From NCBI RefSeq assembly GCF_023336935.1, contig NZ_JAMBLR010000001.1:186001-250000 (forward strand): a DNA stretch of 64,000 nucleotides, given 5' to 3'. Position 1 is the stretch's first letter; each line of letters begins with the position of its first letter. The notes under the pieces were generated by a model. That model was not told the DNA's origin. It saw only the letters and a list, made by a program, of their open reading frames with translations, and ran no database searches. The DNA comes from Phascolarctobacterium sp. ET69. GTDB taxonomy: Bacteria; Bacillota; Negativicutes; Acidaminococcales; Acidaminococcaceae. Shown one piece after another: positions 1-64,000 of the stretch. The translations under genes and the position numbers were made by a program.

Positions 1-1
1 G

Positions 2-994
2 CTTTTGAACGTAGTTGTTCCTGAAGAATATGGCGGAATGGGCCTTGACAGCGTTACTGTTGCCGTTATTTACGAAGAACTCGGCAAAGGCTGCGCAGGC
101 GTTGCTACTTCTATCGCTGCAAATTCTCTTGCGTCCTATCCGATTCTGCTTGCAGGCACCGAAGAACAGAAAAAAGCTCACTGCGACCTTCTGAACGAAG
201 GCAAGCTTGCTGCTTTTGCTCTTACCGAACCGGGCGCAGGCTCTGATGCAGGTGCGGTTTCCACTTCCGCGGTTAAAGACAAAGAAGCAGGCACCTACAC
301 CCTTAACGGCGCCAAAGCATTTATTACCAACGGCGGCATTGCCGATACTTACTTGGTATTTGCCAATACCCGCAAAACCGGCGGCATCCGCGGCTTAACC
401 GCGTTTATCGTACCGAAAGGCACTCCGGGCTTTTCCGTTGGCAAAAAAGAAGACAAAATGGGCATCCGCCCGTCCAATACCTGCGAACTGATTCTGCAGG
501 ACGTTGTAATTCCCGAAGCTAACCGCGTAGGCCGCGAAGGCGAAGGCTTCCGCATTGCCATGAACACTCTTGACAATGCACGCCCGTTTGTTGGTGCTGT
601 TTCCGTAGGTTTGGCACAGGCTGCACTTGACTGCGCAGTTAAATATGCCAAAGAACGCAAACAGTTCGGCCAGCCGATTGCTTCCTTCCAGATGATTCAG
701 AACATGATTGCCGATATGGCAATGCGCATTGAAGCTGCCCGTATGCTGGTTTACAAAGCATGCTGGATGCGTGACCAGGGCATGGAATTCAGCAAGGAAG
801 CTGCTATGGCAAAATGCTATGCAGCCGATACCGCTATGGAAGTAACCACCAACGCTGTACAGATTATGGGCGGTTACGGTTACAGCCGTGAATATCCGGT
901 AGAAAAAATGATGCGCGACGCAAAAATTATGCAGATTTACGAAGGCACCAACCAGATTCAGCGCCTCGTTATCGCAAACAAAATTATATTCTGA
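2..994 (+). CDS. acyl-CoA dehydrogenase, 5'-truncated by the window
   Basis: C-terminal 330 or so residues of an FAD-dependent acyl-CoA dehydrogenase. The frame is open from base 2, so the real start lies upstream; about 50 residues of the usual ~380 are missing. The family oxidises acyl-CoA to trans-2-enoyl-CoA and passes electrons to an electron-transfer flavoprotein in the cytoplasm. Seen: the flavin/substrate stretch AFALTEPGAGSDAGA, the helix KERKQFGQPI, and near the C-terminus IYEGTNQIQR, whose glutamate is the catalytic base in butyryl-CoA-type enzymes. A terminator follows directly, so it ends its transcription unit. Short-chain (butyryl) specificity is likely from overall resemblance but cannot be settled here, because the partner genes (etfAB, crotonase, thiolase) would lie outside the window. 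Confidence 0.93.
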   Translation, partial: LLNVVVPEEYGGMGLDSVTVAVIYEELGKGCAGVATSIAANSLASYPILLAGTEEQKKAHCDLLNEGKLAAFALTEPGAGSDAGAVSTSAVKDKEAGTYTLNGAKAFITNGGIADTYLVFANTRKTGGIRGLTAFIVPKGTPGFSVGKKEDKMGIRPSNTCELILQDVVIPEANRVGREGEGFRIAMNTLDNARPFVGAVSVGLAQAALDCAVKYAKERKQFGQPIASFQMIQNMIADMAMRIEAARMLVYKACWMRDQGMEFSKEAAMAKCYAADTAMEVTTNAVQIMGGYGYSREYPVEKMMRDAKIMQIYEGTNQIQRLVIANKIIF

Positions 995-1007
995 TTTTAA
1001 GCATACT

Positions 1008-1036
1008 GCCCGCTGCCGCTATGACAGCGGGCTTTT
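1008..1036 (+). terminator. Rho-independent terminator after acyl-CoA dehydrogenase
   Basis: An 8-bp perfect stem, GCCCGCTG (1008-1015) with CAGCGGGC (1025-1032), is followed by TTTT. It separates the dehydrogenase unit from lspA. Confidence 0.85.
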
Positions 1037-1051
1037 GTAATTTATGGCTGA

Positions 1052-1080
1052 TTGAAAATAATTAAAGAGTAGTTTATAAT
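1052..1080 (+). promoter_or_regulatory. Sigma-70/A-type promoter for lspA-rluD
   Basis: TTGAAA (1052-1057) and a consensus TATAAT (1075-1080) are separated by exactly 17 bases, about 45 bases before the lspA start. Confidence 0.75.
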
Positions 1081-1530
1081 AAGCATATAGCTTTATGTAT
1101 AAATAAACAGTAAAGGTGAAACTATGTGGCTTTTTGTGCTGCCGCTTGCGGTAGTTATTTTAGACCAGTTTTCCAAATACATTGTAGTGGAAAACATGGC
1201 ACTGGGAGAAAGCATTCCCATTATTGAAGAAGTTTTTCATTTAACGTATATTTTAAACCCCGGTGCGGCATTCGGAATGTTTGCCCATAACCGCCTGTTT
1301 TTTATTGCCATTGCCATCGTTGTAATTGGCATTATCATTTGGGCACGCAGGGAAATTTTAGCATCGCCGTGGGAGGTTAAAGCCGGCTGCGGCCTGTTTT
1401 TGGGCGGGGCAATAGGCAATTTAATTGACAGGGCGCGGCAGGGGCTGGTAATTGATTTTTTCGATTTCCGCATCTGGCCGGTGTTTAACATAGCAGATAT
1501 TGCAATTTGTATTGGAGTTGGACTGATAAT

Positions 1531-3043
<1,513 letters not shown>

Positions 3044-3072
3044 AGGCAGTTAGTTACAGAGGAGGGGTAACT

Positions 3073-3729
3073 ATGGCTAAAACACCGTTTGAACTTCGCA
3101 ATGAAGTACTGGCACAGCGCGTTGTAAAAAATTTGCAGCGCCGTGCTTTTGACGCCTGCTACTGTGCAACAAAGGAAGAAGCACTTGAAAAGGCTTTAAG
3201 CCTGATTGACAAAGAGCAGTGTGTATCCTGGGGCGGCAGTATGACTTTGGAAGAAATGGGACTTTTGGAAACCTTGCGTACGCAGGGCTACAACATTATT
3301 GACCGCGATACCGCAAAAAGCCAGGAAGAACGCCTGGAGCTTCTGCGCAAGGCACTTACCTGCGATACCTATTTTATGAGCACCAACGCTATGAGCGAGG
3401 ACGGCGTAATGGTGAATATCGACGGCACCGGCAACCGCGTGGCGGCAATGGTATTCGGCCCTAAAAGCGTAGTTGTTATTGCCGGCATCAACAAAGTGGT
3501 AAAAAGCTATGAGGACGCTGTGGCACGCGCACGCAACCTGGCAGCGCCGGTTAATGTACAGCGCTTTGCCAATTTTAACCCGCCGTGCAAAAATAACGGG
3601 CACTGCTTTAACTGCACCGCGCCCGACAGCATCTGCAACTTTATTTTAACCACCCGCAAAGGCAGCACCATGAACGCTCCTGCGCCGCGCATTAAAGTAA
3701 TACTTGTCGGCGAAAGCCTTGGTTATTGA
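3073..3729 (+). CDS. LUD (LutC/DUF162) domain protein
   Basis: 218-residue single-domain member of the LUD family, related to LutC/LutB of lactate oxidation. Seen: the early segment CVSWGGSMTLEEMGL, a central GTGNRVAAMVFGP block followed by KSVVVIAGINKVV, and a C-terminal cysteine cluster (FNPPCKNNGHCFNCTAPDSIC) that may hold a metal or iron-sulfur centre. Stand-alone proteins of this form are frequent in anaerobic Firmicutes, and their function is not established; a role in lactate or other hydroxyacid metabolism is only inferred from the family name. The start follows a strong GAGGAGGGG. It is 29 bases behind pyrR and ends at a terminator. Confidence 0.85.
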   Translation: MAKTPFELRNEVLAQRVVKNLQRRAFDACYCATKEEALEKALSLIDKEQCVSWGGSMTLEEMGLLETLRTQGYNIIDRDTAKSQEERLELLRKALTCDTYFMSTNAMSEDGVMVNIDGTGNRVAAMVFGPKSVVVIAGINKVVKSYEDAVARARNLAAPVNVQRFANFNPPCKNNGHCFNCTAPDSICNFILTTRKGSTMNAPAPRIKVILVGESLGY

Positions 3730-3755
3730 TAAAAACAGCATAAGGCAAGTATAAA

Positions 3756-3785
3756 AATCCCTGCATGAAAGTGCGGGGATTTTTT
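3756..3785 (+). terminator. Rho-independent terminator of the lspA-LUD unit
   Basis: Stem AATCCCTGCA (3756-3765) with TGCGGGGATT (3772-3781), one wobble pair, runs into a T-tract. Confidence 0.85.
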
Positions 3786-3819
3786 ACTGAAAAAAATTAA
3801 AAATTTTTGTAAAAAAGGC

Positions 3820-3848
3820 TTGCATTTTTGATAAAGCTGTATTATAAT
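3820..3848 (+). promoter_or_regulatory. Promoter of the tRNA-Gln/tRNA-Glu unit
   Basis: TTGCAT (3820-3825), 17 bases, then TATAAT (3843-3848), about 36 bases before the first tRNA base. Confidence 0.8.
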
Positions 3849-3884
3849 AACTCTTGTGTTCAGGAGAGCTGAGCACAAGGTAAC

Positions 3885-3958
3885 TCCGGGATAGTGTAAT
3901 GGTAGCACAAATGACTCTGGATCATTTTGTCTGGGTTCGAGTCCTAGTCCCGGAGCCA
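3885..3958 (+). tRNA. tRNA-Gln (anticodon CTG)
   Basis: 74 bases including an encoded CCA. The acceptor TCCGGGA pairs with TCCCGGA. The anticodon stem AATGA/TCATT encloses the loop CTCTGGA with anticodon CTG, decoding CAG. The T-loop GGTTCGAGTCC is present. Confidence 0.95.
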
Positions 3959-3967
3959 TTTTTTTAC

Positions 3968-4042
3968 GGCGCTATGGTCAAGAGGCTAAGACGTCGCCCT
4001 CTCAAGGCGAAATCACGGGTTCGATTCCCGTTAGCGCTACCA
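3968..4042 (+). tRNA. tRNA-Glu (anticodon CTC)
   Basis: 75 bases including an encoded CCA. The acceptor GGCGCTA pairs with TAGCGCT (first pair G-U). The anticodon stem TCGCC/GGCGA encloses CTCTCAA with anticodon CTC, decoding GAG. The T-arm GGGTTCGATTCCC is canonical. It is nine bases behind tRNA-Gln and probably co-transcribed. Confidence 0.95.
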
Positions 4043-4071
4043 AATGGCTGACAATTTTTTTACGATAAATA

Positions 4072-4101
4072 AGCTCTGATATTTAAGTATCAGGGCTTTT
4101 G
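4072..4101 (+). terminator. Terminator after the tRNA pair
   Basis: AGCTCTGATA (4072-4081) pairs with TATCAGGGCT (4088-4097), followed by TTTTGTT. Confidence 0.8.
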
Positions 4102-4118
4102 TTATTTTAGGCAAAAGT

Positions 4119-4150
4119 AAAAGCAGTGCCGCAATAACGGTACTGCTTTT
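4119..4150 (-). terminator. Terminator downstream of hydF (probably bidirectional)
   Basis: Twelve-base stem AAAAGCAGTGCC (4119-4130) with GGTACTGCTTTT (4139-4150). A/T tracts on both sides mean it could act on either strand; it lies between the tRNA unit and convergent hydF. Confidence 0.75.
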
Positions 4151-4206
4151 AAAGTTTAGGCTTGTTTAAGTTAATGTATTTTTAATTCAGCGGTATTATA
4201 TTTTAT

Positions 4207-5421
4207 TTATTCCAGTTCCTTTAAGATATCGGGGAAGGGCTGGAGCGTGCGGCGCAGGATGCCGTTAATATAGGCAATGGCAATGCCGTAGTTGGTAATG
4301 GGCACGCCCTGGTTTTTGGCGCAGCTTATGCGGTGCTGCATTTCTTTTTCGTTAAGCATGCAGGCACCGCAGTGAATAATCATTTTGTACTTGGTTAAGT
4401 CTTCGGCGAAGGCAGTGCCGCTTGTCCATTCAAAGGCAGGTTCCGCACCGGTAAATTTCCTAATCCACGCCGGCAGTTTTACGGTGCCGATATCGTCGCA
4501 CTGGCGGTGGTGCGTGCAGCCTTCGCTGATTAAAATGCGGTTGCCGTTTTTAATACGCTTCAGCATGTTTACGCCGCGCACTGCTTCTTTTAAATCGCCT
4601 TTGTAGCGTGCAAATAAAATGGAAAATGATGTCAGTAAAACATCATTTGGCACCGTTTTGGCAACAAAGCCGAAAACCTGGCTGTCGGTAATGATGATTT
4701 TCGGTTTTTCTTTCAGAGCGGCAAGGCAGCTTTCGAGCTGTTTGTCCTGCGTTACAAAAGCCGTTGCCCCAGCGTCCAAAAGCCCGCGTATAACCTGCTG
4801 CTGCGGCAGTATAAGCCTGCCTTTTGGGGCGGCGCTGTCTACCGGCACAACCAGTACGGCGGTATCGCCGGGGTTTACCAGGTCACCTACAAGCTGCTGC
4901 GTACTTTTTTTATCCGGCACAAGGGCGGCAAGGGAAAGGCGCAGTTCTGCAATATTTTGCCCGCTGACGGAACTTACGGCCATACATTTTACGCCGAGTA
5001 TTTTTTCGTAATTTGTCAGGTCTGTTTCTTTTTCGGCTTTGGTAAAAACAGCTATAACCGGCAGCTTTTTTTCTGTAATGCGCGCAAGCAGCGCCGTATC
5101 TTCCTTATCAGGCCCAAGCGTGCTGTCGATAACGAGAATGGCAATATCGGTTTTGTTAAGTACCTGTACTGCTTTTTGTACACGCTGCGTGCCAAGCTCG
5201 CCTTCGTCGTCAATACCCGGGGTATCAATAATCATAACTGGCCCAAGCGGCAAAATTTCCATGGCCTTGTAAACGGGGTCGGTGGTAGTGCCTTTGGTGT
5301 CGGATACTATGGCGAGGTTTTGCCCTGTAATGGCGTTAATAAGGCTTGATTTGCCGGCGTTGCGTTTGCCGAAAATACCTATGTGGATGCGTTCCGAGGA
5401 TGGGGTAGCGTTTAAATCCAT
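4207..5421 (-). CDS. hydF: [FeFe]-hydrogenase H-cluster maturation GTPase HydF
   Basis: HydF is the scaffold GTPase on which the 2Fe subcluster made by HydE and HydG is assembled and handed to apo-hydrogenase in the cytoplasm. The 404 residues have an N-terminal GTPase domain with P-loop GKRNAGKSS near residue 18, switch motif DTPGIDDEG near 66 and FTKAEKETD near 125. The C-terminal half has the cluster-binding set CTHHRQCDD near residue 300 and HCGAC near 350, which is diagnostic of HydF against other GTPases. It reads away from the nicotinate phosphoribosyltransferase gene upstream, past a terminator. HydE and HydG are not in the window; the hydrogenase it would serve may be the one at 26943. 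Confidence 0.95.
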   Translation of the reverse strand: MDLNATPSSERIHIGIFGKRNAGKSSLINAITGQNLAIVSDTKGTTTDPVYKAMEILPLGPVMIIDTPGIDDEGELGTQRVQKAVQVLNKTDIAILVIDSTLGPDKEDTALLARITEKKLPVIAVFTKAEKETDLTNYEKILGVKCMAVSSVSGQNIAELRLSLAALVPDKKSTQQLVGDLVNPGDTAVLVVPVDSAAPKGRLILPQQQVIRGLLDAGATAFVTQDKQLESCLAALKEKPKIIITDSQVFGFVAKTVPNDVLLTSFSILFARYKGDLKEAVRGVNMLKRIKNGNRILISEGCTHHRQCDDIGTVKLPAWIRKFTGAEPAFEWTSGTAFAEDLTKYKMIIHCGACMLNEKEMQHRISCAKNQGVPITNYGIAIAYINGILRRTLQPFPDILKELE

Positions 5422-5442
5422 AATAAAAGCCTTCTTTCTTAT

Positions 5443-5471
5443 AAAAAAAGCACTGCATGGCGCAGTGCTTT
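5443..5471 (-). terminator. Terminator of the nicotinate phosphoribosyltransferase gene
   Basis: AAAGCACTGC (5448-5457) pairs perfectly with GCAGTGCTTT (5462-5471). Read on the minus strand the stem is followed by TTTTTTTAT. It lies between this gene and hydF. Confidence 0.85.
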
Positions 5472-5475
5472 GGTA

Positions 5476-6528
5476 TTAGTCAACAAGTTCCAGGCGCGGA
5501 TTCGGCAAATGCCTGCGTCCCTGTTTGGCACATTCTTTGCCGTCTACCATAACGATGTCGGCGGTAAAGTTGATGTTGCCGTCAAACAGGCTGCTGCCAA
5601 CCGCATAAGTGTCAACCGGTACGCCGGCTGCTTCAAATTCGCGGATGCGTGCCGGGTTAAAGCCGCCGGAAACGATAATTTTTACATAGTCAAAGCCTTC
5701 GGCGTCAAGCGCGCGGCGTACGTTCCATACCAGTTCCTTGCATACGCCGGTTGGGTTAAACATGCCAAGCTGGCCAAGCAGGCTTTTGTCTACCATTGTT
5801 CCGCTGGTATCAAGGCGTACGCCTGCAAGATTTCTGCCAAGTTTGCGGGCAACGGCAAGAGCGGTGTTCACGCAGTCGTTGTCAAAATCTACCAGTGCAA
5901 TGCGGGCAATTTTCGGGTCAACATATTTGTCAAAGGCTTCGGTTGCGGCAACGGTATTGCCGTTGTACGAAGCAATTAAAGCGTGGGGAATTGTGCCCAG
6001 ACCTTTGCCGCCGCTGGCAAGAGCATTGGCGTCGGTGGAAAAGCCTTTAATGCCGCCGATTTTGGCTGCATAGCCGTCGCATTCCTGGGTCTGCCAGGTA
6101 TCGTAGCGCGCGGGGAAGAACAGCACGGGTTTGCCGTTTGCAGCTTCTACCGTGCGGCGCACGTTGGTGGCAATGCGGCTCTGGCGTGCCAGAATGCCGA
6201 GGTAAACAGTTTCCAGATGGGCAAAGTCGGCAAGGTCGCCTTCAATGGTCATCAGGGTTTCCCATGGCTTAACCTCATCGCCGTCATGCAGGGCATGGAT
6301 GGTGATGTTTTCGGGATTGTGTGCGCAGGTTTTAATCAGCGCTATTGTTTCGTCAATGCCGCATACAACGACATTTTCGCGGGTAAACACCTGCATCATA
6401 ACGCGCGGGTGATGATTGTCGCCGTTTAAAATTTCTTCGGTACGCAGAAAATAGGCGTCCGAATAATAACCGGATTTAATTTTTTCAACGGGAAAATGAA
6501 AATGTTCAACAGGTAAACGTTTTTGCAT
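5476..6528 (-). CDS. Nicotinate phosphoribosyltransferase
   Basis: Joins nicotinate and PRPP to give nicotinate mononucleotide in the NAD salvage (Preiss-Handler) pathway. At 350 residues it is the short form common in Firmicutes. Family signs are YYSDAYFLRTEEIL near residue 20, FFPARYDTWQTQECDGY near 140, and the phosphate-binding end IIVSGGFNPARI followed by VDTYAVGSSLFDG. I chose the second ATG (bases 6526-6528): an upstream in-frame ATG at 6540 forms part of the GGAGG ribosome-binding site itself. The gene is transcribed alone and ended by its own terminator; about 125 bases of AT-rich intergenic DNA separate it from the divergent glycosyltransferase. Confidence 0.9.
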   Translation of the reverse strand: MQKRLPVEHFHFPVEKIKSGYYSDAYFLRTEEILNGDNHHPRVMMQVFTRENVVVCGIDETIALIKTCAHNPENITIHALHDGDEVKPWETLMTIEGDLADFAHLETVYLGILARQSRIATNVRRTVEAANGKPVLFFPARYDTWQTQECDGYAAKIGGIKGFSTDANALASGGKGLGTIPHALIASYNGNTVAATEAFDKYVDPKIARIALVDFDNDCVNTALAVARKLGRNLAGVRLDTSGTMVDKSLLGQLGMFNPTGVCKELVWNVRRALDAEGFDYVKIIVSGGFNPARIREFEAAGVPVDTYAVGSSLFDGNINFTADIVMVDGKECAKQGRRHLPNPRLELVD

Positions 6529-6655
6529 AATAGCCTCCATATAAAATTACAAATATAAAATTATGGTTAATTTCTTTACTAATTGTTATTTATGATATAT
6601 GATTTTGATAACAGGTTCAAGTTTTTTTACAAAATTTTTTCAAGAGGTTCGTTAA

Positions 6656-7792
6656 ATGGCTGCATCAGCATGCAAATATACAATACTCCTGCTTTCGGCT
6701 CCGCTTGGCAGCGGCCATAAAATGGCGGCCGAAGCGCTGGAGGAGGCGTTTAAAAAACACGGCAACGTTAAAGTGGTCAACGGCAGTGCTTTTGATTTCT
6801 TCCCGAAGTGGCTGGGCAACATTATTTTGGGCGGCTACATCGGCATTTTAAAGCATATTCCGAAATTGTACGATATAGCGTACCACTGGAGCAACACCGG
6901 CAATAATTCTTTCTGGCTGCGCGATTTTTTAAACCTGCTGCTTTCTTATCTGGCGCAGGGGTTCATTAAAAAAACTTCGCCGGATGCGGTAATAGTAACG
7001 CATCCTACGCCGGCGGGGGTTATGGCACAGTACAAAAAACGCTGCGCGCCCGGGCTTTGGCTTGGTGCGGTAATAACCGATTTTAACTTTCACCACTGGT
7101 GGATTTACAAAGGGCTTGATGTTTATTTTACGGCGGACGAATCCATCCAGCCGCCGCCGGAACTCGGCATACCTGCCGTTGTAACCGGCATACCTGTGCG
7201 CAGTGCCTTCAGTGCGCCTTTTGAGCGCGAAAAGTGGCGCAGCAGGCTCGGCTATGCTGCCGATGATACCTTGTGCCTTGTAATGGGCGGGGGCGATGGC
7301 CTTTTGCCGATGCCGGAGCTTTTGCGCGCGCTTACGGAATGCCGCGATATTAAGGGCTTAAAAATAGCTGCCGTAACCGGGCATAACAGGAACTTAGCCG
7401 AAAAGCTGAAAAAAATGGCGCTGCCCGGCGTAATGGTGCTAGATTTTATTGCAGAACTGCCCCAGCTTCTGCGCAGCGCCGATATTGTAATAAGCAAGGC
7501 TGGCGGGCTTACCGCAGCAGAAACCCTTGCTATCGGCACCGAATTTATTTTATATGACCCATTGCCGGGGCAGGAGGTGCGCAACGCCGGTTACCTGTGC
7601 GAAAAATGCGAAGCAAAAATTGCCGCAACGCCGCAGGAGGTTTGCGGCTTTGTAAAAAAATATGCGGAGCTTGGCACGGAAGAAAAAAACGGCCTGCGGC
7701 GCAGGCGCAGGGCGGCTTACGGCAAACCTTACGCGGCAGACGCAGTGGCAGATTTTGTACTGAAAACGCTTGACGGGCTTGACCATAACTGA
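6656..7792 (+). CDS. GT28-family lipid glycosyltransferase (MGDG synthase/UgtP-like)
   Basis: 378-residue protein of the MurG-like GT28 family. The N-terminal MGDG-synthase domain is marked by LLSAPLGSGHKMAAEALEEAF, written here as the key block APLGSGHKMAAEAL near residue 12. The C-terminal nucleotide-sugar domain carries VMGGGDGLLPMPELL near 210 and the donor-binding block ADIVISKAGGLTAAETLA near 280. Such enzymes transfer hexose from a UDP-sugar to diacylglycerol at the inner face of the membrane, making glycolipids. Donor and acceptor are not proven. The ATG is preceded by AAGAGG. It stands alone; a promoter for dprA overlaps its 3' end. Confidence 0.85.
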   Translation: MAASACKYTILLLSAPLGSGHKMAAEALEEAFKKHGNVKVVNGSAFDFFPKWLGNIILGGYIGILKHIPKLYDIAYHWSNTGNNSFWLRDFLNLLLSYLAQGFIKKTSPDAVIVTHPTPAGVMAQYKKRCAPGLWLGAVITDFNFHHWWIYKGLDVYFTADESIQPPPELGIPAVVTGIPVRSAFSAPFEREKWRSRLGYAADDTLCLVMGGGDGLLPMPELLRALTECRDIKGLKIAAVTGHNRNLAEKLKKMALPGVMVLDFIAELPQLLRSADIVISKAGGLTAAETLAIGTEFILYDPLPGQEVRNAGYLCEKCEAKIAATPQEVCGFVKKYAELGTEEKNGLRRRRRAAYGKPYAADAVADFVLKTLDGLDHN

Positions 7793-7807
7793 TTTAGCAA
7801 TTATAAT
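7779..7807 (+). promoter_or_regulatory. Promoter for dprA-topA-trmFO
   Basis: TTGACC (7779-7784), 17 bases, then TATAAT (7802-7807). The -35 box lies inside the end of the upstream glycosyltransferase gene; dprA begins about 42 bases beyond the -10. Confidence 0.75.
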
Positions 7808-7848
7808 GAAGTGAATTTGCGGATACAATACAGTATGGAGTGTGCTGC

Positions 7849-8934
7849 TTGGATAAATACTATTTTGCCGCGCTGTTTGCAGCCTTTGGCTCGCGCAGCG
7901 CAGAAATTGCAGAAGCGGCGGCGAAGTTTAAAAGCCCTGCCGAAGCATATATGGCTCCGCCGGAAGCATGGGCGGAAGCCGGAATTGATGAAAAAACCGT
8001 TAATAAATTTATTGCCAGAAGGGATTTTAATTATCCCGCCTGGCTGAAAGATTTTTGTTTGAATAACGGCGTAACAATTTTAACGCCGGAAGATGATGCT
8101 TACCCTTACAGCTTAAAGCAAATCGCATCGCCCCCGCAGGTGCTGTACGTTAAAGGCAGCCTGACCGATTTACGCGGCAGTATCGGCATTGTCGGTTCGC
8201 GCGAGGCTTCCGGCTATGGCCTTAAAGCTGCCGATGCCTTTGCGGCAGACCTTGCAGCGGCAGGCGTTGTTATTGTAAGCGGCGGCGCAAAAGGCATAGA
8301 CACGGCTGCACACAGGGGTGCACTTGCGGCAGGCGGCATAACCGTTGCCGTTTTGGGCTGCGGAATTGACATTGCCTACCCGGCAGCCAATAAAAATTTA
8401 TTTGCACAAATTTGTGAACGCGGCGCGCTTGTTACGGAATACCCTCCGGGAACACCGCCTGCTGCGTATAATTTTCCGGCGCGCAACCGCATAATTAATG
8501 GCATGACGCACGGCATACTCGTGGCAGAAGCCGCAAAAAAAAGCGGCGCCATGATTACCGCCGAATATGCGCTTGAAGAAGGGCATGAAGTTTACTGCGT
8601 GCCCGGCAGCATTTTTCTGCCAACGAGCATTGGCTGCCACAGCCTTATAAAAAGCGGTGCGCAGCTTGTAGACAGGCCGGAGGACATACTTGAAAGCCTC
8701 AAACTGGCAAGCTTCCCTCAGCAGCCGGCATTGTTCGCCAGCGGGAACGGGGAAGATGAACTTGATGATAACGCAAAAGCGGTTTTAAAAATTTTAAGTT
8801 TTGAACCGCTTTCGCTTGAAGAAATACTTGAAAAAAGCGGCCTTGGGCTGGCGGAAGCCGGCATGGGGCTTTTGGATTTGGAGATGCGCGGCAAGGTGGC
8901 GCAAACCGCCGCCCGCAGTTATTACCTGCTTTAG
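7849..8934 (+). CDS. dprA: DNA processing protein DprA
   Basis: Binds incoming single-stranded DNA and loads RecA during natural transformation. The 361-residue protein has a helix-hairpin-helix-like N-terminus, the Rossmann-like DprA/Smf core (GIVGSREASGYG near residue 110, SGGAKGIDTAAHRGAL near 145, PARNRIINGMTHGILVAEA near 210, CVPGSIF near 255) and a C-terminal winged helix (residues ~300-361). I chose the TTG at 7849, eight bases after GGAG; an in-frame GTG at 7840 overlaps that site. It leads straight into topA (11 bases), the usual Firmicute order. With the pilus genes at 50-54 kb it hints at a competence system. Confidence 0.93.
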   Translation: MDKYYFAALFAAFGSRSAEIAEAAAKFKSPAEAYMAPPEAWAEAGIDEKTVNKFIARRDFNYPAWLKDFCLNNGVTILTPEDDAYPYSLKQIASPPQVLYVKGSLTDLRGSIGIVGSREASGYGLKAADAFAADLAAAGVVIVSGGAKGIDTAAHRGALAAGGITVAVLGCGIDIAYPAANKNLFAQICERGALVTEYPPGTPPAAYNFPARNRIINGMTHGILVAEAAKKSGAMITAEYALEEGHEVYCVPGSIFLPTSIGCHSLIKSGAQLVDRPEDILESLKLASFPQQPALFASGNGEDELDDNAKAVLKILSFEPLSLEEILEKSGLGLAEAGMGLLDLEMRGKVAQTAARSYYLL

Positions 8935-8945
8935 GAGGACGTTTA

Positions 8946-11060
8946 ATGGCTAAAAACCTGGTTATTGTGGAATCTCCCGCCAAATCAAAAACAATAGAAA
9001 AATTTCTGGGGCGCAATTATACTGTGCGCGCTTCCATGGGGCATCTGCGCGATTTGCCGAAAAGCATTTTCGGCGTGGATGTAGAAAACGGATTTCAGCC
9101 CAAGTACATCAATATCCGCGGCAAGGGAGAACTGATTAAGGAATTGAAAACAGCAGCCAAAAAGGCTGATAAAGTTTATATCGCAACTGACCCTGACCGC
9201 GAAGGCGAAGCTATCGGCTGGCATCTGGCATATATTTTGGGGCTTGACCCTGAAAGCAGCTGCCGCATTGAGTTTCATGAAATTACGCCGGGCGCTGTAA
9301 AAGAAGCATTGAAGCACCCGCGCAAGATTGACCTTGACATGGTTGACGCCCAGCAGACGCGCCGCATTATCGACCGCATTGTGGGCTACCAGTTAAGCCC
9401 GCTTTTGTGGCGCAAAATACGCAAAGGGCTCAGTGCCGGGCGCGTGCAGACAGTAGCCGTAAAAATTATCTGCGACAGGGAAAAGGAAATTGCCAACTTT
9501 GTGCCGCAGGAATACTGGACTATTACGGCGCGCCTGCGCGAGAACGACAAAGCGCCCATTTTTGACGCCGACGTTATTAAATTTAACGGCAAGAAGCTTG
9601 AAATAAATAATGCGGAAGAAGCCGCCAAGGCAGAAGCTGCACTGAAAGAAGCCGCTTATATTGTTGAAAAGGCAGATAAAAAAGAACGCAAACGCAACCC
9701 GCTGCCGCCGTACACCACCAGCAGCCTGCAGCAGGATGCCGTAAAAAAACTGAACTTTTCTACCAAAAAAACCATGCTGCTGGCACAGCAGCTTTATGAA
9801 GGCGTAAATGTCGGCAAGGGCGGCGCCGTCGGCCTTATTACTTATATGAGAACCGACTCCGTGCGCCTTTCGGATGTGGCTACGGCCGAGCTGCGCAGCT
9901 TTATAGGCAGTACTTACGGCGCAGAATATGTACCGGCAGGCGTTAATGTTTACAGCAGCAAAAAGAACGCGCAGGACGCGCATGAAGCCATCCGCCCGAC
10001 ATCTGTGGAACGCACGCCGGAAGCTGTGGCGCAGTACCTTACCAAAGACCAGCTTAAGCTTTATACCTTAATCTGGAAACGCACCGTTGCCTGCCAGATG
10101 AAAGCCGCCGTGTACGATGTTACAACTCTTTTAATCGGCGCGGCAGGCTACCAGCTGCGTGCAGGCGGGGCAGTGCTTAAGTTTGACGGCTTTTTAAAAT
10201 TAAGCGACAAAAAAGAACTGGCAGGCGAGAAGGAAAAAGAAGTTCCGTATCTGCCGGAACAAACGCCGCTTAAGCTGCATAAACTTATGCCGGCAGAGCA
10301 GCACTTTACCGAGCCGCCCCCGCATTTTACCGAAGCAACGCTTGTTAAGGAACTGGAAGAAAAGGGCATAGGCCGCCCGAGTACCTATTCGCCTACCATT
10401 CAAACCATCCTTGACCGCGGCTATATCGTTAAGGACGGCAAAAAGCTCGTTTCCACAGAGCTTGGCGAACTGATAGTCAACATGCTGACTACTTATTTTA
10501 AAGATATTATCAACATTCCGTTTACGGCAAACCTTGAAACCGAGCTTGACGAAATTGCCGAGCACGAAGCCAATAAGGAAACCGTGCTGGAAAACTTCTA
10601 CGAGCCTTTTTCACATCTTCTGCAAAAGGCGGATAAAGAAATAGAAACCGTTGAAGCGCCGGTGGAAGTAAGCGACGTAAAATGCGAAAAATGCGGGCGC
10701 ATGATGGTATATAAACAGGGCCGCTACGGTAAGTTCCTGGCGTGCCCCGGTTTTCCGGAATGCCGCAATACCAAGCCGATACTGAAAAAAATCGGCGTAA
10801 AATGCCCGGACTGCGGCGGCGATATTATCGAGCGCAAAACAAAAACTCGCAAGGTATTTTACGGCTGCTCCAACTATCCGGAGTGCAAGTTTACCTCCTG
10901 GGACAAGCCGACAGAGCAGCATTGCCCCAAATGCGGACATATTTTATATGAAAAAACAGACAGAAACGGCAACAAAAAGTTATTCTGCACAAACGAAAAC
11001 TGTGAAGATGCCGTAAAAACTTATAAAGGAAAGGCGGCAGCCAATGCAAAAAGTAAATGA
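8946..11060 (+). CDS. topA: DNA topoisomerase I (type IA)
   Basis: Relaxes negative supercoils through a transient 5'-phosphotyrosine strand break. The 704 residues begin with the TOPRIM domain ([18 protein letters not shown], then [11 protein letters not shown] near residue 78). The active-site tyrosine lies in [14 protein letters not shown] near residue 298. The C-terminal ~120 residues hold three CxxC...C zinc-ribbon modules ([41 protein letters not shown]), the normal number for Firmicutes. A strong AGGAGG precedes the ATG. The 3' end overlaps trmFO by 17 bases. Confidence 0.98.
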
Positions 11061-12378
11061 GCCGGTACACGTTATCGGCGCAGGGCTGGCGGGGTGCGAG
11101 GCTGCATGGCAGCTTGCGCGGCGCGGCGTGCCGGTTATACTGTACGAAAAAAGGCCGCTTAAATCGGACGCGGCACATAAAACCGATAAATTTGCGGAGC
11201 TTGTGTGCAGCAATTCGCTGCGCGCAGGCAATATAGAAAACGCCGTCGGGCTTTTAAAAGAAGAAATGCGCCGCCTTAATTCCGTTATCATGGCCTGCGC
11301 CGACGAACATAAAGTGCCGGCAGGTGGTGCTTTGGCGGTAGACCGTGAAGGTTTTGCGGAAGCCGTTACGCAGAAAATTAAAAACCATCCGTTAATTACG
11401 GTTAAAAACGAAGAAGTTACAAGCCTTGCGGCGCTTGAAGGCGTTGTAATTACCGCTACCGGCCCGCTGACGGACGGCGCGCTGGCAGAAGAAATTGCGC
11501 AGCTTGCCGGTGAAGATTACTTTCACTTTTTTGATGCGGCAGCGCCGATAGTAACAGCCGATTCCCTTGATTACAGCAAGGTTTACCGTGCTTCGCGCTA
11601 TGATAAGGGCGACGCAGATTATTTAAACTGCCCCTTTGAAACCAAAGAGGAATATGTTGCCTTTTGGGAAGCGCTGCGTACGGCGGAGCTTGCCCCCGTA
11701 AAGGATTTTGAAAAAGAAGTGTTTTTTGAAGCCTGCATGCCCATTGAAGAAATGGCGCGCCGCGGGGAAGACACCATGCGCTTCGGGCCGTTAAAACCGG
11801 TTGGGCTGGTGGACAAGCGCACCGGCAAGGAGGCTTATGCCGTTGTGCAGCTGCGGCAGGATGACGTTGCGGCTTCGCTTTATAATATCGTCGGTTTCCA
11901 GACTCACCTTAAATGGGGCGAGCAGAAGCGTGTATTCGGTATGATTCCGGGGCTTGAAAATGCAGAGTTTGTGCGTTACGGCGTAATGCATAAAAATACC
12001 TATATCAATTCTCCCAAACTTTTAAATGCCGACTTCAGCCTGCGCATTCAGCCGCGTTTATTCTTCGCAGGTCAGTTCACCGGTGTGGAAGGCTATGTTG
12101 AATCGGCAGCGTCCGGGCTTATGGCAGGCATCCATGCCGCACGCAGGGTGCTGGGGCAGCCGTCGGTTGATTTTCCGCCGGAAACGGCACATGGGGCACT
12201 GGCGCATTACATCAGCAGCCCGGAAATTAAAAATTTCCAGCCGATGAATGTTAATTTTGGCTTAATTCCGCCGCTCGGCAAGCGCGTACGCGGCAAAAAG
12301 ATAAAAAATGCAATGATTGCCGAAAGGGCGCTTGAAGCACTGGCAGAGGTGCAGAAACAATTAAATACCGGGCTTTAA
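11044..12378 (+). CDS. trmFO: tRNA m5U54 methyltransferase, folate/FAD-dependent (TrmFO)
   Basis: Methylates U54 in the tRNA T-loop using 5,10-methylene-tetrahydrofolate and FADH2. The 444 residues start with the FAD dinucleotide-binding motif [16 protein letters not shown] and [15 protein letters not shown]. They continue with LVCSNSLRA near residue 57 and the C-terminal block [19 protein letters not shown] near 340, all diagnostic for TrmFO (formerly Gid). The AAAGGAAAGG inside topA serves as its ribosome-binding site, so translation is probably coupled. A terminator follows, separating it from xerC. Confidence 0.97.
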
Positions 12379-12396
12379 AATGCGGTAAAATATGAG

Positions 12397-12423
12397 GCAG
12401 CGGCTTTAAAACCGCTGCTTTTT
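12397..12423 (+). terminator. Terminator of dprA-topA-trmFO
   Basis: GCAGCGG (12397-12403, preceded by a further pairing G) with CCGCTGC (12412-12418), followed by TTTTT. Confidence 0.85.
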
Positions 12424-12540
12424 GCGTTTTTGGGCTTTGCAAAAAATAAAAACGCAGAAAATTTAAAAAATATGGATAGCAATTATTGAAATTGTTTAAC
12501 AATTATGATACTATAATTTTACTTTAAAAGAGGGATATTT

Positions 12541-13461
12541 ATGAAAGAAGCAGCAAACGCATATCCGGAAGTGCATAAATTTTTGCAGTACCTTGCAGTT
12601 GAAAAAAATACTTCTGCGCTTACGGTAAAAAATTATGCGGCAGATATAGACATATTTGCCGGATTTTTAAAAACACGTTATCCCGGCGGCTTTAACTGGC
12701 AGGAAATAAACGTGCTGGATATCCGTTCCTATCTGGCTGACATGAACGGCAAAAAATATGCGCGCACAACCATTGCCCGCAGAATATCTGCCCTGCGTTC
12801 TTTTTATAAATACCTGCAAAGAGAAAACAAAGTAAAGCAGAATCCTTTTGTAAAAGTGCGGACACCGAAACTTGAAAAGCACCTGCCCGTATTTTTGGAG
12901 GAGTTTGAAGTTAACGAGCTTTTGGAACTGCCCGATACAACAGGTGAACTGGGCCTGCGTGACCAGGCAGTGCTGGAACTTTTGTATGCCACCGGCTGCC
13001 GTGTTTCGGAGCTGGTAGGGCTTACGCTTGATACGATTGACCTTGGCAATATGTTTGTGCTGCTGCACGGCAAAGGCAATAAAGACAGGCTGGTGCCTAT
13101 TGGCCATACCTGCCGCGAAGCTGTAGAAAAATACCTTAACGGGGCAAGGCAGGCCTTAATGGCACGCTATAACGCCGCACCGCACGATAAACTGCTGGTT
13201 AACCGCCTGGGCGGTCCGCTTACGGACCGCAGCGTACGCCGCATACTTGATAAATATATTAAAAAGCTGGCCTTAAGAAAAAATGTTTCGCCGCATACAA
13301 TACGGCATACCTTTGCCACTCATTTGCTGGACCACGGTGCGGATTTGAGGGCGGTGCAGGAGCTTTTGGGCCATGCTAATCTGTCAACTACTCAGATTTA
13401 TACGCATGTAACGACGGAGAGGATTACTTCTGTTTATGAGAAGAATTTCCCGCGCGCGTAG
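12541..13461 (+). CDS. xerC: Tyrosine recombinase XerC/XerD type
   Basis: Resolves chromosome dimers at dif together with a partner recombinase. The 306-residue protein has the N-terminal SAM-like core-binding domain (residues ~10-95) and the catalytic domain with TGCRVSELVGL (first Arg), HGKGNKDRLVPI (Lys), HTIRHTFATHLL (His-x-x-Arg), LLGHANLSTTQIYTHV (His and the nucleophilic Tyr). Position between trmFO and codY is that of CodV/XerC in Bacillus, so this is the housekeeping enzyme rather than a phage integrase. RBS AGAGGGAT. A TATAAT at 12512-12517 lies just upstream but without a good -35 box. Confidence 0.93.
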   Translation: MKEAANAYPEVHKFLQYLAVEKNTSALTVKNYAADIDIFAGFLKTRYPGGFNWQEINVLDIRSYLADMNGKKYARTTIARRISALRSFYKYLQRENKVKQNPFVKVRTPKLEKHLPVFLEEFEVNELLELPDTTGELGLRDQAVLELLYATGCRVSELVGLTLDTIDLGNMFVLLHGKGNKDRLVPIGHTCREAVEKYLNGARQALMARYNAAPHDKLLVNRLGGPLTDRSVRRILDKYIKKLALRKNVSPHTIRHTFATHLLDHGADLRAVQELLGHANLSTTQIYTHVTTERITSVYEKNFPRA

Positions 13462-13476
13462 ATTGGAGGGGCTATT

Positions 13477-14250
13477 GTGGAACTTTTAGAAAAAACAAGA
13501 AAAATCAACAAATTGCTTCAGCGCGGTGAGAAAGTGGAATTTAATGCCATTGCCCGCCTGCTGAAGGACGTTATAGTGGCTAATGTCTATATTGTCGGCC
13601 GTAAGGGCGGCATTAAAGGCTATGCGCTGCTTGACGATTTTGAATGTGATATTATGCGCGAGCAGGTGCTTGATGTAAAGCGTTTTCCTCCGTCTTACCT
13701 TAATTTTATAATGGAAACAAGGGAAACTGTTTCCAATATCGGCCATGTAAACGAGGAATGCTCCTTTTTAAAGGGCACCAAATGCTATTTTGGCGATAAG
13801 CGTACAACAATTGTGCCTATTTACGGCAACGGCGAGCGTATCGGCACTTTAATTGTTGCCAAGTATGACCGTGAATTTAATGACGAAGATTTGCTGCTGG
13901 CCGAATACGCGGCGGCTGTTATCGGCGTTGAAATTCTGCATGAGCGTGCAGCGCGCGTGGAAGAAGAAGCCCGCAAAAAAGCCATGGTGCAGATAGCCTT
14001 CTCCACACTTTCGTTTTCGGAGCTGGAGGCCATTAACAGCATTATGGAAGCGCTTAACGGCACGGAAGGGCTGCTGGTTGCTTCTAAAATTGCCGACAGC
14101 GTTGGCATTACGCGTTCCGTTATTGTAAACGCGTTAAGAAAGTTTGAAAGCGCCGGTTTGATAGAAACAAAATCCCTCGGCATGAAGGGGACTTATATAC
14201 GCGTTAAAAACGAGTTTTTACTGGACGAACTGAAAAAAGAACATAAATAA
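13477..14250 (+). CDS. codY: GTP-sensing transcriptional pleiotropic repressor CodY
   Basis: Global repressor of nutrient-limitation genes in Firmicutes that responds to GTP and branched-chain amino acids. The 257 residues comprise an N-terminal GAF-type ligand domain (residues ~1-155, with LDDFECDIM and CYFGDKRTTIVPIYG) and a C-terminal winged helix-turn-helix (residues ~200-257, EGLLVASKIADSVGITRSV). Start is GTG at 13477 after GGAGGGG. It lies 15 bases behind xerC and is presumably co-transcribed. The hslV and hslU genes that sit between xerC and codY in Bacillus are absent. Confidence 0.96.
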   Translation: MELLEKTRKINKLLQRGEKVEFNAIARLLKDVIVANVYIVGRKGGIKGYALLDDFECDIMREQVLDVKRFPPSYLNFIMETRETVSNIGHVNEECSFLKGTKCYFGDKRTTIVPIYGNGERIGTLIVAKYDREFNDEDLLLAEYAAAVIGVEILHERAARVEEEARKKAMVQIAFSTLSFSELEAINSIMEALNGTEGLLVASKIADSVGITRSVIVNALRKFESAGLIETKSLGMKGTYIRVKNEFLLDELKKEHK

Positions 14251-14284
14251 CAGCAGTGGTAGTATGCCAAAGGAGGCTGAAAAT

Positions 14285-15061
14285 ATGGAAGAAGCAGTTT
14301 TGTTTAGTGTTGAAAACCATGTAGCAACCATTACGCTGAACCGCCCGAAAAGCCTGAACTCCATGAATGACAAGCTTATTGACGGTTTGCACGAAGCTCT
14401 TGACAGGGCAGAGCAGGATGAAGAAATCCGCTGCGTAGTGCTTACCGGCAGCGGCAAGGCCTTTTGTGCAGGCGGCGACCTGCCGTTTTTGGAAGCATTG
14501 CCCGATGCCGGTGCCCGCCGTGCCTTTATTATTAAAGTGGGCGCGGTTGCCAAACGCATTACAACTATTGACAAACCGTTTATTGCCATGGTTAACGGAG
14601 TTGCGGCCGGTGCAGGCGTTAATTTGATGCTGGCCTGTGATTTGGTATATGCCGCTGATACTGCACGTTTTGCGCAGAGTTTTGCCAAGGTTGGCCTGAT
14701 ACCCGATTGCGGCGGCCTGTACTTTTTGCCGAAAGCAGTTGGCGTACACCGTGCCAAGGAACTGATGTTTACCGCCGATTTGATTGACGCCGCTGCGGCA
14801 GAACGCTTCGGCATGCTGAACCATGTATGCACTGCGGAAGAACTGCAGGGCGCAGTTTATAAAATGGCGGCAAGGCTTGCTGAATCGGCACCGCTTTCGC
14901 TGGCGCTGATTAAAAAGTACGTTAACAATACTGCCATGAGCCTTGACGATGTGCTTGATACGGAAGCCGTAGCCCAGACTCTCTGCATGGCAACGGAAGA
15001 CTGCCGCGAAGGCATAGCCGCTTTTAAAGAAAAACGCGCACCGCGTTTTACCGGTAAATAA
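14285..15061 (+). CDS. Enoyl-CoA hydratase/isomerase (crotonase) family, isomerase-like
   Basis: 258-residue crotonase-fold protein acting on acyl-CoA thioesters. The oxyanion-hole motifs are VLTGSGKAFCAGGD near residue 58 and MVNGVAAGAGVNLMLACD near 100. The first catalytic glutamate of hydratases (FGQPE in rat crotonase) is replaced (FAQSF), the second is kept (AKELMFTA), and an aspartate appears in LIPDCGG, as in PaaG-type and enoyl-CoA isomerases. A double-bond isomerase is therefore more likely than a hydratase (inference). I chose the ATG at 14285 after AAAGGAGG; an ATG at 14264 lies before that site. It stands alone behind codY and ends at a terminator. Confidence 0.85.
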   Translation: MEEAVLFSVENHVATITLNRPKSLNSMNDKLIDGLHEALDRAEQDEEIRCVVLTGSGKAFCAGGDLPFLEALPDAGARRAFIIKVGAVAKRITTIDKPFIAMVNGVAAGAGVNLMLACDLVYAADTARFAQSFAKVGLIPDCGGLYFLPKAVGVHRAKELMFTADLIDAAAAERFGMLNHVCTAEELQGAVYKMAARLAESAPLSLALIKKYVNNTAMSLDDVLDTEAVAQTLCMATEDCREGIAAFKEKRAPRFTGK

Positions 15062-15074
15062 AATATTTGCAAAA

Positions 15075-15110
15075 AACGGGGCTGTCTGTTACAGTCCCGT
15101 TTTCTTTTTT
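15075..15110 (+). terminator. Terminator after the crotonase gene
   Basis: AACGGGGCTGT (15075-15085) pairs with ACAGTCCCGTT (15091-15101), one wobble, followed by TTCTTTTTT. Confidence 0.85.
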
Positions 15111-15164
15111 ATAAAAATACGTTATAATAATATTATTGTTTAGTTTGTTTTAGTGGAGGGTTTT

Positions 15165-15785
15165 ATGTTTGATTTTAGTTCGATGATTTATACGGTACCG
15201 GCACTTTTAATTGCCATTACCATACATGAGTATGCCCATGCCCTTACGGCAGATGCCATGGGTGACCCTACGCCGCGTTATCTTGGGCGTTTAACCTTTA
15301 ACCCTCTGGCGCATCTTGATATTTTGGGCGCAATAATGCTGGCCTTGTTCCATTTCGGCTGGGCAAAGCCGGTTGCCATTAACCCCAATAATTTCCGCAA
15401 CAGGCGCGAAGGCATGATAAAAGTATCTCTGGCAGGGCCTGCTGCTAATTTGTTTTTATGTTTTCTTGCGGCTCTGATTATGGTTTCCATGCAGAGATTG
15501 CATGTTTTAACCCCCGGCGTCAGCGCGTTTTTGTTGTGGACTATGCAGTATAACGTATGGTTTGCCTTTTTTAACCTGCTGCCCATACCGCCGCTGGACG
15601 GTTCACGCCTGCTGGATGAATTTTTGCCGCCGCAGACTGCATACAAATATAACAGTTTTGTAGGGCGTTACGGTTTTTATATTCTTATAGCCCTTGTGGC
15701 AAGCGGGCTTATCAGCTATATTATTACGCCGTTTGCTTTGGCTTATTTAGAGCTCATCAACACTGTTTTAGGAATATTTTTCTGA
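15165..15785 (+). CDS. Site-2 protease family (peptidase M50) membrane protein
   Basis: Intramembrane zinc metalloprotease of the short M50 type. The 206 residues have about five or six hydrophobic segments, the zinc motif HEYAH near residue 21 (HExxH) and the second metal site NLLPIPPLDGSRLL near 140. These small proteins are widespread in Firmicutes next to scpAB; the substrate is unknown. I chose the ATG at 15165; an in-frame GTG at 15153 is part of the GTGGAGGG ribosome-binding site. scpA follows after 58 bases. Confidence 0.9.
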   Translation: MFDFSSMIYTVPALLIAITIHEYAHALTADAMGDPTPRYLGRLTFNPLAHLDILGAIMLALFHFGWAKPVAINPNNFRNRREGMIKVSLAGPAANLFLCFLAALIMVSMQRLHVLTPGVSAFLLWTMQYNVWFAFFNLLPIPPLDGSRLLDEFLPPQTAYKYNSFVGRYGFYILIALVASGLISYIITPFALAYLELINTVLGIFF

Positions 15786-15843
15786 TATTAACGAAGGGAT
15801 TGCCGCCATATTGGCAGGGCTTAAAGGCCGGGCAGTATAATTT

Positions 15844-16569
15844 ATGGCAGATTTATCTTTAAAAGTCAGTGATTTTGAAGGCCCGCTGGACCTTTTAATG
15901 TACCTTATCGAAAGAGATAAAATAGATATTTACGATATTCCCATAGCGGAAATTACAGAGCAGTACATTGCTTATTTATCCGCCATGGCGGAATTTGACA
16001 TGGAAATTGCCAGTGAGTTTCTGGTAATGGCGGCAACACTTCTGCAGATAAAATCGAGAATGCTTTTGCCGAAACCTGTGCCCGAAACCGACGAGGAAGA
16101 AGCAGACCCGCGCACCATGCTGGTGGAGATGCTGATTGAGTACAGGCGCATTAAAGCGTGTGCGGCAAAACTTACCGAAATGAAAACGGCGGCGGAGCGT
16201 TACGTTTACCGCAGGCCGCTGGCAGAAGGCAGGATAAACCGCAGCATTGCACAGTATCAGGCGGGCGATTTGGTAAAAAGCCTGTTGGCGCTTTTGGCTG
16301 CCGGGCACGAAACCACGGCTTTTATTGAGCGTCAGGAGTTCAGCGTGCAGGAAAAAATGGCAGAAATTGTCAGCCTGCTTAAGCGCCGTTTAAACGGTGT
16401 GGAATTTAAAGAAGTTTTCAGCAGCACTGGCTCGCGCAGTGAAAAAATAGCCGGATTTTTAGCGCTTTTGGAACTGCTGAAGCTGAACATTATAAATATA
16501 ACGCAGACGGAGCCTTTTGCGCCGATATACATATTCCTGCACCGGGAGGGCGAAAACAATGTTTCATGA
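15844..16569 (+). CDS. scpA: Segregation and condensation protein A (kleisin)
   Basis: Kleisin subunit that bridges the SMC dimer heads in the chromosome condensation complex, with ScpB. The 241 residues begin with the typical VSDFEGPLDLLMYLIERDKIDIYDIP-type block (key part FEGPLDLLMYLI near residue 10). The middle helix EFLVMAATLLQIKSRMLLPKP lies near 60, and a C-terminal winged helix (residues ~165-230) binds SMC. It overlaps scpB by 11 bases, as usual. Confidence 0.95.
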   Translation: MADLSLKVSDFEGPLDLLMYLIERDKIDIYDIPIAEITEQYIAYLSAMAEFDMEIASEFLVMAATLLQIKSRMLLPKPVPETDEEEADPRTMLVEMLIEYRRIKACAAKLTEMKTAAERYVYRRPLAEGRINRSIAQYQAGDLVKSLLALLAAGHETTAFIERQEFSVQEKMAEIVSLLKRRLNGVEFKEVFSSTGSRSEKIAGFLALLELLKLNIINITQTEPFAPIYIFLHREGENNVS

Positions 16570-17146
16570 ATATTTGCAGGGCTCTCTGGAGGCTTTGCTG
16601 TTTGCGGCAGGCGAGCCGCTTACGGTAGCACAGATTGCCGGTATTATGCAGCTTGACAAGCCGCAGGTGTGGGAACTTTTAACCATGCTTGAAGAAAGCT
16701 ACAATGAAGAAAACCGCGGCTTATGCCTGCGCAAAGTGGCGGGCGGCTATCAGCTGTGCGCCAAGCCCCAGCATTATGCCCTTTTAAAACAGCTGGAGCG
16801 CGTGCAGGAAGTAAAATTATCGGCAGCGGCAATGGAAACTTTGGCCATTGTTGCGTTTAAGCAGCCGGTAACGCGCGGCGAAATGGAAGCTATCCGCGGT
16901 GTTAAGGTGGACGGCGTTGTAAATACGCTTCTGGAATACGGGCTTATCTGCGAAGCAGGGCGCAAGGAAGCGCTCGGACGCCCGATTCTTTACGCAACGA
17001 CAGATAAATTTTTGCTTACTTTCGGGCTTAATTCACTGAAGGATTTGCCTGCTTTGCCGGATGAGGACAGCAGCGGGCCTGAACAGATTTCGCTTTTGGA
17101 CAGTCTGAAAGATACAGACAGCAATATACAAAATGACGGAGTATAA
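16559..17146 (+). CDS. scpB: Segregation and condensation protein B
   Basis: Forms a dimer on ScpA in the SMC-ScpAB condensin. The 195-residue protein contains two winged-helix domains. The first starts GSLEALLFAAGEPLTVAQIA; the second has LSAAAMETLAIVAFKQPVTR near residue 90 and IRGVKVDGVVNTLLEYGLI near 115. I chose the ATG at 16559, preceded by GGGAGGGCG; a longer frame from 16517 lacks homology. It sits between overlapping scpA and rluB (3 bases apart). Confidence 0.95.
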   Translation: MFHEYLQGSLEALLFAAGEPLTVAQIAGIMQLDKPQVWELLTMLEESYNEENRGLCLRKVAGGYQLCAKPQHYALLKQLERVQEVKLSAAAMETLAIVAFKQPVTRGEMEAIRGVKVDGVVNTLLEYGLICEAGRKEALGRPILYATTDKFLLTFGLNSLKDLPALPDEDSSGPEQISLLDSLKDTDSNIQNDGV

Positions 17147-17149
17147 TAC

Positions 17150-17878
17150 ATGGAAGAACGATTGCAGAAAGTGCTGGCGGCAGCCGGCGTTGCTTCGCGG
17201 CGCGAAGCAGAAAAATATATACTTGGCGGCAGAGTGAAGGTTAACGGCAAAGTCGTTAAAGAACTCGGCACCAAGGTTGATGAAAAATGCTTTATTACCG
17301 TTGACGGCAAGCCCATTAAACGTGAGCGTAAGGCATATTATTTGTTTTACAAACCGCGCGGAGTGGTAACAACCATGAGCGACCCGCAGGGCAGGCGCAC
17401 CGTGGCCGATTATGTTAAGGATCTGTCGCAGCGCGTGTTCCCCGTTGGCAGGCTTGACTATAACACGGAAGGGCTTTTGCTTTTAACAAATGACGGCGCG
17501 CTGGCGCAGGGGCTGATGCACCCGAGCCGTGAGGTAAACAAAACTTACCGCGTGGGCGTGCCGGGCATTGTGCCGCAGGAAAAGCTCGATTTGCTGCGCC
17601 TTGGCGTTAAACTTGATGACGGTGTGACGGCTCCTGCCGTTGTAACGCTTCTGGAATATGACCACGAAAGAAATATGACATATTTTGATATTACCATACA
17701 TGAAGGGCGCAACCGCCAAATCCGCCGTATGTGCGATTATATCGGCTTTCCGGTGCGCAATCTTAAACGCATTAAGTTTGGCACGCTCAGCTTAAAGGGT
17801 TTAAGCAAGGGCAAAATGCGCGAACTTAACGAGGACGAGGCAGAAACTTTAAAAAAGGCGGCAAAGCTTAATGGCTAA
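17150..17878 (+). CDS. rluB: Pseudouridine synthase, RsuA/RluB family
   Basis: Makes pseudouridine in rRNA, probably in 23S helix 89-93 by analogy with RluB. The 242 residues have an N-terminal S4 domain (ERLQKVLAAAGVASRREAE) and the RsuA-family catalytic motif VGRLDYNTEGLLLLTNDG near residue 100, with the aspartate nucleophile, plus EGRNRQIRRMC near 185. It is part of the conserved scpA-scpB-rluB row and overlaps the next gene by 8 bases. Confidence 0.93.
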   Translation: MEERLQKVLAAAGVASRREAEKYILGGRVKVNGKVVKELGTKVDEKCFITVDGKPIKRERKAYYLFYKPRGVVTTMSDPQGRRTVADYVKDLSQRVFPVGRLDYNTEGLLLLTNDGALAQGLMHPSREVNKTYRVGVPGIVPQEKLDLLRLGVKLDDGVTAPAVVTLLEYDHERNMTYFDITIHEGRNRQIRRMCDYIGFPVRNLKRIKFGTLSLKGLSKGKMRELNEDEAETLKKAAKLNG

Positions 17879-19112
17879 TGTACTTGTTATCGGCGGCGGG
17901 GCTGCGGGCCTTTTGGCAGGCATTGCCGCAGCACAGAGCGGCGCCCAAACCGTAATTTTAGAGAAAATGCGCCGCCCCGGCAAAAAAATACTTATTACCG
18001 GCAAGGGGCGCTGCAATATTACCAATAACTGCGATTTGCAGGAAATTATTAAAAACATACCCGGCAACGGCCGCTTTTTAAACAGTGCGCTGCGCCGCTT
18101 TACCAATCAGGATATTGTGCAGCTTCTGGAGGATAACGGCCTGCCTACCAAGGTTGAACGCGGCGGCAGGGTGTTTCCTGTAAGCGACAAGGCGGCTGAC
18201 GTTGTTGATACTCTTGTTAAAATTTATAAAAACTATGGCGGCAGGCTGCTTACAGACTGCAAAGTAAAAAGCATTACGGCAGAATTCGGCAAAATAACGG
18301 GCGCTGTAACTGCCGACGGGCAGAAATTTGCGGCCGACGCCGTTATTCTGGCGGCAGGCGGGTCATCTTACCCGGGCACCGGCAGCGACGGCAGCGGCGT
18401 GAAACTTGCCAAAGCGTTGGGGCACACCATTGTACCGCTGGCGCCAAGCCTGGTTCCGCTTGAAAGCGATTCGCCCTACATTGCAGGATTGCAGGGCTTA
18501 AGCCTGCGCAATATAGAAGGCACCGTTTATGCGGACGGCAAAAAAATAGGCTCGGAGTTCGGTGAAATGCTCTTTACGCATTTCGGCGTATCGGGCCCGA
18601 TAATACTTTCGCTGAGTAAATGCGTGGCGGAAGCCTTTGCCAAAGGCGCGCATGATGTTGAACTTGCTATTGATTTAAAGCCTGCGCTTGATAAAGACAA
18701 GCTGGACGCGCGTTTGCAGCGCGATTTTACGCAGTACAGCCGCAAGCAAATGCCCAACGGCATGAAGGATTTGTTGCCGCAGAGGCTTATTGCGCCGGTG
18801 CTTGACCAGGCGTTTATTGATGAAGAAAAATTTGTCAACCAGCTTTCGCGCGCAGAACGCCGCCGCCTTGTTGATGTTTTAAAAGCGTTTACAGTACCCA
18901 TTACCGGCACAAGGCCGATAGCGGAAGCCATTGTAACGGCGGGCGGCGTAAGCCTGAAGGAAATAGACCCTAAAACAATGGAATCAAAATTAATAAAAGG
19001 GCTGTTTTTTGCGGGCGAAGTAATGGATATCGACGGTTATACGGGCGGCTATAATTTGCAGGCGGCGTTTTCTACTGGTTATGCCGCAGGCACCTTTGCC
19101 GCACAAATATAA
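17871..19112 (+). CDS. NAD(P)/FAD-dependent oxidoreductase, HI0933/BaiN family
   Basis: 413-residue flavoprotein of the HI0933/YhiN family. The N-terminal FAD motif is VLVIGGGAAGLLAGIAAA, followed by ILITGKGRCNITN near residue 40. A central ILAAGGSSYPGTGSDGSG block lies near 160, and a C-terminal FFAGEVMDIDGYTGGYNLQ near 380 closes the flavin site. One family member (BaiN) has been linked to bile-acid dehydroxylation, but most are uncharacterised and context here (between rluB and cmk) is only the usual Firmicute order, so no substrate is assigned. It starts inside the last codons of rluB. Confidence 0.88.
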   Translation: MANVLVIGGGAAGLLAGIAAAQSGAQTVILEKMRRPGKKILITGKGRCNITNNCDLQEIIKNIPGNGRFLNSALRRFTNQDIVQLLEDNGLPTKVERGGRVFPVSDKAADVVDTLVKIYKNYGGRLLTDCKVKSITAEFGKITGAVTADGQKFAADAVILAAGGSSYPGTGSDGSGVKLAKALGHTIVPLAPSLVPLESDSPYIAGLQGLSLRNIEGTVYADGKKIGSEFGEMLFTHFGVSGPIILSLSKCVAEAFAKGAHDVELAIDLKPALDKDKLDARLQRDFTQYSRKQMPNGMKDLLPQRLIAPVLDQAFIDEEKFVNQLSRAERRRLVDVLKAFTVPITGTRPIAEAIVTAGGVSLKEIDPKTMESKLIKGLFFAGEVMDIDGYTGGYNLQAAFSTGYAAGTFAAQI

Positions 19113-19129
19113 AAACAGGTGGGGATAAA

Positions 19130-19798
19130 ATGAATGCACAAAAACCGGTAATTGCCATCGACGGCCCGGCCGGTGCCGGAAAAAGCACCATAGCCAAACT
19201 GGTCGCAGGCAAACTTGGTTACATTTATATTGATACCGGGGCCATGTACCGCTCCGTTGCGTGGAAGTTTCTGCAAACGGAAAAACCGTTCAGCCCGGAG
19301 CTGGTAGAAAAACTGGCGCAGGAAATGGTAATTACTTTTAAGCCCGAAGCAAACGCCAACCGCGTTTTTGTTGACGGCACGGAAGTTACGGAAGCAATCC
19401 GTTCTCCGGAAGTAACGGCCGTTGTTTCCAAAGTATCCGCCGTGGGCGGCGTGCGTGCTGAAATGGTAAACCAGCAGCGCCGTATGGGCGAAGCCGGCGG
19501 CGTTGTTATGGACGGGCGTGACATTGGCACCGTGGTGTTTCCTCATGCACAGGTAAAAATATTTTTAACGGCCAGCGTTAAGGAACGCGCTATGCGTCGC
19601 TATAAAGAAATGCTTGCCAAAGGCGAAAAAGTTGATTTGGCAGAACTTGAGAAACAAATCGCTTTCCGCGACAAACAGGACAGCGAACGCGAAATTGCTC
19701 CGCTTAAACAGGCTGACGATGCTGAGTTTTTAGATACTTCCGATATGACGATAGACGAAGTGGCAGAGCATATTTTAAAAGCAGTACAGGAGAAATAA
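19130..19798 (+). CDS. cmk: Cytidylate kinase
   Basis: Phosphorylates CMP and dCMP with ATP. The 222 residues carry the P-loop IDGPAGAGKSTIAKLVA near residue 7, the CMP-binding segment IDTGAMYRSVAWK near 33, VVMDGRDIGTVVFPHA near 125 and the lid RRYKEMLAKGEK. The ATG follows GGTGGGG. plsC begins only one base after its stop; cmk-plsC-ispH/S1 is a classic Firmicute unit. Confidence 0.96.
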   Translation: MNAQKPVIAIDGPAGAGKSTIAKLVAGKLGYIYIDTGAMYRSVAWKFLQTEKPFSPELVEKLAQEMVITFKPEANANRVFVDGTEVTEAIRSPEVTAVVSKVSAVGGVRAEMVNQQRRMGEAGGVVMDGRDIGTVVFPHAQVKIFLTASVKERAMRRYKEMLAKGEKVDLAELEKQIAFRDKQDSEREIAPLKQADDAEFLDTSDMTIDEVAEHILKAVQEK

Positions 19799-19799
19799 G

Positions 19800-20387
19800 A
19801 TGCTGTATTCATTTTTGGATGTTGTACTGGGAATTTTGTTTAAAATTTTTCTGCGTCTTGAAGTACACGGCGCGGAAAATATTCCCAAAACAGGCCCGCT
19901 TGTTATAGCAAGCAACCATTTAAGCCTGCTCGACCCGCCGGTTATTGGCGTTGCGGCACCGCGAAAGGTGCATTTTATGGCCAAGCGCGAACTTTTCGTG
20001 CCGGTGCTCGGCTATATTTATAAAACTCTTGGCGCGTTTCCCGTTAACCGCGGCGGCGCGGACAGGGCGGCAATCAAGCACGGCATTGAAATTCTGCAAA
20101 GCGGCGAGGTGCTGGCGATATTCCCCGAAGGGACGCGCAGCAAAACCGGGCAGCTTGGCAAACTTGAACCCGGCGCACTGATGATGGCAGGCAAAACAAA
20201 CGCCGTTATTGTGCCGACGGCAGTAAGCGGCACCGATATCAAGCGCTGCGGTAGGCTGTGGCCTAAGGTTGTTGTAAAATTCGGCACGCCGGTGCCTTTT
20301 CCGCCGGTTGGCTTAAATAAAGAAGTTTTGCAGGATTTGACAGATAAATTAACGGCAGACATAAAAGCTCTGCAGGGAGTGAAGTAA
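19800..20387 (+). CDS. plsC: 1-acyl-sn-glycerol-3-phosphate acyltransferase (PlsC family)
   Basis: Transfers an acyl chain to lysophosphatidic acid at the cytoplasmic membrane, giving phosphatidic acid. The 195-residue protein has a short hydrophobic N-terminus, the catalytic HX4D motif SNHLSLLDPPVI near residue 38, FPVNRGGADR near 78 and the FPEGTRSKTGQL motif near 107. The ATG follows AGGAGA at the end of cmk, and ispH starts two bases after its stop, so the three genes are tightly coupled. Confidence 0.93.
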   Translation: MLYSFLDVVLGILFKIFLRLEVHGAENIPKTGPLVIASNHLSLLDPPVIGVAAPRKVHFMAKRELFVPVLGYIYKTLGAFPVNRGGADRAAIKHGIEILQSGEVLAIFPEGTRSKTGQLGKLEPGALMMAGKTNAVIVPTAVSGTDIKRCGRLWPKVVVKFGTPVPFPPVGLNKEVLQDLTDKLTADIKALQGVK

Positions 20388-20388
20388 C

Positions 20389-22461
20389 ATGCAGGTGTTT
20401 GTGGCAGAGCCATGCGGCTTTTGCTATGGAGTTAAGCGCGCGGTGGATATGGCGCGCGGCGAATGCGGCAAAGAAACGCACGCGGCAACCTTGGGGCCGC
20501 TTATACATAATCCGCAGCTTACGGCGGAGCTGGCAGCAGGCGGAGTAAGCTGCTGTGACAGCCTTGACAGTTTTAAAAATGGTGATACGGTTATTTTCCG
20601 TTCGCACGGAGTTGGGCCTGAAGTTTACGCCGCTGCGGAAGAAAAAGGGCTGAATATTATTGATGCAACCTGCCCGCATGTGCGCGCAGCACAGTTAAAA
20701 GCAAAAAAATTGGCCGACGAAGGATATTTTGTTATAATTATCGGAGAAAAAAATCATCCTGAAGTAAAAAGTATCTCGGCATGGGCAGGAAAAAATGCTA
20801 TAATAGTAGAATATAATAAAGATATTGCCGGTATACCCGTTGCAGATAAATATGGAGTTACGATTCAGACTACTTTTGAGCTGGCAAAATTTGAAGAACT
20901 GCTTGCCGGAATTCAAAAAGAAAGGCCGGGAGAGTACAAAATAGAAAAAACTATCTGTACGGCAACAAGCGAGCGTCAGAATGCTGCGGGGGAACTTGCG
21001 GAAAAAGTTGATGCATTTATTGTTATCGGCGGTAAAAACAGCGCCAACACAAGGCATTTATATGATATTGTGTCTGCACGCTGTAAAATTGCATACCACA
21101 TCGAAACGGCTGCGGAATTAAAACCGGAAATGTTTCGTGGTTGCACCAAAATTGGCATAACGGCCGGTGCTTCGACGCCGGACCGATTAATCAAGGAGGC
21201 TTTATTTGTAATGGAAAACATGGAAAACATGGAATCTTTTGAAAGTATGCTGGAGCAGAGTTGGGAAAACAACGACATTTATCCCGGCAAAATCGTGAAG
21301 GCTACTGTTATTCAAAAAGATAAGGATGAAGTTTATGTAGACTTTGGCTATATGAAAGAAGGCGCCATTGCTTACAGCGAATGGGCTGCCGGAGATCCTG
21401 AAGAAGTAGCAAAAACAATTAATGTAGGCGACGAAGTTGAAGCAAAGGTTATTCCCGGCACTTCCAAAGATGATTTTGTACGCCTTTCCAAAATCCGTGC
21501 TGAGCAGGACGCAGCATGGAAAAACGTTCCCGAACTTGCTGAAGGCGAAAAACGCCCGGCAACCGTTAAAGTTCTGCGCGTAATTAAAAACCGCCAGAAA
21601 AACATTGTAGGCCTTGCAGTTGCAGTTGAAGGCGTTGAAGGCTTTATGCCCGCATCCCATGTTGAACTGAAACGCGTTGAGGACTTCACTCCGTATATCG
21701 GCCAGGAACTGGAAGCAGAAATTATTGAAGTTGACACTGCTAAAAAACGCCTGGTAGTTTCCCGCCGCGATTTGCTGCGCGCTGAACGCGAAGCAAAAGC
21801 ACAGGCATGGCGCGAAGCTAAAGCTGCCAGAGCTGCAGAACGTGCAGCAGCACGCGAAGCTGCTGAAGAAGAAGCATACAACAGCGTTGAAGAAGGCCAG
21901 GTTGTACCGGGTAAAGTTCTGCGCATTGCTGATTTCGGCCTGTTTGTAGAAGTAGGCAAAGGCCTTGTTGGTCTTGTTCACAATACCGAACTTTCCTGGG
22001 ACCGCAACGTAAAAGCAAGCGATTTCGAACCAGAAACCGAAGTTACCGTTCTCATTAAGAAAATTGACCGCGAAAACAAACGCGTTGCCCTCAGCATTAA
22101 AGCTACTCAGGAAGATCCCTGGGTAACCGAAGCAAACGCACTTCCGGAAGGCGCTATCGTTAAAGGCATTGTAACCCGTTTCCTGCCTTTCGGCGCTATC
22201 GTTAAAGTAACCGACAGGGTAGAAGGACTTGTACACGTATCCGAAATTGCCGATACCCGCGTTGAAAAACCGGAAGACGTTCTTGAAGCAGGCCAGGAAG
22301 TTGTTGTTAAAGTTATCAAAAAAGATATGGAACACAAAAAAATCGGCCTGAGCATTGCCAAAGCTGCCAAAGAAAAAGAAAAAGCAGAATACAGTGCTTA
22401 CCTTAACAACAAACCGGAACTGACTCTTGACCTTTCCGAACAGCTTGAAACTTTAAAATAA
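20389..22461 (+). CDS. ispH: IspH (LytB) fused to ribosomal protein S1
   Basis: 690-residue fusion. Residues 1-~275 are 4-hydroxy-3-methylbut-2-enyl diphosphate reductase, the last step of the MEP isoprenoid pathway, with the three cluster cysteines in EPCGFCYGVKRAV, DATCPHVRAAQ and TICTATSERQNA. Residues ~290-685 hold four S1 RNA-binding repeats (YVDFGYMKEGAIAYSEW; GVEGFMPASHVEL; FGLFVEVGKGLVGLVHNTE; FGAIVKVTDRVEGLVHVSE), ending in a charged tail. The same fusion is known from other Firmicutes. A good AAGGAGG (21193-21199) lies before an in-frame ATG at 21211, exactly at the domain junction, so a free S1 of about 416 residues may also be made. Downstream is the other isoprenoid gene, IPP isomerase. 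Confidence 0.95.
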   Translation: MQVFVAEPCGFCYGVKRAVDMARGECGKETHAATLGPLIHNPQLTAELAAGGVSCCDSLDSFKNGDTVIFRSHGVGPEVYAAAEEKGLNIIDATCPHVRAAQLKAKKLADEGYFVIIIGEKNHPEVKSISAWAGKNAIIVEYNKDIAGIPVADKYGVTIQTTFELAKFEELLAGIQKERPGEYKIEKTICTATSERQNAAGELAEKVDAFIVIGGKNSANTRHLYDIVSARCKIAYHIETAAELKPEMFRGCTKIGITAGASTPDRLIKEALFVMENMENMESFESMLEQSWENNDIYPGKIVKATVIQKDKDEVYVDFGYMKEGAIAYSEWAAGDPEEVAKTINVGDEVEAKVIPGTSKDDFVRLSKIRAEQDAAWKNVPELAEGEKRPATVKVLRVIKNRQKNIVGLAVAVEGVEGFMPASHVELKRVEDFTPYIGQELEAEIIEVDTAKKRLVVSRRDLLRAEREAKAQAWREAKAARAAERAAAREAAEEEAYNSVEEGQVVPGKVLRIADFGLFVEVGKGLVGLVHNTELSWDRNVKASDFEPETEVTVLIKKIDRENKRVALSIKATQEDPWVTEANALPEGAIVKGIVTRFLPFGAIVKVTDRVEGLVHVSEIADTRVEKPEDVLEAGQEVVVKVIKKDMEHKKIGLSIAKAAKEKEKAEYSAYLNNKPELTLDLSEQLETLK

Positions 22462-22478
22462 TTTTACGGTGGTAATTA

Positions 22479-23534
22479 ATGTCGCGTGAACAGAGGAAAC
22501 TTGACCATATCAAATATGCGCTGAAGCTTGGTGACGGACCGCTCACCAACGGTTTGGAGAATGTACATTTTGTACATAACTGCCTGCCGGAGCTTAACCC
22601 GCAGGATATAGTCCTTTCCTCACAGTTCGGCGGCATTTTCTTTTTATCTCCGTTTTTAATTAACGCCGTTACGGGCGGGGCAGACGCCGTTACGGAAATT
22701 AACAGGCGGCTTGCGCGTGCGGCCAAAAAAGCGGGTGCGGCAATAGCAGTAGGCTCGCAGTACGGTTCTGTTAAAAATAAAACCAACTACCAAAGCTACG
22801 AAGTTGTACGCGAGGAATACCCGGACGGCATTGTTTTTGCCAATACCAGCGCACTGGCTACGCCGGAAGAAGCGCTGGAGGCTGTGCGCATGCTTAACGC
22901 CGATGCCTTGCAGATACATTTAAACCCTGCACAGGAACTGATTATGCCCGAAGGCGACAGGGATTTTAAAGGCCTGTTTGCCAATATGCAGCGCATACTT
23001 GATAAATGCCCTGTGCCGGTAATAGTTAAGGAAACCGGCTGCGGCATGGCGGCGCGGCAGGTTAAGCAGCTTTTAAAAGCGGGCTTTACCTGTTTTGATG
23101 TCGGCGGCGCAGGCGGTACTAATTTTCCGGCTATTGAGGCGGAACGCTACGGCGGCACGGCGTTTTTAAACGGCTGGGGGCTTAATACGGCCCAATCGCT
23201 TTTGGAAGCGGGCGGTGTATGCGGCAACGAAGGTTATATTGCAGCCTGCGGCGGCATACGCAGCGGCTTGGACGCGGCAAAGGCACTGGCACTTGGCGCG
23301 GATATAGCCGGCATGGCCGGCAATGTGCTGGAAGCGGCTGTAAACAAAGGCGAGGACGCGGCGGCAGAAATAATTTTGCAGGCCGAAGAAGAACTGCGCA
23401 TGCTGATGCTGTTAACGGGTTCTTCCGATATAAAAAGCCTGAGGGCAAAGCCGCTGTATTTTACAGGCAGCCTGCTTGATTTTATGCAGTGCCGAGGTTG
23501 GGAACCTGCGGAAGTTGCCCGCTCAAGAAGATAA
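22479..23534 (+). CDS. fni: Type 2 isopentenyl-diphosphate delta-isomerase
   Basis: FMN-dependent enzyme that interconverts isopentenyl and dimethylallyl diphosphate. The 351 residues start MSREQRKLDHIKYAL. Family blocks are SPFLINAVTGGADAVTEIN near residue 65, GSQYGSVKN near 95, LQIHLNPAQELIMPEGDRDF near 150, VKETGCGMAARQV near 185 and DVGGAGGTNFPAIE near 210, with IAACGGIRSGLDAAKALALG for the flavin phosphate. It follows ispH, placing both ends of IPP/DMAPP supply together, and ends at a terminator. Confidence 0.95.
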   Translation: MSREQRKLDHIKYALKLGDGPLTNGLENVHFVHNCLPELNPQDIVLSSQFGGIFFLSPFLINAVTGGADAVTEINRRLARAAKKAGAAIAVGSQYGSVKNKTNYQSYEVVREEYPDGIVFANTSALATPEEALEAVRMLNADALQIHLNPAQELIMPEGDRDFKGLFANMQRILDKCPVPVIVKETGCGMAARQVKQLLKAGFTCFDVGGAGGTNFPAIEAERYGGTAFLNGWGLNTAQSLLEAGGVCGNEGYIAACGGIRSGLDAAKALALGADIAGMAGNVLEAAVNKGEDAAAEIILQAEEELRMLMLLTGSSDIKSLRAKPLYFTGSLLDFMQCRGWEPAEVARSRR

Positions 23535-23539
23535 AAAAT

Positions 23540-23572
23540 AAAACGGTATAACATTTTGTTATACCGTTTTCT
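23540..23572 (+). terminator. Terminator after fni
   Basis: Perfect 13-bp stem AAAACGGTATAAC (23540-23552) with GTTATACCGTTTT (23558-23570). A/T tracts on both sides allow action on either strand. Confidence 0.8.
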
Positions 23573-23637
23573 GTATTATAGTTTTATTTAAGATACTTTT
23601 ATTAAAAATTAGATGTAGTTGCAGCATTTAGGTCCGT

Positions 23638-23733
23638 AAATTTTGCTCATTATTCAATCGCAAAATTTGCGTAGCTTCGCTGGCACAATTATTGCCATCG
23701 TTATTACTCGGCACTAATTGGCGCTCAGCCAAT
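23638..23733. other. Cluster of three small hairpins in a gene-free gap
   Basis: Between two terminators lie AAATTTTGC/GCAAAATTT (23638-23646 and 23660-23668), TGGCA/TGCCA (23681-23685 and 23693-23697) and ATTGGC/GCCAAT (23717-23722 and 23728-23733). No reading frame or promoter is evident. It may be a worn interspersed repeat or an RNA; nothing else is seen here. Confidence 0.35.
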
Positions 23734-23734
23734 A

Positions 23735-23771
23735 AAAAAGAAGCCAAATACCAAGGTATCAGGCTTCTTTT
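23735..23771 (-). terminator. Terminator of rpmB
   Basis: AAAAGAAGCC (23735-23744) pairs with GGCTTCTTTT (23762-23771), with an inner ATACC/GGTAT pair. Read on the minus strand it ends in a T-rich run. Confidence 0.85.
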
Positions 23772-23785
23772 ATAATCCGTAACAA

Positions 23786-23977
23786 TCAGATAGCGCGGTT
23801 AACTTTACCGGAACGCAAGCAACGGGTGCAAACGTTAATACGTTTTACAGAACCGTTTACAACGGCTCTTACTTGCTGAATGTTCGGTTTCCAAGCGCGT
23901 TTAGAATGTCTATTGGAATGGCTGACGTTACAACCAGCTTGAATACCTTTGCCGCAAACTTCGCAAATGGATGCCAT
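23786..23977 (-). CDS. rpmB: Ribosomal protein bL28
   Basis: 63-residue 50S subunit protein. It begins MASICEVCGKGIQAGCNVSHSNR and ends NVCTRCLRSGKVNRAI; the two CxxC pairs mark the zinc-binding (C+) form. I chose the ATG at 23975-23977 because the frame's upstream GTG falls in the GGAGGTGGG ribosome-binding site. It is a single-gene unit with its own promoter and terminator, divergent from recG, which is typical for rpmB in Firmicutes. Confidence 0.96.
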   Translation of the reverse strand: MASICEVCGKGIQAGCNVSHSNRHSKRAWKPNIQQVRAVVNGSVKRINVCTRCLRSGKVNRAI

Positions 23978-24030
23978 GAGTCCCACCTCCTTAACGTAAT
24001 TCCAGCATCAGTTACAAATTTAACAGAAGT

Positions 24031-24059
24031 ATCATACCATAGAATGAAATTAAAAGCAA
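24031..24059 (-). promoter_or_regulatory. Promoter of rpmB
   Basis: On the minus strand TTGCTT (24059-24054), 17 bases, then TATGAT (24036-24031), about 54 bases before the rpmB start. Confidence 0.7.
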
Positions 24060-24087
24060 GTTATTTTTAGATTGGCAGTGTGATTTT

Positions 24088-26145
24088 ATGTGGTGGCAGG
24101 AGCCAATTACAAAATTAAAGGGTATCGGGCCTAAAAAAGCGGCAGATTTTGCCAATTTAAACATTTTTACCATTGGCGATTTGCTGAACCGTTATCCCCG
24201 TACTTATGTAGACCAGAGCAAAGTTAAAACAATAGCGGAGCTTACAACAGACGGAGAAAAGCAGTTGTTTTGCGCTGAGGTTTACCGCGTGGCGGACAGA
24301 ATATCGGCAAGGCGCATGCGTTATACGCTGGTAACGCTTAAAGACGCTACCGGCTTTGCGGAGCTGTATATGTTCTCGCATCAGCGCTTTCAAACGCGCA
24401 ATTTTAAGCCGGGCACGCAGCTTTTGGTGGACGGCAAGGTGCAGCCGGGACGCGGGGCAAAAATGGTAACGGATGCTTACGTGCAGATTTTAAAAGACGG
24501 CGAAAGCGTTTCTGCACCCGGTATTTTGCCGGTGTATGCTTTAAGCGGCGCTCTGACGCAGCAGAATGTGCGTACAGCCGTTAAAACGGCTCTGGCCATG
24601 GCAGAAGACTACCTGCCGGAATCGCTGCCGCAGGAAATAATTGACGCCAAAAAACTGCCTCCGCGTTTTGAAGCCGTTAAAAACATTCATTTTCCCGTAA
24701 GTTTTGCGGAACTTACCCGGGCACGCAGCCGTTTTATTTTTGAAGAACTGTTTTTATTGCAGTGCGGGCTTTTGTATTACCGCAGCAGGGTAAAAAGCAC
24801 GCGCAGCGGCATAAAAATGGCGCCTGACGGCACGCTTTTGCAAAAAGTGCTGGCGCAGCTGCCTTTTAAACTTACGGAAGCGCAGCAAAAGGCATGGCAG
24901 GATATAAGCCTTGACATGCAGGATAAAAAGCCCATGCACAGGCTTTTGCAGGGCGACGTTGGCAGCGGCAAAACCGTTGTATCGGCGCTGGCGCTTGCCA
25001 AGGCTGCGGAAAACGGGTATCAGGCCTGCATTATGGTGCCGACAGAAATTCTGGCCCAGCAGCATTACGAAACTTTGCAGGCGTTTCTGGAGCCTGCCGG
25101 TATCAGCTGCGGGCTGTTAACAAGCAGCGTTAAAGGCGTGCGCCGCCGCGAACTTTTGGAAAACCTTGCAGCAGGCAATTTGCAGGTGCTTGTAGGCACA
25201 CATGCTTTAATACAGGATGACGTTATCTTCGATAAACTCGCGCTCGTCGTTACGGATGAACAGCACCGCTTCGGCGTTGAGCAGCGCGCCAAACTGGCAA
25301 ATAAATCGGCTTACGAGCCGGATGTTCTGGTTATGACGGCAACGCCGATACCGCGCACGCTGGCGCTGACGGTGTACGGTGATTTGGATGTTTCGGTAAT
25401 GAAGGGAATGCCGCCGGGAAGAAAGAGCATAAAAACGCTGTGCTACACCGGCGACAAGCGGCGCGAGGTTTACGCAGGCATGGTGCGGCAGATTAAAGCC
25501 GGGCACCAGGCATATATCGTCTGCACGGTGATAGAGCCGGGTGAAATGCTAGGCGTGCGTGCGGCAGCGGAAGTTTATGAAGAATTGCAGCGTACTTTTT
25601 TAAAGGATATACCCTGTGCACTGCTGCACGGCAAAATGAAGCCTGCCGAGAAGGAAGCAGTGATGGAAGATTTTGCCGCCGGTAAAATGAAGGCGCTTAT
25701 CAGCACTACGGTTATAGAAGTTGGCGTTAACGTGCCAAATGCCACACTGATGATTATTGAAAACGCCGACCGTTTCGGCCTTGCCCAGCTGCACCAGCTG
25801 CGCGGGCGCGTAGGGCGCGGCGAGGCACAGTCTTTCTGCGTGCTGCTTACTGATTCTGACAGCCAGGAAACACTGGCGCGCCTTAACGTTCTGCATACAT
25901 CAAACGACGGTTTTTACCTTGCCGAGCAGGATTTAAAACTGCGCGGCGCGGGCCAGCTTTTTGGCCTGCGGCAGCATGGCTTGCCTGATTTATATATTGC
26001 TGATATACTTCAAGATACAGATGTTTTGATAGAAGCGCGAGCCCTTGCCAAAAAAACGCTGGCAGACGCAGGACAGACGGCAGAAATTACCAAAGTTCTG
26101 GATGCGCAGTTTGACGAACGTTTTAAACGTATATTCAATTCGTAA
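24088..26145 (+). CDS. recG: ATP-dependent DNA helicase RecG
   Basis: Remodels stalled forks and Holliday junctions. The 685 residues show the N-terminal wedge (OB) domain (residues ~55-150), Walker A LLQGDVGSGKTVVSALAL near 287, the motif II variant VTDEQHRFGVEQR near 388 (DEQH in place of DEEH), ATPIPRTLALTVYGDLDVS near 415, and C-terminal motifs STTVIEVGVNVPNAT near 550 and QLRGRVGRG near 575. The ATG at 24088 lacks a strong ribosome-binding site, but the N-terminal LKGIGPKKAADF supports it. Confidence 0.96.
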   Translation: MWWQEPITKLKGIGPKKAADFANLNIFTIGDLLNRYPRTYVDQSKVKTIAELTTDGEKQLFCAEVYRVADRISARRMRYTLVTLKDATGFAELYMFSHQRFQTRNFKPGTQLLVDGKVQPGRGAKMVTDAYVQILKDGESVSAPGILPVYALSGALTQQNVRTAVKTALAMAEDYLPESLPQEIIDAKKLPPRFEAVKNIHFPVSFAELTRARSRFIFEELFLLQCGLLYYRSRVKSTRSGIKMAPDGTLLQKVLAQLPFKLTEAQQKAWQDISLDMQDKKPMHRLLQGDVGSGKTVVSALALAKAAENGYQACIMVPTEILAQQHYETLQAFLEPAGISCGLLTSSVKGVRRRELLENLAAGNLQVLVGTHALIQDDVIFDKLALVVTDEQHRFGVEQRAKLANKSAYEPDVLVMTATPIPRTLALTVYGDLDVSVMKGMPPGRKSIKTLCYTGDKRREVYAGMVRQIKAGHQAYIVCTVIEPGEMLGVRAAAEVYEELQRTFLKDIPCALLHGKMKPAEKEAVMEDFAAGKMKALISTTVIEVGVNVPNATLMIIENADRFGLAQLHQLRGRVGRGEAQSFCVLLTDSDSQETLARLNVLHTSNDGFYLAEQDLKLRGAGQLFGLRQHGLPDLYIADILQDTDVLIEARALAKKTLADAGQTAEITKVLDAQFDERFKRIFNS

Positions 26146-26156
26146 CGGAGGCCCCA

Positions 26157-26849
26157 ATGGCGGAAGAAAAATGGTATCAAAACCCGGAAAAAGCATCACA
26201 GGCGGCTGCGGTAATTATTTTAGCCCTGGCCGCTTTGTTAACGTGGCTGTTTGCCGGTGAAGAAGTAAAAAAAATGTTTGCCCTGGCCGTCAGCGGCGAT
26301 GTGGAAGCGCTGGCAGCGTATTTCCGCTCTTTTGGGGCGTGGGCAATGCTTATCAGCTTCCTGCTTGATGTATTAATCAATGCTGGCAGCATTTTCCCGT
26401 CCATCTTTATTTCTACCGCCAACGGGCTTATTTTCGGTTTGCCGCTGGGCATTTTAATTTCGTGGCTGGCAGAAACAACCGGCGTTGTTATCAGCTTCTG
26501 GCTGATGCGTTATCTGTTCCGCGGCGCTGCCGAGAAGATGATTGCCAAAAGCCCGATGCTGATGAAGATTGACGATTTGAGCGGGCGCAAAGGGCTGCAA
26601 TGGATGGCGGCGGCAAGAATGCTGCCGTATTTTCCGTCCGGAATTTTGACGGCGATTGGCGCGGTAAGCAAAATTTCCACGCGCGATTACATTATTGCCA
26701 ACCTTATAGGCAAGTTCCCTTCAACGGCGCTGGAAGTTGTTATAGGGCACGACATTGTTAATTTTCAGCAGCACAGCGAACGCCTTGCCGTGCTGGTAAC
26801 GGTGGCAATACTTATTTTTGCCGCTTACAAATATTACTACAAAAAATAA
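26157..26849 (+). CDS. TVP38/TMEM64 (VTT/DedA-like) membrane protein
   Basis: 230-residue integral membrane protein with a short polar N-terminus, about five hydrophobic segments and the VTT-domain signature (STANGLIFGLPLGILISWLA near residue 85, then a central WMAAARMLPYFPSGILTAIG near 160). The superfamily includes DedA-type lipid flippases and scramblases; function of this branch is unknown. It follows recG by 11 bases behind GGAGG, so it is probably co-transcribed. Confidence 0.85.
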   Translation: MAEEKWYQNPEKASQAAAVIILALAALLTWLFAGEEVKKMFALAVSGDVEALAAYFRSFGAWAMLISFLLDVLINAGSIFPSIFISTANGLIFGLPLGILISWLAETTGVVISFWLMRYLFRGAAEKMIAKSPMLMKIDDLSGRKGLQWMAAARMLPYFPSGILTAIGAVSKISTRDYIIANLIGKFPSTALEVVIGHDIVNFQQHSERLAVLVTVAILIFAAYKYYYKK

Positions 26850-26870
26850 TTGTTTTCTTTTAGCACTCTG

Positions 26871-26899
26871 TTGTGTTTTCTTTGGCTGTAAGGTATAAT
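26871..26899 (+). promoter_or_regulatory. Promoter of the [FeFe] hydrogenase gene
   Basis: TTGTGT (26871-26876), 17 bases, TATAAT (26894-26899), about 43 bases before the start codon. Confidence 0.65.
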
Positions 26900-26942
26900 T
26901 AAAGCAGCAGTTATTTTAAAGAAGATTCAAAAGGAGGCAGCT

Positions 26943-28499
26943 ATGAGCAAACACCAATTTACGGATATCCGCGTTGCCATCGAGCCGGATAATCCTTCCA
27001 TCCAGCGTCTGGAGTTTAAGTGCATTAAATGCGGAAACTGCAAAACCGTCTGCACCGATTATATCGGCGTATGCGGAACTTATGACCTTAAGGCAACGGG
27101 TGATAAGCCTATCTGTATTAACTGCGGGCAGTGCGCCAATGTTTGCCCGGCAGACAGCATTACCGAAAAAATAGAAGCGTATCAGGTAATGGCGGAAATC
27201 CGTGATGAGGATAAAATTGTTATTTTCAGCACTTCGCCTTCCGTGCGTATTGCTTTGGGCGAAGAATTCGGCATGCCCGACGGCAGCTTTGTTGAAGGCA
27301 AAATGGTTGCGCTTTTGCGCAGGCTTGGCGCAGATTATGTGCTTGATACCAATTTTGCCGCCGATATGACGATTGTGGAAGAAGCAAGCGAGCTTTTACA
27401 GCGTATTACCGAAGGCAATAAGCCGCTGCCGCAGTTTACCAGCTGCTGCCCGGCGTGGGTTAAATTTGCCGAAACGTATTATCCAGAAATGCTGCCGCAT
27501 ATTTCCAGTGCCAAAAGCCCTATCGGCATGCAGGGACCAACCATTAAAACCTATTTTGCCCAAAAAATGGGCATTGACCCGCGTAAAATTGTCAACGTGG
27601 CAGTTACGCCCTGCACTGCCAAAAAGTTTGAAATCCGCCGCGGCGAGATGAATGCGGCCGGGCGTTACCTTGGCATTGAAGATATGCGCGATATGGACTA
27701 CGTTATTACCACGCGCGAACTGGCAATGCTGGCCAAAGACGAAGGTATTGATTTTGCCGCGCTGGAGGATTCTGCCTATGATGATTTAATGGGGCAGGCG
27801 AGCGGCGCAGGCGTTATTTTCGGCAACACCGGCGGCGTTATGGAAGCGGCAATCCGTACTGCTTACTGCTACGCAACCGGCAAGGACGCACCGCAGGCTT
27901 TGTACGATTTGCAGCCCGTACGCGGTATGGACGGCATCCGCGAGGCGGAGGTTGACATTGAAGGCACCAAGGTTAAAGTGGCCGTTGTTTACGGCACTGC
28001 CAACGCCCGCAAACTGATTGAAAAAATTAAAGCAGGCGAAGCAGAGTACCACTTTGTGGAAGTTATGGCATGCCCGGGCGGCTGCATCGGCGGCGGCGGA
28101 CAGCCAAAAGACAAGGAATATAAGGGCGACGCTCTGCGTGCGGCACGCATTGAAGGTCTTTATAAGCGTGACAGCAGCATGAAGCTGCGTTTAAGCCACG
28201 AAAACCCGGAAATTAAAGCTTTGTATGCAGATTTTTACGGCAGGCCGCTGAGCGAACTGGCGGAACAGATGCTGCATACCGTATATTTTGACCGCAGTGT
28301 GGATTTGGGCGGCGTATATATCGCGCCCGGCGCGGAAAAACAGCCTGCGGCAGAAGTAGCTGCACCGCAGCAGGATATTGGCACGCATAAATGGCGCTGC
28401 AAGGTTTGCGGCTATATATATGAAGGCGAAACTTTACCGGAGGATTATAAATGCCCTCTGTGCGGTATGGGCGCCAATATGTTTGAAAAAATAGAATAG
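26943..28499 (+). CDS. [FeFe] hydrogenase with C-terminal rubredoxin domain
   Basis: 518-residue cytoplasmic iron hydrogenase that would reduce protons or oxidise H2. Residues ~20-80 hold two [4Fe-4S] ferredoxin motifs (CIKCGNCKTVC and CINCGQCANVCPA). The H-cluster domain shows L1 FTSCCPAWVKF near 162, L2 TPCTAKKFEIRR near 222 and L3 EVMACPGGCIGGGGQP near 365. L2 has Thr where the textbook MPCxxKxxE motif has Met. The last ~45 residues form a rubredoxin (CKVCGYIYEG...CPLCGMG), an unusual built-in one-iron centre that suggests a rubredoxin-linked electron partner. It has its own promoter, a strong GGAGG and a terminator. HydF at 4.2 kb is the only maturase in view. Confidence 0.95.
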   Translation: MSKHQFTDIRVAIEPDNPSIQRLEFKCIKCGNCKTVCTDYIGVCGTYDLKATGDKPICINCGQCANVCPADSITEKIEAYQVMAEIRDEDKIVIFSTSPSVRIALGEEFGMPDGSFVEGKMVALLRRLGADYVLDTNFAADMTIVEEASELLQRITEGNKPLPQFTSCCPAWVKFAETYYPEMLPHISSAKSPIGMQGPTIKTYFAQKMGIDPRKIVNVAVTPCTAKKFEIRRGEMNAAGRYLGIEDMRDMDYVITTRELAMLAKDEGIDFAALEDSAYDDLMGQASGAGVIFGNTGGVMEAAIRTAYCYATGKDAPQALYDLQPVRGMDGIREAEVDIEGTKVKVAVVYGTANARKLIEKIKAGEAEYHFVEVMACPGGCIGGGGQPKDKEYKGDALRAARIEGLYKRDSSMKLRLSHENPEIKALYADFYGRPLSELAEQMLHTVYFDRSVDLGGVYIAPGAEKQPAAEVAAPQQDIGTHKWRCKVCGYIYEGETLPEDYKCPLCGMGANMFEKIE

Positions 28500-28506
28500 T
28501 TTTGCC

Positions 28507-28541
28507 AAAGCCTCTGCCGTAAAAACGGGCAGGGGCTTTTT
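28507..28541 (+). terminator. Terminator of the hydrogenase gene
   Basis: AAAGCCTCTGCC (28507-28518) pairs with GGCAGGGGCTTT (28528-28539), one wobble, followed by TT. Confidence 0.85.
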
Positions 28542-28661
28542 GCTGCATAAAAAAAGCAAAAAAATTAAAAAATTTTGTAAAAAATAGTGAAGGAAAATAA
28601 AAAATGTTGTAGAATATATGGCAGGTAAACCAAAAATGAGAGAAAATTAGGAGGACAAAAA

Positions 28662-30749
28662 ATGCATAGTTACAGCATTGAGCTTGGCGGCAGAACGCTG
28701 ACGATGGAAATCGGCAAAATTGCCAAGCAGGCCAACGGCGCAGTATTGGTGCGCTATGGCGACACTGCGGTAGTAGTTGCTGCTACCGGTACAAAAACAC
28801 CGCGTGAAGGTGTAGACTTTTTCCCTTTGACTGTTGATTTTGAAGAAAAAATGTACGCTGTGGGTAAAATCCCCGGCGGCTTTATTAAACGTGAAGGACG
28901 CCCGGCTGAAACCGCTATTTTAACCAGCCGCCTTATCGACCGCCCGATCCGCCCGATGTTCCCGGAAGGCTACCACAACGACGTGCAGATTGTTGCAACC
29001 GCCGTTTCCGTAGACCCGGACAACGCACCGGATATTCCGGCAATGATTGGCGCTTCCTGCGCACTTTCCATTTCCGATATTCCGTTTGAAGGCCCTATCG
29101 CCGGTGTGCGCGTAGGCATGATTGACGGCCAATACATTATTAACCCGACCATTGAACAGGCTAAAGTAAGCCGCCTGAACCTTGCTGTTGCAGGCACCAA
29201 AGACGCTATTTTGATGGTTGAAGCAGGTGCCAAGGAAATCAGCGAAGACGAAATGCTGGACGCTATCTGGTTTGGCCACGAAGAAATTAAAAAGCTGGTT
29301 GAATGGCAGGAAAAAATTATGGCAGAAGTTGGCAAACCCAAAATGGAAGTGCCTGTTTACGAACCTCCTGCCGAACTTGCCGCAGAAATTGAAGCTTACG
29401 GCGCTGAACAGCTGAAAGCAGCCCTGATGGACGCCAACAAGCTGGAACGCGAAGAAAACGTTGCCCGCATTAAAGCTGAAATCGCTGACGCATTTATGGA
29501 AAAATATCCTGACAATGCCAAAGACGTTGCTTATATTACCCAGAAACTCGTTAAAAAGATTGTACGCCGCACCATTTCCGTGGATAAAATCCGCCCGGAC
29601 GGACGTGCGCTTGACGAAGTACGCCCTGTAACCTGCGAAGTAGGCCTCTTAGCCCGCCCGCACGGCAGCGCACTGTTTACCCGCGGCCAGACTCAGATTT
29701 TAAACGTGCTGGCACTGGCTCCGCTCAGCGAAGCACAGACTTTGGACGGACTTGGCGTAGAACTTACCAAACGTTATATCCATCACTATAACTTCCCGCC
29801 GTACAGCGTTGGCGAAACCAAACCGCTGCGCAGCCCGGGCCGCCGCGAAATCGGCCATGGCGCGCTGGCAGAACGTGCACTTTTGCCGGTAATTCCTTCC
29901 GAAGAAGAATTCCCGTATGCAATCCGCCTGGTTTCCGAAACTCTGGAATCCAACGGTTCTTCCTCCATGGGCAGCGTTTGCGCAAGCACCCTTTCTCTTA
30001 TGGATGCAGGCGTGCCTATTAAAGCACCGGTTGCCGGCGTAGCAATGGGCCTTGTTAAAGACGGTGATTATTTCACCATCCTTACTGATATTCAGGGCCT
30101 TGAAGATGCTCTCGGCGATATGGACTTTAAAGTTGCCGGTACCAAAAACGGTATTACCGCCATCCAGATGGATATTAAGATTGACGGCATCAACAAGGAA
30201 ATTTTCAAACAGGCTCTGGCACAGGCTAAACGCGGCCGCGAACACATCATGGGCATTATGCTTGACTGCATTGCCGAACCGCGCAAAGAGCTGTCCAAAT
30301 ACGCTCCGAAGATTACCACCATCCATATTGACCCCGAAAAAATCAGCAAGGTTATCGGCCCCGGCGGCAAAACCATCAAAAAGATTGTTGACGAAACCGG
30401 CGCCAAAATTGATATTGAAGAAGACGGCCGCGTATATATTGCCGCAGTTAACAGCGAAGAAGCTGCAAAAGCAATTGATATGATTAACGGCATTACCGCC
30501 GAAGCGGAAGTTGGCAAAGTTTATACCGGCAAAGTTACCCGCCTGATGGCGTTTGGTGCTTTTGTTGAAATTCTGCCGGGCAAAGAAGGTTTGGTTCATA
30601 TTTCCCAGCTTTCTACCGAGCGCGTAAATAAAGTTGAAGACGTTGTTTCCGTAGGCGACGAAATCGTTGTAAAGGTTACGGAAATCGACCAGAAGGGCCG
30701 CATTAACCTGTCCCGCAAAGCAGTGCTGGCAGGCGGCTTAAGCAAATAA
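28662..30749 (+). CDS. pnp: Polyribonucleotide nucleotidyltransferase (PNPase)
   Basis: Phosphorolytic 3'-5' exoribonuclease of the RNA degradosome. The 695 residues contain two RNase PH domains (N-terminal ~10-140, and ~315-540 with [10 protein letters not shown] and [20 protein letters not shown]). A KH domain follows ([18 protein letters not shown] near 565), then a C-terminal S1 domain ([18 protein letters not shown] near 625). The length is standard. The ATG follows AGGAGG. It ends at a terminator 15 bases on. Confidence 0.98.
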
Positions 30750-30763
30750 TTTAAGTAAAAACT

Positions 30764-30797
30764 AAATCCCGCTGAATTAGTTTCGGCGGGATTTTTT
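30764..30797 (+). terminator. Terminator of pnp
   Basis: AAATCCCGC (30764-30772) pairs with GCGGGATTT (30786-30794), followed by further T residues. Confidence 0.85.
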
Positions 30798-30812
30798 ATA
30801 GTGAGGTGTACT

Positions 30813-31262
30813 ATGAAATTACGTGGTTTTGAAAAAATTGCTTCTTTTAAAGAAGTTGAGTTCCCCATGCCGGAACGCAAAACAAAAATGGCGGCGGGGT
30901 ACGATATCTGCCTGCCGCAGGATGTTACAATTAAGGCGCATACGTTGCAAATGGTAGCGACCGGCGTGAAAGCCTACATGCAGGACGATGAGTTTTTGGG
31001 CGTGCATATACGCAGCAGTATGGCGGTAAAAAAAGGCCTGGCGCTGGTGAACAACGTTGGCATTATCGACGCCGATTATTACAATAACGAGGATAACGAA
31101 GGGCATATTATGCTGGGTTTGTATAACACAACGGACAGCGATGTTACCATGGCAAAGGGCGAGCGCGTAGCACAGGGCATTTTTTACAAATACCTTACGG
31201 CTGACGGCGACAGCGCCGACACAACCCGCAGCGGCGGCTTCGGCAGCACGGGCGATAAATAA
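30813..31262 (+). CDS. dut: dUTP diphosphatase family protein
   Basis: 149-residue trimeric dUTPase-fold protein that would hydrolyse dUTP to dUMP and pyrophosphate. Family motifs are AAGYDICLPQD (motif 1), HIRSSMAVKKGLAL (motif 2), NNVGIIDADYY (motif 3, uracil site), AKGERVAQGIFYKY (motif 4) and the C-terminal TRSGGFGSTG (motif 5, P-loop-like). I chose the ATG at 30813; a GTG at 30801 lies in the GTGAGGTG ribosome-binding site. It follows the pnp terminator closely and ends at another terminator. A dCTP deaminase is less likely given motif 3. Confidence 0.92.
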   Translation: MKLRGFEKIASFKEVEFPMPERKTKMAAGYDICLPQDVTIKAHTLQMVATGVKAYMQDDEFLGVHIRSSMAVKKGLALVNNVGIIDADYYNNEDNEGHIMLGLYNTTDSDVTMAKGERVAQGIFYKYLTADGDSADTTRSGGFGSTGDK

Positions 31263-31311
31263 ACTGTACCCTTAAAAATTAAATAATACTAAAATTTAAA
31301 TTACAGGTTTT

Positions 31312-31358
31312 AAAAGACTGCTTGTAAGTGCAAACGCGCTTGCAGACAGTCTTTTTTT
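31312..31358 (+). terminator. Strong terminator between dut and the polysaccharide cluster
   Basis: A long stem beginning AAAAGACTG (31312-31320) and ending CAGTCTTTT, with inner pairing CTTGTAAGTGC/GCGCTTGCAGA, followed by T7. Confidence 0.85.
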
Positions 31359-31410
31359 CGTAAAAACAGAGTTAAGTTAAAAGGCAAGAGTAGAGATTTT
31401 ATTTTAAAAG

Positions 31411-31419
31411 TGATATAAT
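31411..31419 (+). promoter_or_regulatory. Extended -10 promoter of the polysaccharide cluster
   Basis: TGATATAAT gives TGn plus a consensus -10 (31414-31419); no good -35 at the proper distance. It lies 72 bases before the first gene, leaving room for a short 5' leader, in which I see no clear regulatory fold. Confidence 0.5.
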
Positions 31420-31490
31420 ACATAATAATTGATTGCAAAATAAAGTTATAGATAAGTTTTAAATAAAAATTAAACTCAGGGTGAGAAAAC

Positions 31491-32921
31491 GTGGCAGAAA
31501 ATCTGCAAAAAATAAATAAGTATACCAATATTATTCTACCGTTTGTATTAATATGTGTTGATTACATTGCTATAGTATGTGCAGAAGAACTTGCCTTTAA
31601 CTTTCGTAACTTCTATACCGGTAATCACAGCCTGCATATCTCCTGGCTCAACTTTTGGGTAGTATTTCCGTTGCTTTATTTAATCTTCTTAAATATTGAA
31701 CAGCTCTATAACCGCCGAGCTCAGTTCTGGCAGATAATTCAAAAGCTCTTTATTACCAGCTGCTACGCTGTTACAAGCATTATCATATTACTCTATATAG
31801 CGCGTATTGCAGGTTCAACTTCAAGAATGTTTATTGCAGTTTTCTGGATATTGAGCTTTATACTGCTTGTAGTATTTCGTTATATCGTTAAAAAGATACT
31901 TGAAAAATATCAGCTATTACAAATACCTGTACTCATCATCGGCGCAGGCAAAACAGCAGAACTACTTGTACAAGGCATTAAAAACGATGCCGGTATGGGC
32001 TATAAAATAATCGGTTTACTTGAAGACGACAAAGTAGAAAAAGGAATATTAGAAAACTACCCTGTACTTGGTAAATTCAGTGATGCAGAACAAGTAATAA
32101 CAAAATACAATATTAACCATGTGTTTATAGCAGCACCGGGGTTAGAACAAGGTAAACTTACAAAGTTAATCTATAAAGTGCAGCCTTTAGTAAAAAGTAT
32201 GGGCGTAATACCAAACCTTGTAGGTGTACCAATGGGCGGCATAGAAGCAGAAAGCCTATTTAATGAAAAACTAATGCTTTTGCGCTTAAAAAATAATCTT
32301 GCACGCCCGGTTAATAGATGGATAAAAACAATCTTTGACTACGTGCTTACCATAACCGGCACAATCGTTATCAGTCCGATACTTATAGTAATAGCCTTAT
32401 GGATATATAAAGACTCACCTGGGCCGGTAATCTTCAAGCACAGGCGTATAGGCAAAAACGGCAAAGAATTTAACTGCTATAAATTCCGCAGCATGTGCGT
32501 AGACGCCAAAGAAAAGCTGGAGCAGCTTTTAAAAAATGACGCCGAAGCCAGAGCAGAATGGGAAAAAGACTTTAAGCTAAAAAACGACCCGCGCATAACA
32601 AAAAGCGGAGCGTTTTTACGTAAAACAAGCCTGGACGAACTGCCGCAGATATTCAACGTACTGAAAGGCGAAATGAGCCTTGTAGGTCCGCGCCCGATAA
32701 TAAGGGATGAAATGCAAAGGTACGGAGAATACATCGACGACTACCTGATGGTAAAACCAGGCATAACCGGCATGTGGCAGGTAAGCGGCAGGAGCGATAT
32801 CGATTACGCAGAGCGTGTACTTTTAGACAGTTGGTACACAAGAAACTGGAGTGTGTGGCTAGATTTAATGCTACTGTTTAAAACATTTAAAGTAGTATTA
32901 CTAAGAAAAGGTGCGTATTGA
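31491..32921 (+). CDS. WbaP-like undecaprenyl-phosphate sugar phosphotransferase
   Basis: Initiating phosphoglycosyltransferase: moves a hexose-1-phosphate (galactose or glucose in known members) onto undecaprenyl phosphate at the inner membrane. The 476 residues have four or five N-terminal membrane helices (~15-135), a CoA-binding-like Rossmann domain ([18 protein letters not shown] near 145), a re-entrant helix near 290 and the catalytic domain [40 protein letters not shown] and [16 protein letters not shown]. The start is GTG after AGGGTGAG. It opens the surface-polysaccharide cluster. Which sugar it uses cannot be read from the sequence. Confidence 0.92.
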
Positions 32922-33766
32922 TGAATATACCTATAAGTATAATAATACCTACTTATAATGCTGGAAAAGAATTTGAAAAACTTGCTTTAATGATAAAAAA
33001 GCAAACAGCAAATATTAGGCAGGTATTAGTAATTGACAGCAGTTCAATGGATGAAACCGTAAGTATAGCTGATAAATATAATTTTACAGTAGAAATTATA
33101 CCAAAATCAGAATTCGGGCACGGTAAAACACGTCAATATGCATTAGAGAAAATCAATACTGAAATAGCAGTATTTTTAACGCAAGATGCTTTATTGTATG
33201 ATGAATTTTCCGTTGAAAAATTAGTTCAGTGTTTAATAAGTGATGAAAAAATTGCCGCAGTTTATGGCAGACAAATGCCTTATGAAAATACCGGTATTTT
33301 AGGTAGATTTGCACGTTTATATAATTATCCGCCAATATCTAAAATCAATAATTTTTATGATAAAAAAGAGAAAGGAATAAAAACAGCTTTTTTATCAGAT
33401 TCTTTTAGCGCTTATAAAAAAACGCTATTAAATAAAATAGGTGGCTTTCCTGATGTAAATTTTGGCGAAGATACTTATGTTGCTGCTAAATTATTGATGA
33501 ATGGTTATAAAACAGCTTACTGTGCTGATGCTAAAGTATATCATTCACATGATTATAGTTTATATCAGGAATATGTTCGTAATAGAGAAATTGGCAAATT
33601 TCACAGGCAAGAAAAATGGCTTTTAGAAACTTTTGGTAAAGCAGAAAGTGAAGGATTCAAATTTGTAGTTAATGAAGCCAAATATCTTGTTAAAAATGGT
33701 AAGTTTTATTATTTGCCAATAGCATTTTTGCATAATGCAGTTAAATATTTGGGATATAGATTTTAA
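32921..33766 (+). CDS. GT2 glycosyltransferase, rhamnosyltransferase-like
   Basis: 281-residue GT-A family 2 enzyme beginning ISIIIPTYNAGKEFEKL with VLVIDSSSMDETVSIA for nucleotide binding. The AVFLTQDALLYDE segment in place of the plain DxD motif is the form seen in O-antigen rhamnosyltransferases such as RfbN, and GGFPDVNFGEDTYVAAKLL follows. dTDP-rhamnose donor genes lie in the same cluster, so rhamnose transfer is a fair inference. The ATG at 32921 shares one base with the wbaP-like stop; an in-frame TTG precedes it. Clearly more AT-rich than the housekeeping genes. Confidence 0.82.
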   Translation: MNIPISIIIPTYNAGKEFEKLALMIKKQTANIRQVLVIDSSSMDETVSIADKYNFTVEIIPKSEFGHGKTRQYALEKINTEIAVFLTQDALLYDEFSVEKLVQCLISDEKIAAVYGRQMPYENTGILGRFARLYNYPPISKINNFYDKKEKGIKTAFLSDSFSAYKKTLLNKIGGFPDVNFGEDTYVAAKLLMNGYKTAYCADAKVYHSHDYSLYQEYVRNREIGKFHRQEKWLLETFGKAESEGFKFVVNEAKYLVKNGKFYYLPIAFLHNAVKYLGYRF

Positions 33767-33782
33767 AAGAAATGAGATTTTT

Positions 33783-34874
33783 ATGAAAAAAACACTTGTT
33801 TTGTCAGGAATAAATTTAGTTGATGGAGGTACCCTATCTGTATATCAAGATTGTATTAAGTCATTGATAGAGTACGGATATACAGATAAATACAACATAA
33901 TTGCTTTAGTTGGTAAGAAAAAGTTGTTTGATAATTATGAAAGTTATTTAAAAATTATTGAATTTCCAGATTCTAAAAAAAGTTGGTTTAAAAGATTATA
34001 TTATGAATATTTTTATTTCAAAAAATTATCTTATAAATTAAATCCTGAAATATGGATTTCAATGCATGATATGACACCTAACATAAAACCATGTAAACAA
34101 TATGTTTATTGTCATAATTCTAGTCAGTTTAGTGATATGAAATTTACTGAAATAAAATATGGCTATAAATATTATTTGTTTTCCAAATTTTATAAATATT
34201 TATATGCAATAAATATAAAACGTAATACAGCTGTAATTGTCCAGCAAGAATGGATTCGTAAAGCTTTTAAAAGTACATATAAAATAGAAAATATTATTGT
34301 GGCGAGACCATCAATACCTAATATTGATAAAATAACTAATAAAAAGACGAATGAAAATATATTTATATATCCATCTTATCCAAGGTATTTTAAAAATTTT
34401 CAAGTTGTTTGTAAAGCTGCTGAATTACTTTCAAAAACAAGTAATGAAAAATTTAAAGTATATATAACTATTGATGGAAGTGAAAATATATATGCAAAAG
34501 AATTAGTAGAAAAATATGGAAATTGTGAAAATATAGTTTTTTGTGGTTTATTAACACGAGAAAATCTATATGAAATATATGCGAAAGCAAAATGTCTAAT
34601 ATTTATGTCAAAATTAGAAACATTTGGTATGCCAATTCTAGAATTTAAGCAAACTAATAAACCTATAATTTTAGCAGATTTAGCTTATGCACATGAAACA
34701 ATAGGAAATTATGATAAAGTTTGTTTTGTAGAACAAGATGATTTTGAAGAACTAAGTAAGAAAATGTTTGAGGTTATTAATACAAATACAGTAAAAGGGT
34801 ATTCTAAAAGTATTAATTATGAAATACCTTTTGCAAATAATTGGAAAGAATTGTTTGAATTGATTTTACAGTAA
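33783..34874 (+). CDS. GT4-family (GT-B fold) glycosyltransferase
   Basis: 363-residue cytoplasmic glycosyltransferase. The C-terminal donor domain has VFCGLLTRENLYEIYAKAKC and the E-x7-E type motif LETFGMPILEFKQTN near residue 285, typical of GT4; the N-terminus is lysine- and tyrosine-rich. I chose the ATG at 33783; an upstream frame from 33735 overlaps the previous gene and lacks homology. Donor and linkage are unknown. Very AT-rich, with AT-ending codons throughout. Confidence 0.82.
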   Translation: MKKTLVLSGINLVDGGTLSVYQDCIKSLIEYGYTDKYNIIALVGKKKLFDNYESYLKIIEFPDSKKSWFKRLYYEYFYFKKLSYKLNPEIWISMHDMTPNIKPCKQYVYCHNSSQFSDMKFTEIKYGYKYYLFSKFYKYLYAINIKRNTAVIVQQEWIRKAFKSTYKIENIIVARPSIPNIDKITNKKTNENIFIYPSYPRYFKNFQVVCKAAELLSKTSNEKFKVYITIDGSENIYAKELVEKYGNCENIVFCGLLTRENLYEIYAKAKCLIFMSKLETFGMPILEFKQTNKPIILADLAYAHETIGNYDKVCFVEQDDFEELSKKMFEVINTNTVKGYSKSINYEIPFANNWKELFELILQ

Positions 34875-34902
34875 AAATTATAAAAAGAAAGAGTAATATT
34901 CA

Positions 34903-35766
34903 ATGTATAAGAATAAATTAATTGGCGTTGTAATTTTAAATTATAAAGATGCAAATACAACAATAAAATTGTCTAATATAATAAAAAATTACAATGTTAT
35001 AGATAAAATTGTCATTGTTGATAATTTATCGCCAGACGATTCATATTATAAATTATCTAAAAATAAAACTGATAAAATTGATGTCATTCAGACTGATAAA
35101 AATGGTGGTTATTCTTATGGTAATAATTTTGGAGCGTTTTATCTAGTAAATAAATATAATATTGATATTTTGTTTATAGCTAATCCTGATGTTGAATTTA
35201 GTGAACAATTTATTATAAAATGTTCAGATTATATTGATAAGAAAATACTGCAAGCTATTAGTGGAATCATGTTATTGCCAAACGGTCATAAAAGTATTTG
35301 GAATGGAAAAATTAATAACTTTTATGAAGATGTAATGGATTGCACAATTTTTTTAAAACACTTTTTTAAAAATTATACGTTTGACTATACTTCTGTAAAA
35401 AACGAATTAATTTATGTTGATTTTTTACCTGGTTCTTTATTTGCTATTGATAGCAGTGCTTTTATTAAGATTAAAGGATTTGATGATAAAGTATTTTTAT
35501 ATTGTGAAGAAAGTATTATTAGTATGAAGCTTAAGGAATTTGGTTATAGGCTTGCTATATGCAAAAATATTAGTTTTAAACATATGCATTCTGAATCAAT
35601 TAATAAATCTATAACTAAAATAAATCAATTGAAATTATTATATAAATCAAAATTATATTTTCACAAAAATTATTTAAGTTCAACAAAATTACAAATCTTT
35701 ATTCTTAAGATTTTTATGTATTATGGTATTTTTGCGAGAAAAATACTTTATAAATTTTTTTATTAG
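34903..35766 (+). CDS. GT2 glycosyltransferase
   Basis: 287-residue GT-A family 2 enzyme. Signs are [17 protein letters not shown] at the start, [13 protein letters not shown] near residue 40, [14 protein letters not shown] near 65, [11 protein letters not shown] near 95 (metal-binding region) and [12 protein letters not shown] near 200. This form resembles WbbL-like rhamnosyltransferases. It is followed after 13 bases by rmlA. Very AT-rich. Confidence 0.82.
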
Positions 35767-35779
35767 TGGGAGGATTGAA

Positions 35780-36658
35780 ATGAAAGGTATAATTTTAGCA
35801 GGTGGCAGCGGCACACGTCTTTATCCGCTTACTATGGTTACAAGTAAACAATTATTACCAATATATAACAAACCGATGATTTACTATCCGTTATCTACGC
35901 TTATGCTTGCAGGTATTAGGGAGATTTTAATAATTTCTACGCCGCATGATTTACCAAATTTTGAAAAATTGTTAGGTACAGGCGAGAGATACGGGCTTAA
36001 ATTAAGTTATAAAGTACAGCCTTCACCAGATGGTTTGGCACAAGCCTTTATTTTGGGCGAAGAATTTGTAGGCAATGATAGCTGTGCTTTAATTTTAGGT
36101 GATAATATTTTTTACGGTGCAGGTTTAAGCAAACATTTAAAACAAGCAGCTGCTAATAAAACCGGTGCAACGGTATTTGGTTATTATGTAGATGACCCGG
36201 AGCGATTTGGCGTTGTTGAATTTGATGCTGACGGTAAAGCAGTATCTATCGAAGAAAAACCTGCGCAGCCTAAAAGTAACTATGCAGTAACCGGCTTGTA
36301 TTTTTACGATAACAATGTTTGCAAATATGCCAAAACACTTAAGCCATCCGCCCGCGGCGAATTGGAAATTACTGATTTAAACAAAATTTATCTGCAAAAC
36401 GACAAGTTAAACGTAATTACCTTGGGTCGCGGTTATGCCTGGCTTGATACTGGCACGGTTGATAGCTTAAATGAAGCGGCAGAATTTGTAAAAGCTGTTG
36501 AAACAAGAACCGGTATACCCATTGCTGTGCTTGAAGAAATTGCCTACAACAACGGCTGGATAACAAAAGAGCAGCTTTTAGAAAGCGCTGAAAAATATGG
36601 AAAAGCTCCTTATGGACAATACTTAAAAAAGGTAGCAGAAGGCAAAATAAAATATTAA
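35780..36658 (+). CDS. rmlA: Glucose-1-phosphate thymidylyltransferase
   Basis: First step of dTDP-sugar synthesis: glucose-1-phosphate plus dTTP gives dTDP-glucose. The 292 residues begin [18 protein letters not shown], with [20 protein letters not shown] near 25, [12 protein letters not shown] near 107 and [15 protein letters not shown] near 215. I chose the ATG at 35780 after GGGAGG; the longer frame from 35723 runs into the preceding gene. Base composition is closer to the housekeeping genes than to its AT-rich upstream neighbours. Confidence 0.97.
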
Positions 36659-36672
36659 GAAGGTAACATAAA

Positions 36673-37218
36673 ATGAAAATAGCTAAAACAAAACTTGAAG
36701 GTGTGGTAATAATAGAACCTGAAGTATTTGGCGACAACCGCGGCTTTTTTATGGAAAGCTGGAACAAAAAGAAAATGGCTGAAGCAGGTTTAGATTATGA
36801 TTTTGTGCAGGATAATCATTCTAAAAGCACGGTAAAAGGTACGTTGCGTGGTATTCACTTTCAAAAAGGCGATAAAGCACAGGCAAAACTGGTACGCTGC
36901 GTAAAAGGAGCTGTGCTTGATGTTGCGGTAGATTTGCGTAAAAACAGCCCAACATTTAAACAATGGGTTGGTGTAGAACTTAGTGAAGAAAATAAAAAGC
37001 AACTTTTGATTCCGCGTGGTTTTGGGCATGGATTTGTAACATTAACTGACGATGTAGAATTTTTGTACAAAGCGGATAACTATTATGCACCGGAAGCTGA
37101 TGCCGGAATACGCTGGAACGACCCGGACATAGGTGTAGAGTGGGGTATAGAAAATCCGATTTTATCTGAAAAAGATAAAAAGAATCCATTTTTGAAAGAT
37201 TGTAGAGAATTGTTTTAG
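36673..37218 (+). CDS. rmlC: dTDP-4-dehydrorhamnose 3,5-epimerase
   Basis: Cupin enzyme of the dTDP-L-rhamnose pathway. The 181 residues include GDNRGFFMESWN near 18, the catalytic region DNHSKSTVKGTLRGIHFQ near 45 (His in RGIHF), VLDVAVDLRKNSP near 80 and PRGFGHGFVTLTDDVEFLYK near 115. It follows rmlA by 14 bases with GAAGG as ribosome-binding site. A 68-base gap without obvious content separates it from rmlD. Confidence 0.97.
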   Translation: MKIAKTKLEGVVIIEPEVFGDNRGFFMESWNKKKMAEAGLDYDFVQDNHSKSTVKGTLRGIHFQKGDKAQAKLVRCVKGAVLDVAVDLRKNSPTFKQWVGVELSEENKKQLLIPRGFGHGFVTLTDDVEFLYKADNYYAPEADAGIRWNDPDIGVEWGIENPILSEKDKKNPFLKDCRELF

Positions 37219-37286
37219 CAGTAAATAGACCCACGGTTTAGAAGGCCGTTGCTCTAGCTCAAGTTTATTATATAGGTGATTTGATA

Positions 37287-38123
37287 GTGAAAGTTTTAGT
37301 AACTGGTGCTAATGGTCAGCTTGGCTACGATGTTGTAAAAGAATTGCAAAAACAAAATATAGAATGTTACGGTGCAGTGCGTAAAGATTTTGATATTGTT
37401 GATTTTGAAGCTACGGAAAAATTTATTACAAATTATAAGCCGGACGTTGTGATTCATTGTGCAGCATATACCTCTGTTGATAAAGCAGAAGACGAACAAG
37501 GATTATGCTATTTAGTTAATGCTTCTGCAACAGAAAATATTGCTGGAATTTGCAAAAAAATAAATGCCAAAATGCTTTATATCAGTACGGACTATGTTTT
37601 TGACGGAACAAAAAACGGTTTTTATGAAGTCGATGATAAACCGAACCCGATAAATGTTTACGGTAAAACAAAACTGCTTGGAGAGCAGGCAGTACAAAAA
37701 ATATTAGATAAATATTTTATTGTGCGTATATCCTGGGTATTTGGTGAGCATGGCAATAATTTTGTAAAAACAATGCTGCGTTTAGGCAAAGAACGTAAAG
37801 AAATAAATGTAGTTGCCGACCAATATGGCAGCCCAACATATACAGCAGATTTAGCGCCGTTATTGGTGGAGATGATACAAACAGATAAATACGGCATTTA
37901 TTATGCAACAAACAAAGGTGTATGTACATGGGCAGAATTTGCCGAAGAAATTTTTAAAATTGTTGGTATGGATGTTAAAGTGAACCATATAACGACTGCT
38001 GAATATCCAACAAGAGCCCAAAGACCGATGAATAGTAGGTTGAGTAAGAAAAGTTTGCAAATAAATAATTTTAAATATTTAAAATTATGGAATGACGCAT
38101 TGAGACAATTTTTAAATAGGTAA
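37287..38123 (+). CDS. rmlD: dTDP-4-dehydrorhamnose reductase
   Basis: NAD(P)H-dependent last step to dTDP-L-rhamnose. The 278-residue extended SDR protein has the cofactor motif VTGANGQLGYDVV near residue 5, HCAAYTSVDKAE near 60, YISTDYVFDG near 98 and the catalytic YGKTKLLGE near 125 (Tyr-x3-Lys). I prefer the GTG at 37287, six bases after AGGTGAT, over an in-frame TTG at 37281. The gene is moderately AT-rich. Confidence 0.95.
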   Translation: MKVLVTGANGQLGYDVVKELQKQNIECYGAVRKDFDIVDFEATEKFITNYKPDVVIHCAAYTSVDKAEDEQGLCYLVNASATENIAGICKKINAKMLYISTDYVFDGTKNGFYEVDDKPNPINVYGKTKLLGEQAVQKILDKYFIVRISWVFGEHGNNFVKTMLRLGKERKEINVVADQYGSPTYTADLAPLLVEMIQTDKYGIYYATNKGVCTWAEFAEEIFKIVGMDVKVNHITTAEYPTRAQRPMNSRLSKKSLQINNFKYLKLWNDALRQFLNR

Positions 38124-38128
38124 TTTAC

Positions 38129-39100
38129 ATGAAAAATAAATATGATGTATCAATTATTGTCGCGACATATAATCCGGATTTAAATAAGTTAATGAGTACA
38201 TTGTTATCAATAATAATACAAAAAGGTATTAAGTTTGAAATAATAGTTACCGACGATGGATCTCAAAAGGATTATTTTAAAGAAGTTATAGTATTTTTTG
38301 AAAGAAATAATTTTAAAAATTATAAACTTATAAAAAATGAGATTAATATTGGTACAGTTAATAATTTTTATAATGCTTTAATTATAAGCAAAGGAAAATA
38401 TGTATTTGGTATTTCACCAGGCGACATGATATATGATGAAAATAGTTTATTTTCTATATTTGATTTTGCGGAGAAAAATAAAGTCAAAGTTTGTTTTGGA
38501 GATGCTGTATATTATTCTAATTTTAATAATCATTTAAAAATATATGAAGAAGTTAATAATGCGCCTTTAAAAAGTGCAATTTATGATGATGATATTCCAT
38601 TTAATACGCAAAAAATAGGATTTTTATGGGGAAATTATATTTTGGGTGTTTCTTTTTTTAGAAATAGAGAACTTGCTATTAAATATATTGGCAAAATAAA
38701 AGATTATTGTAGGTATGTTGAAGATAACACTTCAACTGCGTTTATTTTGGCGGATAATATAAGAATTCATCATTTAAAAAAACATATAGTTTGGTATGAA
38801 TATGGAACCGGTGTATCTACGAGCAAAAGTGAAAAATGGAGTAAGTTATTAGAACAAGATTTTAATAATTGTTATGAGAAATTGTATAATTCATACATTA
38901 AAGATAATATTATTAGCGCTTTTTATCATACGAGTAAAATGAATAAAAAGTTGTCAAAAACTATATGTATGGTGTTAAATCATCCAATGATTTTATTTAC
39001 AATTTTAAAGATAAGGCTAATGCCAAAATCCATAGGTTTGCAACATCCAATTAATAAAAAAATTTTAGAAAATTACTTAAAAATGGGAAGTGAGTATTAA
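38129..39100 (+). CDS. GT2 glycosyltransferase
   Basis: 323-residue GT-A family 2 enzyme: VSIIVATYNPDLNKLMSTL at the start, IIVTDDGSQKDYF near 38, SKGKYVFGISPGDMIYDE near 88 as the metal-binding region. The C-terminal third (after residue ~240) is lysine-rich and not recognisable. It begins five bases after rmlD, and its stop shares a base with the start of the fdtA-like gene. Very AT-rich; donor and acceptor unknown. Confidence 0.82.
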   Translation: MKNKYDVSIIVATYNPDLNKLMSTLLSIIIQKGIKFEIIVTDDGSQKDYFKEVIVFFERNNFKNYKLIKNEINIGTVNNFYNALIISKGKYVFGISPGDMIYDENSLFSIFDFAEKNKVKVCFGDAVYYSNFNNHLKIYEEVNNAPLKSAIYDDDIPFNTQKIGFLWGNYILGVSFFRNRELAIKYIGKIKDYCRYVEDNTSTAFILADNIRIHHLKKHIVWYEYGTGVSTSKSEKWSKLLEQDFNNCYEKLYNSYIKDNIISAFYHTSKMNKKLSKTICMVLNHPMILFTILKIRLMPKSIGLQHPINKKILENYLKMGSEY

Positions 39101-39510
39101 TGCAGGTAATTAAATATGTTTTTCAGCCACATGGTGATGAACGAGGGCAACTTGTGGCATTAGAGGAGTTTAAAGATATACCTTTTAAAATTAAGCGTGT
39201 TTATTATATGTATGATACCGCTAAAGGCGTAGTGCGTGGTCATCATGCACATAAATCTTTAGAACAAATTTTAGTTTGCATACATGGAAGCTGCAAAATA
39301 CTTTTAGATAATGGACAAGAAAAGAAAATTATACCTTTAGAAAAGCCTTATGAAGGACTGTATGTAGCTAATAATATGTGGCGTGAAATGTATGATTTTT
39401 CTACTGATGCTGTTTTAATGGTTTTGGCGTCCGAGTTATATGACGAAAATGATTATATAAGAAACTATGATGACTTTTTAAATTTTCTTAAGGTAAATAA
39501 AGGAGAATAA
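39100..39510 (+). CDS. fdtA: FdtA/QdtA-like dTDP-4-oxo-6-deoxyglucose 3,4-ketoisomerase
   Basis: 136-residue cupin of the WxcM/FdtA family, which moves the keto group of dTDP-4-oxo-6-deoxyglucose from C4 to C3. Seen: [16 protein letters not shown] near residue 8, [16 protein letters not shown] near 45 (the active-site histidines) and [19 protein letters not shown] near 85. The product is dTDP-3-oxo-6-deoxygalactose (FdtA) or -glucose (QdtA); the sequence alone does not decide. It overlaps the preceding gene by one base, and the matching aminotransferase starts three bases later. Confidence 0.88.
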
Positions 39511-39512
39511 CA

Positions 39513-40612
39513 ATGAAAGTACTATTTGCAACTTTTTTGCCAATGCATAATGAAATTAGACAGGAATTAGATTCTGCATATAACCGCGTTTTGGATAAAA
39601 GTTATTTTATACAGGGGGATGAATGTAGAAAATTTGAAGAAGAATTTGCTGAATACTGTGGAGTAAAGTATTGCGTTGGTGTAGCGACTGGATTAGATGC
39701 ACTATTTTTAATCTTAAAAGCTATGAATATAGGTAATGGTGATGAAGTTATAGTACCGTCAAATACTTACATTGCTACTGCATTAGCAGTTTCATATACT
39801 GGAGCAAAACCTATATTTGTAGAACCTGAAATAGAAACGTTTAATATAAATCCAAGTAGAATAGAAGAAAAAATAACATCTAACACCAAAGCAATTATAA
39901 CGGTACATTTGCAAGGGCGGACTGCGAATATGGAAGCAATTAATGTTATCGCTAAAAAGCATAATTTAAAAGTTATAGAAGACGCAGCACAAGCTCATGG
40001 AGCAAAATACAAAGGTAAAAAAGCTGGTTCTTTAGGTGACGCTGCCGGATTTAGTTTTTATCCCGGTAAAAATTTAGGAGCGCTTGGAGACGGCGGTTGT
40101 GTGACTACTAATGATAAAGCATTGGCTGATAAAGTCAGAGCTTTAGGAAATTATGGCTCTGATTATAAATATCATCATATTTATAAAGGAGTTAACAGCA
40201 GATTAGATGAAATTCAGGCAGCATTTTTAAGAGTAAAATTACCTAATCTGGATAGATGGAATGAAGACAGGCGTGCAACAGCTAAAAAGTATTTTGAGGG
40301 TATAAAAATCCTTTAATAAAACTTCCTCTAAAATCTACTGATGAATTTGAGCATATTTATCATGTTTTTGTTATCCGTTGTGATAAACGTGATGAATTAG
40401 AAAAATATTTAAATGATAATGGGATTGGGACGCTGAAACATTATCCTATACCTATGCATGAACAGGAATGTTATAAAGATTTAGGAATTAAACATGGCGA
40501 ATTGCCAATTGCTGAGGAAATTAGTAGAACAGTTTTAAGTATACCAATGTATTATGGTATGACAGATGAAGAGATTAACTATGTTATTGAAGTAATAAAT
40601 AAATTTAATTAA
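39513..40612 (+). pseudogene. fdtB: FdtB/QdtB-like sugar aminotransferase, frameshifted
   Basis: PLP-dependent DegT/DnrJ/EryC1 aminotransferase that would convert the 3-keto sugar made by the fdtA product to dTDP-3-amino-3,6-dideoxyhexose. The first frame (39513-40316) holds [50 protein letters not shown] and the lysine motif [16 protein letters not shown]. It stops at 40316, but homology continues in the next frame from 40309 to 40612 (LPLKSTDEFEHIYHVFVIR...LSIPMYYGMTDEEI). Adding one A to the A5 run at 40304-40308 restores about 366 residues, the family's normal size. This is either an inactivating mutation, slippage, or a sequencing error; the truncated form would lack the C-terminal substrate-binding part. 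Confidence 0.85.
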
Positions 40613-40626
40613 TTATAATATTAACT

Positions 40627-41704
40627 ATGCAGGCATTAACTTATAACAAACGAGAAACTAATATTGAATTATTACGTATATTATGTATTTGTGGCGTAAT
40701 TTTATTACATTACTGCAATATTGAAATTGGAAAGGGTTTACTTTATGTGGATACAGATAGTTTAAACTATTATTGTATGCACTTTATTATTAGTTTAGCT
40801 ATTTGTGCTGTAAATCTTTTTATTTTAATAAGTGGGTATTTTATGGTGAACAATGAGAAACGTTCATTAATGAAACCATTAAAATTAATAGTTCAGGTTA
40901 TATTAGTACAATTATTTTTATACTTAGCGAATGTTTTTTTTGTTTGAGAAAACATTCGCTATTAAAGCAATATTACGAGCATTAATTCCGGCTAATTATT
41001 TTGTAATATTATATATTGCAGTGTATATAACTTCTCCATATATTAATAAATTAATGGCAATGTTGTCATTAAAACAAAATAAACGCTTTATTTTAATAAT
41101 ATTTTTAATTTTTTCGGTATGGCCAACTATTGTAGATTTAATAGAAGAAGCTGTTGGACATAAATTAATGGGGTTAAGTAGTATAGGTATGTATGGCAGT
41201 CAATATGGGTATAGTTATATAAATTTTTTATTAATGTATTGTATTGGTGCATTTTTAAAGAGATATGATTTTAGTAGTATAGATAATAAACGTTTATATG
41301 TGTCTTTTGTTTTAAATAATTTATTGATAAATATTTGGTCACAAATAAATATTACTACGGCATGGGAATACTGTAATCCATTAATAGTATTAGAAACTAT
41401 TTTAGTATTTTTAATATTTAACAAAATAAAACTACAAAATGAAAAAATAAATTTTTTAGCAAAAAGTGTATTTTCTGTTTTTCTACTTCATTTTAGTTTT
41501 ATTAATAAATTAAATATTTCTTATTTTGTTAACAGTAATTTAGCCGTAATGATATTACATATGATGTTTTCGTGTATTGGTATATATTTAGTGTGTTTTA
41601 TATTTGATATTTTCTACAAAAAATTTGAAAATTTTATTTTTAAATTAAAGATTTGTAGATGTAGTTTTCTATCAGAAAATTTTACTTTATTACAAGATAA
41701 ATAA
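40627..41704 (+). pseudogene. Membrane acyltransferase (family 3), frameshifted
   Basis: Integral membrane acyltransferase of the OafA/WecH-like family, which transfers acetyl or other acyl groups to surface glycans. The first part (40627-40947) has RETNIELLRILCICGVILLHY (key part NIELLRILC, HY) and FILISGYFM near residue 60. It stops after NVFFV; the second frame (from about 40934 to 41704) continues with FEKTFAIKAILRALIPANYF and YITSPYINKLM, then further helices. Removing one T from the T8 run at 40934-40941 joins both to 358 residues, the usual size. A perfect 12-bp inverted repeat flanks the break. Very AT-rich. Confidence 0.82.
40926..40960. repeat. Perfect 12-bp inverted repeat around the acyltransferase frameshift
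   Basis: AGCGAATGTTTT (40926-40937) and AAAACATTCGCT (40949-40960) are exact reverse complements with an 11-base loop. The T8 run and the premature TGA lie inside it. Confidence 0.95.
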
Positions 41705-41708
41705 TATA

Positions 41709-43121
41709 ATGAGCAAATTTAAACTTTTTATTGAAAATTTTTTAGTATATGGATTAGGTGGCATATTAAACAGAATAGTACCGTTTTTAATGTTGCCTAT
41801 TATAACAAGATTAATGCCAAATACAAAGTATTTTGGCTTAAATGATTTATCTAATACAATAGTTCAATTCGGTACTGCTATAGCAATTATGGGAATGTAT
41901 GATGCAGTATTTAGGTTATTTTTTGATAAAGATGATTTTACTTATCAAAGGAAAATTTGTTCAACTGCGTTAATTTTTGTTTTTTGTATAGGTACTATAA
42001 TTTCTTTAATATTATATTTATTTGATTTACAGGTTACGTTATGGATTTTTGGAAGTGAAGAATATAAAATTCTTTTGCATTTAACGTGTATTAGTATATT
42101 TGTAGGAGCAACGAATAGTATTATTGCTTTACCAACCAGAGCACAAAATAAAAGAAAAATATTTATAAGCATTGGTTTGGTATCATCTATACTATCATAT
42201 TCAATTTCAGTTCCTTTGTTATTAATAGGTGAATTTTTAATAGCTTTACCTTTAGCTGGAATTATTACAGCTTTAATAACTGAAATTAGTTTTTATATAA
42301 TAAACAGAAAATGGTTTTCGTATAGATTATTTGATATTCAAATTTTACAAAATTTATTAAGAATAGCTTTGCCTTTGTTGCCGACATTTTTAATTTATTG
42401 GATTTTTACTTCAAGTGACCGTCTTATAATTGCAAAATTATTAAATAATGAAGCTGTTGGTTTATATGCGGTTGGTGCTAAAATTGCTAGTGCAAGTCAA
42501 CTGATTTATACAGCTTTTGCTGGTGGATGGCAATATTTTGCTTTTTCAACAATGCGTGAAGAAAATCAGGTGAAAAATAATTCTTTAGTTTTTGAATATT
42601 TAGGAATAATTTCTTTTATAAGCGGATTGTTTGCTTGCGCATGGAGTAAAAGTTTTTTTGAAATATTTTTTACTGGTGATTATGTAAATGGTTACATAGT
42701 AATGCCATATTTGTTTTTAGGACCATTACTTTTAATGCTTTATCAGGTATTAGGAAATCAGTTCTTAGTTATAAAAAAAACATGGCCTGGAATGCTTATT
42801 TTGTTATTTGGAGCTATTTTAAATTTATTACTTAATTTGTGTTTAATACCTGTGTTAGGTATTGAAGGAGCAGCTATAGCAACATTAATTGGTTACACAG
42901 TTTCAGTAATAATATGTGGTATTGTTTTAAGAAAAATGAGTTTGGTAGATATTGAACGGCGTTTTATATATTTATCATTATTAATGCTTTTCTTTATGTT
43001 TTTATGGAGAGTGTATTTTATAAATTATTTGTTGATAAGCACAATGATGGCAATAATATTTGCAATATGTTGCGCACTATTTTATAAAAGAGAAATTTAT
43101 ATTTTATTAAATAAAAAGTAG
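41709..43121 (+). CDS. wzx: Wzx-type polysaccharide flippase
   Basis: 470-residue membrane protein of the MOP exporter superfamily with about 12-14 hydrophobic segments. The N-terminal FLVYGLGGILNRIVPFLMLP is the typical Wzx/RfbX start, and IFTSSDRLIIAKLLNNEAVG near residue 228 is the conserved central loop. It would flip the undecaprenyl-linked repeat unit to the periplasmic face. No Wzy polymerase or Wzz chain-length regulator is found beside it. The start lacks a clear ribosome-binding site. Very AT-rich. Confidence 0.9.
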   Translation: MSKFKLFIENFLVYGLGGILNRIVPFLMLPIITRLMPNTKYFGLNDLSNTIVQFGTAIAIMGMYDAVFRLFFDKDDFTYQRKICSTALIFVFCIGTIISLILYLFDLQVTLWIFGSEEYKILLHLTCISIFVGATNSIIALPTRAQNKRKIFISIGLVSSILSYSISVPLLLIGEFLIALPLAGIITALITEISFYIINRKWFSYRLFDIQILQNLLRIALPLLPTFLIYWIFTSSDRLIIAKLLNNEAVGLYAVGAKIASASQLIYTAFAGGWQYFAFSTMREENQVKNNSLVFEYLGIISFISGLFACAWSKSFFEIFFTGDYVNGYIVMPYLFLGPLLLMLYQVLGNQFLVIKKTWPGMLILLFGAILNLLLNLCLIPVLGIEGAAIATLIGYTVSVIICGIVLRKMSLVDIERRFIYLSLLMLFFMFLWRVYFINYLLISTMMAIIFAICCALFYKREIYILLNKK

Positions 43122-43134
43122 AAAGGAAAATTTT

Positions 43135-43728
43135 ATGGCAAGAAATATTGTACTTGAAGGTAAATATGTACGTTTAGAAGAAATTTCTCCTAAATATTTT
43201 CAAAAAGTAGTTGAATGGCGTAATAATCCAGAAAATAATAAATTTTTAAACCAGCCTTTTAAATTAACAATTGATTTAGAGAAGCAATGGTATGAAAATA
43301 AATATCTTAATGATATGACACAGGGCTTGTTCATTATGGTTGATAAAAAAAATAATATACCGTTTGGAACCATTGGATGGACAGATTATGATAAAAATAA
43401 ACAATTATGCATATCTGGACGAGTATTAGTTGGAGAATATAAGTACAGAGGGAGAAAAGAATTTTTAGAAGCCACTTTATTGTACAATGATTATTTATAT
43501 TATGATTTAAATATAAAAATTATGTATGCGCATATCTTTTGCGAAAATAAAGATTCAATTTCTTGGTCAAAAAATTGGGGATTTAAACTAAATAATTCTT
43601 CTATTGAATTTCCCAAAGAACTTGTAGTGAACGGTAAGAGACAGAATGAATATATACGTACTTTAAAAGATTATGATTTAGTAAAAAATAAAATAAAAAA
43701 ATATTTTGATTTTAAAAAGGAGAAGTGA
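43135..43728 (+). CDS. GNAT-family N-acyltransferase
   Basis: 197-residue GNAT protein of the RimJ/RimL-like group: VLEGKYVRLEEISPKYFQKV at the start, EWRNNPENNKF near residue 30, IPFGTIGWTDYD near 78 and the acyl-donor site region SGRVLVGEYKYRGRKEFLEA near 98. In amino-sugar pathways GNAT enzymes such as WecD or PseH acetylate the amino group. Here the gene is followed immediately by an acyl carrier protein and a ligase, so the donor could be acyl-ACP rather than acetyl-CoA (inference). RBS AAAGGAAAA; the stop lies inside the next gene's ribosome-binding region. Confidence 0.82.
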   Translation: MARNIVLEGKYVRLEEISPKYFQKVVEWRNNPENNKFLNQPFKLTIDLEKQWYENKYLNDMTQGLFIMVDKKNNIPFGTIGWTDYDKNKQLCISGRVLVGEYKYRGRKEFLEATLLYNDYLYYDLNIKIMYAHIFCENKDSISWSKNWGFKLNNSSIEFPKELVVNGKRQNEYIRTLKDYDLVKNKIKKYFDFKKEK

Positions 43729-43733
43729 TAGTT

Positions 43734-43973
43734 ATGAAAAAAGAAGAAATTAAAATTGCTCTTTTAAATATGATAAATGAAATAAAATGCGAGAAGGGTG
43801 ATGATAAAATTAAAGATTTAGATGATTCATTATTATTACGCAATGATCTTAATTTAGATTCTTTTGATTTAGCAATATTAACAGCGAAAATAGAAGATAA
43901 ATATAATATTGATGTTTTTGAAGATAGAATTGTTAAAACTGTTGGTGAAATTATTATTAAGTTGGAGAAATAG
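43734..43973 (+). CDS. Acyl carrier protein-like protein
   Basis: 79-residue acidic helical protein of the ACP/PCP family. The phosphopantetheine attachment serine is in LNLDSFDLAILTAKIED near residue 43, matching the DSxxL motif, followed by the typical helix III. The size equals DltC and fatty-acid ACPs, but context (between a GNAT enzyme and a ligase in a polysaccharide cluster) says it is a dedicated carrier. I chose the ATG at 43734, behind AAAAGGAG; a GTG at 43725 abuts that site. A 4'-phosphopantetheinyl transferase is not in the window. Confidence 0.85.
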   Translation: MKKEEIKIALLNMINEIKCEKGDDKIKDLDDSLLLRNDLNLDSFDLAILTAKIEDKYNIDVFEDRIVKTVGEIIIKLEK

Positions 43974-43975
43974 TT

Positions 43976-45208
43976 ATGAATTTTTTCATAGATGAAGCAA
44001 ATAAAATAAAAATAAGTTATAACGATTTAGTTGCAAGAATGAATTCCAAGAAAGAAATTAAGAAGTATATATATTCTTCTAATATAGAAGATGTTGTAAC
44101 TAATTTTGTTGCTTCATTATATTATGGATATGATGTAGTTTTATTGGATGGTGATTTTAGTTCAAAAGAGCTGACTCTTTTAAATGTTACTGAAGAAGAT
44201 TTAAAATCAAAAGAACTTTTAAAAAATGATAAAAAGATTAAAAGTATTGATGAAGTAATAGAGAAAATAAAAGATAATATCAATGCTGTGCAGATAGCAA
44301 TTTATACATCAGGTACTACTGGGGCACCTAAAAAATTTATACATCCATTATCTCTGCTTATGCGTAATATAAAAATATCCGAGAAACATAGTAGTGATAT
44401 ATGGGGATTTGCTTATAATATAACGCATTTTGCAGGAGTCCAAGTTTTTTTACAAGCATTGATGAATAAGAATCCTATTATCAATTTATTTAATAAAAAT
44501 TTTGATAATGCTGATATGCTGTTAAAAAAATATAAATGTACCTGTATTTCTGCTACTCCAACATTTTATAGAAATTTTATATTTGTGCATAATGAAGAAA
44601 ATGTAAATATAAAATATGCAACATTTGGTGGGGAGAAATTTGACAATGCATTAATAATTAAGGCTAAAAATAAATTCCCTAATGCAAAAATCAGAAATAT
44701 CTATGCTTCTACCGAAGTCGGTAGCTTATTATCGGGTCTAAACGATTCTTTTAAAATACCGGAAAAGTTAAAAAGTCTTATAAAAATATCTTCTGAAAAC
44801 CATTTATTGATACATAGTTCATTGTTAGAAAAAAACAAAATTATTGATGATTGGTATGATACTAATGATATTGTAGCAATGAATGAGGATGGGACTTTTA
44901 AAATATTAAGCAGGGATAGTGATTTTATAAATGTTGGTGGATATAAAGTTAACCCGGAAGAAGTAGAAAGTTGTATTTTGCAAATTAATGGAGTTTTAGA
45001 TGTAGCGGTTATAGGAAGGGCAAATAGTGTATTAGGTAATATTTTAATTGCAAATATTAGAAAAGATGAAAAATATGCTGATACTGAATTAAAAAAGAAG
45101 ATACTTGACACATTAAAAAGTGAACTGCAATATTTTAAAATTCCTCGGATAATTAATTTTGTCAGTAATATTGAAAGAAATAGAAGTGGCAAGAAGGTGA
45201 GAAAATGA
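43976..45208 (+). CDS. Compact adenylate-forming acid:ACP ligase (ANL family)
   Basis: 410-residue AMP-forming enzyme that would activate a carboxylic or amino acid and load it on the neighbouring carrier protein. Core motifs are YTSGTTGAPKKF near residue 108 (phosphate loop), RNIYASTEVGSLLSG near 240, WYDTNDIVAMNEDG near 292, ILSRDSDFINVGGYKVNPEE near 310 (hinge), and the C-terminal RNRSGKKVRK with the adenylation lysine. It is about 100 residues shorter than usual, the loss being in the N-terminal subdomain before the phosphate loop. It starts two bases after the ACP and overlaps the reductase by four. Substrate unknown. Confidence 0.85.
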   Translation: MNFFIDEANKIKISYNDLVARMNSKKEIKKYIYSSNIEDVVTNFVASLYYGYDVVLLDGDFSSKELTLLNVTEEDLKSKELLKNDKKIKSIDEVIEKIKDNINAVQIAIYTSGTTGAPKKFIHPLSLLMRNIKISEKHSSDIWGFAYNITHFAGVQVFLQALMNKNPIINLFNKNFDNADMLLKKYKCTCISATPTFYRNFIFVHNEENVNIKYATFGGEKFDNALIIKAKNKFPNAKIRNIYASTEVGSLLSGLNDSFKIPEKLKSLIKISSENHLLIHSSLLEKNKIIDDWYDTNDIVAMNEDGTFKILSRDSDFINVGGYKVNPEEVESCILQINGVLDVAVIGRANSVLGNILIANIRKDEKYADTELKKKILDTLKSELQYFKIPRIINFVSNIERNRSGKKVRK

Positions 45209-45927
45209 AATGGATTATAGTTACAGGAGATAGCGGTGGGTTAGGTTCTGCTATTGTCAAAAATATATTAAATGATGGCAAGTATGGTGTCATTGGTATA
45301 AGCAGAAGCTTAAATGAAAATATAATGAATTTAATGAAAGATAATCAAAATTATGTACATATTAATTTTGATTTAGAAAATTCATTAGAAATAAGAGAAT
45401 TGTATAAAAATAAAATAAAAACATTAGGTGAAATTGTTGGATTAGTAAATAATTCAGCAATGGCATATGATGATATTATAACAAATGCCAATGTTAATAG
45501 AATTGAAAAAATGTTTAGTATTAATGTCTATTCTCCTATGATTTTAACTAAATATGTTATAAGAGATATGCTTCTTCATAATAATAAGGGTAGCATTGTT
45601 CACATTTCATCGGTTTCAGCCCATACAGGTTATAAAGGATTAAGTATGTATGCAGCTACTAAAGGGGCACTTGAAGCATTTTCAAAAAATGTAGCCAGAG
45701 AATGGGGGGTTAAGGGCATAAGGTCTAATTGTGTGGCTCCTGGATTTATGGAAACTACCATTAGTTCATCACTTACGAATGAACAAAGACAAAAAATTTA
45801 TCAACGTACTTCATTGAAAATGGCTACTGACATAGAAAGTGTTGCTTCAATGGTAGTATTTTTATTAAGTGAAGAAGCAAAGTCGATAACAGGTAGTATA
45901 ATAAACATTGATAGTGGAACAATATGA
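45205..45927 (+). CDS. FabG-like short-chain dehydrogenase/reductase
   Basis: 240-residue classical SDR with cofactor motif VTGDSGGLGSAIVK near residue 6, NNSAMAYDD near 78, catalytic Ser in HISSVSAHTG near 135 and Tyr-x3-Lys in YAATKGALEAF near 150, and the FabG-type VAPGFMETTI near 175. Overlap of four bases with the ligase gene (ATGA) means coupled translation. Best guess: it reduces a keto group on the ACP-bound acyl chain, or alternatively on a nucleotide sugar. AT-rich like the rest of the block, ending just before GC-richer rmlB. Confidence 0.85.
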   Translation: MKWIIVTGDSGGLGSAIVKNILNDGKYGVIGISRSLNENIMNLMKDNQNYVHINFDLENSLEIRELYKNKIKTLGEIVGLVNNSAMAYDDIITNANVNRIEKMFSINVYSPMILTKYVIRDMLLHNNKGSIVHISSVSAHTGYKGLSMYAATKGALEAFSKNVAREWGVKGIRSNCVAPGFMETTISSSLTNEQRQKIYQRTSLKMATDIESVASMVVFLLSEEAKSITGSIINIDSGTI

Positions 45928-45938
45928 GGATTTAAATA

Positions 45939-46961
45939 ATGAAACTCATCATTACCGGCGGAGCCGGGTTTATTGGAAGCAATTTTATATATTATCAGCT
46001 TAAGCATCATCCGGAAGATGAATTTGTTTGCTTGGATAAGCTGACGTATGCAGGTAATTTAAGCAGTTTAAAAGGTGTGATGGAGCAGCCAAACTTTAAG
46101 TTTGTGCGCGGCGATATTGCTGACCGTGATTTTGTTTGTAGCTTGTTTAAAAGAGAAAAGCCAGACATTATAGTAAACTTTGCGGCAGAAAGCCATGTTG
46201 ACCGCAGTATTTTAGAGCCGGAGTTGTTTTTAAAGACTAACGTTATTGGTACTGGCGTGCTGATGGATGCCTGCCGTAAGTACGGCATAAAGCGTTATCA
46301 TCAGGTAAGTACGGATGAAGTGTACGGCGATTTGCCTTTAGATAGGCCGGATTTGTTCTTTACGGAAACAACGCCGCTGCATACCTCAAGCCCGTATTCT
46401 GCATCTAAGGCAAGTGCTGATTTACTTGTTTTGGCATACCACAGAACGTATGGTTTGCCGGTAACGATTTCCCGTTGCAGCAATAACTATGGCCCATATC
46501 ACTTTCCGGAAAAATTAATTCCTTTAATGATTATCAATGCTCTGCACGACAAAGCTTTGCCTGTTTACGGAGATGGTGTTAACGTGCGCGACTGGTTATA
46601 TGTAGAAGACCATTGCAGTGCGATTGATTTAATCATCCGCGAGGGACATGAGGGTGAAGTTTACAACGTTGGCGGGCATAACGAAAAGAGTAATTTGGAT
46701 GTAGTAAAGATTATTTTAAAGGCACTTGGCAAAAGCGAAGATTTAATTACTTTTGTTAAAGACCGTCCTGGTCACGACAGGCGTTATGCCATCGACCCGA
46801 CCAAAATACACAATGAACTTGGCTGGCTGCCGCAAACGAAGTTTGTGAACGGCATAGCAAAAACCATTGAGTGGTATTTAGATAATAAAGACTGGTGGCA
46901 GGAAATCATCAGCGGAGAATACCAGAAGTATTACGAAAAAATGTATAAAAACAGAATATAA
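45939..46961 (+). CDS. rmlB: dTDP-glucose 4,6-dehydratase
   Basis: Converts dTDP-glucose to dTDP-4-keto-6-deoxyglucose, the branch point for rhamnose and the FdtA/FdtB amino sugar. The 340-residue extended SDR has ITGGAGFIGSNFIYY near residue 3, NFAAESHVDRSI near 80, HQVSTDEVYGDLP near 118 and YSASKASADLLVLAYHRTYG near 158 (Tyr-x3-Lys). It is separated from rmlACD by about 8 kb of AT-rich genes, while its own composition resembles rmlA. Confidence 0.97.
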   Translation: MKLIITGGAGFIGSNFIYYQLKHHPEDEFVCLDKLTYAGNLSSLKGVMEQPNFKFVRGDIADRDFVCSLFKREKPDIIVNFAAESHVDRSILEPELFLKTNVIGTGVLMDACRKYGIKRYHQVSTDEVYGDLPLDRPDLFFTETTPLHTSSPYSASKASADLLVLAYHRTYGLPVTISRCSNNYGPYHFPEKLIPLMIINALHDKALPVYGDGVNVRDWLYVEDHCSAIDLIIREGHEGEVYNVGGHNEKSNLDVVKIILKALGKSEDLITFVKDRPGHDRRYAIDPTKIHNELGWLPQTKFVNGIAKTIEWYLDNKDWWQEIISGEYQKYYEKMYKNRI

Positions 46962-46981
46962 ATTAAAAGCGCCGGTTAAGC

Positions 46982-47020
46982 GAACTGCACCTCAAAAGTT
47001 AAGCTTTTGGGGTGCAATTC
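46982..47020. repeat. Near-perfect 17-bp inverted repeat, copy 1 of a three-copy hairpin family
   Basis: GAACTGCACCTCAAAAG (46982-46998) faces CTTTTGGGGTGCAATTC (47004-47020) around TTAAG. No T-run follows, so it is not a clear terminator, though it sits at the end of the polysaccharide cluster. The core AACTGCACC...AAAAGTTA resembles ends of IS3-type elements (recalled, not checked) and recurs at 53773 and 60350. Confidence 0.7.
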
Positions 47021-47141
47021 ATATACGGGTAGTATTGATGGTGTTTTTGACACCTTATTTTATTAATGCGAAAGCGGTTTTGGCAGCAACAATTTATTTT
47101 AAATTCTGAGCTGTAAAAATAAAATACAATTGCAGTATTTG

Positions 47142-47150
47142 TGTTATAAT
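47142..47150 (+). promoter_or_regulatory. Extended -10 promoter for the secreted protein gene
   Basis: TGTTATAAT gives TGn plus TATAAT (47145-47150), 30 bases before the TTG start; no clear -35 box. Confidence 0.45.
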
Positions 47151-47179
47151 AAACAGTAAACATCTATTGGAGGTTAATC

Positions 47180-48244
47180 TTGAGGCTAAAAAAATGTTTT
47201 CAAACTCTGGCAATTAGTTGTATGGCATTTTTGCCTTTAAACGCTTTTGCTTCTGATGAACTTATTACAGGGCGCGGTTTGCCTGAAACTTATACAGAAG
47301 TAACTGCGCAGAAAACTACTTCCGGTTCAACGCTGATTTTTTCTGACAGCCCGGAAATGGTTTACAGAAACGGCGTTTTATACCGTGATACCGTAAGCGG
47401 TGATGTAAGGATTTTCTTTCATCATGTAAATGCAATGGAAACCAATAAAAAACTCGCCGTTATACTCAGCAATGAACAAATGCGCCCGGTTAAATACAGC
47501 GTTGCCAACAACAGCATTGGCAATGCGGGCTGGCATTATTTAAAGGTTGGCAAGGAAACACAGCAAAAATATTTTTCCGGCGTTCATAATAAAACGGAAG
47601 GAAACCTTGGCTTTGGCAATAACACAGAGCTTTTAACCGGCCGCGGCTATGTGCTTGAACCGGCGCAGCTTTTGGTGGGCACTATTGATTTGCACACCGA
47701 TAGACCGGTGCAGGTAAGCGTTATTATGTGCGACGAAAAAACAGATTTGGATTTATATAATGAATACGCACCTGTTCAGCCTATGGACGAGCATCCGTTA
47801 AGGGGTACTTTTGACGATGCGGACTGGAATTACACTGTATCTGCGCCGCTGAATACTGATAACAACAAGGTGTATATGCTTGAACTGGCCTCCGAAGAAC
47901 AGGGCTTTGCGCGCGGCAAGGACGGCACAACAGGCAAAGATGCTGTAAATTACGGCAATTACGGCATTGTATATTCTGTTAATTTTACAATCAGCGGCAA
48001 TAAACCGGCGGCAATGTATTTAAATCCGCTGGGCGGTTTGTTTGCCGGTTACGGAGTGCTGAAAAAAGCCGGTGAAGAAAAAATTCTGCCTTTGCCGCAG
48101 GATAAAGTGGCAATAGGCGACAGTTATGACGATTTGCTTAAGCTTGGAGTTTTGGAACCGGGAACATACAGCTTTATCTGGTCGCCGCCGGGTGCTTCCA
48201 ACCTGCCTGTAAGGCTGTATTGGATGCAGGACGGCAGTTTATAA
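47180..48244 (+). CDS. Secreted protein of unknown function
   Basis: 354 residues that I do not recognise. The N-terminus is a standard signal peptide: MRLKKCFQ, a hydrophobic stretch ISCMAFLPLNAFA and a likely signal-peptidase I cut after AFA, near residue 24. The only early cysteines are inside the signal, so it is not a lipoprotein. The mature part is rich in Gly, Asn, Thr and Tyr with many short beta-like segments, suggesting an all-beta periplasmic or surface protein (inference). It contains LGFGNNTELLTGRGYVL and a second ITGRGLPETY, a possible weak internal repeat around TGRG. The TTG start follows TTGGAGG. It is monocistronic or leads into the RlmD-like gene 18 bases on. Confidence 0.8.
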   Translation: MRLKKCFQTLAISCMAFLPLNAFASDELITGRGLPETYTEVTAQKTTSGSTLIFSDSPEMVYRNGVLYRDTVSGDVRIFFHHVNAMETNKKLAVILSNEQMRPVKYSVANNSIGNAGWHYLKVGKETQQKYFSGVHNKTEGNLGFGNNTELLTGRGYVLEPAQLLVGTIDLHTDRPVQVSVIMCDEKTDLDLYNEYAPVQPMDEHPLRGTFDDADWNYTVSAPLNTDNNKVYMLELASEEQGFARGKDGTTGKDAVNYGNYGIVYSVNFTISGNKPAAMYLNPLGGLFAGYGVLKKAGEEKILPLPQDKVAIGDSYDDLLKLGVLEPGTYSFIWSPPGASNLPVRLYWMQDGSL

Positions 48245-48262
48245 TAAAAATCAGGGGCAGAA

Positions 48263-49639
48263 ATGACTAAACAACAACCACCATTTAAATTAAACGACAT
48301 AATTGAAGTAAATATAACAGGGCTTGGCAGCAGCGGCGAAGGCGTGGGCAAGGCTGATGGATTTACGGTTTTTGTACACGGCGCCCTGCCGGGAGAAAAA
48401 GTATCCGTAAAATTATTTCAGGTAAAAAAATCCTATGCTTCCGGCAGAATTTTAAACATTTGGGAAGAATCTCCGCAGCGCGTTAAACCGCAATGTATTT
48501 TTTATGAAAAATGCGGAGGCTGCCAATTGCAGCATTTAAACTACGAATGGCAGTTAAGCGTTAAAAGGCAGCAGGTTAAAGATGCCATTGAGCGCATTGG
48601 GCATATTACCGGCTGCGAAGTACTGCCGGTGCTGGGCATGGAAAATCCATGGCATTACCGCAATAAAATGCAGTTCCCGGCAGCTAAAACAGAAGGAAAA
48701 ATTCAAATTGGCTGCTATGCGACTTTAACCCATAACGTTATAAATATTGATGACTGCCTTATCCAAAAGCAGGCTAACAACAAAATTATGCAGGTTGTGC
48801 GCCAATGGATGCAGCAGTTTAATATTTCTGCTTATGACGAAACTACCGGCAAAGGCGTTGTGCGCCATGTTATGGGGCGTGCAGGGGCTAAAACCGGCGA
48901 AGTTATGGCTGTAATTGTTACAGCCTGCTATGATATTCCGCATGCAGGCGAGCTTGTAACAATGCTTAAAACTGAAGTGGACGGTTTAAAAAGTATTGTG
49001 CAGAACATTAACAAAAAGCGTACCAACATAATTATGGGCGCTAAAAACCGTGTTCTGTATGGCAAAAGTACAATTAAAGACAGGCTTGGCAATTTAAAAT
49101 TTAATATTTCGCCGTTGTCTTTCTTTCAGGTAAACAGCGCGCAGACCGAAAAGCTTTACGCCACGGCGCTGGATTTTGCTGCGCTGAGCGGCAAAGAAAC
49201 GGTTATTGACTGTTACTGTGGTACAGGTACTATTTCGCTGTATCTGGCGCAAAAGGCACGCAAAGTGTACGGAATAGAAATTGTTGAGCCTGCCATTAAA
49301 GACGCCAACGAAAACGCCAAAGCGAATAATATTGCAAATGCAGAGTTTATTTGCGGCGACGCTGCCGTGGAAATGCCGGCGTTGTTAAAAAGTGGCGTAA
49401 AGCCGGATACAGTGCTGCTTGACCCTCCGCGCGCAGGTTGTGATAAAAAGGTTTTGGCAGCCATTGCCGGAGTAAAACCTGAAAAAATTGTTTATGTATC
49501 ATGCAATCCGGCTTCATTAGCGCGTGATATGGCTTTTTTAACGGAAAACGGCTATAAAGCAGTAAAAGCACAGCCGGTGGATATGTTTCCGATGACGGTG
49601 CATATTGAAACAGTGGCTTTGCTGATATTGGAAAAATAA
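48263..49639 (+). CDS. 23S rRNA (uracil-5-)-methyltransferase, RlmD/RlmCD family
   Basis: SAM-dependent methyltransferase making m5U in 23S rRNA. The 458 residues have an N-terminal TRAM domain (residues ~5-65, GLGSSGEGVGKADGFTVFV), the cluster-type cysteines CIFYEKCGGCQLQHL near 77, the SAM motif VIDCYCGTGTISLYLA near 312, DPPRAGCDKKVL near 382 and the catalytic VYVSCNPASLARD near 407. Firmicute homologues may methylate two positions (RlmCD); E. coli RlmD one. Two opposed terminators follow. Confidence 0.93.
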   Translation: MTKQQPPFKLNDIIEVNITGLGSSGEGVGKADGFTVFVHGALPGEKVSVKLFQVKKSYASGRILNIWEESPQRVKPQCIFYEKCGGCQLQHLNYEWQLSVKRQQVKDAIERIGHITGCEVLPVLGMENPWHYRNKMQFPAAKTEGKIQIGCYATLTHNVINIDDCLIQKQANNKIMQVVRQWMQQFNISAYDETTGKGVVRHVMGRAGAKTGEVMAVIVTACYDIPHAGELVTMLKTEVDGLKSIVQNINKKRTNIIMGAKNRVLYGKSTIKDRLGNLKFNISPLSFFQVNSAQTEKLYATALDFAALSGKETVIDCYCGTGTISLYLAQKARKVYGIEIVEPAIKDANENAKANNIANAEFICGDAAVEMPALLKSGVKPDTVLLDPPRAGCDKKVLAAIAGVKPEKIVYVSCNPASLARDMAFLTENGYKAVKAQPVDMFPMTVHIETVALLILEK

Positions 49640-49644
49640 AAGTT

Positions 49645-49680
49645 AAAACAGGCATTATACTTTTGTATAATGCCTGTTTT
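49645..49680 (+). terminator. Terminator after the RlmD-like gene
   Basis: Perfect 16-bp stem AAAACAGGCATTATAC (49645-49660) with GTATAATGCCTGTTTT (49665-49680). Confidence 0.85.
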
Positions 49681-49685
49681 GCATA

Positions 49686-49709
49686 AAAAGAGCGGCAAGC
49701 CGCTCTTTT
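49686..49709 (-). terminator. Terminator of the secretin operon
   Basis: AAAAGAGCGGC (49686-49696) pairs with GCCGCTCTTTT (49699-49709); T-rich on both sides. It lies 13 bases beyond the secretin stop on the minus strand. Confidence 0.8.
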
Positions 49710-49721
49710 TTTATAACATTT

Positions 49722-50972
49722 TTAGTTGTTATCATCAAAAATACTGCCGCTTTCCAGCAATTTGCTATTGTAAATTGCCGGTGATTCGCCGGGGTTTGTT
49801 AAATGCGGCGTTAAAATCATAATAACTTCGGTTTTTGTTTTGCTGGTGGTGCGGTTTTTAAACAGTTCGCCTAAAAGCGGAATGTTTGATAAGAACGGTA
49901 CTTTTTGCAGCCGTTTTTGTTCTTCTTCATTGATTAAACCGCCTATTACAAGAGTTTCACCGTCGCGCATTCTTACGGTAGTGGTGGCACTTCGGCTGGT
50001 TATTTTGTAATTTTTCAGTTCGGAAATAAGTGTGGGGGTACTGACTTCCGTATGTACAACCGAAGTTATCATACCGTCGCTGCTTACTATCGGCGTGTAT
50101 TGCAGTTTAATACCGGCGTCAACGTAATCAGTGGTGTTGGTTGTAACGGAATTTTCAATTTTTTCCGTTGTAACAGGAATGTGATCGCCTATAAATATAC
50201 TTGCTTCACGCCCAGGTATGGTTATTATGCGCGGTGTTGCCAGGATTTTGGCTTTGCCTTTGGCAAAAAGGGCGTTTAAAGCAGCGTTAAAACGGAATTC
50301 ATAATTAGCACCAAAATGTACTACGCCGCCAAAATTTTCGTTATCAGAATCATCGTTATCGTCATCATTGCCGTAGTAATTGCTGTTTTGTGGTATTTTA
50401 TCCCAGTTCCAGCTGATGCCGAGGTTCTCGCTGTCTTCGCGGTTTACCGCAATTATTTTGGCTTCAAGCGTTACCTGCTGCGTGGCAGTATCAAGTGCGG
50501 CAACTGCACTGCGCAGGCGCATTTCGTCGGTGGGGGTGCCGGTAAAAATAATGCTGTTGGTAACAGTATCGGTGCTTATTTTGCTGTTGGTGCCAATAAG
50601 CGGTGCCAGTGCTGTTTTAAGTTCTTCCGCTTTGGCATAGTTAAGTTTAATAATACTGGCCGTATCGTTAAATTTTTCCATACCTGCGGCAGAGCTAACC
50701 AGTATAACATCGCCGGTAAGGCGGTAACTTAAGCCTTTGGCAGCAGTAATTATACGCAGTGCGGTTTCAAAAGGCACGTCTTTAAGGTTAAGCGTAACCG
50801 TACCTTGTACGGAACTGTCGGCAACAATGCTTTTGCCGGAAAGTGCTGCAATGGAAGCGAGCACATCACGTACCTGGCCGTCGCGCACGTTAAGCGTAAT
50901 ACCGTTTGCATAAGCCAAAGGCGAAGCCGCAAGTAACAAAGCAGTTAAAAGAGCAGTAAAAACTTTAGTCAT
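49722..50972 (-). CDS. Type IV pilus/type II secretion secretin (PilQ-like)
   Basis: Outer-membrane channel protein through which a pilus or DNA would pass. The 416 residues have a signal peptide (ALLTALLLAASPLAYA), an N-terminal STN-type domain (GITLNVRDGQVRDVLASIA), a small NolW-like secretin_N domain and the C-terminal secretin barrel (GETLVIGGLINEEEQKRLQK, VPFLSNIPLLGELFKNRTTS). It is short compared with PilQ (~700), having only a minimal periplasmic part. The ATG lies after AGGAGG and overlaps the PilP-like gene. Its presence implies an outer membrane. Confidence 0.92.
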   Translation of the reverse strand: MTKVFTALLTALLLAASPLAYANGITLNVRDGQVRDVLASIAALSGKSIVADSSVQGTVTLNLKDVPFETALRIITAAKGLSYRLTGDVILVSSAAGMEKFNDTASIIKLNYAKAEELKTALAPLIGTNSKISTDTVTNSIIFTGTPTDEMRLRSAVAALDTATQQVTLEAKIIAVNREDSENLGISWNWDKIPQNSNYYGNDDDNDDSDNENFGGVVHFGANYEFRFNAALNALFAKGKAKILATPRIITIPGREASIFIGDHIPVTTEKIENSVTTNTTDYVDAGIKLQYTPIVSSDGMITSVVHTEVSTPTLISELKNYKITSRSATTTVRMRDGETLVIGGLINEEEQKRLQKVPFLSNIPLLGELFKNRTTSKTKTEVIMILTPHLTNPGESPAIYNSKLLESGSIFDDNN

Positions 50973-51417
50973 GGGCTGTTCCTCCTGCTTTTAACATAAG
51001 CGTTTGGGAATCTTTTTTGAGCAGTACGCTGTTTGGGGTGATACTGCGTACTATAAAACCATTAATTTTGCTGCCCGGCTGATAGTAATTGCTTTGCCCT
51101 GCAAATTCTATAATCGCCATGATGGTGCTGCCGTTTTGCACTGTTCCTTTTAAAACGGGGGTTAAAGCGGCAGTTTGGTGTTTAATATCCGGCGCGGCCG
51201 GAGCCAGAAATGGGTTGCGCTGCGGTTTGATGCTTTTTGCAGCCGGCGGCAGTTGAATGGGGGTATAAACTGCATGGCTGTTTACCGGCGCATGTTTTTG
51301 CGCAGTGCCTGCAAGCGTAAACTGCAAAGCGCTTAAAATCAGCATTGTGCCTGCCGTTAAACATAAAACAAGCGGCGGGCGTTGTAATTTAATGTGTTCC
51401 AGAAGCTGTTCCTCCAA
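50965..51417 (-). CDS. PilP/GspC-like inner-membrane partner of the secretin
   Basis: 150-residue protein with one N-terminal membrane helix (LVLCLTAGTMLILSALQFTLA, key part residues ~16-36), a proline-rich linker, then QRNPFLAPA, a motif like the RDPF segment of GspC/PilP, and a small beta-rich domain (residues ~85-150: GTVQNGSTIMAIIEFAG, GSKINGFIVRSI, SVLLKKDSQTLML) like the homology region that contacts secretins. Assignment rests on these features and its overlap with the secretin gene. Transcription starts from a promoter back-to-back with that of the pilB-like gene. Confidence 0.72.
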   Translation of the reverse strand: MEEQLLEHIKLQRPPLVLCLTAGTMLILSALQFTLAGTAQKHAPVNSHAVYTPIQLPPAAKSIKPQRNPFLAPAAPDIKHQTAALTPVLKGTVQNGSTIMAIIEFAGQSNYYQPGSKINGFIVRSITPNSVLLKKDSQTLMLKAGGTAHD

Positions 51418-51449
51418 TAAACCTCCGGTATCCGCAATTTCGGTTCAAT

Positions 51450-51458
51450 ATTATACCA
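51450..51458 (-). promoter_or_regulatory. Extended -10 promoter for the PilP-like/secretin operon
   Basis: On the minus strand TGGTATAAT (TGn plus TATAAT, 51458-51450), 33 bases before the start codon; the -35 region is poor. Confidence 0.5.
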
Positions 51459-51469
51459 TAAAAATTTAC

Positions 51470-51498
51470 TTGAAGATATTATTTTTGCTGGTTATAAT
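51470..51498 (+). promoter_or_regulatory. Promoter of the pilB-pilT-like operon
   Basis: TTGAAG (51470-51475), 17 bases, TATAAT (51493-51498). It lies just 11 bases from the divergent -10 element. Confidence 0.7.
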
Positions 51499-51534
51499 AA
51501 TAAAGCTGCAAATTTTTGTAATGGAGAGAAAAAG

Positions 51535-52728
51535 TTGATAATACAAACCGAACGGACATTGTTTAAAAAAGATGAAAACGCTGATGCCGTAAAGGCGGCT
51601 GACGGCCTTATTGCCAAAGCCGCTGTATCCGGCGCAAGCGATATACATATAGAACCGGGAGAAAACAATGCGTGTGTGCGTATGCGTATCGACGGCGTTC
51701 TTTATAAAGAAGCCGAAATGAATAAAACGCTTATGCAGGCTGTTGTTTCGCGCGTAAAGGTGCTGGCTGGCATGGATATTGCCGAAAAACGCCTGCCGCA
51801 GGATGGCAGCATTAAGCTTGAACTTGACAGACGCAATATTGATTTGCGTATTTCTTCGCTGCCGACTATTTTAGGAGAAAAAATAGTTATACGTATTTTA
51901 GACAGGGAAAAGTTTGCCCTGAATTTGGATGAACTTAATTTTACGCCGGAAAATTTAGCGCTTTACCGCAGGCTTTATAATTATGGTAGCGGCATAGTGC
52001 TGCTGACAGGGCCGACCGGCAGCGGCAAAACCACAACGCTTTATGCCACGCTGGCAGAGCTTAACAGCAGCGAACGCAATATTGTAACCATAGAAGACCC
52101 TGTGGAATACCGCATTAATGGCATAAGCCAGGTTGCTGTAAACGAAAAGGCCGGGCTGACTTTTGCAAGCGGACTGCGCAGCATTTTGCGGCAGGACCCG
52201 GATATTATTATGCTTGGTGAAATACGCAGCCTTGATACGGCGGCAACTGCCATACGTGCAGCGCTTACCGGGCATTTGGTGTTCAGCACGCTGCATACCA
52301 ATAATGCCGCGGGAGCTGCGGTGCGGCTTGTCGATATGGGTATAGAGCCGTTTTTGGTTGCATCTGCCCTGCGCGGAGTTGTTGCGCAAAGGTTAGTGCG
52401 GCGCATTTGCCCGCATTGCAAAACTGCTTATGCCGCAAACGCGGAAGAAAAGGCTTATTTAAACATTAACGGCGGCGACGGTTTAACGCTTTATAAAGGC
52501 AGCGGCTGTGAAAAATGCCGCGGAACGGGTTATTTAGGGCGTATGGCTTTGCAGGAGGTAATGCCTGTTGTGCCGGAACTGAAAAAATTTATTTTGGGCA
52601 AGGCGCAGGAAGAAACGCTTTTTGCGGAAGCAGAAAAATTTGGTGCGGTAAGTATGCGCAGCGACGGAGTGCAAAAAGTATTAAAAGGGCACACTTCTTT
52701 AGAGGAAGTTTTACAGGCCGTGCATTAA
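51535..52728 (+). CDS. GspE/PilB-family assembly ATPase, short (ComGA-like)
   Basis: Hexameric ATPase that powers pilus or pseudopilus assembly at the inner membrane. The 397 residues contain the N2 domain (SGASDIHIEPGENN near 33), Walker A GPTGSGKTTTLYATL near 158, Asp box VTIEDPVEYRI near 185, Walker B LRQDPDIIMLGEIRS near 222, His box FSTLHTNNAAGA near 250, and a zinc site CPHC...CEKCRGTGYLGR. The ~150-residue N1 domain found in PilB/GspE is absent, as in ComGA. The start is TTG after GGAGAG. pilT follows after nine bases. Confidence 0.93.
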   Translation: MIIQTERTLFKKDENADAVKAADGLIAKAAVSGASDIHIEPGENNACVRMRIDGVLYKEAEMNKTLMQAVVSRVKVLAGMDIAEKRLPQDGSIKLELDRRNIDLRISSLPTILGEKIVIRILDREKFALNLDELNFTPENLALYRRLYNYGSGIVLLTGPTGSGKTTTLYATLAELNSSERNIVTIEDPVEYRINGISQVAVNEKAGLTFASGLRSILRQDPDIIMLGEIRSLDTAATAIRAALTGHLVFSTLHTNNAAGAAVRLVDMGIEPFLVASALRGVVAQRLVRRICPHCKTAYAANAEEKAYLNINGGDGLTLYKGSGCEKCRGTGYLGRMALQEVMPVVPELKKFILGKAQEETLFAEAEKFGAVSMRSDGVQKVLKGHTSLEEVLQAVH

Positions 52729-52737
52729 GGAGTAAAA

Positions 52738-53772
52738 ATGCTGGAACATATTTTAAAGGAAGCCGTGCTCCAAAACGCTTCGGACGTGCATATAAAAGCA
52801 GGCGGAGTGCCGGTATTCAGAATTAACGGCGTTTTAAACAGGCAGAATTTACCTGCTGTAAGTGAAAATGCAATTACATCTTTTATTGAGCAGTACAGTG
52901 CTTGTGCCGTTAACGAAACAGAAGCGGATTTTTGCTGCCGTATTGCTGGCGCAGGAAGCTTTAGGGTGCACGGATATTTACAGAATGGCTTTCCGGCACT
53001 TGCCGTAAGAATAATAAAAAGTACAGTACCGTCGTTATCAGACTTGAACGCTCCGCCTGTTTTGGAGAAGCTTGCCATGCAGCGCAGCGGGCTTATTCTG
53101 GTAACCGGCCCGGCCGGAAGCGGCAAAAGCACAACGCTTGCGGCTATGGTTGATTTTATTAACCGTAATAAAAGTGCGCATATTGTTACTTTGGAAGACC
53201 CGCCGGAATACAGGTTTACGGAAGATAAAAGCATTATCAGCCAGCGGCAGGTTGGCAGTGATACCGCCAGTTTTGCACTTGGCCTGCGTGCGGCACTACG
53301 ACAGGACCCTGACGTTATTATGATTGGAGAGCTGCGTGATGCACAAACTGTTGCCGGTGCAGTTTCCGCTGCCGAAACAGGGAATTTGGTGCTTGCAACG
53401 CTGCATACGCGCAGTGCTGTTTTGGCAGTATCGCGGATGCTGGATTTTTTTGCGCCGGAAAAACAGCAGCAAATGCGTGCGCAGCTTGCAGAAAATTTAC
53501 AGGCTGTTATAGCGCAGCAGCTTGTTCTGGGCTGCCATGGCGGAAGAACGGCAGCTTTTGAAGTTTTAACCTTTACGCAGGCCGTGCGCAGCCTTTTGCG
53601 TGACGGAAAGGCTCATCAGCTAGCAAGCTACATGCAAAACGGCAGGCAGCAGGGAATGCAGTGCATGGATTACGCACTGGCATATTTGGCAAAAACAGGG
53701 GAGATAACAAAACAGACAGCACAAGAATATGCTTTTGATATTGACTTGCTAAATAAATATTTATTGCAGTAA
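52738..53772 (+). CDS. pilT: PilT-family retraction ATPase
   Basis: ATPase that depolymerises type IV pili, driving twitching or DNA uptake. The 344-residue protein shows the PAS-like N-domain (NASDVHIKAGGVPVFRINGV), Walker A TGPAGSGKSTTLAAM near 123, VTLEDPPEYRF near 155, Walker B LRQDPDVIMIGELRDAQTV near 190 and the His box LATLHTRSAV near 218. Family length is ~350. The PilT-specific AIRAG motif region is not clearly preserved, so a second assembly-type ATPase is possible. It ends at a bidirectional terminator. Confidence 0.85.
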   Translation: MLEHILKEAVLQNASDVHIKAGGVPVFRINGVLNRQNLPAVSENAITSFIEQYSACAVNETEADFCCRIAGAGSFRVHGYLQNGFPALAVRIIKSTVPSLSDLNAPPVLEKLAMQRSGLILVTGPAGSGKSTTLAAMVDFINRNKSAHIVTLEDPPEYRFTEDKSIISQRQVGSDTASFALGLRAALRQDPDVIMIGELRDAQTVAGAVSAAETGNLVLATLHTRSAVLAVSRMLDFFAPEKQQQMRAQLAENLQAVIAQQLVLGCHGGRTAAFEVLTFTQAVRSLLRDGKAHQLASYMQNGRQQGMQCMDYALAYLAKTGEITKQTAQEYAFDIDLLNKYLLQ

Positions 53773-53825
53773 AAAACTGCACCGTTAAAGTTATTGAACA
53801 TATCATAGCTTTGGGTGCAGTTTTT
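53773..53825. terminator. Bidirectional terminator between pilT and rqcH; hairpin family copy 2
   Basis: AAAACTGCACC (53773-53783) pairs with GGTGCAGTTTT (53814-53824). T-runs occur in both directions, serving the convergent genes. Inner AAAGTTA...TAGCTTT matches the repeat also seen at 46982 and 60350. Confidence 0.75.
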
Positions 53826-53827
53826 GT

Positions 53828-55564
53828 TTAATTTATTAATTTGTTTATTGTTTCTTCTTCTGGCGTTACATAATACGTTGTCTGGTTAGTGTAAATAACA
53901 AAGCCGGGTTTGGCACCGCTCGGTTTTTTTACAAATTTTCGCAGGGTACAGTCAACAGGTATTTTACTGCCGCCGCGGGCTTTGCTGAAATATCCTGCCA
54001 GCGTTGCCGCAGTTTGAATGTCTTTTTCATCTGCCTGCGGCAGAGTTGTTTTTAAAATAACGTGCGAACCGGGAATGTTTTTGGTATGGAACCATAAATC
54101 ATTGCCGCTGCCGATTGAAAAAGTAACGTAATCGTTCTGTTTGTTGTTTTTGCCGATATATAAAGCTGTATCTTCCGAAAGTTCAATAATTGTTGGTGTT
54201 GATTTTGCCTGCGGCATTTTATTTTTGGTATTTTTTACGGTTATAAAGCCTGCGGCAGCAAGTTCTGCCTTAATTTCAGCAACTTCGGCCCTTGTTTGTA
54301 CAAGTTTAAGGGCAATGTCGATGCTGGCAAGGTATTCAACGGCTTCTTCCGTAAGTTTCAGCTGTTCTTTAATTTCTGCCTGCGCACGTTTTAATTTATT
54401 ATAGCGCTTATAATATTTTTGTGCGTTTTCGCTGGCAGTTAAATCGGGCGCAAGTTTTATGGTAAGCGGCATGCCGTCATAAATATTTTCCAGTGTACAT
54501 TCACTGCTGCCTTTGGCAATGCGGTACAAATTTGCCATTAAGGTATCGGCAATAATGCGCTGCTGTTCGGCATCTTCCGCCGCGGTAAGTTCCTCTTTTA
54601 AAAGCAGTATTTTCTTCTGCAGCTTTTCGGTTTCCGCATTTACTGTTTTGTTTAAAACCTCCTGTTCCGGCAAAAGAACGGGCGTAAGGTTTTGCGCAAA
54701 AGCAACGGCGCTGTTAAGCGAGGCAAACTCTTTTACGGTTTCGCCGCCTGTAAGCTGCAAAGGTTTAAACGGAAGTATTGTTTTAACTGTATTGGTGCGG
54801 GTAATAATTGCGTATACAGGTGCAGTACCGATTTTGGCAGCGTTAATATTTTTTTGCAAAGTGCCAATGGCATCTGCCAGTGCGGCAGCATTTTCGTTTG
54901 AAATACCGCCTTCGGCAGTTATGCCGGCAAATTTTAAAAGCTGGCCTGCCGTATACTGACCAATGCCGGTTGTAGCGGCAATAAGTGCTTTTTGCGGCGG
55001 CAGGGGCAGGTTTTGTGCCGCTGCGGCAATATCCAACGGGGCGGATGTTAAAATATCCAGCCCGTCCTGCGGCGGTGGGGCAATGTAGGCAAGCCCCGGC
55101 AGAATCTGACGGTAACTGCTTAACGCTTTGCCGATGTGTTTCAGGCTGTCTAAAATTACGCCTTCGCTTACAAAAATAATATTGGCGTTTTTTCCGGTTA
55201 GTTCAAAAATAAGCTGTTTGCTGATAATTTGCCTTGCGCTGCCTATGCTGCTTATTTCCATTGTAACAACGCGGTCCAAACCGCTTTGCGTTATTTTGGT
55301 AATGCGCCCTTCTTCCAGATGCTTGCGCAGAAGCATACAGAAAGCAGGCGGGGTTTCAGGGCGTTCCGGCGTTTTATCAGGCATATATAAATAGGGCGAA
55401 GCACCGGAAAAATCGGCAGCTAAAGGTATAACGGCGTTTTCTGTTTTAACAAGCAGCAGAAGGCTGCTTTTGTTAGGCATAAAAACTTTGTATATTTTGC
55501 CGCCGAGCAGCTTTTGCTGCAGCCGGCTTGTGAGAATATTTATTGTAATACCTTCCAAATTCAT
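53828..55564 (-). CDS. rqcH: Rqc2/NFACT-family ribosome quality control protein RqcH
   Basis: Binds stalled 50S-peptidyl-tRNA complexes and recruits tRNA-Ala to add C-terminal alanine tails; formerly annotated as fibronectin-binding protein. The 578 residues comprise the NFACT-N domain (MNLEGITINILTSRLQQKLL), a helix-hairpin-helix region, a coiled coil (residues ~290-430 with EKLQKKILLLKEELTAAEDA) and NFACT-R (NDLWFHTKNIPGSHVILKT near 490, then GSKIPVDCTLRKFVKKPSGA). The start follows AGGAGAA. Transcribed alone, convergent with pilT and divergent from yicC. Confidence 0.93.
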   Translation of the reverse strand: MNLEGITINILTSRLQQKLLGGKIYKVFMPNKSSLLLLVKTENAVIPLAADFSGASPYLYMPDKTPERPETPPAFCMLLRKHLEEGRITKITQSGLDRVVTMEISSIGSARQIISKQLIFELTGKNANIIFVSEGVILDSLKHIGKALSSYRQILPGLAYIAPPPQDGLDILTSAPLDIAAAAQNLPLPPQKALIAATTGIGQYTAGQLLKFAGITAEGGISNENAAALADAIGTLQKNINAAKIGTAPVYAIITRTNTVKTILPFKPLQLTGGETVKEFASLNSAVAFAQNLTPVLLPEQEVLNKTVNAETEKLQKKILLLKEELTAAEDAEQQRIIADTLMANLYRIAKGSSECTLENIYDGMPLTIKLAPDLTASENAQKYYKRYNKLKRAQAEIKEQLKLTEEAVEYLASIDIALKLVQTRAEVAEIKAELAAAGFITVKNTKNKMPQAKSTPTIIELSEDTALYIGKNNKQNDYVTFSIGSGNDLWFHTKNIPGSHVILKTTLPQADEKDIQTAATLAGYFSKARGGSKIPVDCTLRKFVKKPSGAKPGFVIYTNQTTYYVTPEEETINKLIN

Positions 55565-55604
55565 GGAAATTCTCCTTTTTTCTTTAAAAATTTGCGTTTT
55601 TCGT

Positions 55605-55633
55605 TTGCTTATGAAGTCATAATAGGGTATAAT
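55605..55633 (+). promoter_or_regulatory. Promoter of yicC-remA-gmk-rpoZ-coaBC
   Basis: TTGCTT (55605-55610), 17 bases, TATAAT (55628-55633), 64 bases before the yicC start. Confidence 0.75.
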
Positions 55634-55696
55634 ATTATTTCAAGAATAAGTATACAACAATTTTACTAATTTAGAAATGCGGCGGGAGGTTTTATT

Positions 55697-56596
55697 TTGC
55701 TTAAAAGTATGACTGGTTTTGGCCGCGGCGAATATGAGGATGAAAAGTTTTCGGCAACGGTAGAAATGAAAACGGTAAATCACCGTTACAATGAAGTGGC
55801 TATCCGTTTGCCGCGCTTTTTAAATCCCCTGGAGGACAGGATACGCAAAACTATTTTGCGCAGTATTAACCGTGGGCGCATAGATGTATTTATCACAGCA
55901 GATTATGTAAATGACGGGCTCTGCACCGTTAAAGTGGACAGGCCTTTGGCAGCGGCGTACCATAACGCTTTGCAGGAAGTTGCCGAAGCTGCCGGTATCG
56001 GCGGCTGCAAGCTGGCCGAGCAGGCAGAAGTATTGTACCTTGCGCGCTGCCCGGACGTTATCAGCGTTAAAGAGGGCTTTTTTGACGTGGAAACCATTTG
56101 GCCGCAGCTTGAACAGGCTTTGCAGCAGGCTGTTAACAACCTTGTTGCCATGCGCGAAACGGAAGGCGGCAATATTTACGGCGATTTTATCAAGCGCGCC
56201 GCGCTGATTGAAGAAAAACTTTTGCAGATAGAAGCACGTTCGCCGCAGGTTGTGGAAGAATACCAGGAACGTTTGAGCGAACGCATTAACGACCTGCTTG
56301 AAAAATATAACCAGACTGTAGAGCCGGAACGTTTATTGCAGGAAGTTGCCATTTTTGCCGACCGTACAAGCATTACGGAAGAAATTGTAAGGCTGAAAAG
56401 CCACATCAAACAATTCCGCGAAATTATTAACCTTAATCAGCCGGTGGGCAGAAAGCTTGATTTTCTGGTGCAGGAATTTAACCGTGAAGCCAACACCATT
56501 GCTTCCAAGGCCAATGATTACACCATTGCCCAGCTGGTGGTAGACATTAAGGCAGAAATTGAAAAAATCAGGGAACAGATACAGAATATCGAATAA
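55697..56596 (+). CDS. yicC: YicC/YloC-family endoribonuclease
   Basis: 299-residue member of the YicC family, shown in other bacteria to be an endoribonuclease. The N-terminal [12 protein letters not shown] and [18 protein letters not shown], and the C-terminal [19 protein letters not shown] with [20 protein letters not shown], are diagnostic. Start is TTG after GCGGGAGG. It heads the conserved yicC-remA-gmk-rpoZ-coaBC unit with short gaps (14-25 bases). Confidence 0.93.
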
Positions 56597-56610
56597 AAGG
56601 AGGCTGCTTT

Positions 56611-56871
56611 ATGGATATTAAGCTTATTAACATAGGCTTTGGCAATATAGTTGCTGCCAACAGGATTATTTCTATTATCAGCCCGGAATCTGCGCCGATA
56701 AAAAGAATTATTCAGGAAGCGCGCGATAACGGCACGCTTATTGACGCAACTTACGGGCGCAGAACACGTGCGGTAATTGTTACTGACAGCGGCCACATTA
56801 TTTTGTCGGCCGTACAGCCGGAAACCGTTGCCAACAGGCTTGTACAGAGCGATGACGAAGATGAAGAATAA
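56611..56871 (+). CDS. remA: RemA (DUF370) DNA-binding regulator
   Basis: 86-residue protein with [20 protein letters not shown] and [20 protein letters not shown], the core of RemA, which in Bacillus forms a curved oligomer that wraps DNA and activates biofilm-matrix and osmoprotection genes. It ends in an acidic tail. Whether it regulates the polysaccharide cluster at 31-47 kb is an open idea only. AAAGGAGG precedes the ATG. Confidence 0.93.
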
Positions 56872-56895
56872 CGGCTGAGCAGGGGAGGGCTTATT

Positions 56896-57516
56896 TTGAA
56901 ACCAAAAGGATTGCTGCTGGTTTTGTCGGGTCCGTCCGGCGCCGGTAAAGGTACAATCTGCCAGATGCTGCGTGAAAAGCTGCCGGATATTGGTTATTCG
57001 GTATCTGTAACAACCCGCGCTCCGCGCGAGGGCGAAGTTGACGGCGTAAGTTATTTTTTTAAAACTGTTGAAGAAGTTAAAGCCATGATTGCCGAGGGCG
57101 GCCTTCTGGAGTATGCCGAAGTATACGGCAACTATTACGGCACGCCGCGCGATTATGTTATGGATTTGCTTAATCAGGGCAAAGATGTAATTTTGGAAAT
57201 TGATATTCAGGGCGCTTTGCAGATTAAAAAGCGTTTCCCGGACGGTGTGTTTGTGTTTATTGTTCCGCCTTCTCTGGATGAGCTTTCTTCGCGTATTTAC
57301 AAACGCGGCACAGACAGCGAGGAGGTTATCAAAAAACGCCTTGCATCCGCCACGGGCGAGCTTGCTTACGCCAGTGAATATGACTATATTATAGTTAATG
57401 ACATTGCCGAAAGGGCCACGCAGAAAGTTTTGACCGTTATGGAAGCAGAACGTTACCGCGCCGCCCGTACATATTTTATTATTGACGAAATTTGCCATTG
57501 CAGAAAAGAGGAGTGA
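56896..57516 (+). CDS. gmk: Guanylate kinase
   Basis: ATP-dependent phosphorylation of GMP/dGMP. The 206 residues start LLLVLSGPSGAGKGTICQML (P-loop), then SVTTRAPREGEVDGVSYFF near 38, EYAEVYGNYYGTPRDYV near 72 and LEIDIQGALQIKKRFP near 98. Start TTG at 56896 after GGGGAGGG. Five bases separate its stop from rpoZ. Confidence 0.97.
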   Translation: MKPKGLLLVLSGPSGAGKGTICQMLREKLPDIGYSVSVTTRAPREGEVDGVSYFFKTVEEVKAMIAEGGLLEYAEVYGNYYGTPRDYVMDLLNQGKDVILEIDIQGALQIKKRFPDGVFVFIVPPSLDELSSRIYKRGTDSEEVIKKRLASATGELAYASEYDYIIVNDIAERATQKVLTVMEAERYRAARTYFIIDEICHCRKEE

Positions 57517-57521
57517 TTTTA

Positions 57522-57716
57522 ATGTCTATGGTAGATCCTTCCATCGATTATTTAACAGAAAAAGTTGACAGCAAATATACTCTGGCCATGCTGGCTGCCA
57601 AACGCGCACGCGAACTGACTGTGCCCGGGCAGAACCTTCCGGAAAAGGAAGTAAGCATTGCCTTGAAGGAAATTGCAAACGATACCATTACTTATGAGCG
57701 CAATCAGGGTAAATAA
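57522..57716 (+). CDS. rpoZ: RNA polymerase omega subunit
   Basis: 64-residue omega subunit that assists beta' folding. Seen: YLTEKVDSKYTLAMLAAKRA near residue 9 (key part SKYTLAMLAAKRARE) and EKEVSIALKEIANDTITYE. I chose the ATG at 57522, behind AGAGGAG; a frame from a TTG at 57492 overlaps gmk without homology. Confidence 0.95.
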   Translation: MSMVDPSIDYLTEKVDSKYTLAMLAAKRARELTVPGQNLPEKEVSIALKEIANDTITYERNQGK

Positions 57717-57730
57717 GGGAGGCGCCGGCC

Positions 57731-58930
57731 TTGTTGAAGGGTAAGAAAATTGTTTTAGGTGTAACAGGCGGCATTGCCGTTTATAAAGCCGTTGACCTGG
57801 TGAGCAAACTGCGCAAACAGGGTGCAGAAGTGCGTGTCGTTATGACGGAACATGCCCAGCAGTTTGTAACTCCGCTGACTTTTAAGGAAATCAGCGGCAA
57901 TAAAGTTGCTGTTTCCATGTGGAATGCCAATCAGGAATTTAACGTTGAACATATTGCCCTTGCCGATTGGGCCGACCTGTTTATGGTTGTGCCGGCAACG
58001 GCCAACATCATTGCCAAAATGGCATACGGCATTGCCGATGATTTGCTTTCGACAACGCTGCTTGCGGCACATTCACCGGTTATTGTGTGCCCTGCCATGA
58101 ATACGCATATGTATGAAAGTCCTGCCACGCAGGAAAATATTGCCAAAATTAAAAGCCGCGGCATTGTGGTGATGCCTCCGGCAAGCGGCGTACTGGCCTG
58201 CGGTGCCGTTGGTGCAGGGCGTTTGCCTGAACCTGCGGATATAGTTAATTTTGTGAAGGACTTTTTTGCAAAAACGGAAGGCGATATGCGCGGCCTTAAA
58301 GTTTTGGTAACTGCAGCCGGTACGCGTGAACCCATTGACCCGGTGCGTTATGTGGGCAACCGCAGCAGCGGCAAAATGGGTTATTCCATTGCACAGGCAG
58401 CGGCAGAACGCGGCGCAGAAGTAACCCTTGTTACAGGCCCCAGCGCGCTTACACCGCCGCCGAACATTAAAGTTGTAAATGTAGAAACAACGCAGCAGAT
58501 GATGGATGCGTGCCTTGCCGTTTACGACGGATGCGACATTGTTATCAAGGCGGCGGCCGTTGCCGATTACCGCCCGCATGATGTGGCAGCGCAGAAAATT
58601 AAAAAGAAAACCGATGATGCTTTAACGGTTGTAATGGATAAGAACCCGGATATTTTAAAAACGCTGGGTGAACGCAAAAAAGGGCAGTTTCTTGTTGGTT
58701 TTGCAGCAGAAACCCAGAACCTTATTGATAATGCCAAAGAAAAAGTTACCAAGAAAAACCTTGATATGATTGTTGCCAACGATGTAACAATGCAGGGAGC
58801 AGGCTTTGGCAGCGAAACCAATATCGTAAAACTGATTTTCCCGGACGGCAGCATTAAAGAACTGCCGCAGATGAGCAAGTACGACGTTGCGGAAGAACTT
58901 TTGAACACCGTTCTGCGCTTAAGGAAATAA
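57731..58930 (+). CDS. coaBC: CoaBC: phosphopantothenoylcysteine synthetase/decarboxylase
   Basis: Bifunctional enzyme of coenzyme A synthesis. The N-terminal CoaC half (residues 1-~185) has LGVTGGIAVYKAVDLVSKL, VVPATANIIAKMAYGIADDL and CPAMNTHMYESPATQENI; the C-terminal CoaB half (from ~190) has VTAAGTREPIDPVRYVGNRS and the KNPDILKTLGERKKGQFLVG block. Start TTG at 57731 after GGGAGGCG (a second TTG three bases on is equally possible). It ends the yicC unit; no separate terminator is obvious before the metK leader. Confidence 0.96.
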   Translation: MLKGKKIVLGVTGGIAVYKAVDLVSKLRKQGAEVRVVMTEHAQQFVTPLTFKEISGNKVAVSMWNANQEFNVEHIALADWADLFMVVPATANIIAKMAYGIADDLLSTTLLAAHSPVIVCPAMNTHMYESPATQENIAKIKSRGIVVMPPASGVLACGAVGAGRLPEPADIVNFVKDFFAKTEGDMRGLKVLVTAAGTREPIDPVRYVGNRSSGKMGYSIAQAAAERGAEVTLVTGPSALTPPPNIKVVNVETTQQMMDACLAVYDGCDIVIKAAAVADYRPHDVAAQKIKKKTDDALTVVMDKNPDILKTLGERKKGQFLVGFAAETQNLIDNAKEKVTKKNLDMIVANDVTMQGAGFGSETNIVKLIFPDGSIKELPQMSKYDVAEELLNTVLRLRK

Positions 58931-58933
58931 TTG

Positions 58934-58962
58934 TTGCCTTTTTTACATAAATTGGATATAAT
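58934..58962 (+). promoter_or_regulatory. Promoter of the metK leader
   Basis: TTGCCT (58934-58939), 17 bases, TATAAT (58957-58962), so transcription would start about 12 bases before the riboswitch. Confidence 0.75.
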
Positions 58963-58981
58963 ATCATAGTAACTTAATATT

Positions 58982-59082
58982 ACTCATCAAGAGCTGGTGG
59001 AGGGATTGGCCCAATGAAACCGCAGCAACCATTGCATTAATGCAAACGGTGCTAAGTCCTGCGAGTTAATCGAGAGATGAGA
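58982..59082 (+). promoter_or_regulatory. SAM-I (S-box) riboswitch
   Basis: Canonical S-box: P1 strand CTCATC (58983-58988), AAGAGCTGGTGGAGGGAT, GGCCCAATGAAACCGCAGCAACC, an AT-rich P3 hairpin, CGGTGCTAAGTCCTGC, and closing GAGAGATGAG (P1 strand GATGAG, 59076-59081). It senses S-adenosylmethionine and with the following terminator would shut off metK when SAM is plentiful. Confidence 0.95.
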
Positions 59083-59100
59083 ATGTCGGTACAATCAGCG

Positions 59101-59125
59101 GCGCTCTCACAGAGGGCGCTTTTTT
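59101..59125 (+). terminator. Riboswitch-controlled terminator of metK
   Basis: GCGCTCT (59101-59107) pairs with AGGGCGC (59113-59119), one wobble, followed by T6, 22 bases before metK. Confidence 0.85.
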
Positions 59126-59146
59126 ATTTACATAAGGAGGAACAGA

Positions 59147-60325
59147 ATGAGAAAATTATTTACTTCCGAATCTGTTACGGAAGGGCATCCTGATAAAATT
59201 GCCGATCAGATTTCTGATGCTGTGCTTGATGCTATTCTGGCAGAGGACCCGCATGGCCGTGTTGCCTGCGAAACCGTAGTTGCAACCGGGCAGATTCATG
59301 TTGTCGGCGAAATTTCTACGAGCTGCTATGTTGATATTCCTAAAATCGCGCGCGAAACCGTTATCAATATCGGTTATGACCGTGCTAAATATGGCTTTGA
59401 CGGCAACACCTGCGGCGTTTTGATTTCCATTGACGAACAGTCGCCGGATATTGCGCTTGGCGTTGATAAATCTCTGGAAGCAAAAGAAGGCAAGGCCGAT
59501 GAAAACGAAGTAGGCGCCGGTGACCAGGGCATGATGTTCGGTTATGCCACTAACGAAACCCCGGAATACATGCCGCTGCCTGTTTCTTTGGCACATAAAC
59601 TTTCCCGCCGCCTTGCAGAAGTGCGCAAAACCGGCGTTCTGCCTTACCTGCGCCCGGACGGAAAAACCCAGGTAACCGTTGAATATGACGACGGCAAACC
59701 TGTACGCATTGATACGATTGTTATTTCCACGCAGCATGCTCCGGAAATTGCTCTGGAACAAATCCGCCGCGATATTATGGAATTTGTTGTAAAACCGGTT
59801 GTACCGGCAGAAATGCTTGATGACGAAACCAAATATTACATCAACCCGACCGGCCGTTTCGTTATCGGCGGCCCGCAGGGCGACAGCGGCCTTACCGGAC
59901 GTAAAATTATAGTTGATACTTACGGCGGCATGGCCCGTCACGGCGGCGGTGCTTTCTCCGGCAAAGACCCCACGAAAGTAGACCGCAGCGCAGCTTACGC
60001 AGCACGTTATGTAGCTAAAAACGTTGTTGCCGCAGGCCTTGCCGATAAATGCGAAATTCAGCTTGCTTATGCAATTGGCGTTGCACAGCCTGTTTCCGTT
60101 TTGGTAGATACTTTCGGCACCGGCAAAATTGACGACGACAAAATTGCCGAACTTATTAAAAAGAACTTCTCTCTCAGCCCGTCCGGCATTATTAAAACGC
60201 TGGATTTGCTGCGCCCGATTTACAAGCAGACTGCTGCTTACGGGCATTTTGGCCGTACCGATGTAGACCTGCCGTGGGAGCATACCGATAAGGCAGAAAC
60301 TTTAAGAAAACAGGTCGGACTGTAA
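59147..60325 (+). CDS. metK: S-adenosylmethionine synthetase
   Basis: Makes SAM from methionine and ATP. The 392 residues show [19 protein letters not shown] near residue 5, [19 protein letters not shown] near 122 and the phosphate loop [20 protein letters not shown] near 265. The length is normal. The ATG follows AAGGAGGAA. Transcription is governed by the SAM-I riboswitch in front, making a feedback loop, and it ends at the hairpin at 60350. Confidence 0.98.
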
Positions 60326-60349
60326 AATTTAAAATTTTAAACTGTTTTG

Positions 60350-60392
60350 AACTGCACCCCAAAAGTTAGACTTTAGGAGGTGCAGTTTTTTT
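60350..60392 (+). terminator. Terminator of metK; hairpin family copy 3
   Basis: AACTGCACC (60350-60358) pairs with GGTGCAGTT (60379-60387), with inner CCAAAAG/CTTTAGG, followed by T7. The sequence AACTGCACCCCAAAAGTTAGAC looks like an IS3-type end (recalled) and recurs in variant form at 46982 and 53773. Confidence 0.85.
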
Positions 60393-60452
60393 ATTAAAGT
60401 ATTTGTCAGGATATGGTAAAATAAATAGGTAAAGTTTTAGTTGGAGTTTTGT

Positions 60453-62705
60453 ATGAGATACGTTAACGTAGCAATAAATTTACCTGTTAAAAATTTGTTT
60501 AAGCAGTTTACCTACGCTTTGCCGGCGCAGTTTGGCTATATAGGCGCAGGCTGGCGTGTAATTGTGCCTTTTGCGCGGCAGACAACGGAAGGCTTTGTTG
60601 TTGGCGAAGCGGGCAGCGATTTGCCGGAGCCTGAAAAATATAAAGAGGTTCAGGCCGTTATAGGCACTGAGCCGTGGTTTGACGGTGAAATGCTGGAAGC
60701 AGCCCGCTGGCTTGCAGAATATTATATGTGCCCGCTGGCAGAAGCAATGCGCCTTTTTATTCCCGGCAAAAGCAGTATAAAGCGCCATGCTGTTTATGAT
60801 GAAAACGGCAGGCTTTTATATTACGAACTGGAAAACCGCCTGAAAGAAAAAATGCAGTATTGTTATGCCATAACGGAAAGCGGCAGTGTGGCGCTGGCGG
60901 AAGGCTGCAGCCGCGCTAAGGCGCAGATGGCGGCGCTGCAAATTATGGCGCAGGCAGAACGTGAGCTGAGTGCAAAGGAGCTGGAAGCAGCAGGTGTAAG
61001 TGCTGCTGTTTTGCGTACCCTGCTGCAAAAGGAGTGGTGCAGCCGCAGAGAGCAGCGCGTTTTGCGCAACAGCTATGCCGGTAATAACACTTTAAAACAA
61101 AGTTTTGATTTAACGGAAGAACAGGTACAGGCTGTTAATGCCGTAAGCAAAGCAATTACAGAAAAACGGCAGGAAACTTTTTTATTGCAGGGCGTAACAG
61201 GCAGCGGCAAAACGGAAGTATACCTTAATTTAACGGCGAAAGCGCTTGCAAAAGGACGCCAGGTACTGGTACTTGTGCCGGAAATTGCCCTTACGGCGCA
61301 GATAGTAAAGCGTTTTCAAAGCTGGTTTAAAGGCTGCATTGCCGTTGTGCACAGCAAACTATCGGCAAGTGAAAGGGCAGACGTTTTTTATAAAATACGC
61401 AATAATGAAGCGCAGATTTTAATTGGCGTGCGTTCGGCTGTTTTTGCGCCTTTTACAAATTTAGGCCTTGTTATTATTGACGAAGAACACGACCAGAGCT
61501 ACAAACAGGAAGAAAGACCATGCTATCATGCCCGTGAAGTAGCACTGCACAGGGCGGAATATTTTGATATACCGGTAGTTTTAGGCAGCGCAACGCCGTC
61601 GATAGAGAGTTATTATGACGCCATAATGAAGCGGTTTAAACATCTGCGTTTAACTGGCCGCCCAAACGGCCAGCCGCTGCCAAAGGTACAAATTGTTGAT
61701 ATGCGCAAAGAATTGCAGAAAAGAAATTTTTCGGTGCTGTCACGCGCTTTGCAGCAGGAGCTTGTGCGTACTGCTGCGGCAGGAGAGCAGGCAATCGTGC
61801 TTTTAAACCGCCGCGGTTATTCAACTTTTGTTATGTGCCGTGACTGCGGTGAAACCATTATGTGCCCGCATTGCGCCGTGGCTTTGGTTTACCATGAAGA
61901 AGGAAAAGCCATGCGCTGCCATTACTGCGGCAACACCATGCCTGTGCCGGAAGAATGCCCCAGATGCCACAGCAGGCGCATAAAATTCTTCGGCACCGGC
62001 ACGCAAAAAGCAGAGGCACAGATTGCGGCGCTTCCGGAAGTAAAAGTTTTGCGTATGGACCAGGATTCCACGCTGCGCAAATTTGCACATGAAGAAATTT
62101 TAAACGCTTTTTCAAGCGGCAGGTATAATGTGCTGATTGGTACGCAGATGGTTGCCAAAGGGCACGACATACCCAATGTTACGCTTGTCGGCGTGCTTTC
62201 GGCAGATTCCATGCTGAACATGCCGGATTTCCGTGCTTACGAAAGAGCGTTTTCGCTGCTTACACAGGCCGCAGGGCGTGCTGGGCGCGGCGATAAGCCG
62301 GGGCATGTAATTTTGCAGGTGTACGATGCGGATAACCGGACTGTCCATCTTGCGGCGGCACAGGATTACGATACCTTTGCGGAAGAAGAACTGCTGCGGC
62401 GTAAGGAACTTAACTATCCGCCTTATGCGGCGTTTTTAAAGATAACCGTATGGGATAAAAAGGAAGAACGCGCCAACGGAACGGCTAAGGAAATAGCTGA
62501 TTTTCTGGAGCGGCAGGCAAAAAATACGGATGCGGAAGTATTCGGCCCGTTTGCCGGCATTATTGGCAAGGTGCGCGATTTATACCGAGTTAACGTGCTG
62601 GTAAAAAGCACACAGATAAATATATTTAAAACAGCATTATGGCAGTCGCCGTACCGTGACATGAAAAATGTTTATTTTGACGTTGACCCGTTTAATGTGC
62701 TGTAA
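60453..62705 (+). CDS. priA: Primosomal replication protein N' (helicase PriA)
   Basis: Restarts stalled replication forks by loading the primosome. The 750-residue protein has the N-terminal 3'-end-binding domain, Walker A LLQGVTGSGKTEVYLNL near 248, motif II VIIDEEHDQSYKQE near 342, ATPSIESYY near 380, the zinc clusters CRDCGETIMCPHC and CHYCGNTMPVPEECPRC near 465-510, and ILIGTQMVAKGHDIPNVTLV-type motif (IGTQMVAKGHDIPNV) near 560. I chose the ATG at 60453; a TTG at 60441 lies in the TTGGAG ribosome-binding site. Confidence 0.97.
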   Translation: MRYVNVAINLPVKNLFKQFTYALPAQFGYIGAGWRVIVPFARQTTEGFVVGEAGSDLPEPEKYKEVQAVIGTEPWFDGEMLEAARWLAEYYMCPLAEAMRLFIPGKSSIKRHAVYDENGRLLYYELENRLKEKMQYCYAITESGSVALAEGCSRAKAQMAALQIMAQAERELSAKELEAAGVSAAVLRTLLQKEWCSRREQRVLRNSYAGNNTLKQSFDLTEEQVQAVNAVSKAITEKRQETFLLQGVTGSGKTEVYLNLTAKALAKGRQVLVLVPEIALTAQIVKRFQSWFKGCIAVVHSKLSASERADVFYKIRNNEAQILIGVRSAVFAPFTNLGLVIIDEEHDQSYKQEERPCYHAREVALHRAEYFDIPVVLGSATPSIESYYDAIMKRFKHLRLTGRPNGQPLPKVQIVDMRKELQKRNFSVLSRALQQELVRTAAAGEQAIVLLNRRGYSTFVMCRDCGETIMCPHCAVALVYHEEGKAMRCHYCGNTMPVPEECPRCHSRRIKFFGTGTQKAEAQIAALPEVKVLRMDQDSTLRKFAHEEILNAFSSGRYNVLIGTQMVAKGHDIPNVTLVGVLSADSMLNMPDFRAYERAFSLLTQAAGRAGRGDKPGHVILQVYDADNRTVHLAAAQDYDTFAEEELLRRKELNYPPYAAFLKITVWDKKEERANGTAKEIADFLERQAKNTDAEVFGPFAGIIGKVRDLYRVNVLVKSTQINIFKTALWQSPYRDMKNVYFDVDPFNVL

Positions 62706-62707
62706 AA

Positions 62708-62737
62708 TTGCCTGTATAACATTTTTTGTGATATAAT
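62708..62737 (+). promoter_or_regulatory. Promoter of def-fmt
   Basis: TTGCCT (62708-62713), 18 bases, TATAAT (62732-62737), with a TG one base before the -10 (extended -10). Confidence 0.7.
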
Positions 62738-62770
62738 AATTATTATGAGAGCGAATTTTAGGAGGATAAT

Positions 62771-63241
62771 GTGAGTAAATTAAAAATACTTGTTGCCGGA
62801 GACCCTGTGCTGCGCCAGAAAGCACAGGAAGTTGAACGCATGGATAAAAAAACTCTGCGTCTTTTGGACGATATGGCAGAAACCATGTATGCCGCTAACG
62901 GTGTCGGGCTTGCGGCGCCGCAGATTGGCGTTTTAAAACGCATTGTTGTTATTGACGTCGGTGAAGGGCTGATTGAGCTTATTAACCCTGTTATTACTTA
63001 CCGTGAAGGTTCTGCCGTTGGACCAGAAGGCTGTCTCTCCGTGCCTGATTACGAAGGCGAAGTGGAACGTGCGGAAATTGTGCATTGCGAATATTATGAC
63101 CGTAAAGGGCGTAAAATACTTATTAAGGCAGACGGGCTTCTGGCAGTTTGCATTCAGCACGAACTCGACCATTTGGACGGAGTGCTGTTTATAGACAAGG
63201 CTAAAGTGCTGATGCCGAAGGATTTTGACGGGGAGCAGTAA
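62771..63241 (+). CDS. def: Peptide deformylase
   Basis: Iron/zinc hydrolase that removes the N-formyl group from nascent proteins. The 156 residues carry all three motifs: GVGLAAPQIG near 43, EGCLSVPDYEGE near 87 (metal Cys) and QHELDHLDGVLF near 128 (HExxH). GTG start after AGGAGG. It is the first gene of def-fmt and its stop overlaps the fmt start by one base. Confidence 0.97.
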   Translation: MSKLKILVAGDPVLRQKAQEVERMDKKTLRLLDDMAETMYAANGVGLAAPQIGVLKRIVVIDVGEGLIELINPVITYREGSAVGPEGCLSVPDYEGEVERAEIVHCEYYDRKGRKILIKADGLLAVCIQHELDHLDGVLFIDKAKVLMPKDFDGEQ

Positions 63242-64000
63242 TGATGCGTATTGTATTTATGGGAACCCCTGATTTTGCCGTTGCCAGTTTAAAGGCACTG
63301 GCAGAGCAGGGTACAGATGAAATAGTTGGTGTATTTACACAGCCTGACAGGCCCAAAGGACGCGGGCAGAAAATGCTTATGACGCCGGTAAAAGAATATG
63401 CGCTTGAACGTGGTTACGAAGTTTACCAGCCTCAGCGCGTAAAAACGCCGGAAGTTATTGAACTTTTACGCGGCCTTGCGCCTGACTTAATTGTAGTAGC
63501 TGCCTTTGGCCAGTTTTTGCCGAAAGAAATTCTGGAAATGCCGAAGTACGGCTGTATAAACGTGCATGCTTCGCTTTTGCCTAAATACCGCGGGGCTGCA
63601 CCGATACATTATGTAATTTTAAACGGCGAAACCAAAAGCGGCGTAACAATTATGCAGATGGATATCGGTATGGATACCGGCGATATGCTTGCAAAAGCGG
63701 AAGTTGAAATTACGCCGGAAATGACCATGGGTGAACTGCATGACAGTTTAAGGGAAATTGGCGGCAAACTGCTGCTTGAAACCGTTGAAAAAATAAAACG
63801 CGGCGAAATTACGCCCGTTAAGCAAAATGATGCTGAAGCAACTTACGCGCATTTGCTTACGCGAGATATGGAAGCCATTGACTGGAACCTGCCTGCGGCG
63901 GAGATTCATAATAAAATACGTGCCTTTAATCCTGCGCCGGGTGCGTTTACGAATTTGCCCGGCGGCAAAAAACTTAAAATATGGCGTGCGGAAGTTGCCA
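63241..64000 (+). CDS. fmt: Methionyl-tRNA formyltransferase, 3'-truncated by the window
   Basis: Formylates initiator Met-tRNA using 10-formyl-tetrahydrofolate. The frame is open to the window end (about 253 of ~310 residues). Seen: MRIVFMGTPDFAVASLKAL at the start, FTQPDRPKGRGQKM near 36, INVHASLLPKYRGAAPIHY near 106 with the Asn-His pair, and QMDIGMDTGDML near 140 with the catalytic Asp. Two adjacent ATGs (63241 and 63244) are both possible; the family usually starts at the second. Overlap with def implies coupled translation. Confidence 0.95.
   Translation, partial: MMRIVFMGTPDFAVASLKALAEQGTDEIVGVFTQPDRPKGRGQKMLMTPVKEYALERGYEVYQPQRVKTPEVIELLRGLAPDLIVVAAFGQFLPKEILEMPKYGCINVHASLLPKYRGAAPIHYVILNGETKSGVTIMQMDIGMDTGDMLAKAEVEITPEMTMGELHDSLREIGGKLLLETVEKIKRGEITPVKQNDAEATYAHLLTRDMEAIDWNLPAAEIHNKIRAFNPAPGAFTNLPGGKKLKIWRAEVA

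Follow-up and report, generated by a model that had tools for sequence, protein, structure and literature searches.

Why should a predicted sugar N-acyltransferase of Phascolarctobacterium sp. ET69 lie directly upstream of a carrier protein, a ligase and a reductase, in a cluster that also encodes enzymes for a dTDP-3-amino sugar? In the window, the whole 64,000-nucleotide stretch that was analysed, genes for a GNAT, a carrier protein (ACP), an AMP-forming ligase and an SDR reductase run head to tail at 43135-45927 with spacings of -4 to +8 bases, downstream of fdtA and fdtB, with wzx before and rmlB after them (Table 1). These gene types and their tight packing, as given in the initial annotation, were borne out by open reading frames, Pfam matches and motifs. 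The block is probably an operon for N-acylating a nucleotide sugar, equipped with a cassette that supplies the acyl group, in which the GNAT N-acylates a dTDP-3-amino sugar from an acyl-ACP loaded by the ligase and reduced by the SDR.

RmlA, RmlB, FdtA and FdtB would make a dTDP-3-amino-3,6-dideoxyhexose (Fuc3N or Qui3N). The ligase would activate a carboxylic acid with ATP and load it onto the dedicated ACP through its phosphopantetheine, the SDR would reduce the bound acyl group, most simply from 3-keto to 3-hydroxy, and the GNAT would move it from the ACP onto the 3-amino group, after which the acylated sugar would enter a Wzx-exported surface glycan. Each of these enzymatic steps is inferred, and so are the identity of the acid, the donor role of the ACP, the epimer of the sugar and that the genes are expressed.

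Table 1. Features of the glycan cluster, in positions of the window
Feature	Position	Strand	Evidence
rmlA, rmlC, rmlD, dTDP-6-deoxyhexose precursor genes	35780..38123	+	ORFs and family resemblance
fdtA-type dTDP-4-keto-6-deoxyglucose 3,4-ketoisomerase	39100..39510	+	Pfam FdtA PF05523 1.2e-51; top solved structure 2PA7 5.7e-44
fdtB/qdtB-type 3-aminotransferase, split	39513..40612	+	DegT 3e-94; QdtB 3FRK 1e-119
Acyltransferase-3 membrane protein gene, split	40627..41704	+	ORFs, Pfam; two frames against intact L234 gene
Wzx-like flippase	41709..43121	+	Polysacc_synt_3 1.6e-15
GNAT, predicted sugar N-acyltransferase, 197 aa	43135..43728	+	Acetyltransf_3 7e-8; homologues in fdtA/fdtB clusters
ACP, 78 aa	43737..43973	+	PP-binding 0.002; DSFDL serine, residues 41-42
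Compact AMP-forming ligase, 410 aa, predicted acid:ACP ligase	43976..45208	+	AMP-binding 5e-17, AMP-binding_C 6e-11
SDR reductase, FabG-like, 240 aa, predicted acyl-ACP reductase	45205..45927	+	adh_short_C2 3e-45
rmlB dTDP-glucose 4,6-dehydratase	45939..46961	+	TIGR01181 5e-149, above cut-off

The GC content is 22-32% over 38.1-45.9 kb against 43.4% for the whole window, which suggests that this segment is acquired DNA. RmlA would feed the 3-amino sugar too. For the ACP, a start at ATG 43737 is more plausible than one at GTG 43725.

The serine motif of the ACP is intact, as had been claimed, with DS at residue 41, and its PP-binding match lies slightly below the curated Pfam cut-off. Because it scores 25.4 bits against the best housekeeping AcpP model, below curated cut-offs of about 66-70 bits, it is predicted to be a dedicated, divergent carrier, distinct from AcpP. 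The SDR carries TGxxxGLG at 7, NNSA at 82, SS at 135 and YAATK at 149 and would work as an SDR reductase; at 156.4 bits against FabG TIGR01830 (cut-off 297.75) it is not classed as FabG. Core motifs reported for the ligase are all present (YTSGTTGAPK at 110, GGE at about 218, YASTE at 243, D298, R313 and K406), and the enzyme was rightly called compact, since its Pfam AMP-binding alignment begins only at profile position 130 of 384. Single-sequence structure models reached a mean pLDDT of 33 for the GNAT and 32 for the ligase.

Two weak matches of the ligase, a partial one to amino-acid adenylation domains (TIGR01733, 3e-21) and one in the PDB to a DltA (2e-9), raise the option that it charges the ACP with an amino acid, as DltA and DltC do, for transfer to the amino sugar by the GNAT, the SDR acting elsewhere or on the amino-acid-derived group. 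A taurinyl-Ala-Gly group on Fuc3N of Clostridium difficile type B flagellin (PMC5207245) gives such aminoacylation a precedent. However, acyl-CoA ligase families outscore these matches, and no DltA model appears among the best 25 NCBIfam matches of the ligase. Beside a homologous GNAT the ligase is replaced by KASIII in an otherwise similar ACP-SDR set, indicating ketoacyl or hydroxyacyl chemistry, and aminoacylation is thus quite unlikely. KASIII genes occur in loci L226, L231 and L234; none was found beside the four-gene block among the open reading frames and Pfam matches of the window.

The ACP, ligase and SDR genes form a real gene unit. Both ACP and SDR adjoin the ligase in 45 of 54 ligase-family loci (34 of 42 in the subset outside model building) and in 0 of 80 control loci, which hold generic ligases matched through the SGTTG motif in a scan of genome contigs. 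Amino-sugar transaminase or PseI genes lie within the fetched stretch at 23 of 44 family loci, against 0 of 52 controls, and no such marker was found in some family loci (L113-L119). In the window the three genes stand on one strand as ACP-LIG-SDR, and the ligase forms a clade with those of L172 and L173 (support 1.0). Most copies with sugar context lie beside pseudaminic-acid or bacillosamine-like genes; the trio also serves such clusters and is not dedicated to 3-amino sugars. A tie of the ligase family itself to fdtA/fdtB was considered and dropped, FdtA being present in 7 of 40 ligase-bearing genomes and linked in three of the seven. The GNAT, in contrast, co-occurs with fdtA/fdtB in all six loci compared.

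The same four-gene order recurs in L110 and L111 as GNAT-ACP-LIG-SDR, and in L176 and L178 the GNAT stands directly 5' of the ACP and a family ligase as GNAT-ACP-SDR-LIG. The GNATs of L110 and L111, like those of L176, L177 and L178, pass the curated PseH cut-off, whereas the window GNAT falls below it (TIGR03585, 30.8 bits, cut-off 93.1) and passes that of the GNAT-domain model PF13302 (33.6 bits, cut-off 25.4). Two Bacteroidota loci with other ligase branches, L179 and L184, hold a related GNAT, a family ligase, fdtA and fdtB in one cluster, and the best solved relative of the L179 GNAT is FdhC.

The strongest evidence comes from the GNAT, which together with its five homologues (L225, 60% identical to the window copy; L226, 58%; L229, 56%; L231, 51%; L234, 46%) lies in fdtA/fdtB clusters throughout, with differing acyl-supply genes. 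Homologues consistently unlinked from 3-amino-sugar genes, the observation that the initial annotation held to count against it, were not found, since these five all sit in fdtA/fdtB clusters and three have an ACP directly 3'. Beside the GNAT, two loci (L225 and L229) have no acyl-supply genes, two (L226 and L234) have ACP-SDR-KASIII, L231 has a longer set in the order ACP-SDR-NAT-ligase-...-ACP-KASIII, and the window has ACP-ligase-SDR. In L225, from the same genus, rmlA and rmlB are 77% and 91% identical to those of the window, and the GNAT adjoins rmlB exactly where the window has ACP-ligase-SDR. It would follow that the GNAT is part of an fdtA/fdtB cluster that this bacterial family conserves, while adjacent acyl-supply genes are exchanged between strains.

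No ACP was found near the GNATs of L225 and L229, which may use CoA thioesters, and the ACP therefore need not be the donor. The GNAT could then act alone on the 3-amino sugar with acetyl-CoA or, like FdhC, with 3-hydroxybutyryl-CoA, the ACP-ligase-SDR genes being an independent module for another residue (O-acylation or another amino sugar, for example). The 3-hydroxybutanoyl transferases FdhC and QdhC serve Fuc3N and Qui3N O-antigens (PMC4869667). They share with the window GNAT the fold, an rmlA/fdtA/fdtB neighbourhood and presumed N-acylation of the same position; FdhC is the nearest characterised enzyme by role, and the known clusters are described without an ACP, ligase or reductase of their own. 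Nevertheless, we regard action by the GNAT alone as rather unlikely, given that an ACP lies directly 3' of the GNAT in four of the six clusters (L226, L231, L234 and the window) with three different supply modules, that related GNATs stand directly 5' of an ACP in pseudaminic-acid clusters, and that the entire block of L234 lies inside the pair of sugar genes, as fdtA-GNAT-ACP-SDR-KASIII-fdtB. Sequence does not place the window GNAT clearly nearer to FdhC than to the remaining GNATs: a single-sequence PDB search gave weak matches without FdhC, and a profile (A5) built from the window GNAT with its homologues matched FdhC 5KTA at 7e-5, behind aminoglycoside and spermidine acetyltransferases. 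A search of Bacteroidota for GNAT group A4 matched mostly general GNATs, and a search for a plasmid relative of the window GNAT found none.

In the CoA-pyrophosphate loop, the second glycine is missing from the window GNAT and from several GNATs linked to an ACP. Its loss was considered as a sign of an ACP donor and rejected, because FdhC is without it too in the alignment and has reportedly been crystallised with CoA. Comparative gene order gives good support to the proposed route from ligase through SDR to GNAT, while its acid, epimer and ACP-dependence remain predictions.

Against the initial annotation, the pathway is not of a wholly new kind, since amino-sugar N-acyl groups carried on an ACP are already known or proposed. 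In the Pseudomonas syringae viosamine island (acp/vioS/vioR/vioB), and likewise in PAK orfA-E, a dedicated ACP and a 3-oxoacyl-ACP reductase serve a dTDP-amino sugar and supply a 3-hydroxybutyryl group, and deletion of the reductase gene vioR abolished the modified viosamine of P. syringae flagellin (PMC3927599). There, however, KASIII rather than a ligase starts the chain and the sugar carries a 4-amino rather than a 3-amino group; the sister clusters L226 and L234 match this island more closely than the window does. Flavobacterium psychrophilum wfpC-wfpG also joins an ACP of its own to a KAS, a reductase and an acyltransferase, giving an amino sugar an N-acyl group other than acetyl, but through fatty-acid-like synthesis by KAS enzymes, a PglD-type acyltransferase and UDP-Qui2NAc4N. 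The C. difficile type B flagellin locus resembles the window in its Fuc3N, unusual N-acyl group and joint acyltransferase, ligase, dehydrogenase and FdtB, whereas no ACP is described and the group is a taurinyl peptide. Enterobacterial flagellin islands (Acp-CaiC-FabG) and Aeromonas group II islands (orf1-orf3) resemble the window in gene type, with an ACP, an AMP-dependent synthetase and a 3-oxoacyl-ACP reductase, but their context is pseudaminic acid or another flagellin sugar; such sets in glycan islands have been described only as possible 'liposugar' genes (PMC4875605, PMC7874193). The general type of system is known (FdhC; vioS/vioR/acp; Acp-ligase-FabG flagellin islands), and what is new is the ligase-fed acyl supply proposed for a 3-amino sugar.

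The group II island of Aeromonas AH-3 carries an ACP/ligase/FabG set. By arithmetic, the 376.14 Da pseudaminic derivative of AH-3 flagellin has the mass of a mono-N-acetyl-Pse residue (274.117) with C4H6O3 (102.032) added, the increment expected of a dihydroxybutyryl group, which such a set might supply.

Both FdtA- and FdtB-like genes lie upstream, as reported, but breaks in fdtB and in the gene next to it had been missed. In fdtB the frame shifts in a short A run near 40.30-40.31 kb, so that alignments to five intact relatives switch from one frame to another, and the adjacent acyltransferase-3 gene is broken near 40.94 kb, in a T8 run. Since both are split in the assembly, the 3-amino sugar may not be made in this strain. 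With fdtB intact in all five relatives compared from the same taxonomic order, two frame changes in neighbouring genes could mean that the 3-amino-sugar branch has decayed and that the cassette is left over from it or acts on a different sugar. We consider this very improbable: all genes of the cassette remain open, as do fdtA, wzx and the rml genes, and sequencing error or reversible slippage in such runs gives the same picture.

For Negativicutes, we tentatively propose that the sugar GNAT is kept in the fdtA/fdtB cluster while whole acyl-supply cassettes are swapped, diversifying the N-acyl decoration of a single surface sugar much as glycosyltransferases are exchanged, and that a ligase-fed cassette puts a free acid from the surroundings or metabolism on the surface. 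The recurrent ACP, AMP-ligase and FabG sets would thereby gain a proposed function in providing amino sugars with N-acyl groups other than acetyl. If this is true, N-acyl groups would vary by cassette exchange, and a cassette swap could give the cell surface a new decoration.

The cassette genes of the window, an acyl carrier protein (ACP), a ligase (LIG) and an SDR reductase with a GNAT acyltransferase just upstream, had been recognised in the initial annotation; both the genes and their naming were borne out by ORF calls, Pfam and NCBIfam, and their catalytic motifs are intact. No cassette gene passed an NCBIfam equivalog cut-off: the GNAT scored 30.8 bits against the PseH model (cut-off 93.1), the SDR 156 bits against FabG (298) and the ACP 25 bits against AcpP (about 66-70). 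The gene order reads fdtA-fdtB-AT3-wzx-GNAT-ACP-LIG-SDR-rmlB, AT3 being an acyltransferase-3, and rmlB starts 11 bases past the SDR end. GC content is 22-32% for the genes at 38.1-45.9 kb vs 43.4% for the window.

Features of the cassette and of the split genes upstream (window positions)
Feature	Position	Strand	Basis
fdtB-type gene, frame change	40290-40320		intact relatives match frame 1 to about 40.30 kb, frame 3 beyond
Acyltransferase-3, frame change	40930-40950		T8 run near 40.94 kb, judged against intact L234 gene
GNAT	43135-43728	+	ORF call
ACP	43737-43973 (alternative start GTG 43725)	+	ORF call
Ligase	43976-45208	+	ORF call
SDR	45205-45927	+	ORF call

The fdtB reported upstream is indeed present, but it is split, which had been overlooked, and the adjoining acyltransferase-3 is split likewise. 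Intact copies occur in relatives (L225, L226 and L229 for fdtB, L234 for the acyltransferase-3; L numbers denote comparison loci in other genomes). These frame changes may reflect sequencing error, phase variation or decay.

The ACP-ligase-SDR cassette is real. Ligase searches followed by reading of neighbourhoods placed relatives in Pseudomonadota, Bacteroidota and Negativicutes, with phylum labels taken from the named loci that served as search centres; gene content suggests Negativicutes as the window's own class. By ACP, SDR and ligase models, both partners adjoin the ligase on the same strand at 45 of 54 family loci vs 0 of 80 generic-ligase control loci, and at 34 of the 42 loci outside model building. 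The ligase tree splits in two: a clade with support 0.87, in which the order ACP-LIG-SDR predominates, takes in the window, L173 (ligase 44%, SDR 61% identical to the window) and L172 (35% and 58%), and in the other clade (support 1.0) ACP-SDR-LIG predominates. The exact GNAT-ACP-LIG-SDR order, for which a search had been proposed, recurs in L110 and L111, both PseI clusters. Searches of 62 other genomes in the order (E 1e-30) and of 397 others drawn from the phylum (1e-25) turned up no ligase relative, so the cassette is sporadic in this lineage. As a separate observation, the close cassette at L172:7641-10582, with its weakly WecD-like protein, lacks visible surrounding glycan genes.

An FdtA search was positive in 8 of 63 genomes of the order, with clusters carrying homologues of the window GNAT; a further search added L234, from another family of the class.

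GNAT homologues in fdtA/fdtB clusters (KASIII, ketoacyl-ACP synthase)
Locus	GNAT identity to window	Gene order	ACP
L225 (same genus)	60%	fdtA-fdtB-hexapeptide-GT-GNAT-rmlB	without
L226	58%	fdtA-fdtB-GNAT-ACP-SDR-KASIII	
L229	56%	fdtA-fdtB-GNAT	without
L231	51%	fdtB-fdtA-...-GNAT-ACP-SDR-Antibiotic_NAT-ligase (508 aa)-...-ACP-KASIII	
L234	46%	fdtA-GNAT-ACP-SDR-KASIII-fdtB-AT3-wzx	

L227 and L228 hold fdtA-fdtB with a diverged GNAT and without ACP. In L225 rmlB (91% identical) adjoins the GNAT directly where the window holds ACP-LIG-SDR. With only about 25-27% identity between the window SDR and its counterparts in L226, L231 and L234, and 25% between the window ligase and that of L231, these supply modules are distinct, not decayed forms of one. 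FkbH chemistry supplies glyceryl-type groups, and the FkbH-ACP and GNAT-glyoxalase-like fusion near fdtA/fdtB in L230 (same genus; 4409-7227) suggests such a group there. This comparison, the strongest of the tests made, gives the pattern to be expected if a sugar N-acyltransferase is conserved while its acyl donors are exchanged.

We infer each enzymatic step as follows. The ligase would convert acid, ATP and holo-ACP to acyl-ACP, the SDR would reduce it, in the simplest case from 3-keto to 3-hydroxy, and the GNAT would move the acyl group to the 3-amino group of the sugar. The 3-keto to 3-hydroxy reading is drawn from the SDR likewise partnering KASIII in sister clusters, a pair that would yield 3-hydroxyacyl-ACP, as proposed for VioS/VioR (PMC3927599). 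CoA donors or a housekeeping ACP may also serve the GNAT, since copies exist without ACP nearby (L225, L229). The substrate could be either epimer, dTDP-Fuc3N or dTDP-Qui3N; the closest solved structure is 2PA7, the A. thermoaerophilus FdtA, for the isomerase and QdtB 3FRK for the transaminase.

FdtA occurs in 7 of 40 ligase-bearing genomes, and within about 8 kb of the ligase in three: L179 (two fdtA copies, SDR, MBL-like, KASIII, MaoC-SDR, FkbH, ACP, ligase, GNAT, fdtB), L184 (ligase, methyltransferase, GNAT, fdtA, fdtB) and L177 (fdtA-fdtB near ACP-SDR-LIG-PseH and PseI). Linkage in 3 of 40 would rarely be chance, a count biased as a test because both gene sets favour glycan clusters. The Bacteroidota locus L179:1197-11979, with its tandem fdtA pair, MaoC-SDR fusion and FdhC-like GNAT, looks like a far longer acyl assembly line for a 3-amino sugar.

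Known systems include FdhC/QdhC (PMC4869667), the viosamine island (PMC3927599), the F. psychrophilum wfp genes (PMC6519341), the Acp-CaiC-FabG set of enterobacterial flagellin islands (PMC4875605), the ACP-reductase-AMP synthetase genes of Aeromonas group II islands (PMC7874193) and C. difficile Fuc3N with a taurinyl-peptide group (PMC5207245). A literature search, with thin coverage of subscription journals, found no paper on a ligase-fed ACP cassette with fdtA/fdtB. By arithmetic, the 376.14-Da pseudaminic derivative of Aeromonas AH-3 flagellin fits mono-N-acetyl-Pse + C4H6O3, and the island holds ACP, reductase and AMP synthetase (PMC7874193).

Several ACP-ligase-SDR cassettes (L173:6745-8892, L109:10971-13121, L167, L176) have as neighbours both an Antibiotic_NAT protein, which resembles aminoglycoside 3-N-acetyltransferases, and an M28-like protein with DUF4910/DUF2172. 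Of 44 family loci, 23 carry a gene for a DegT sugar transaminase or a PseI/NeuB-type synthase within the stretch retrieved, vs 0 of 52 controls; the fetched stretches of L113-L119 showed no sugar marker. N-acyltransferases of several folds stand beside the cassette: PseH-type GNATs above the PseH cut-off (L110, L111, L176, L177, L178), hexapeptide transferases in Bacteroidota (L162-L170), the WecD-like protein of L172 and Antibiotic_NAT proteins (L109, L173). Azospirillum flagellin clusters combine ACP-ligase-SDR with KASIII and pseI. This company makes the cassette a supplier of acyl groups to amino sugars in general rather than a 3-amino-sugar device.
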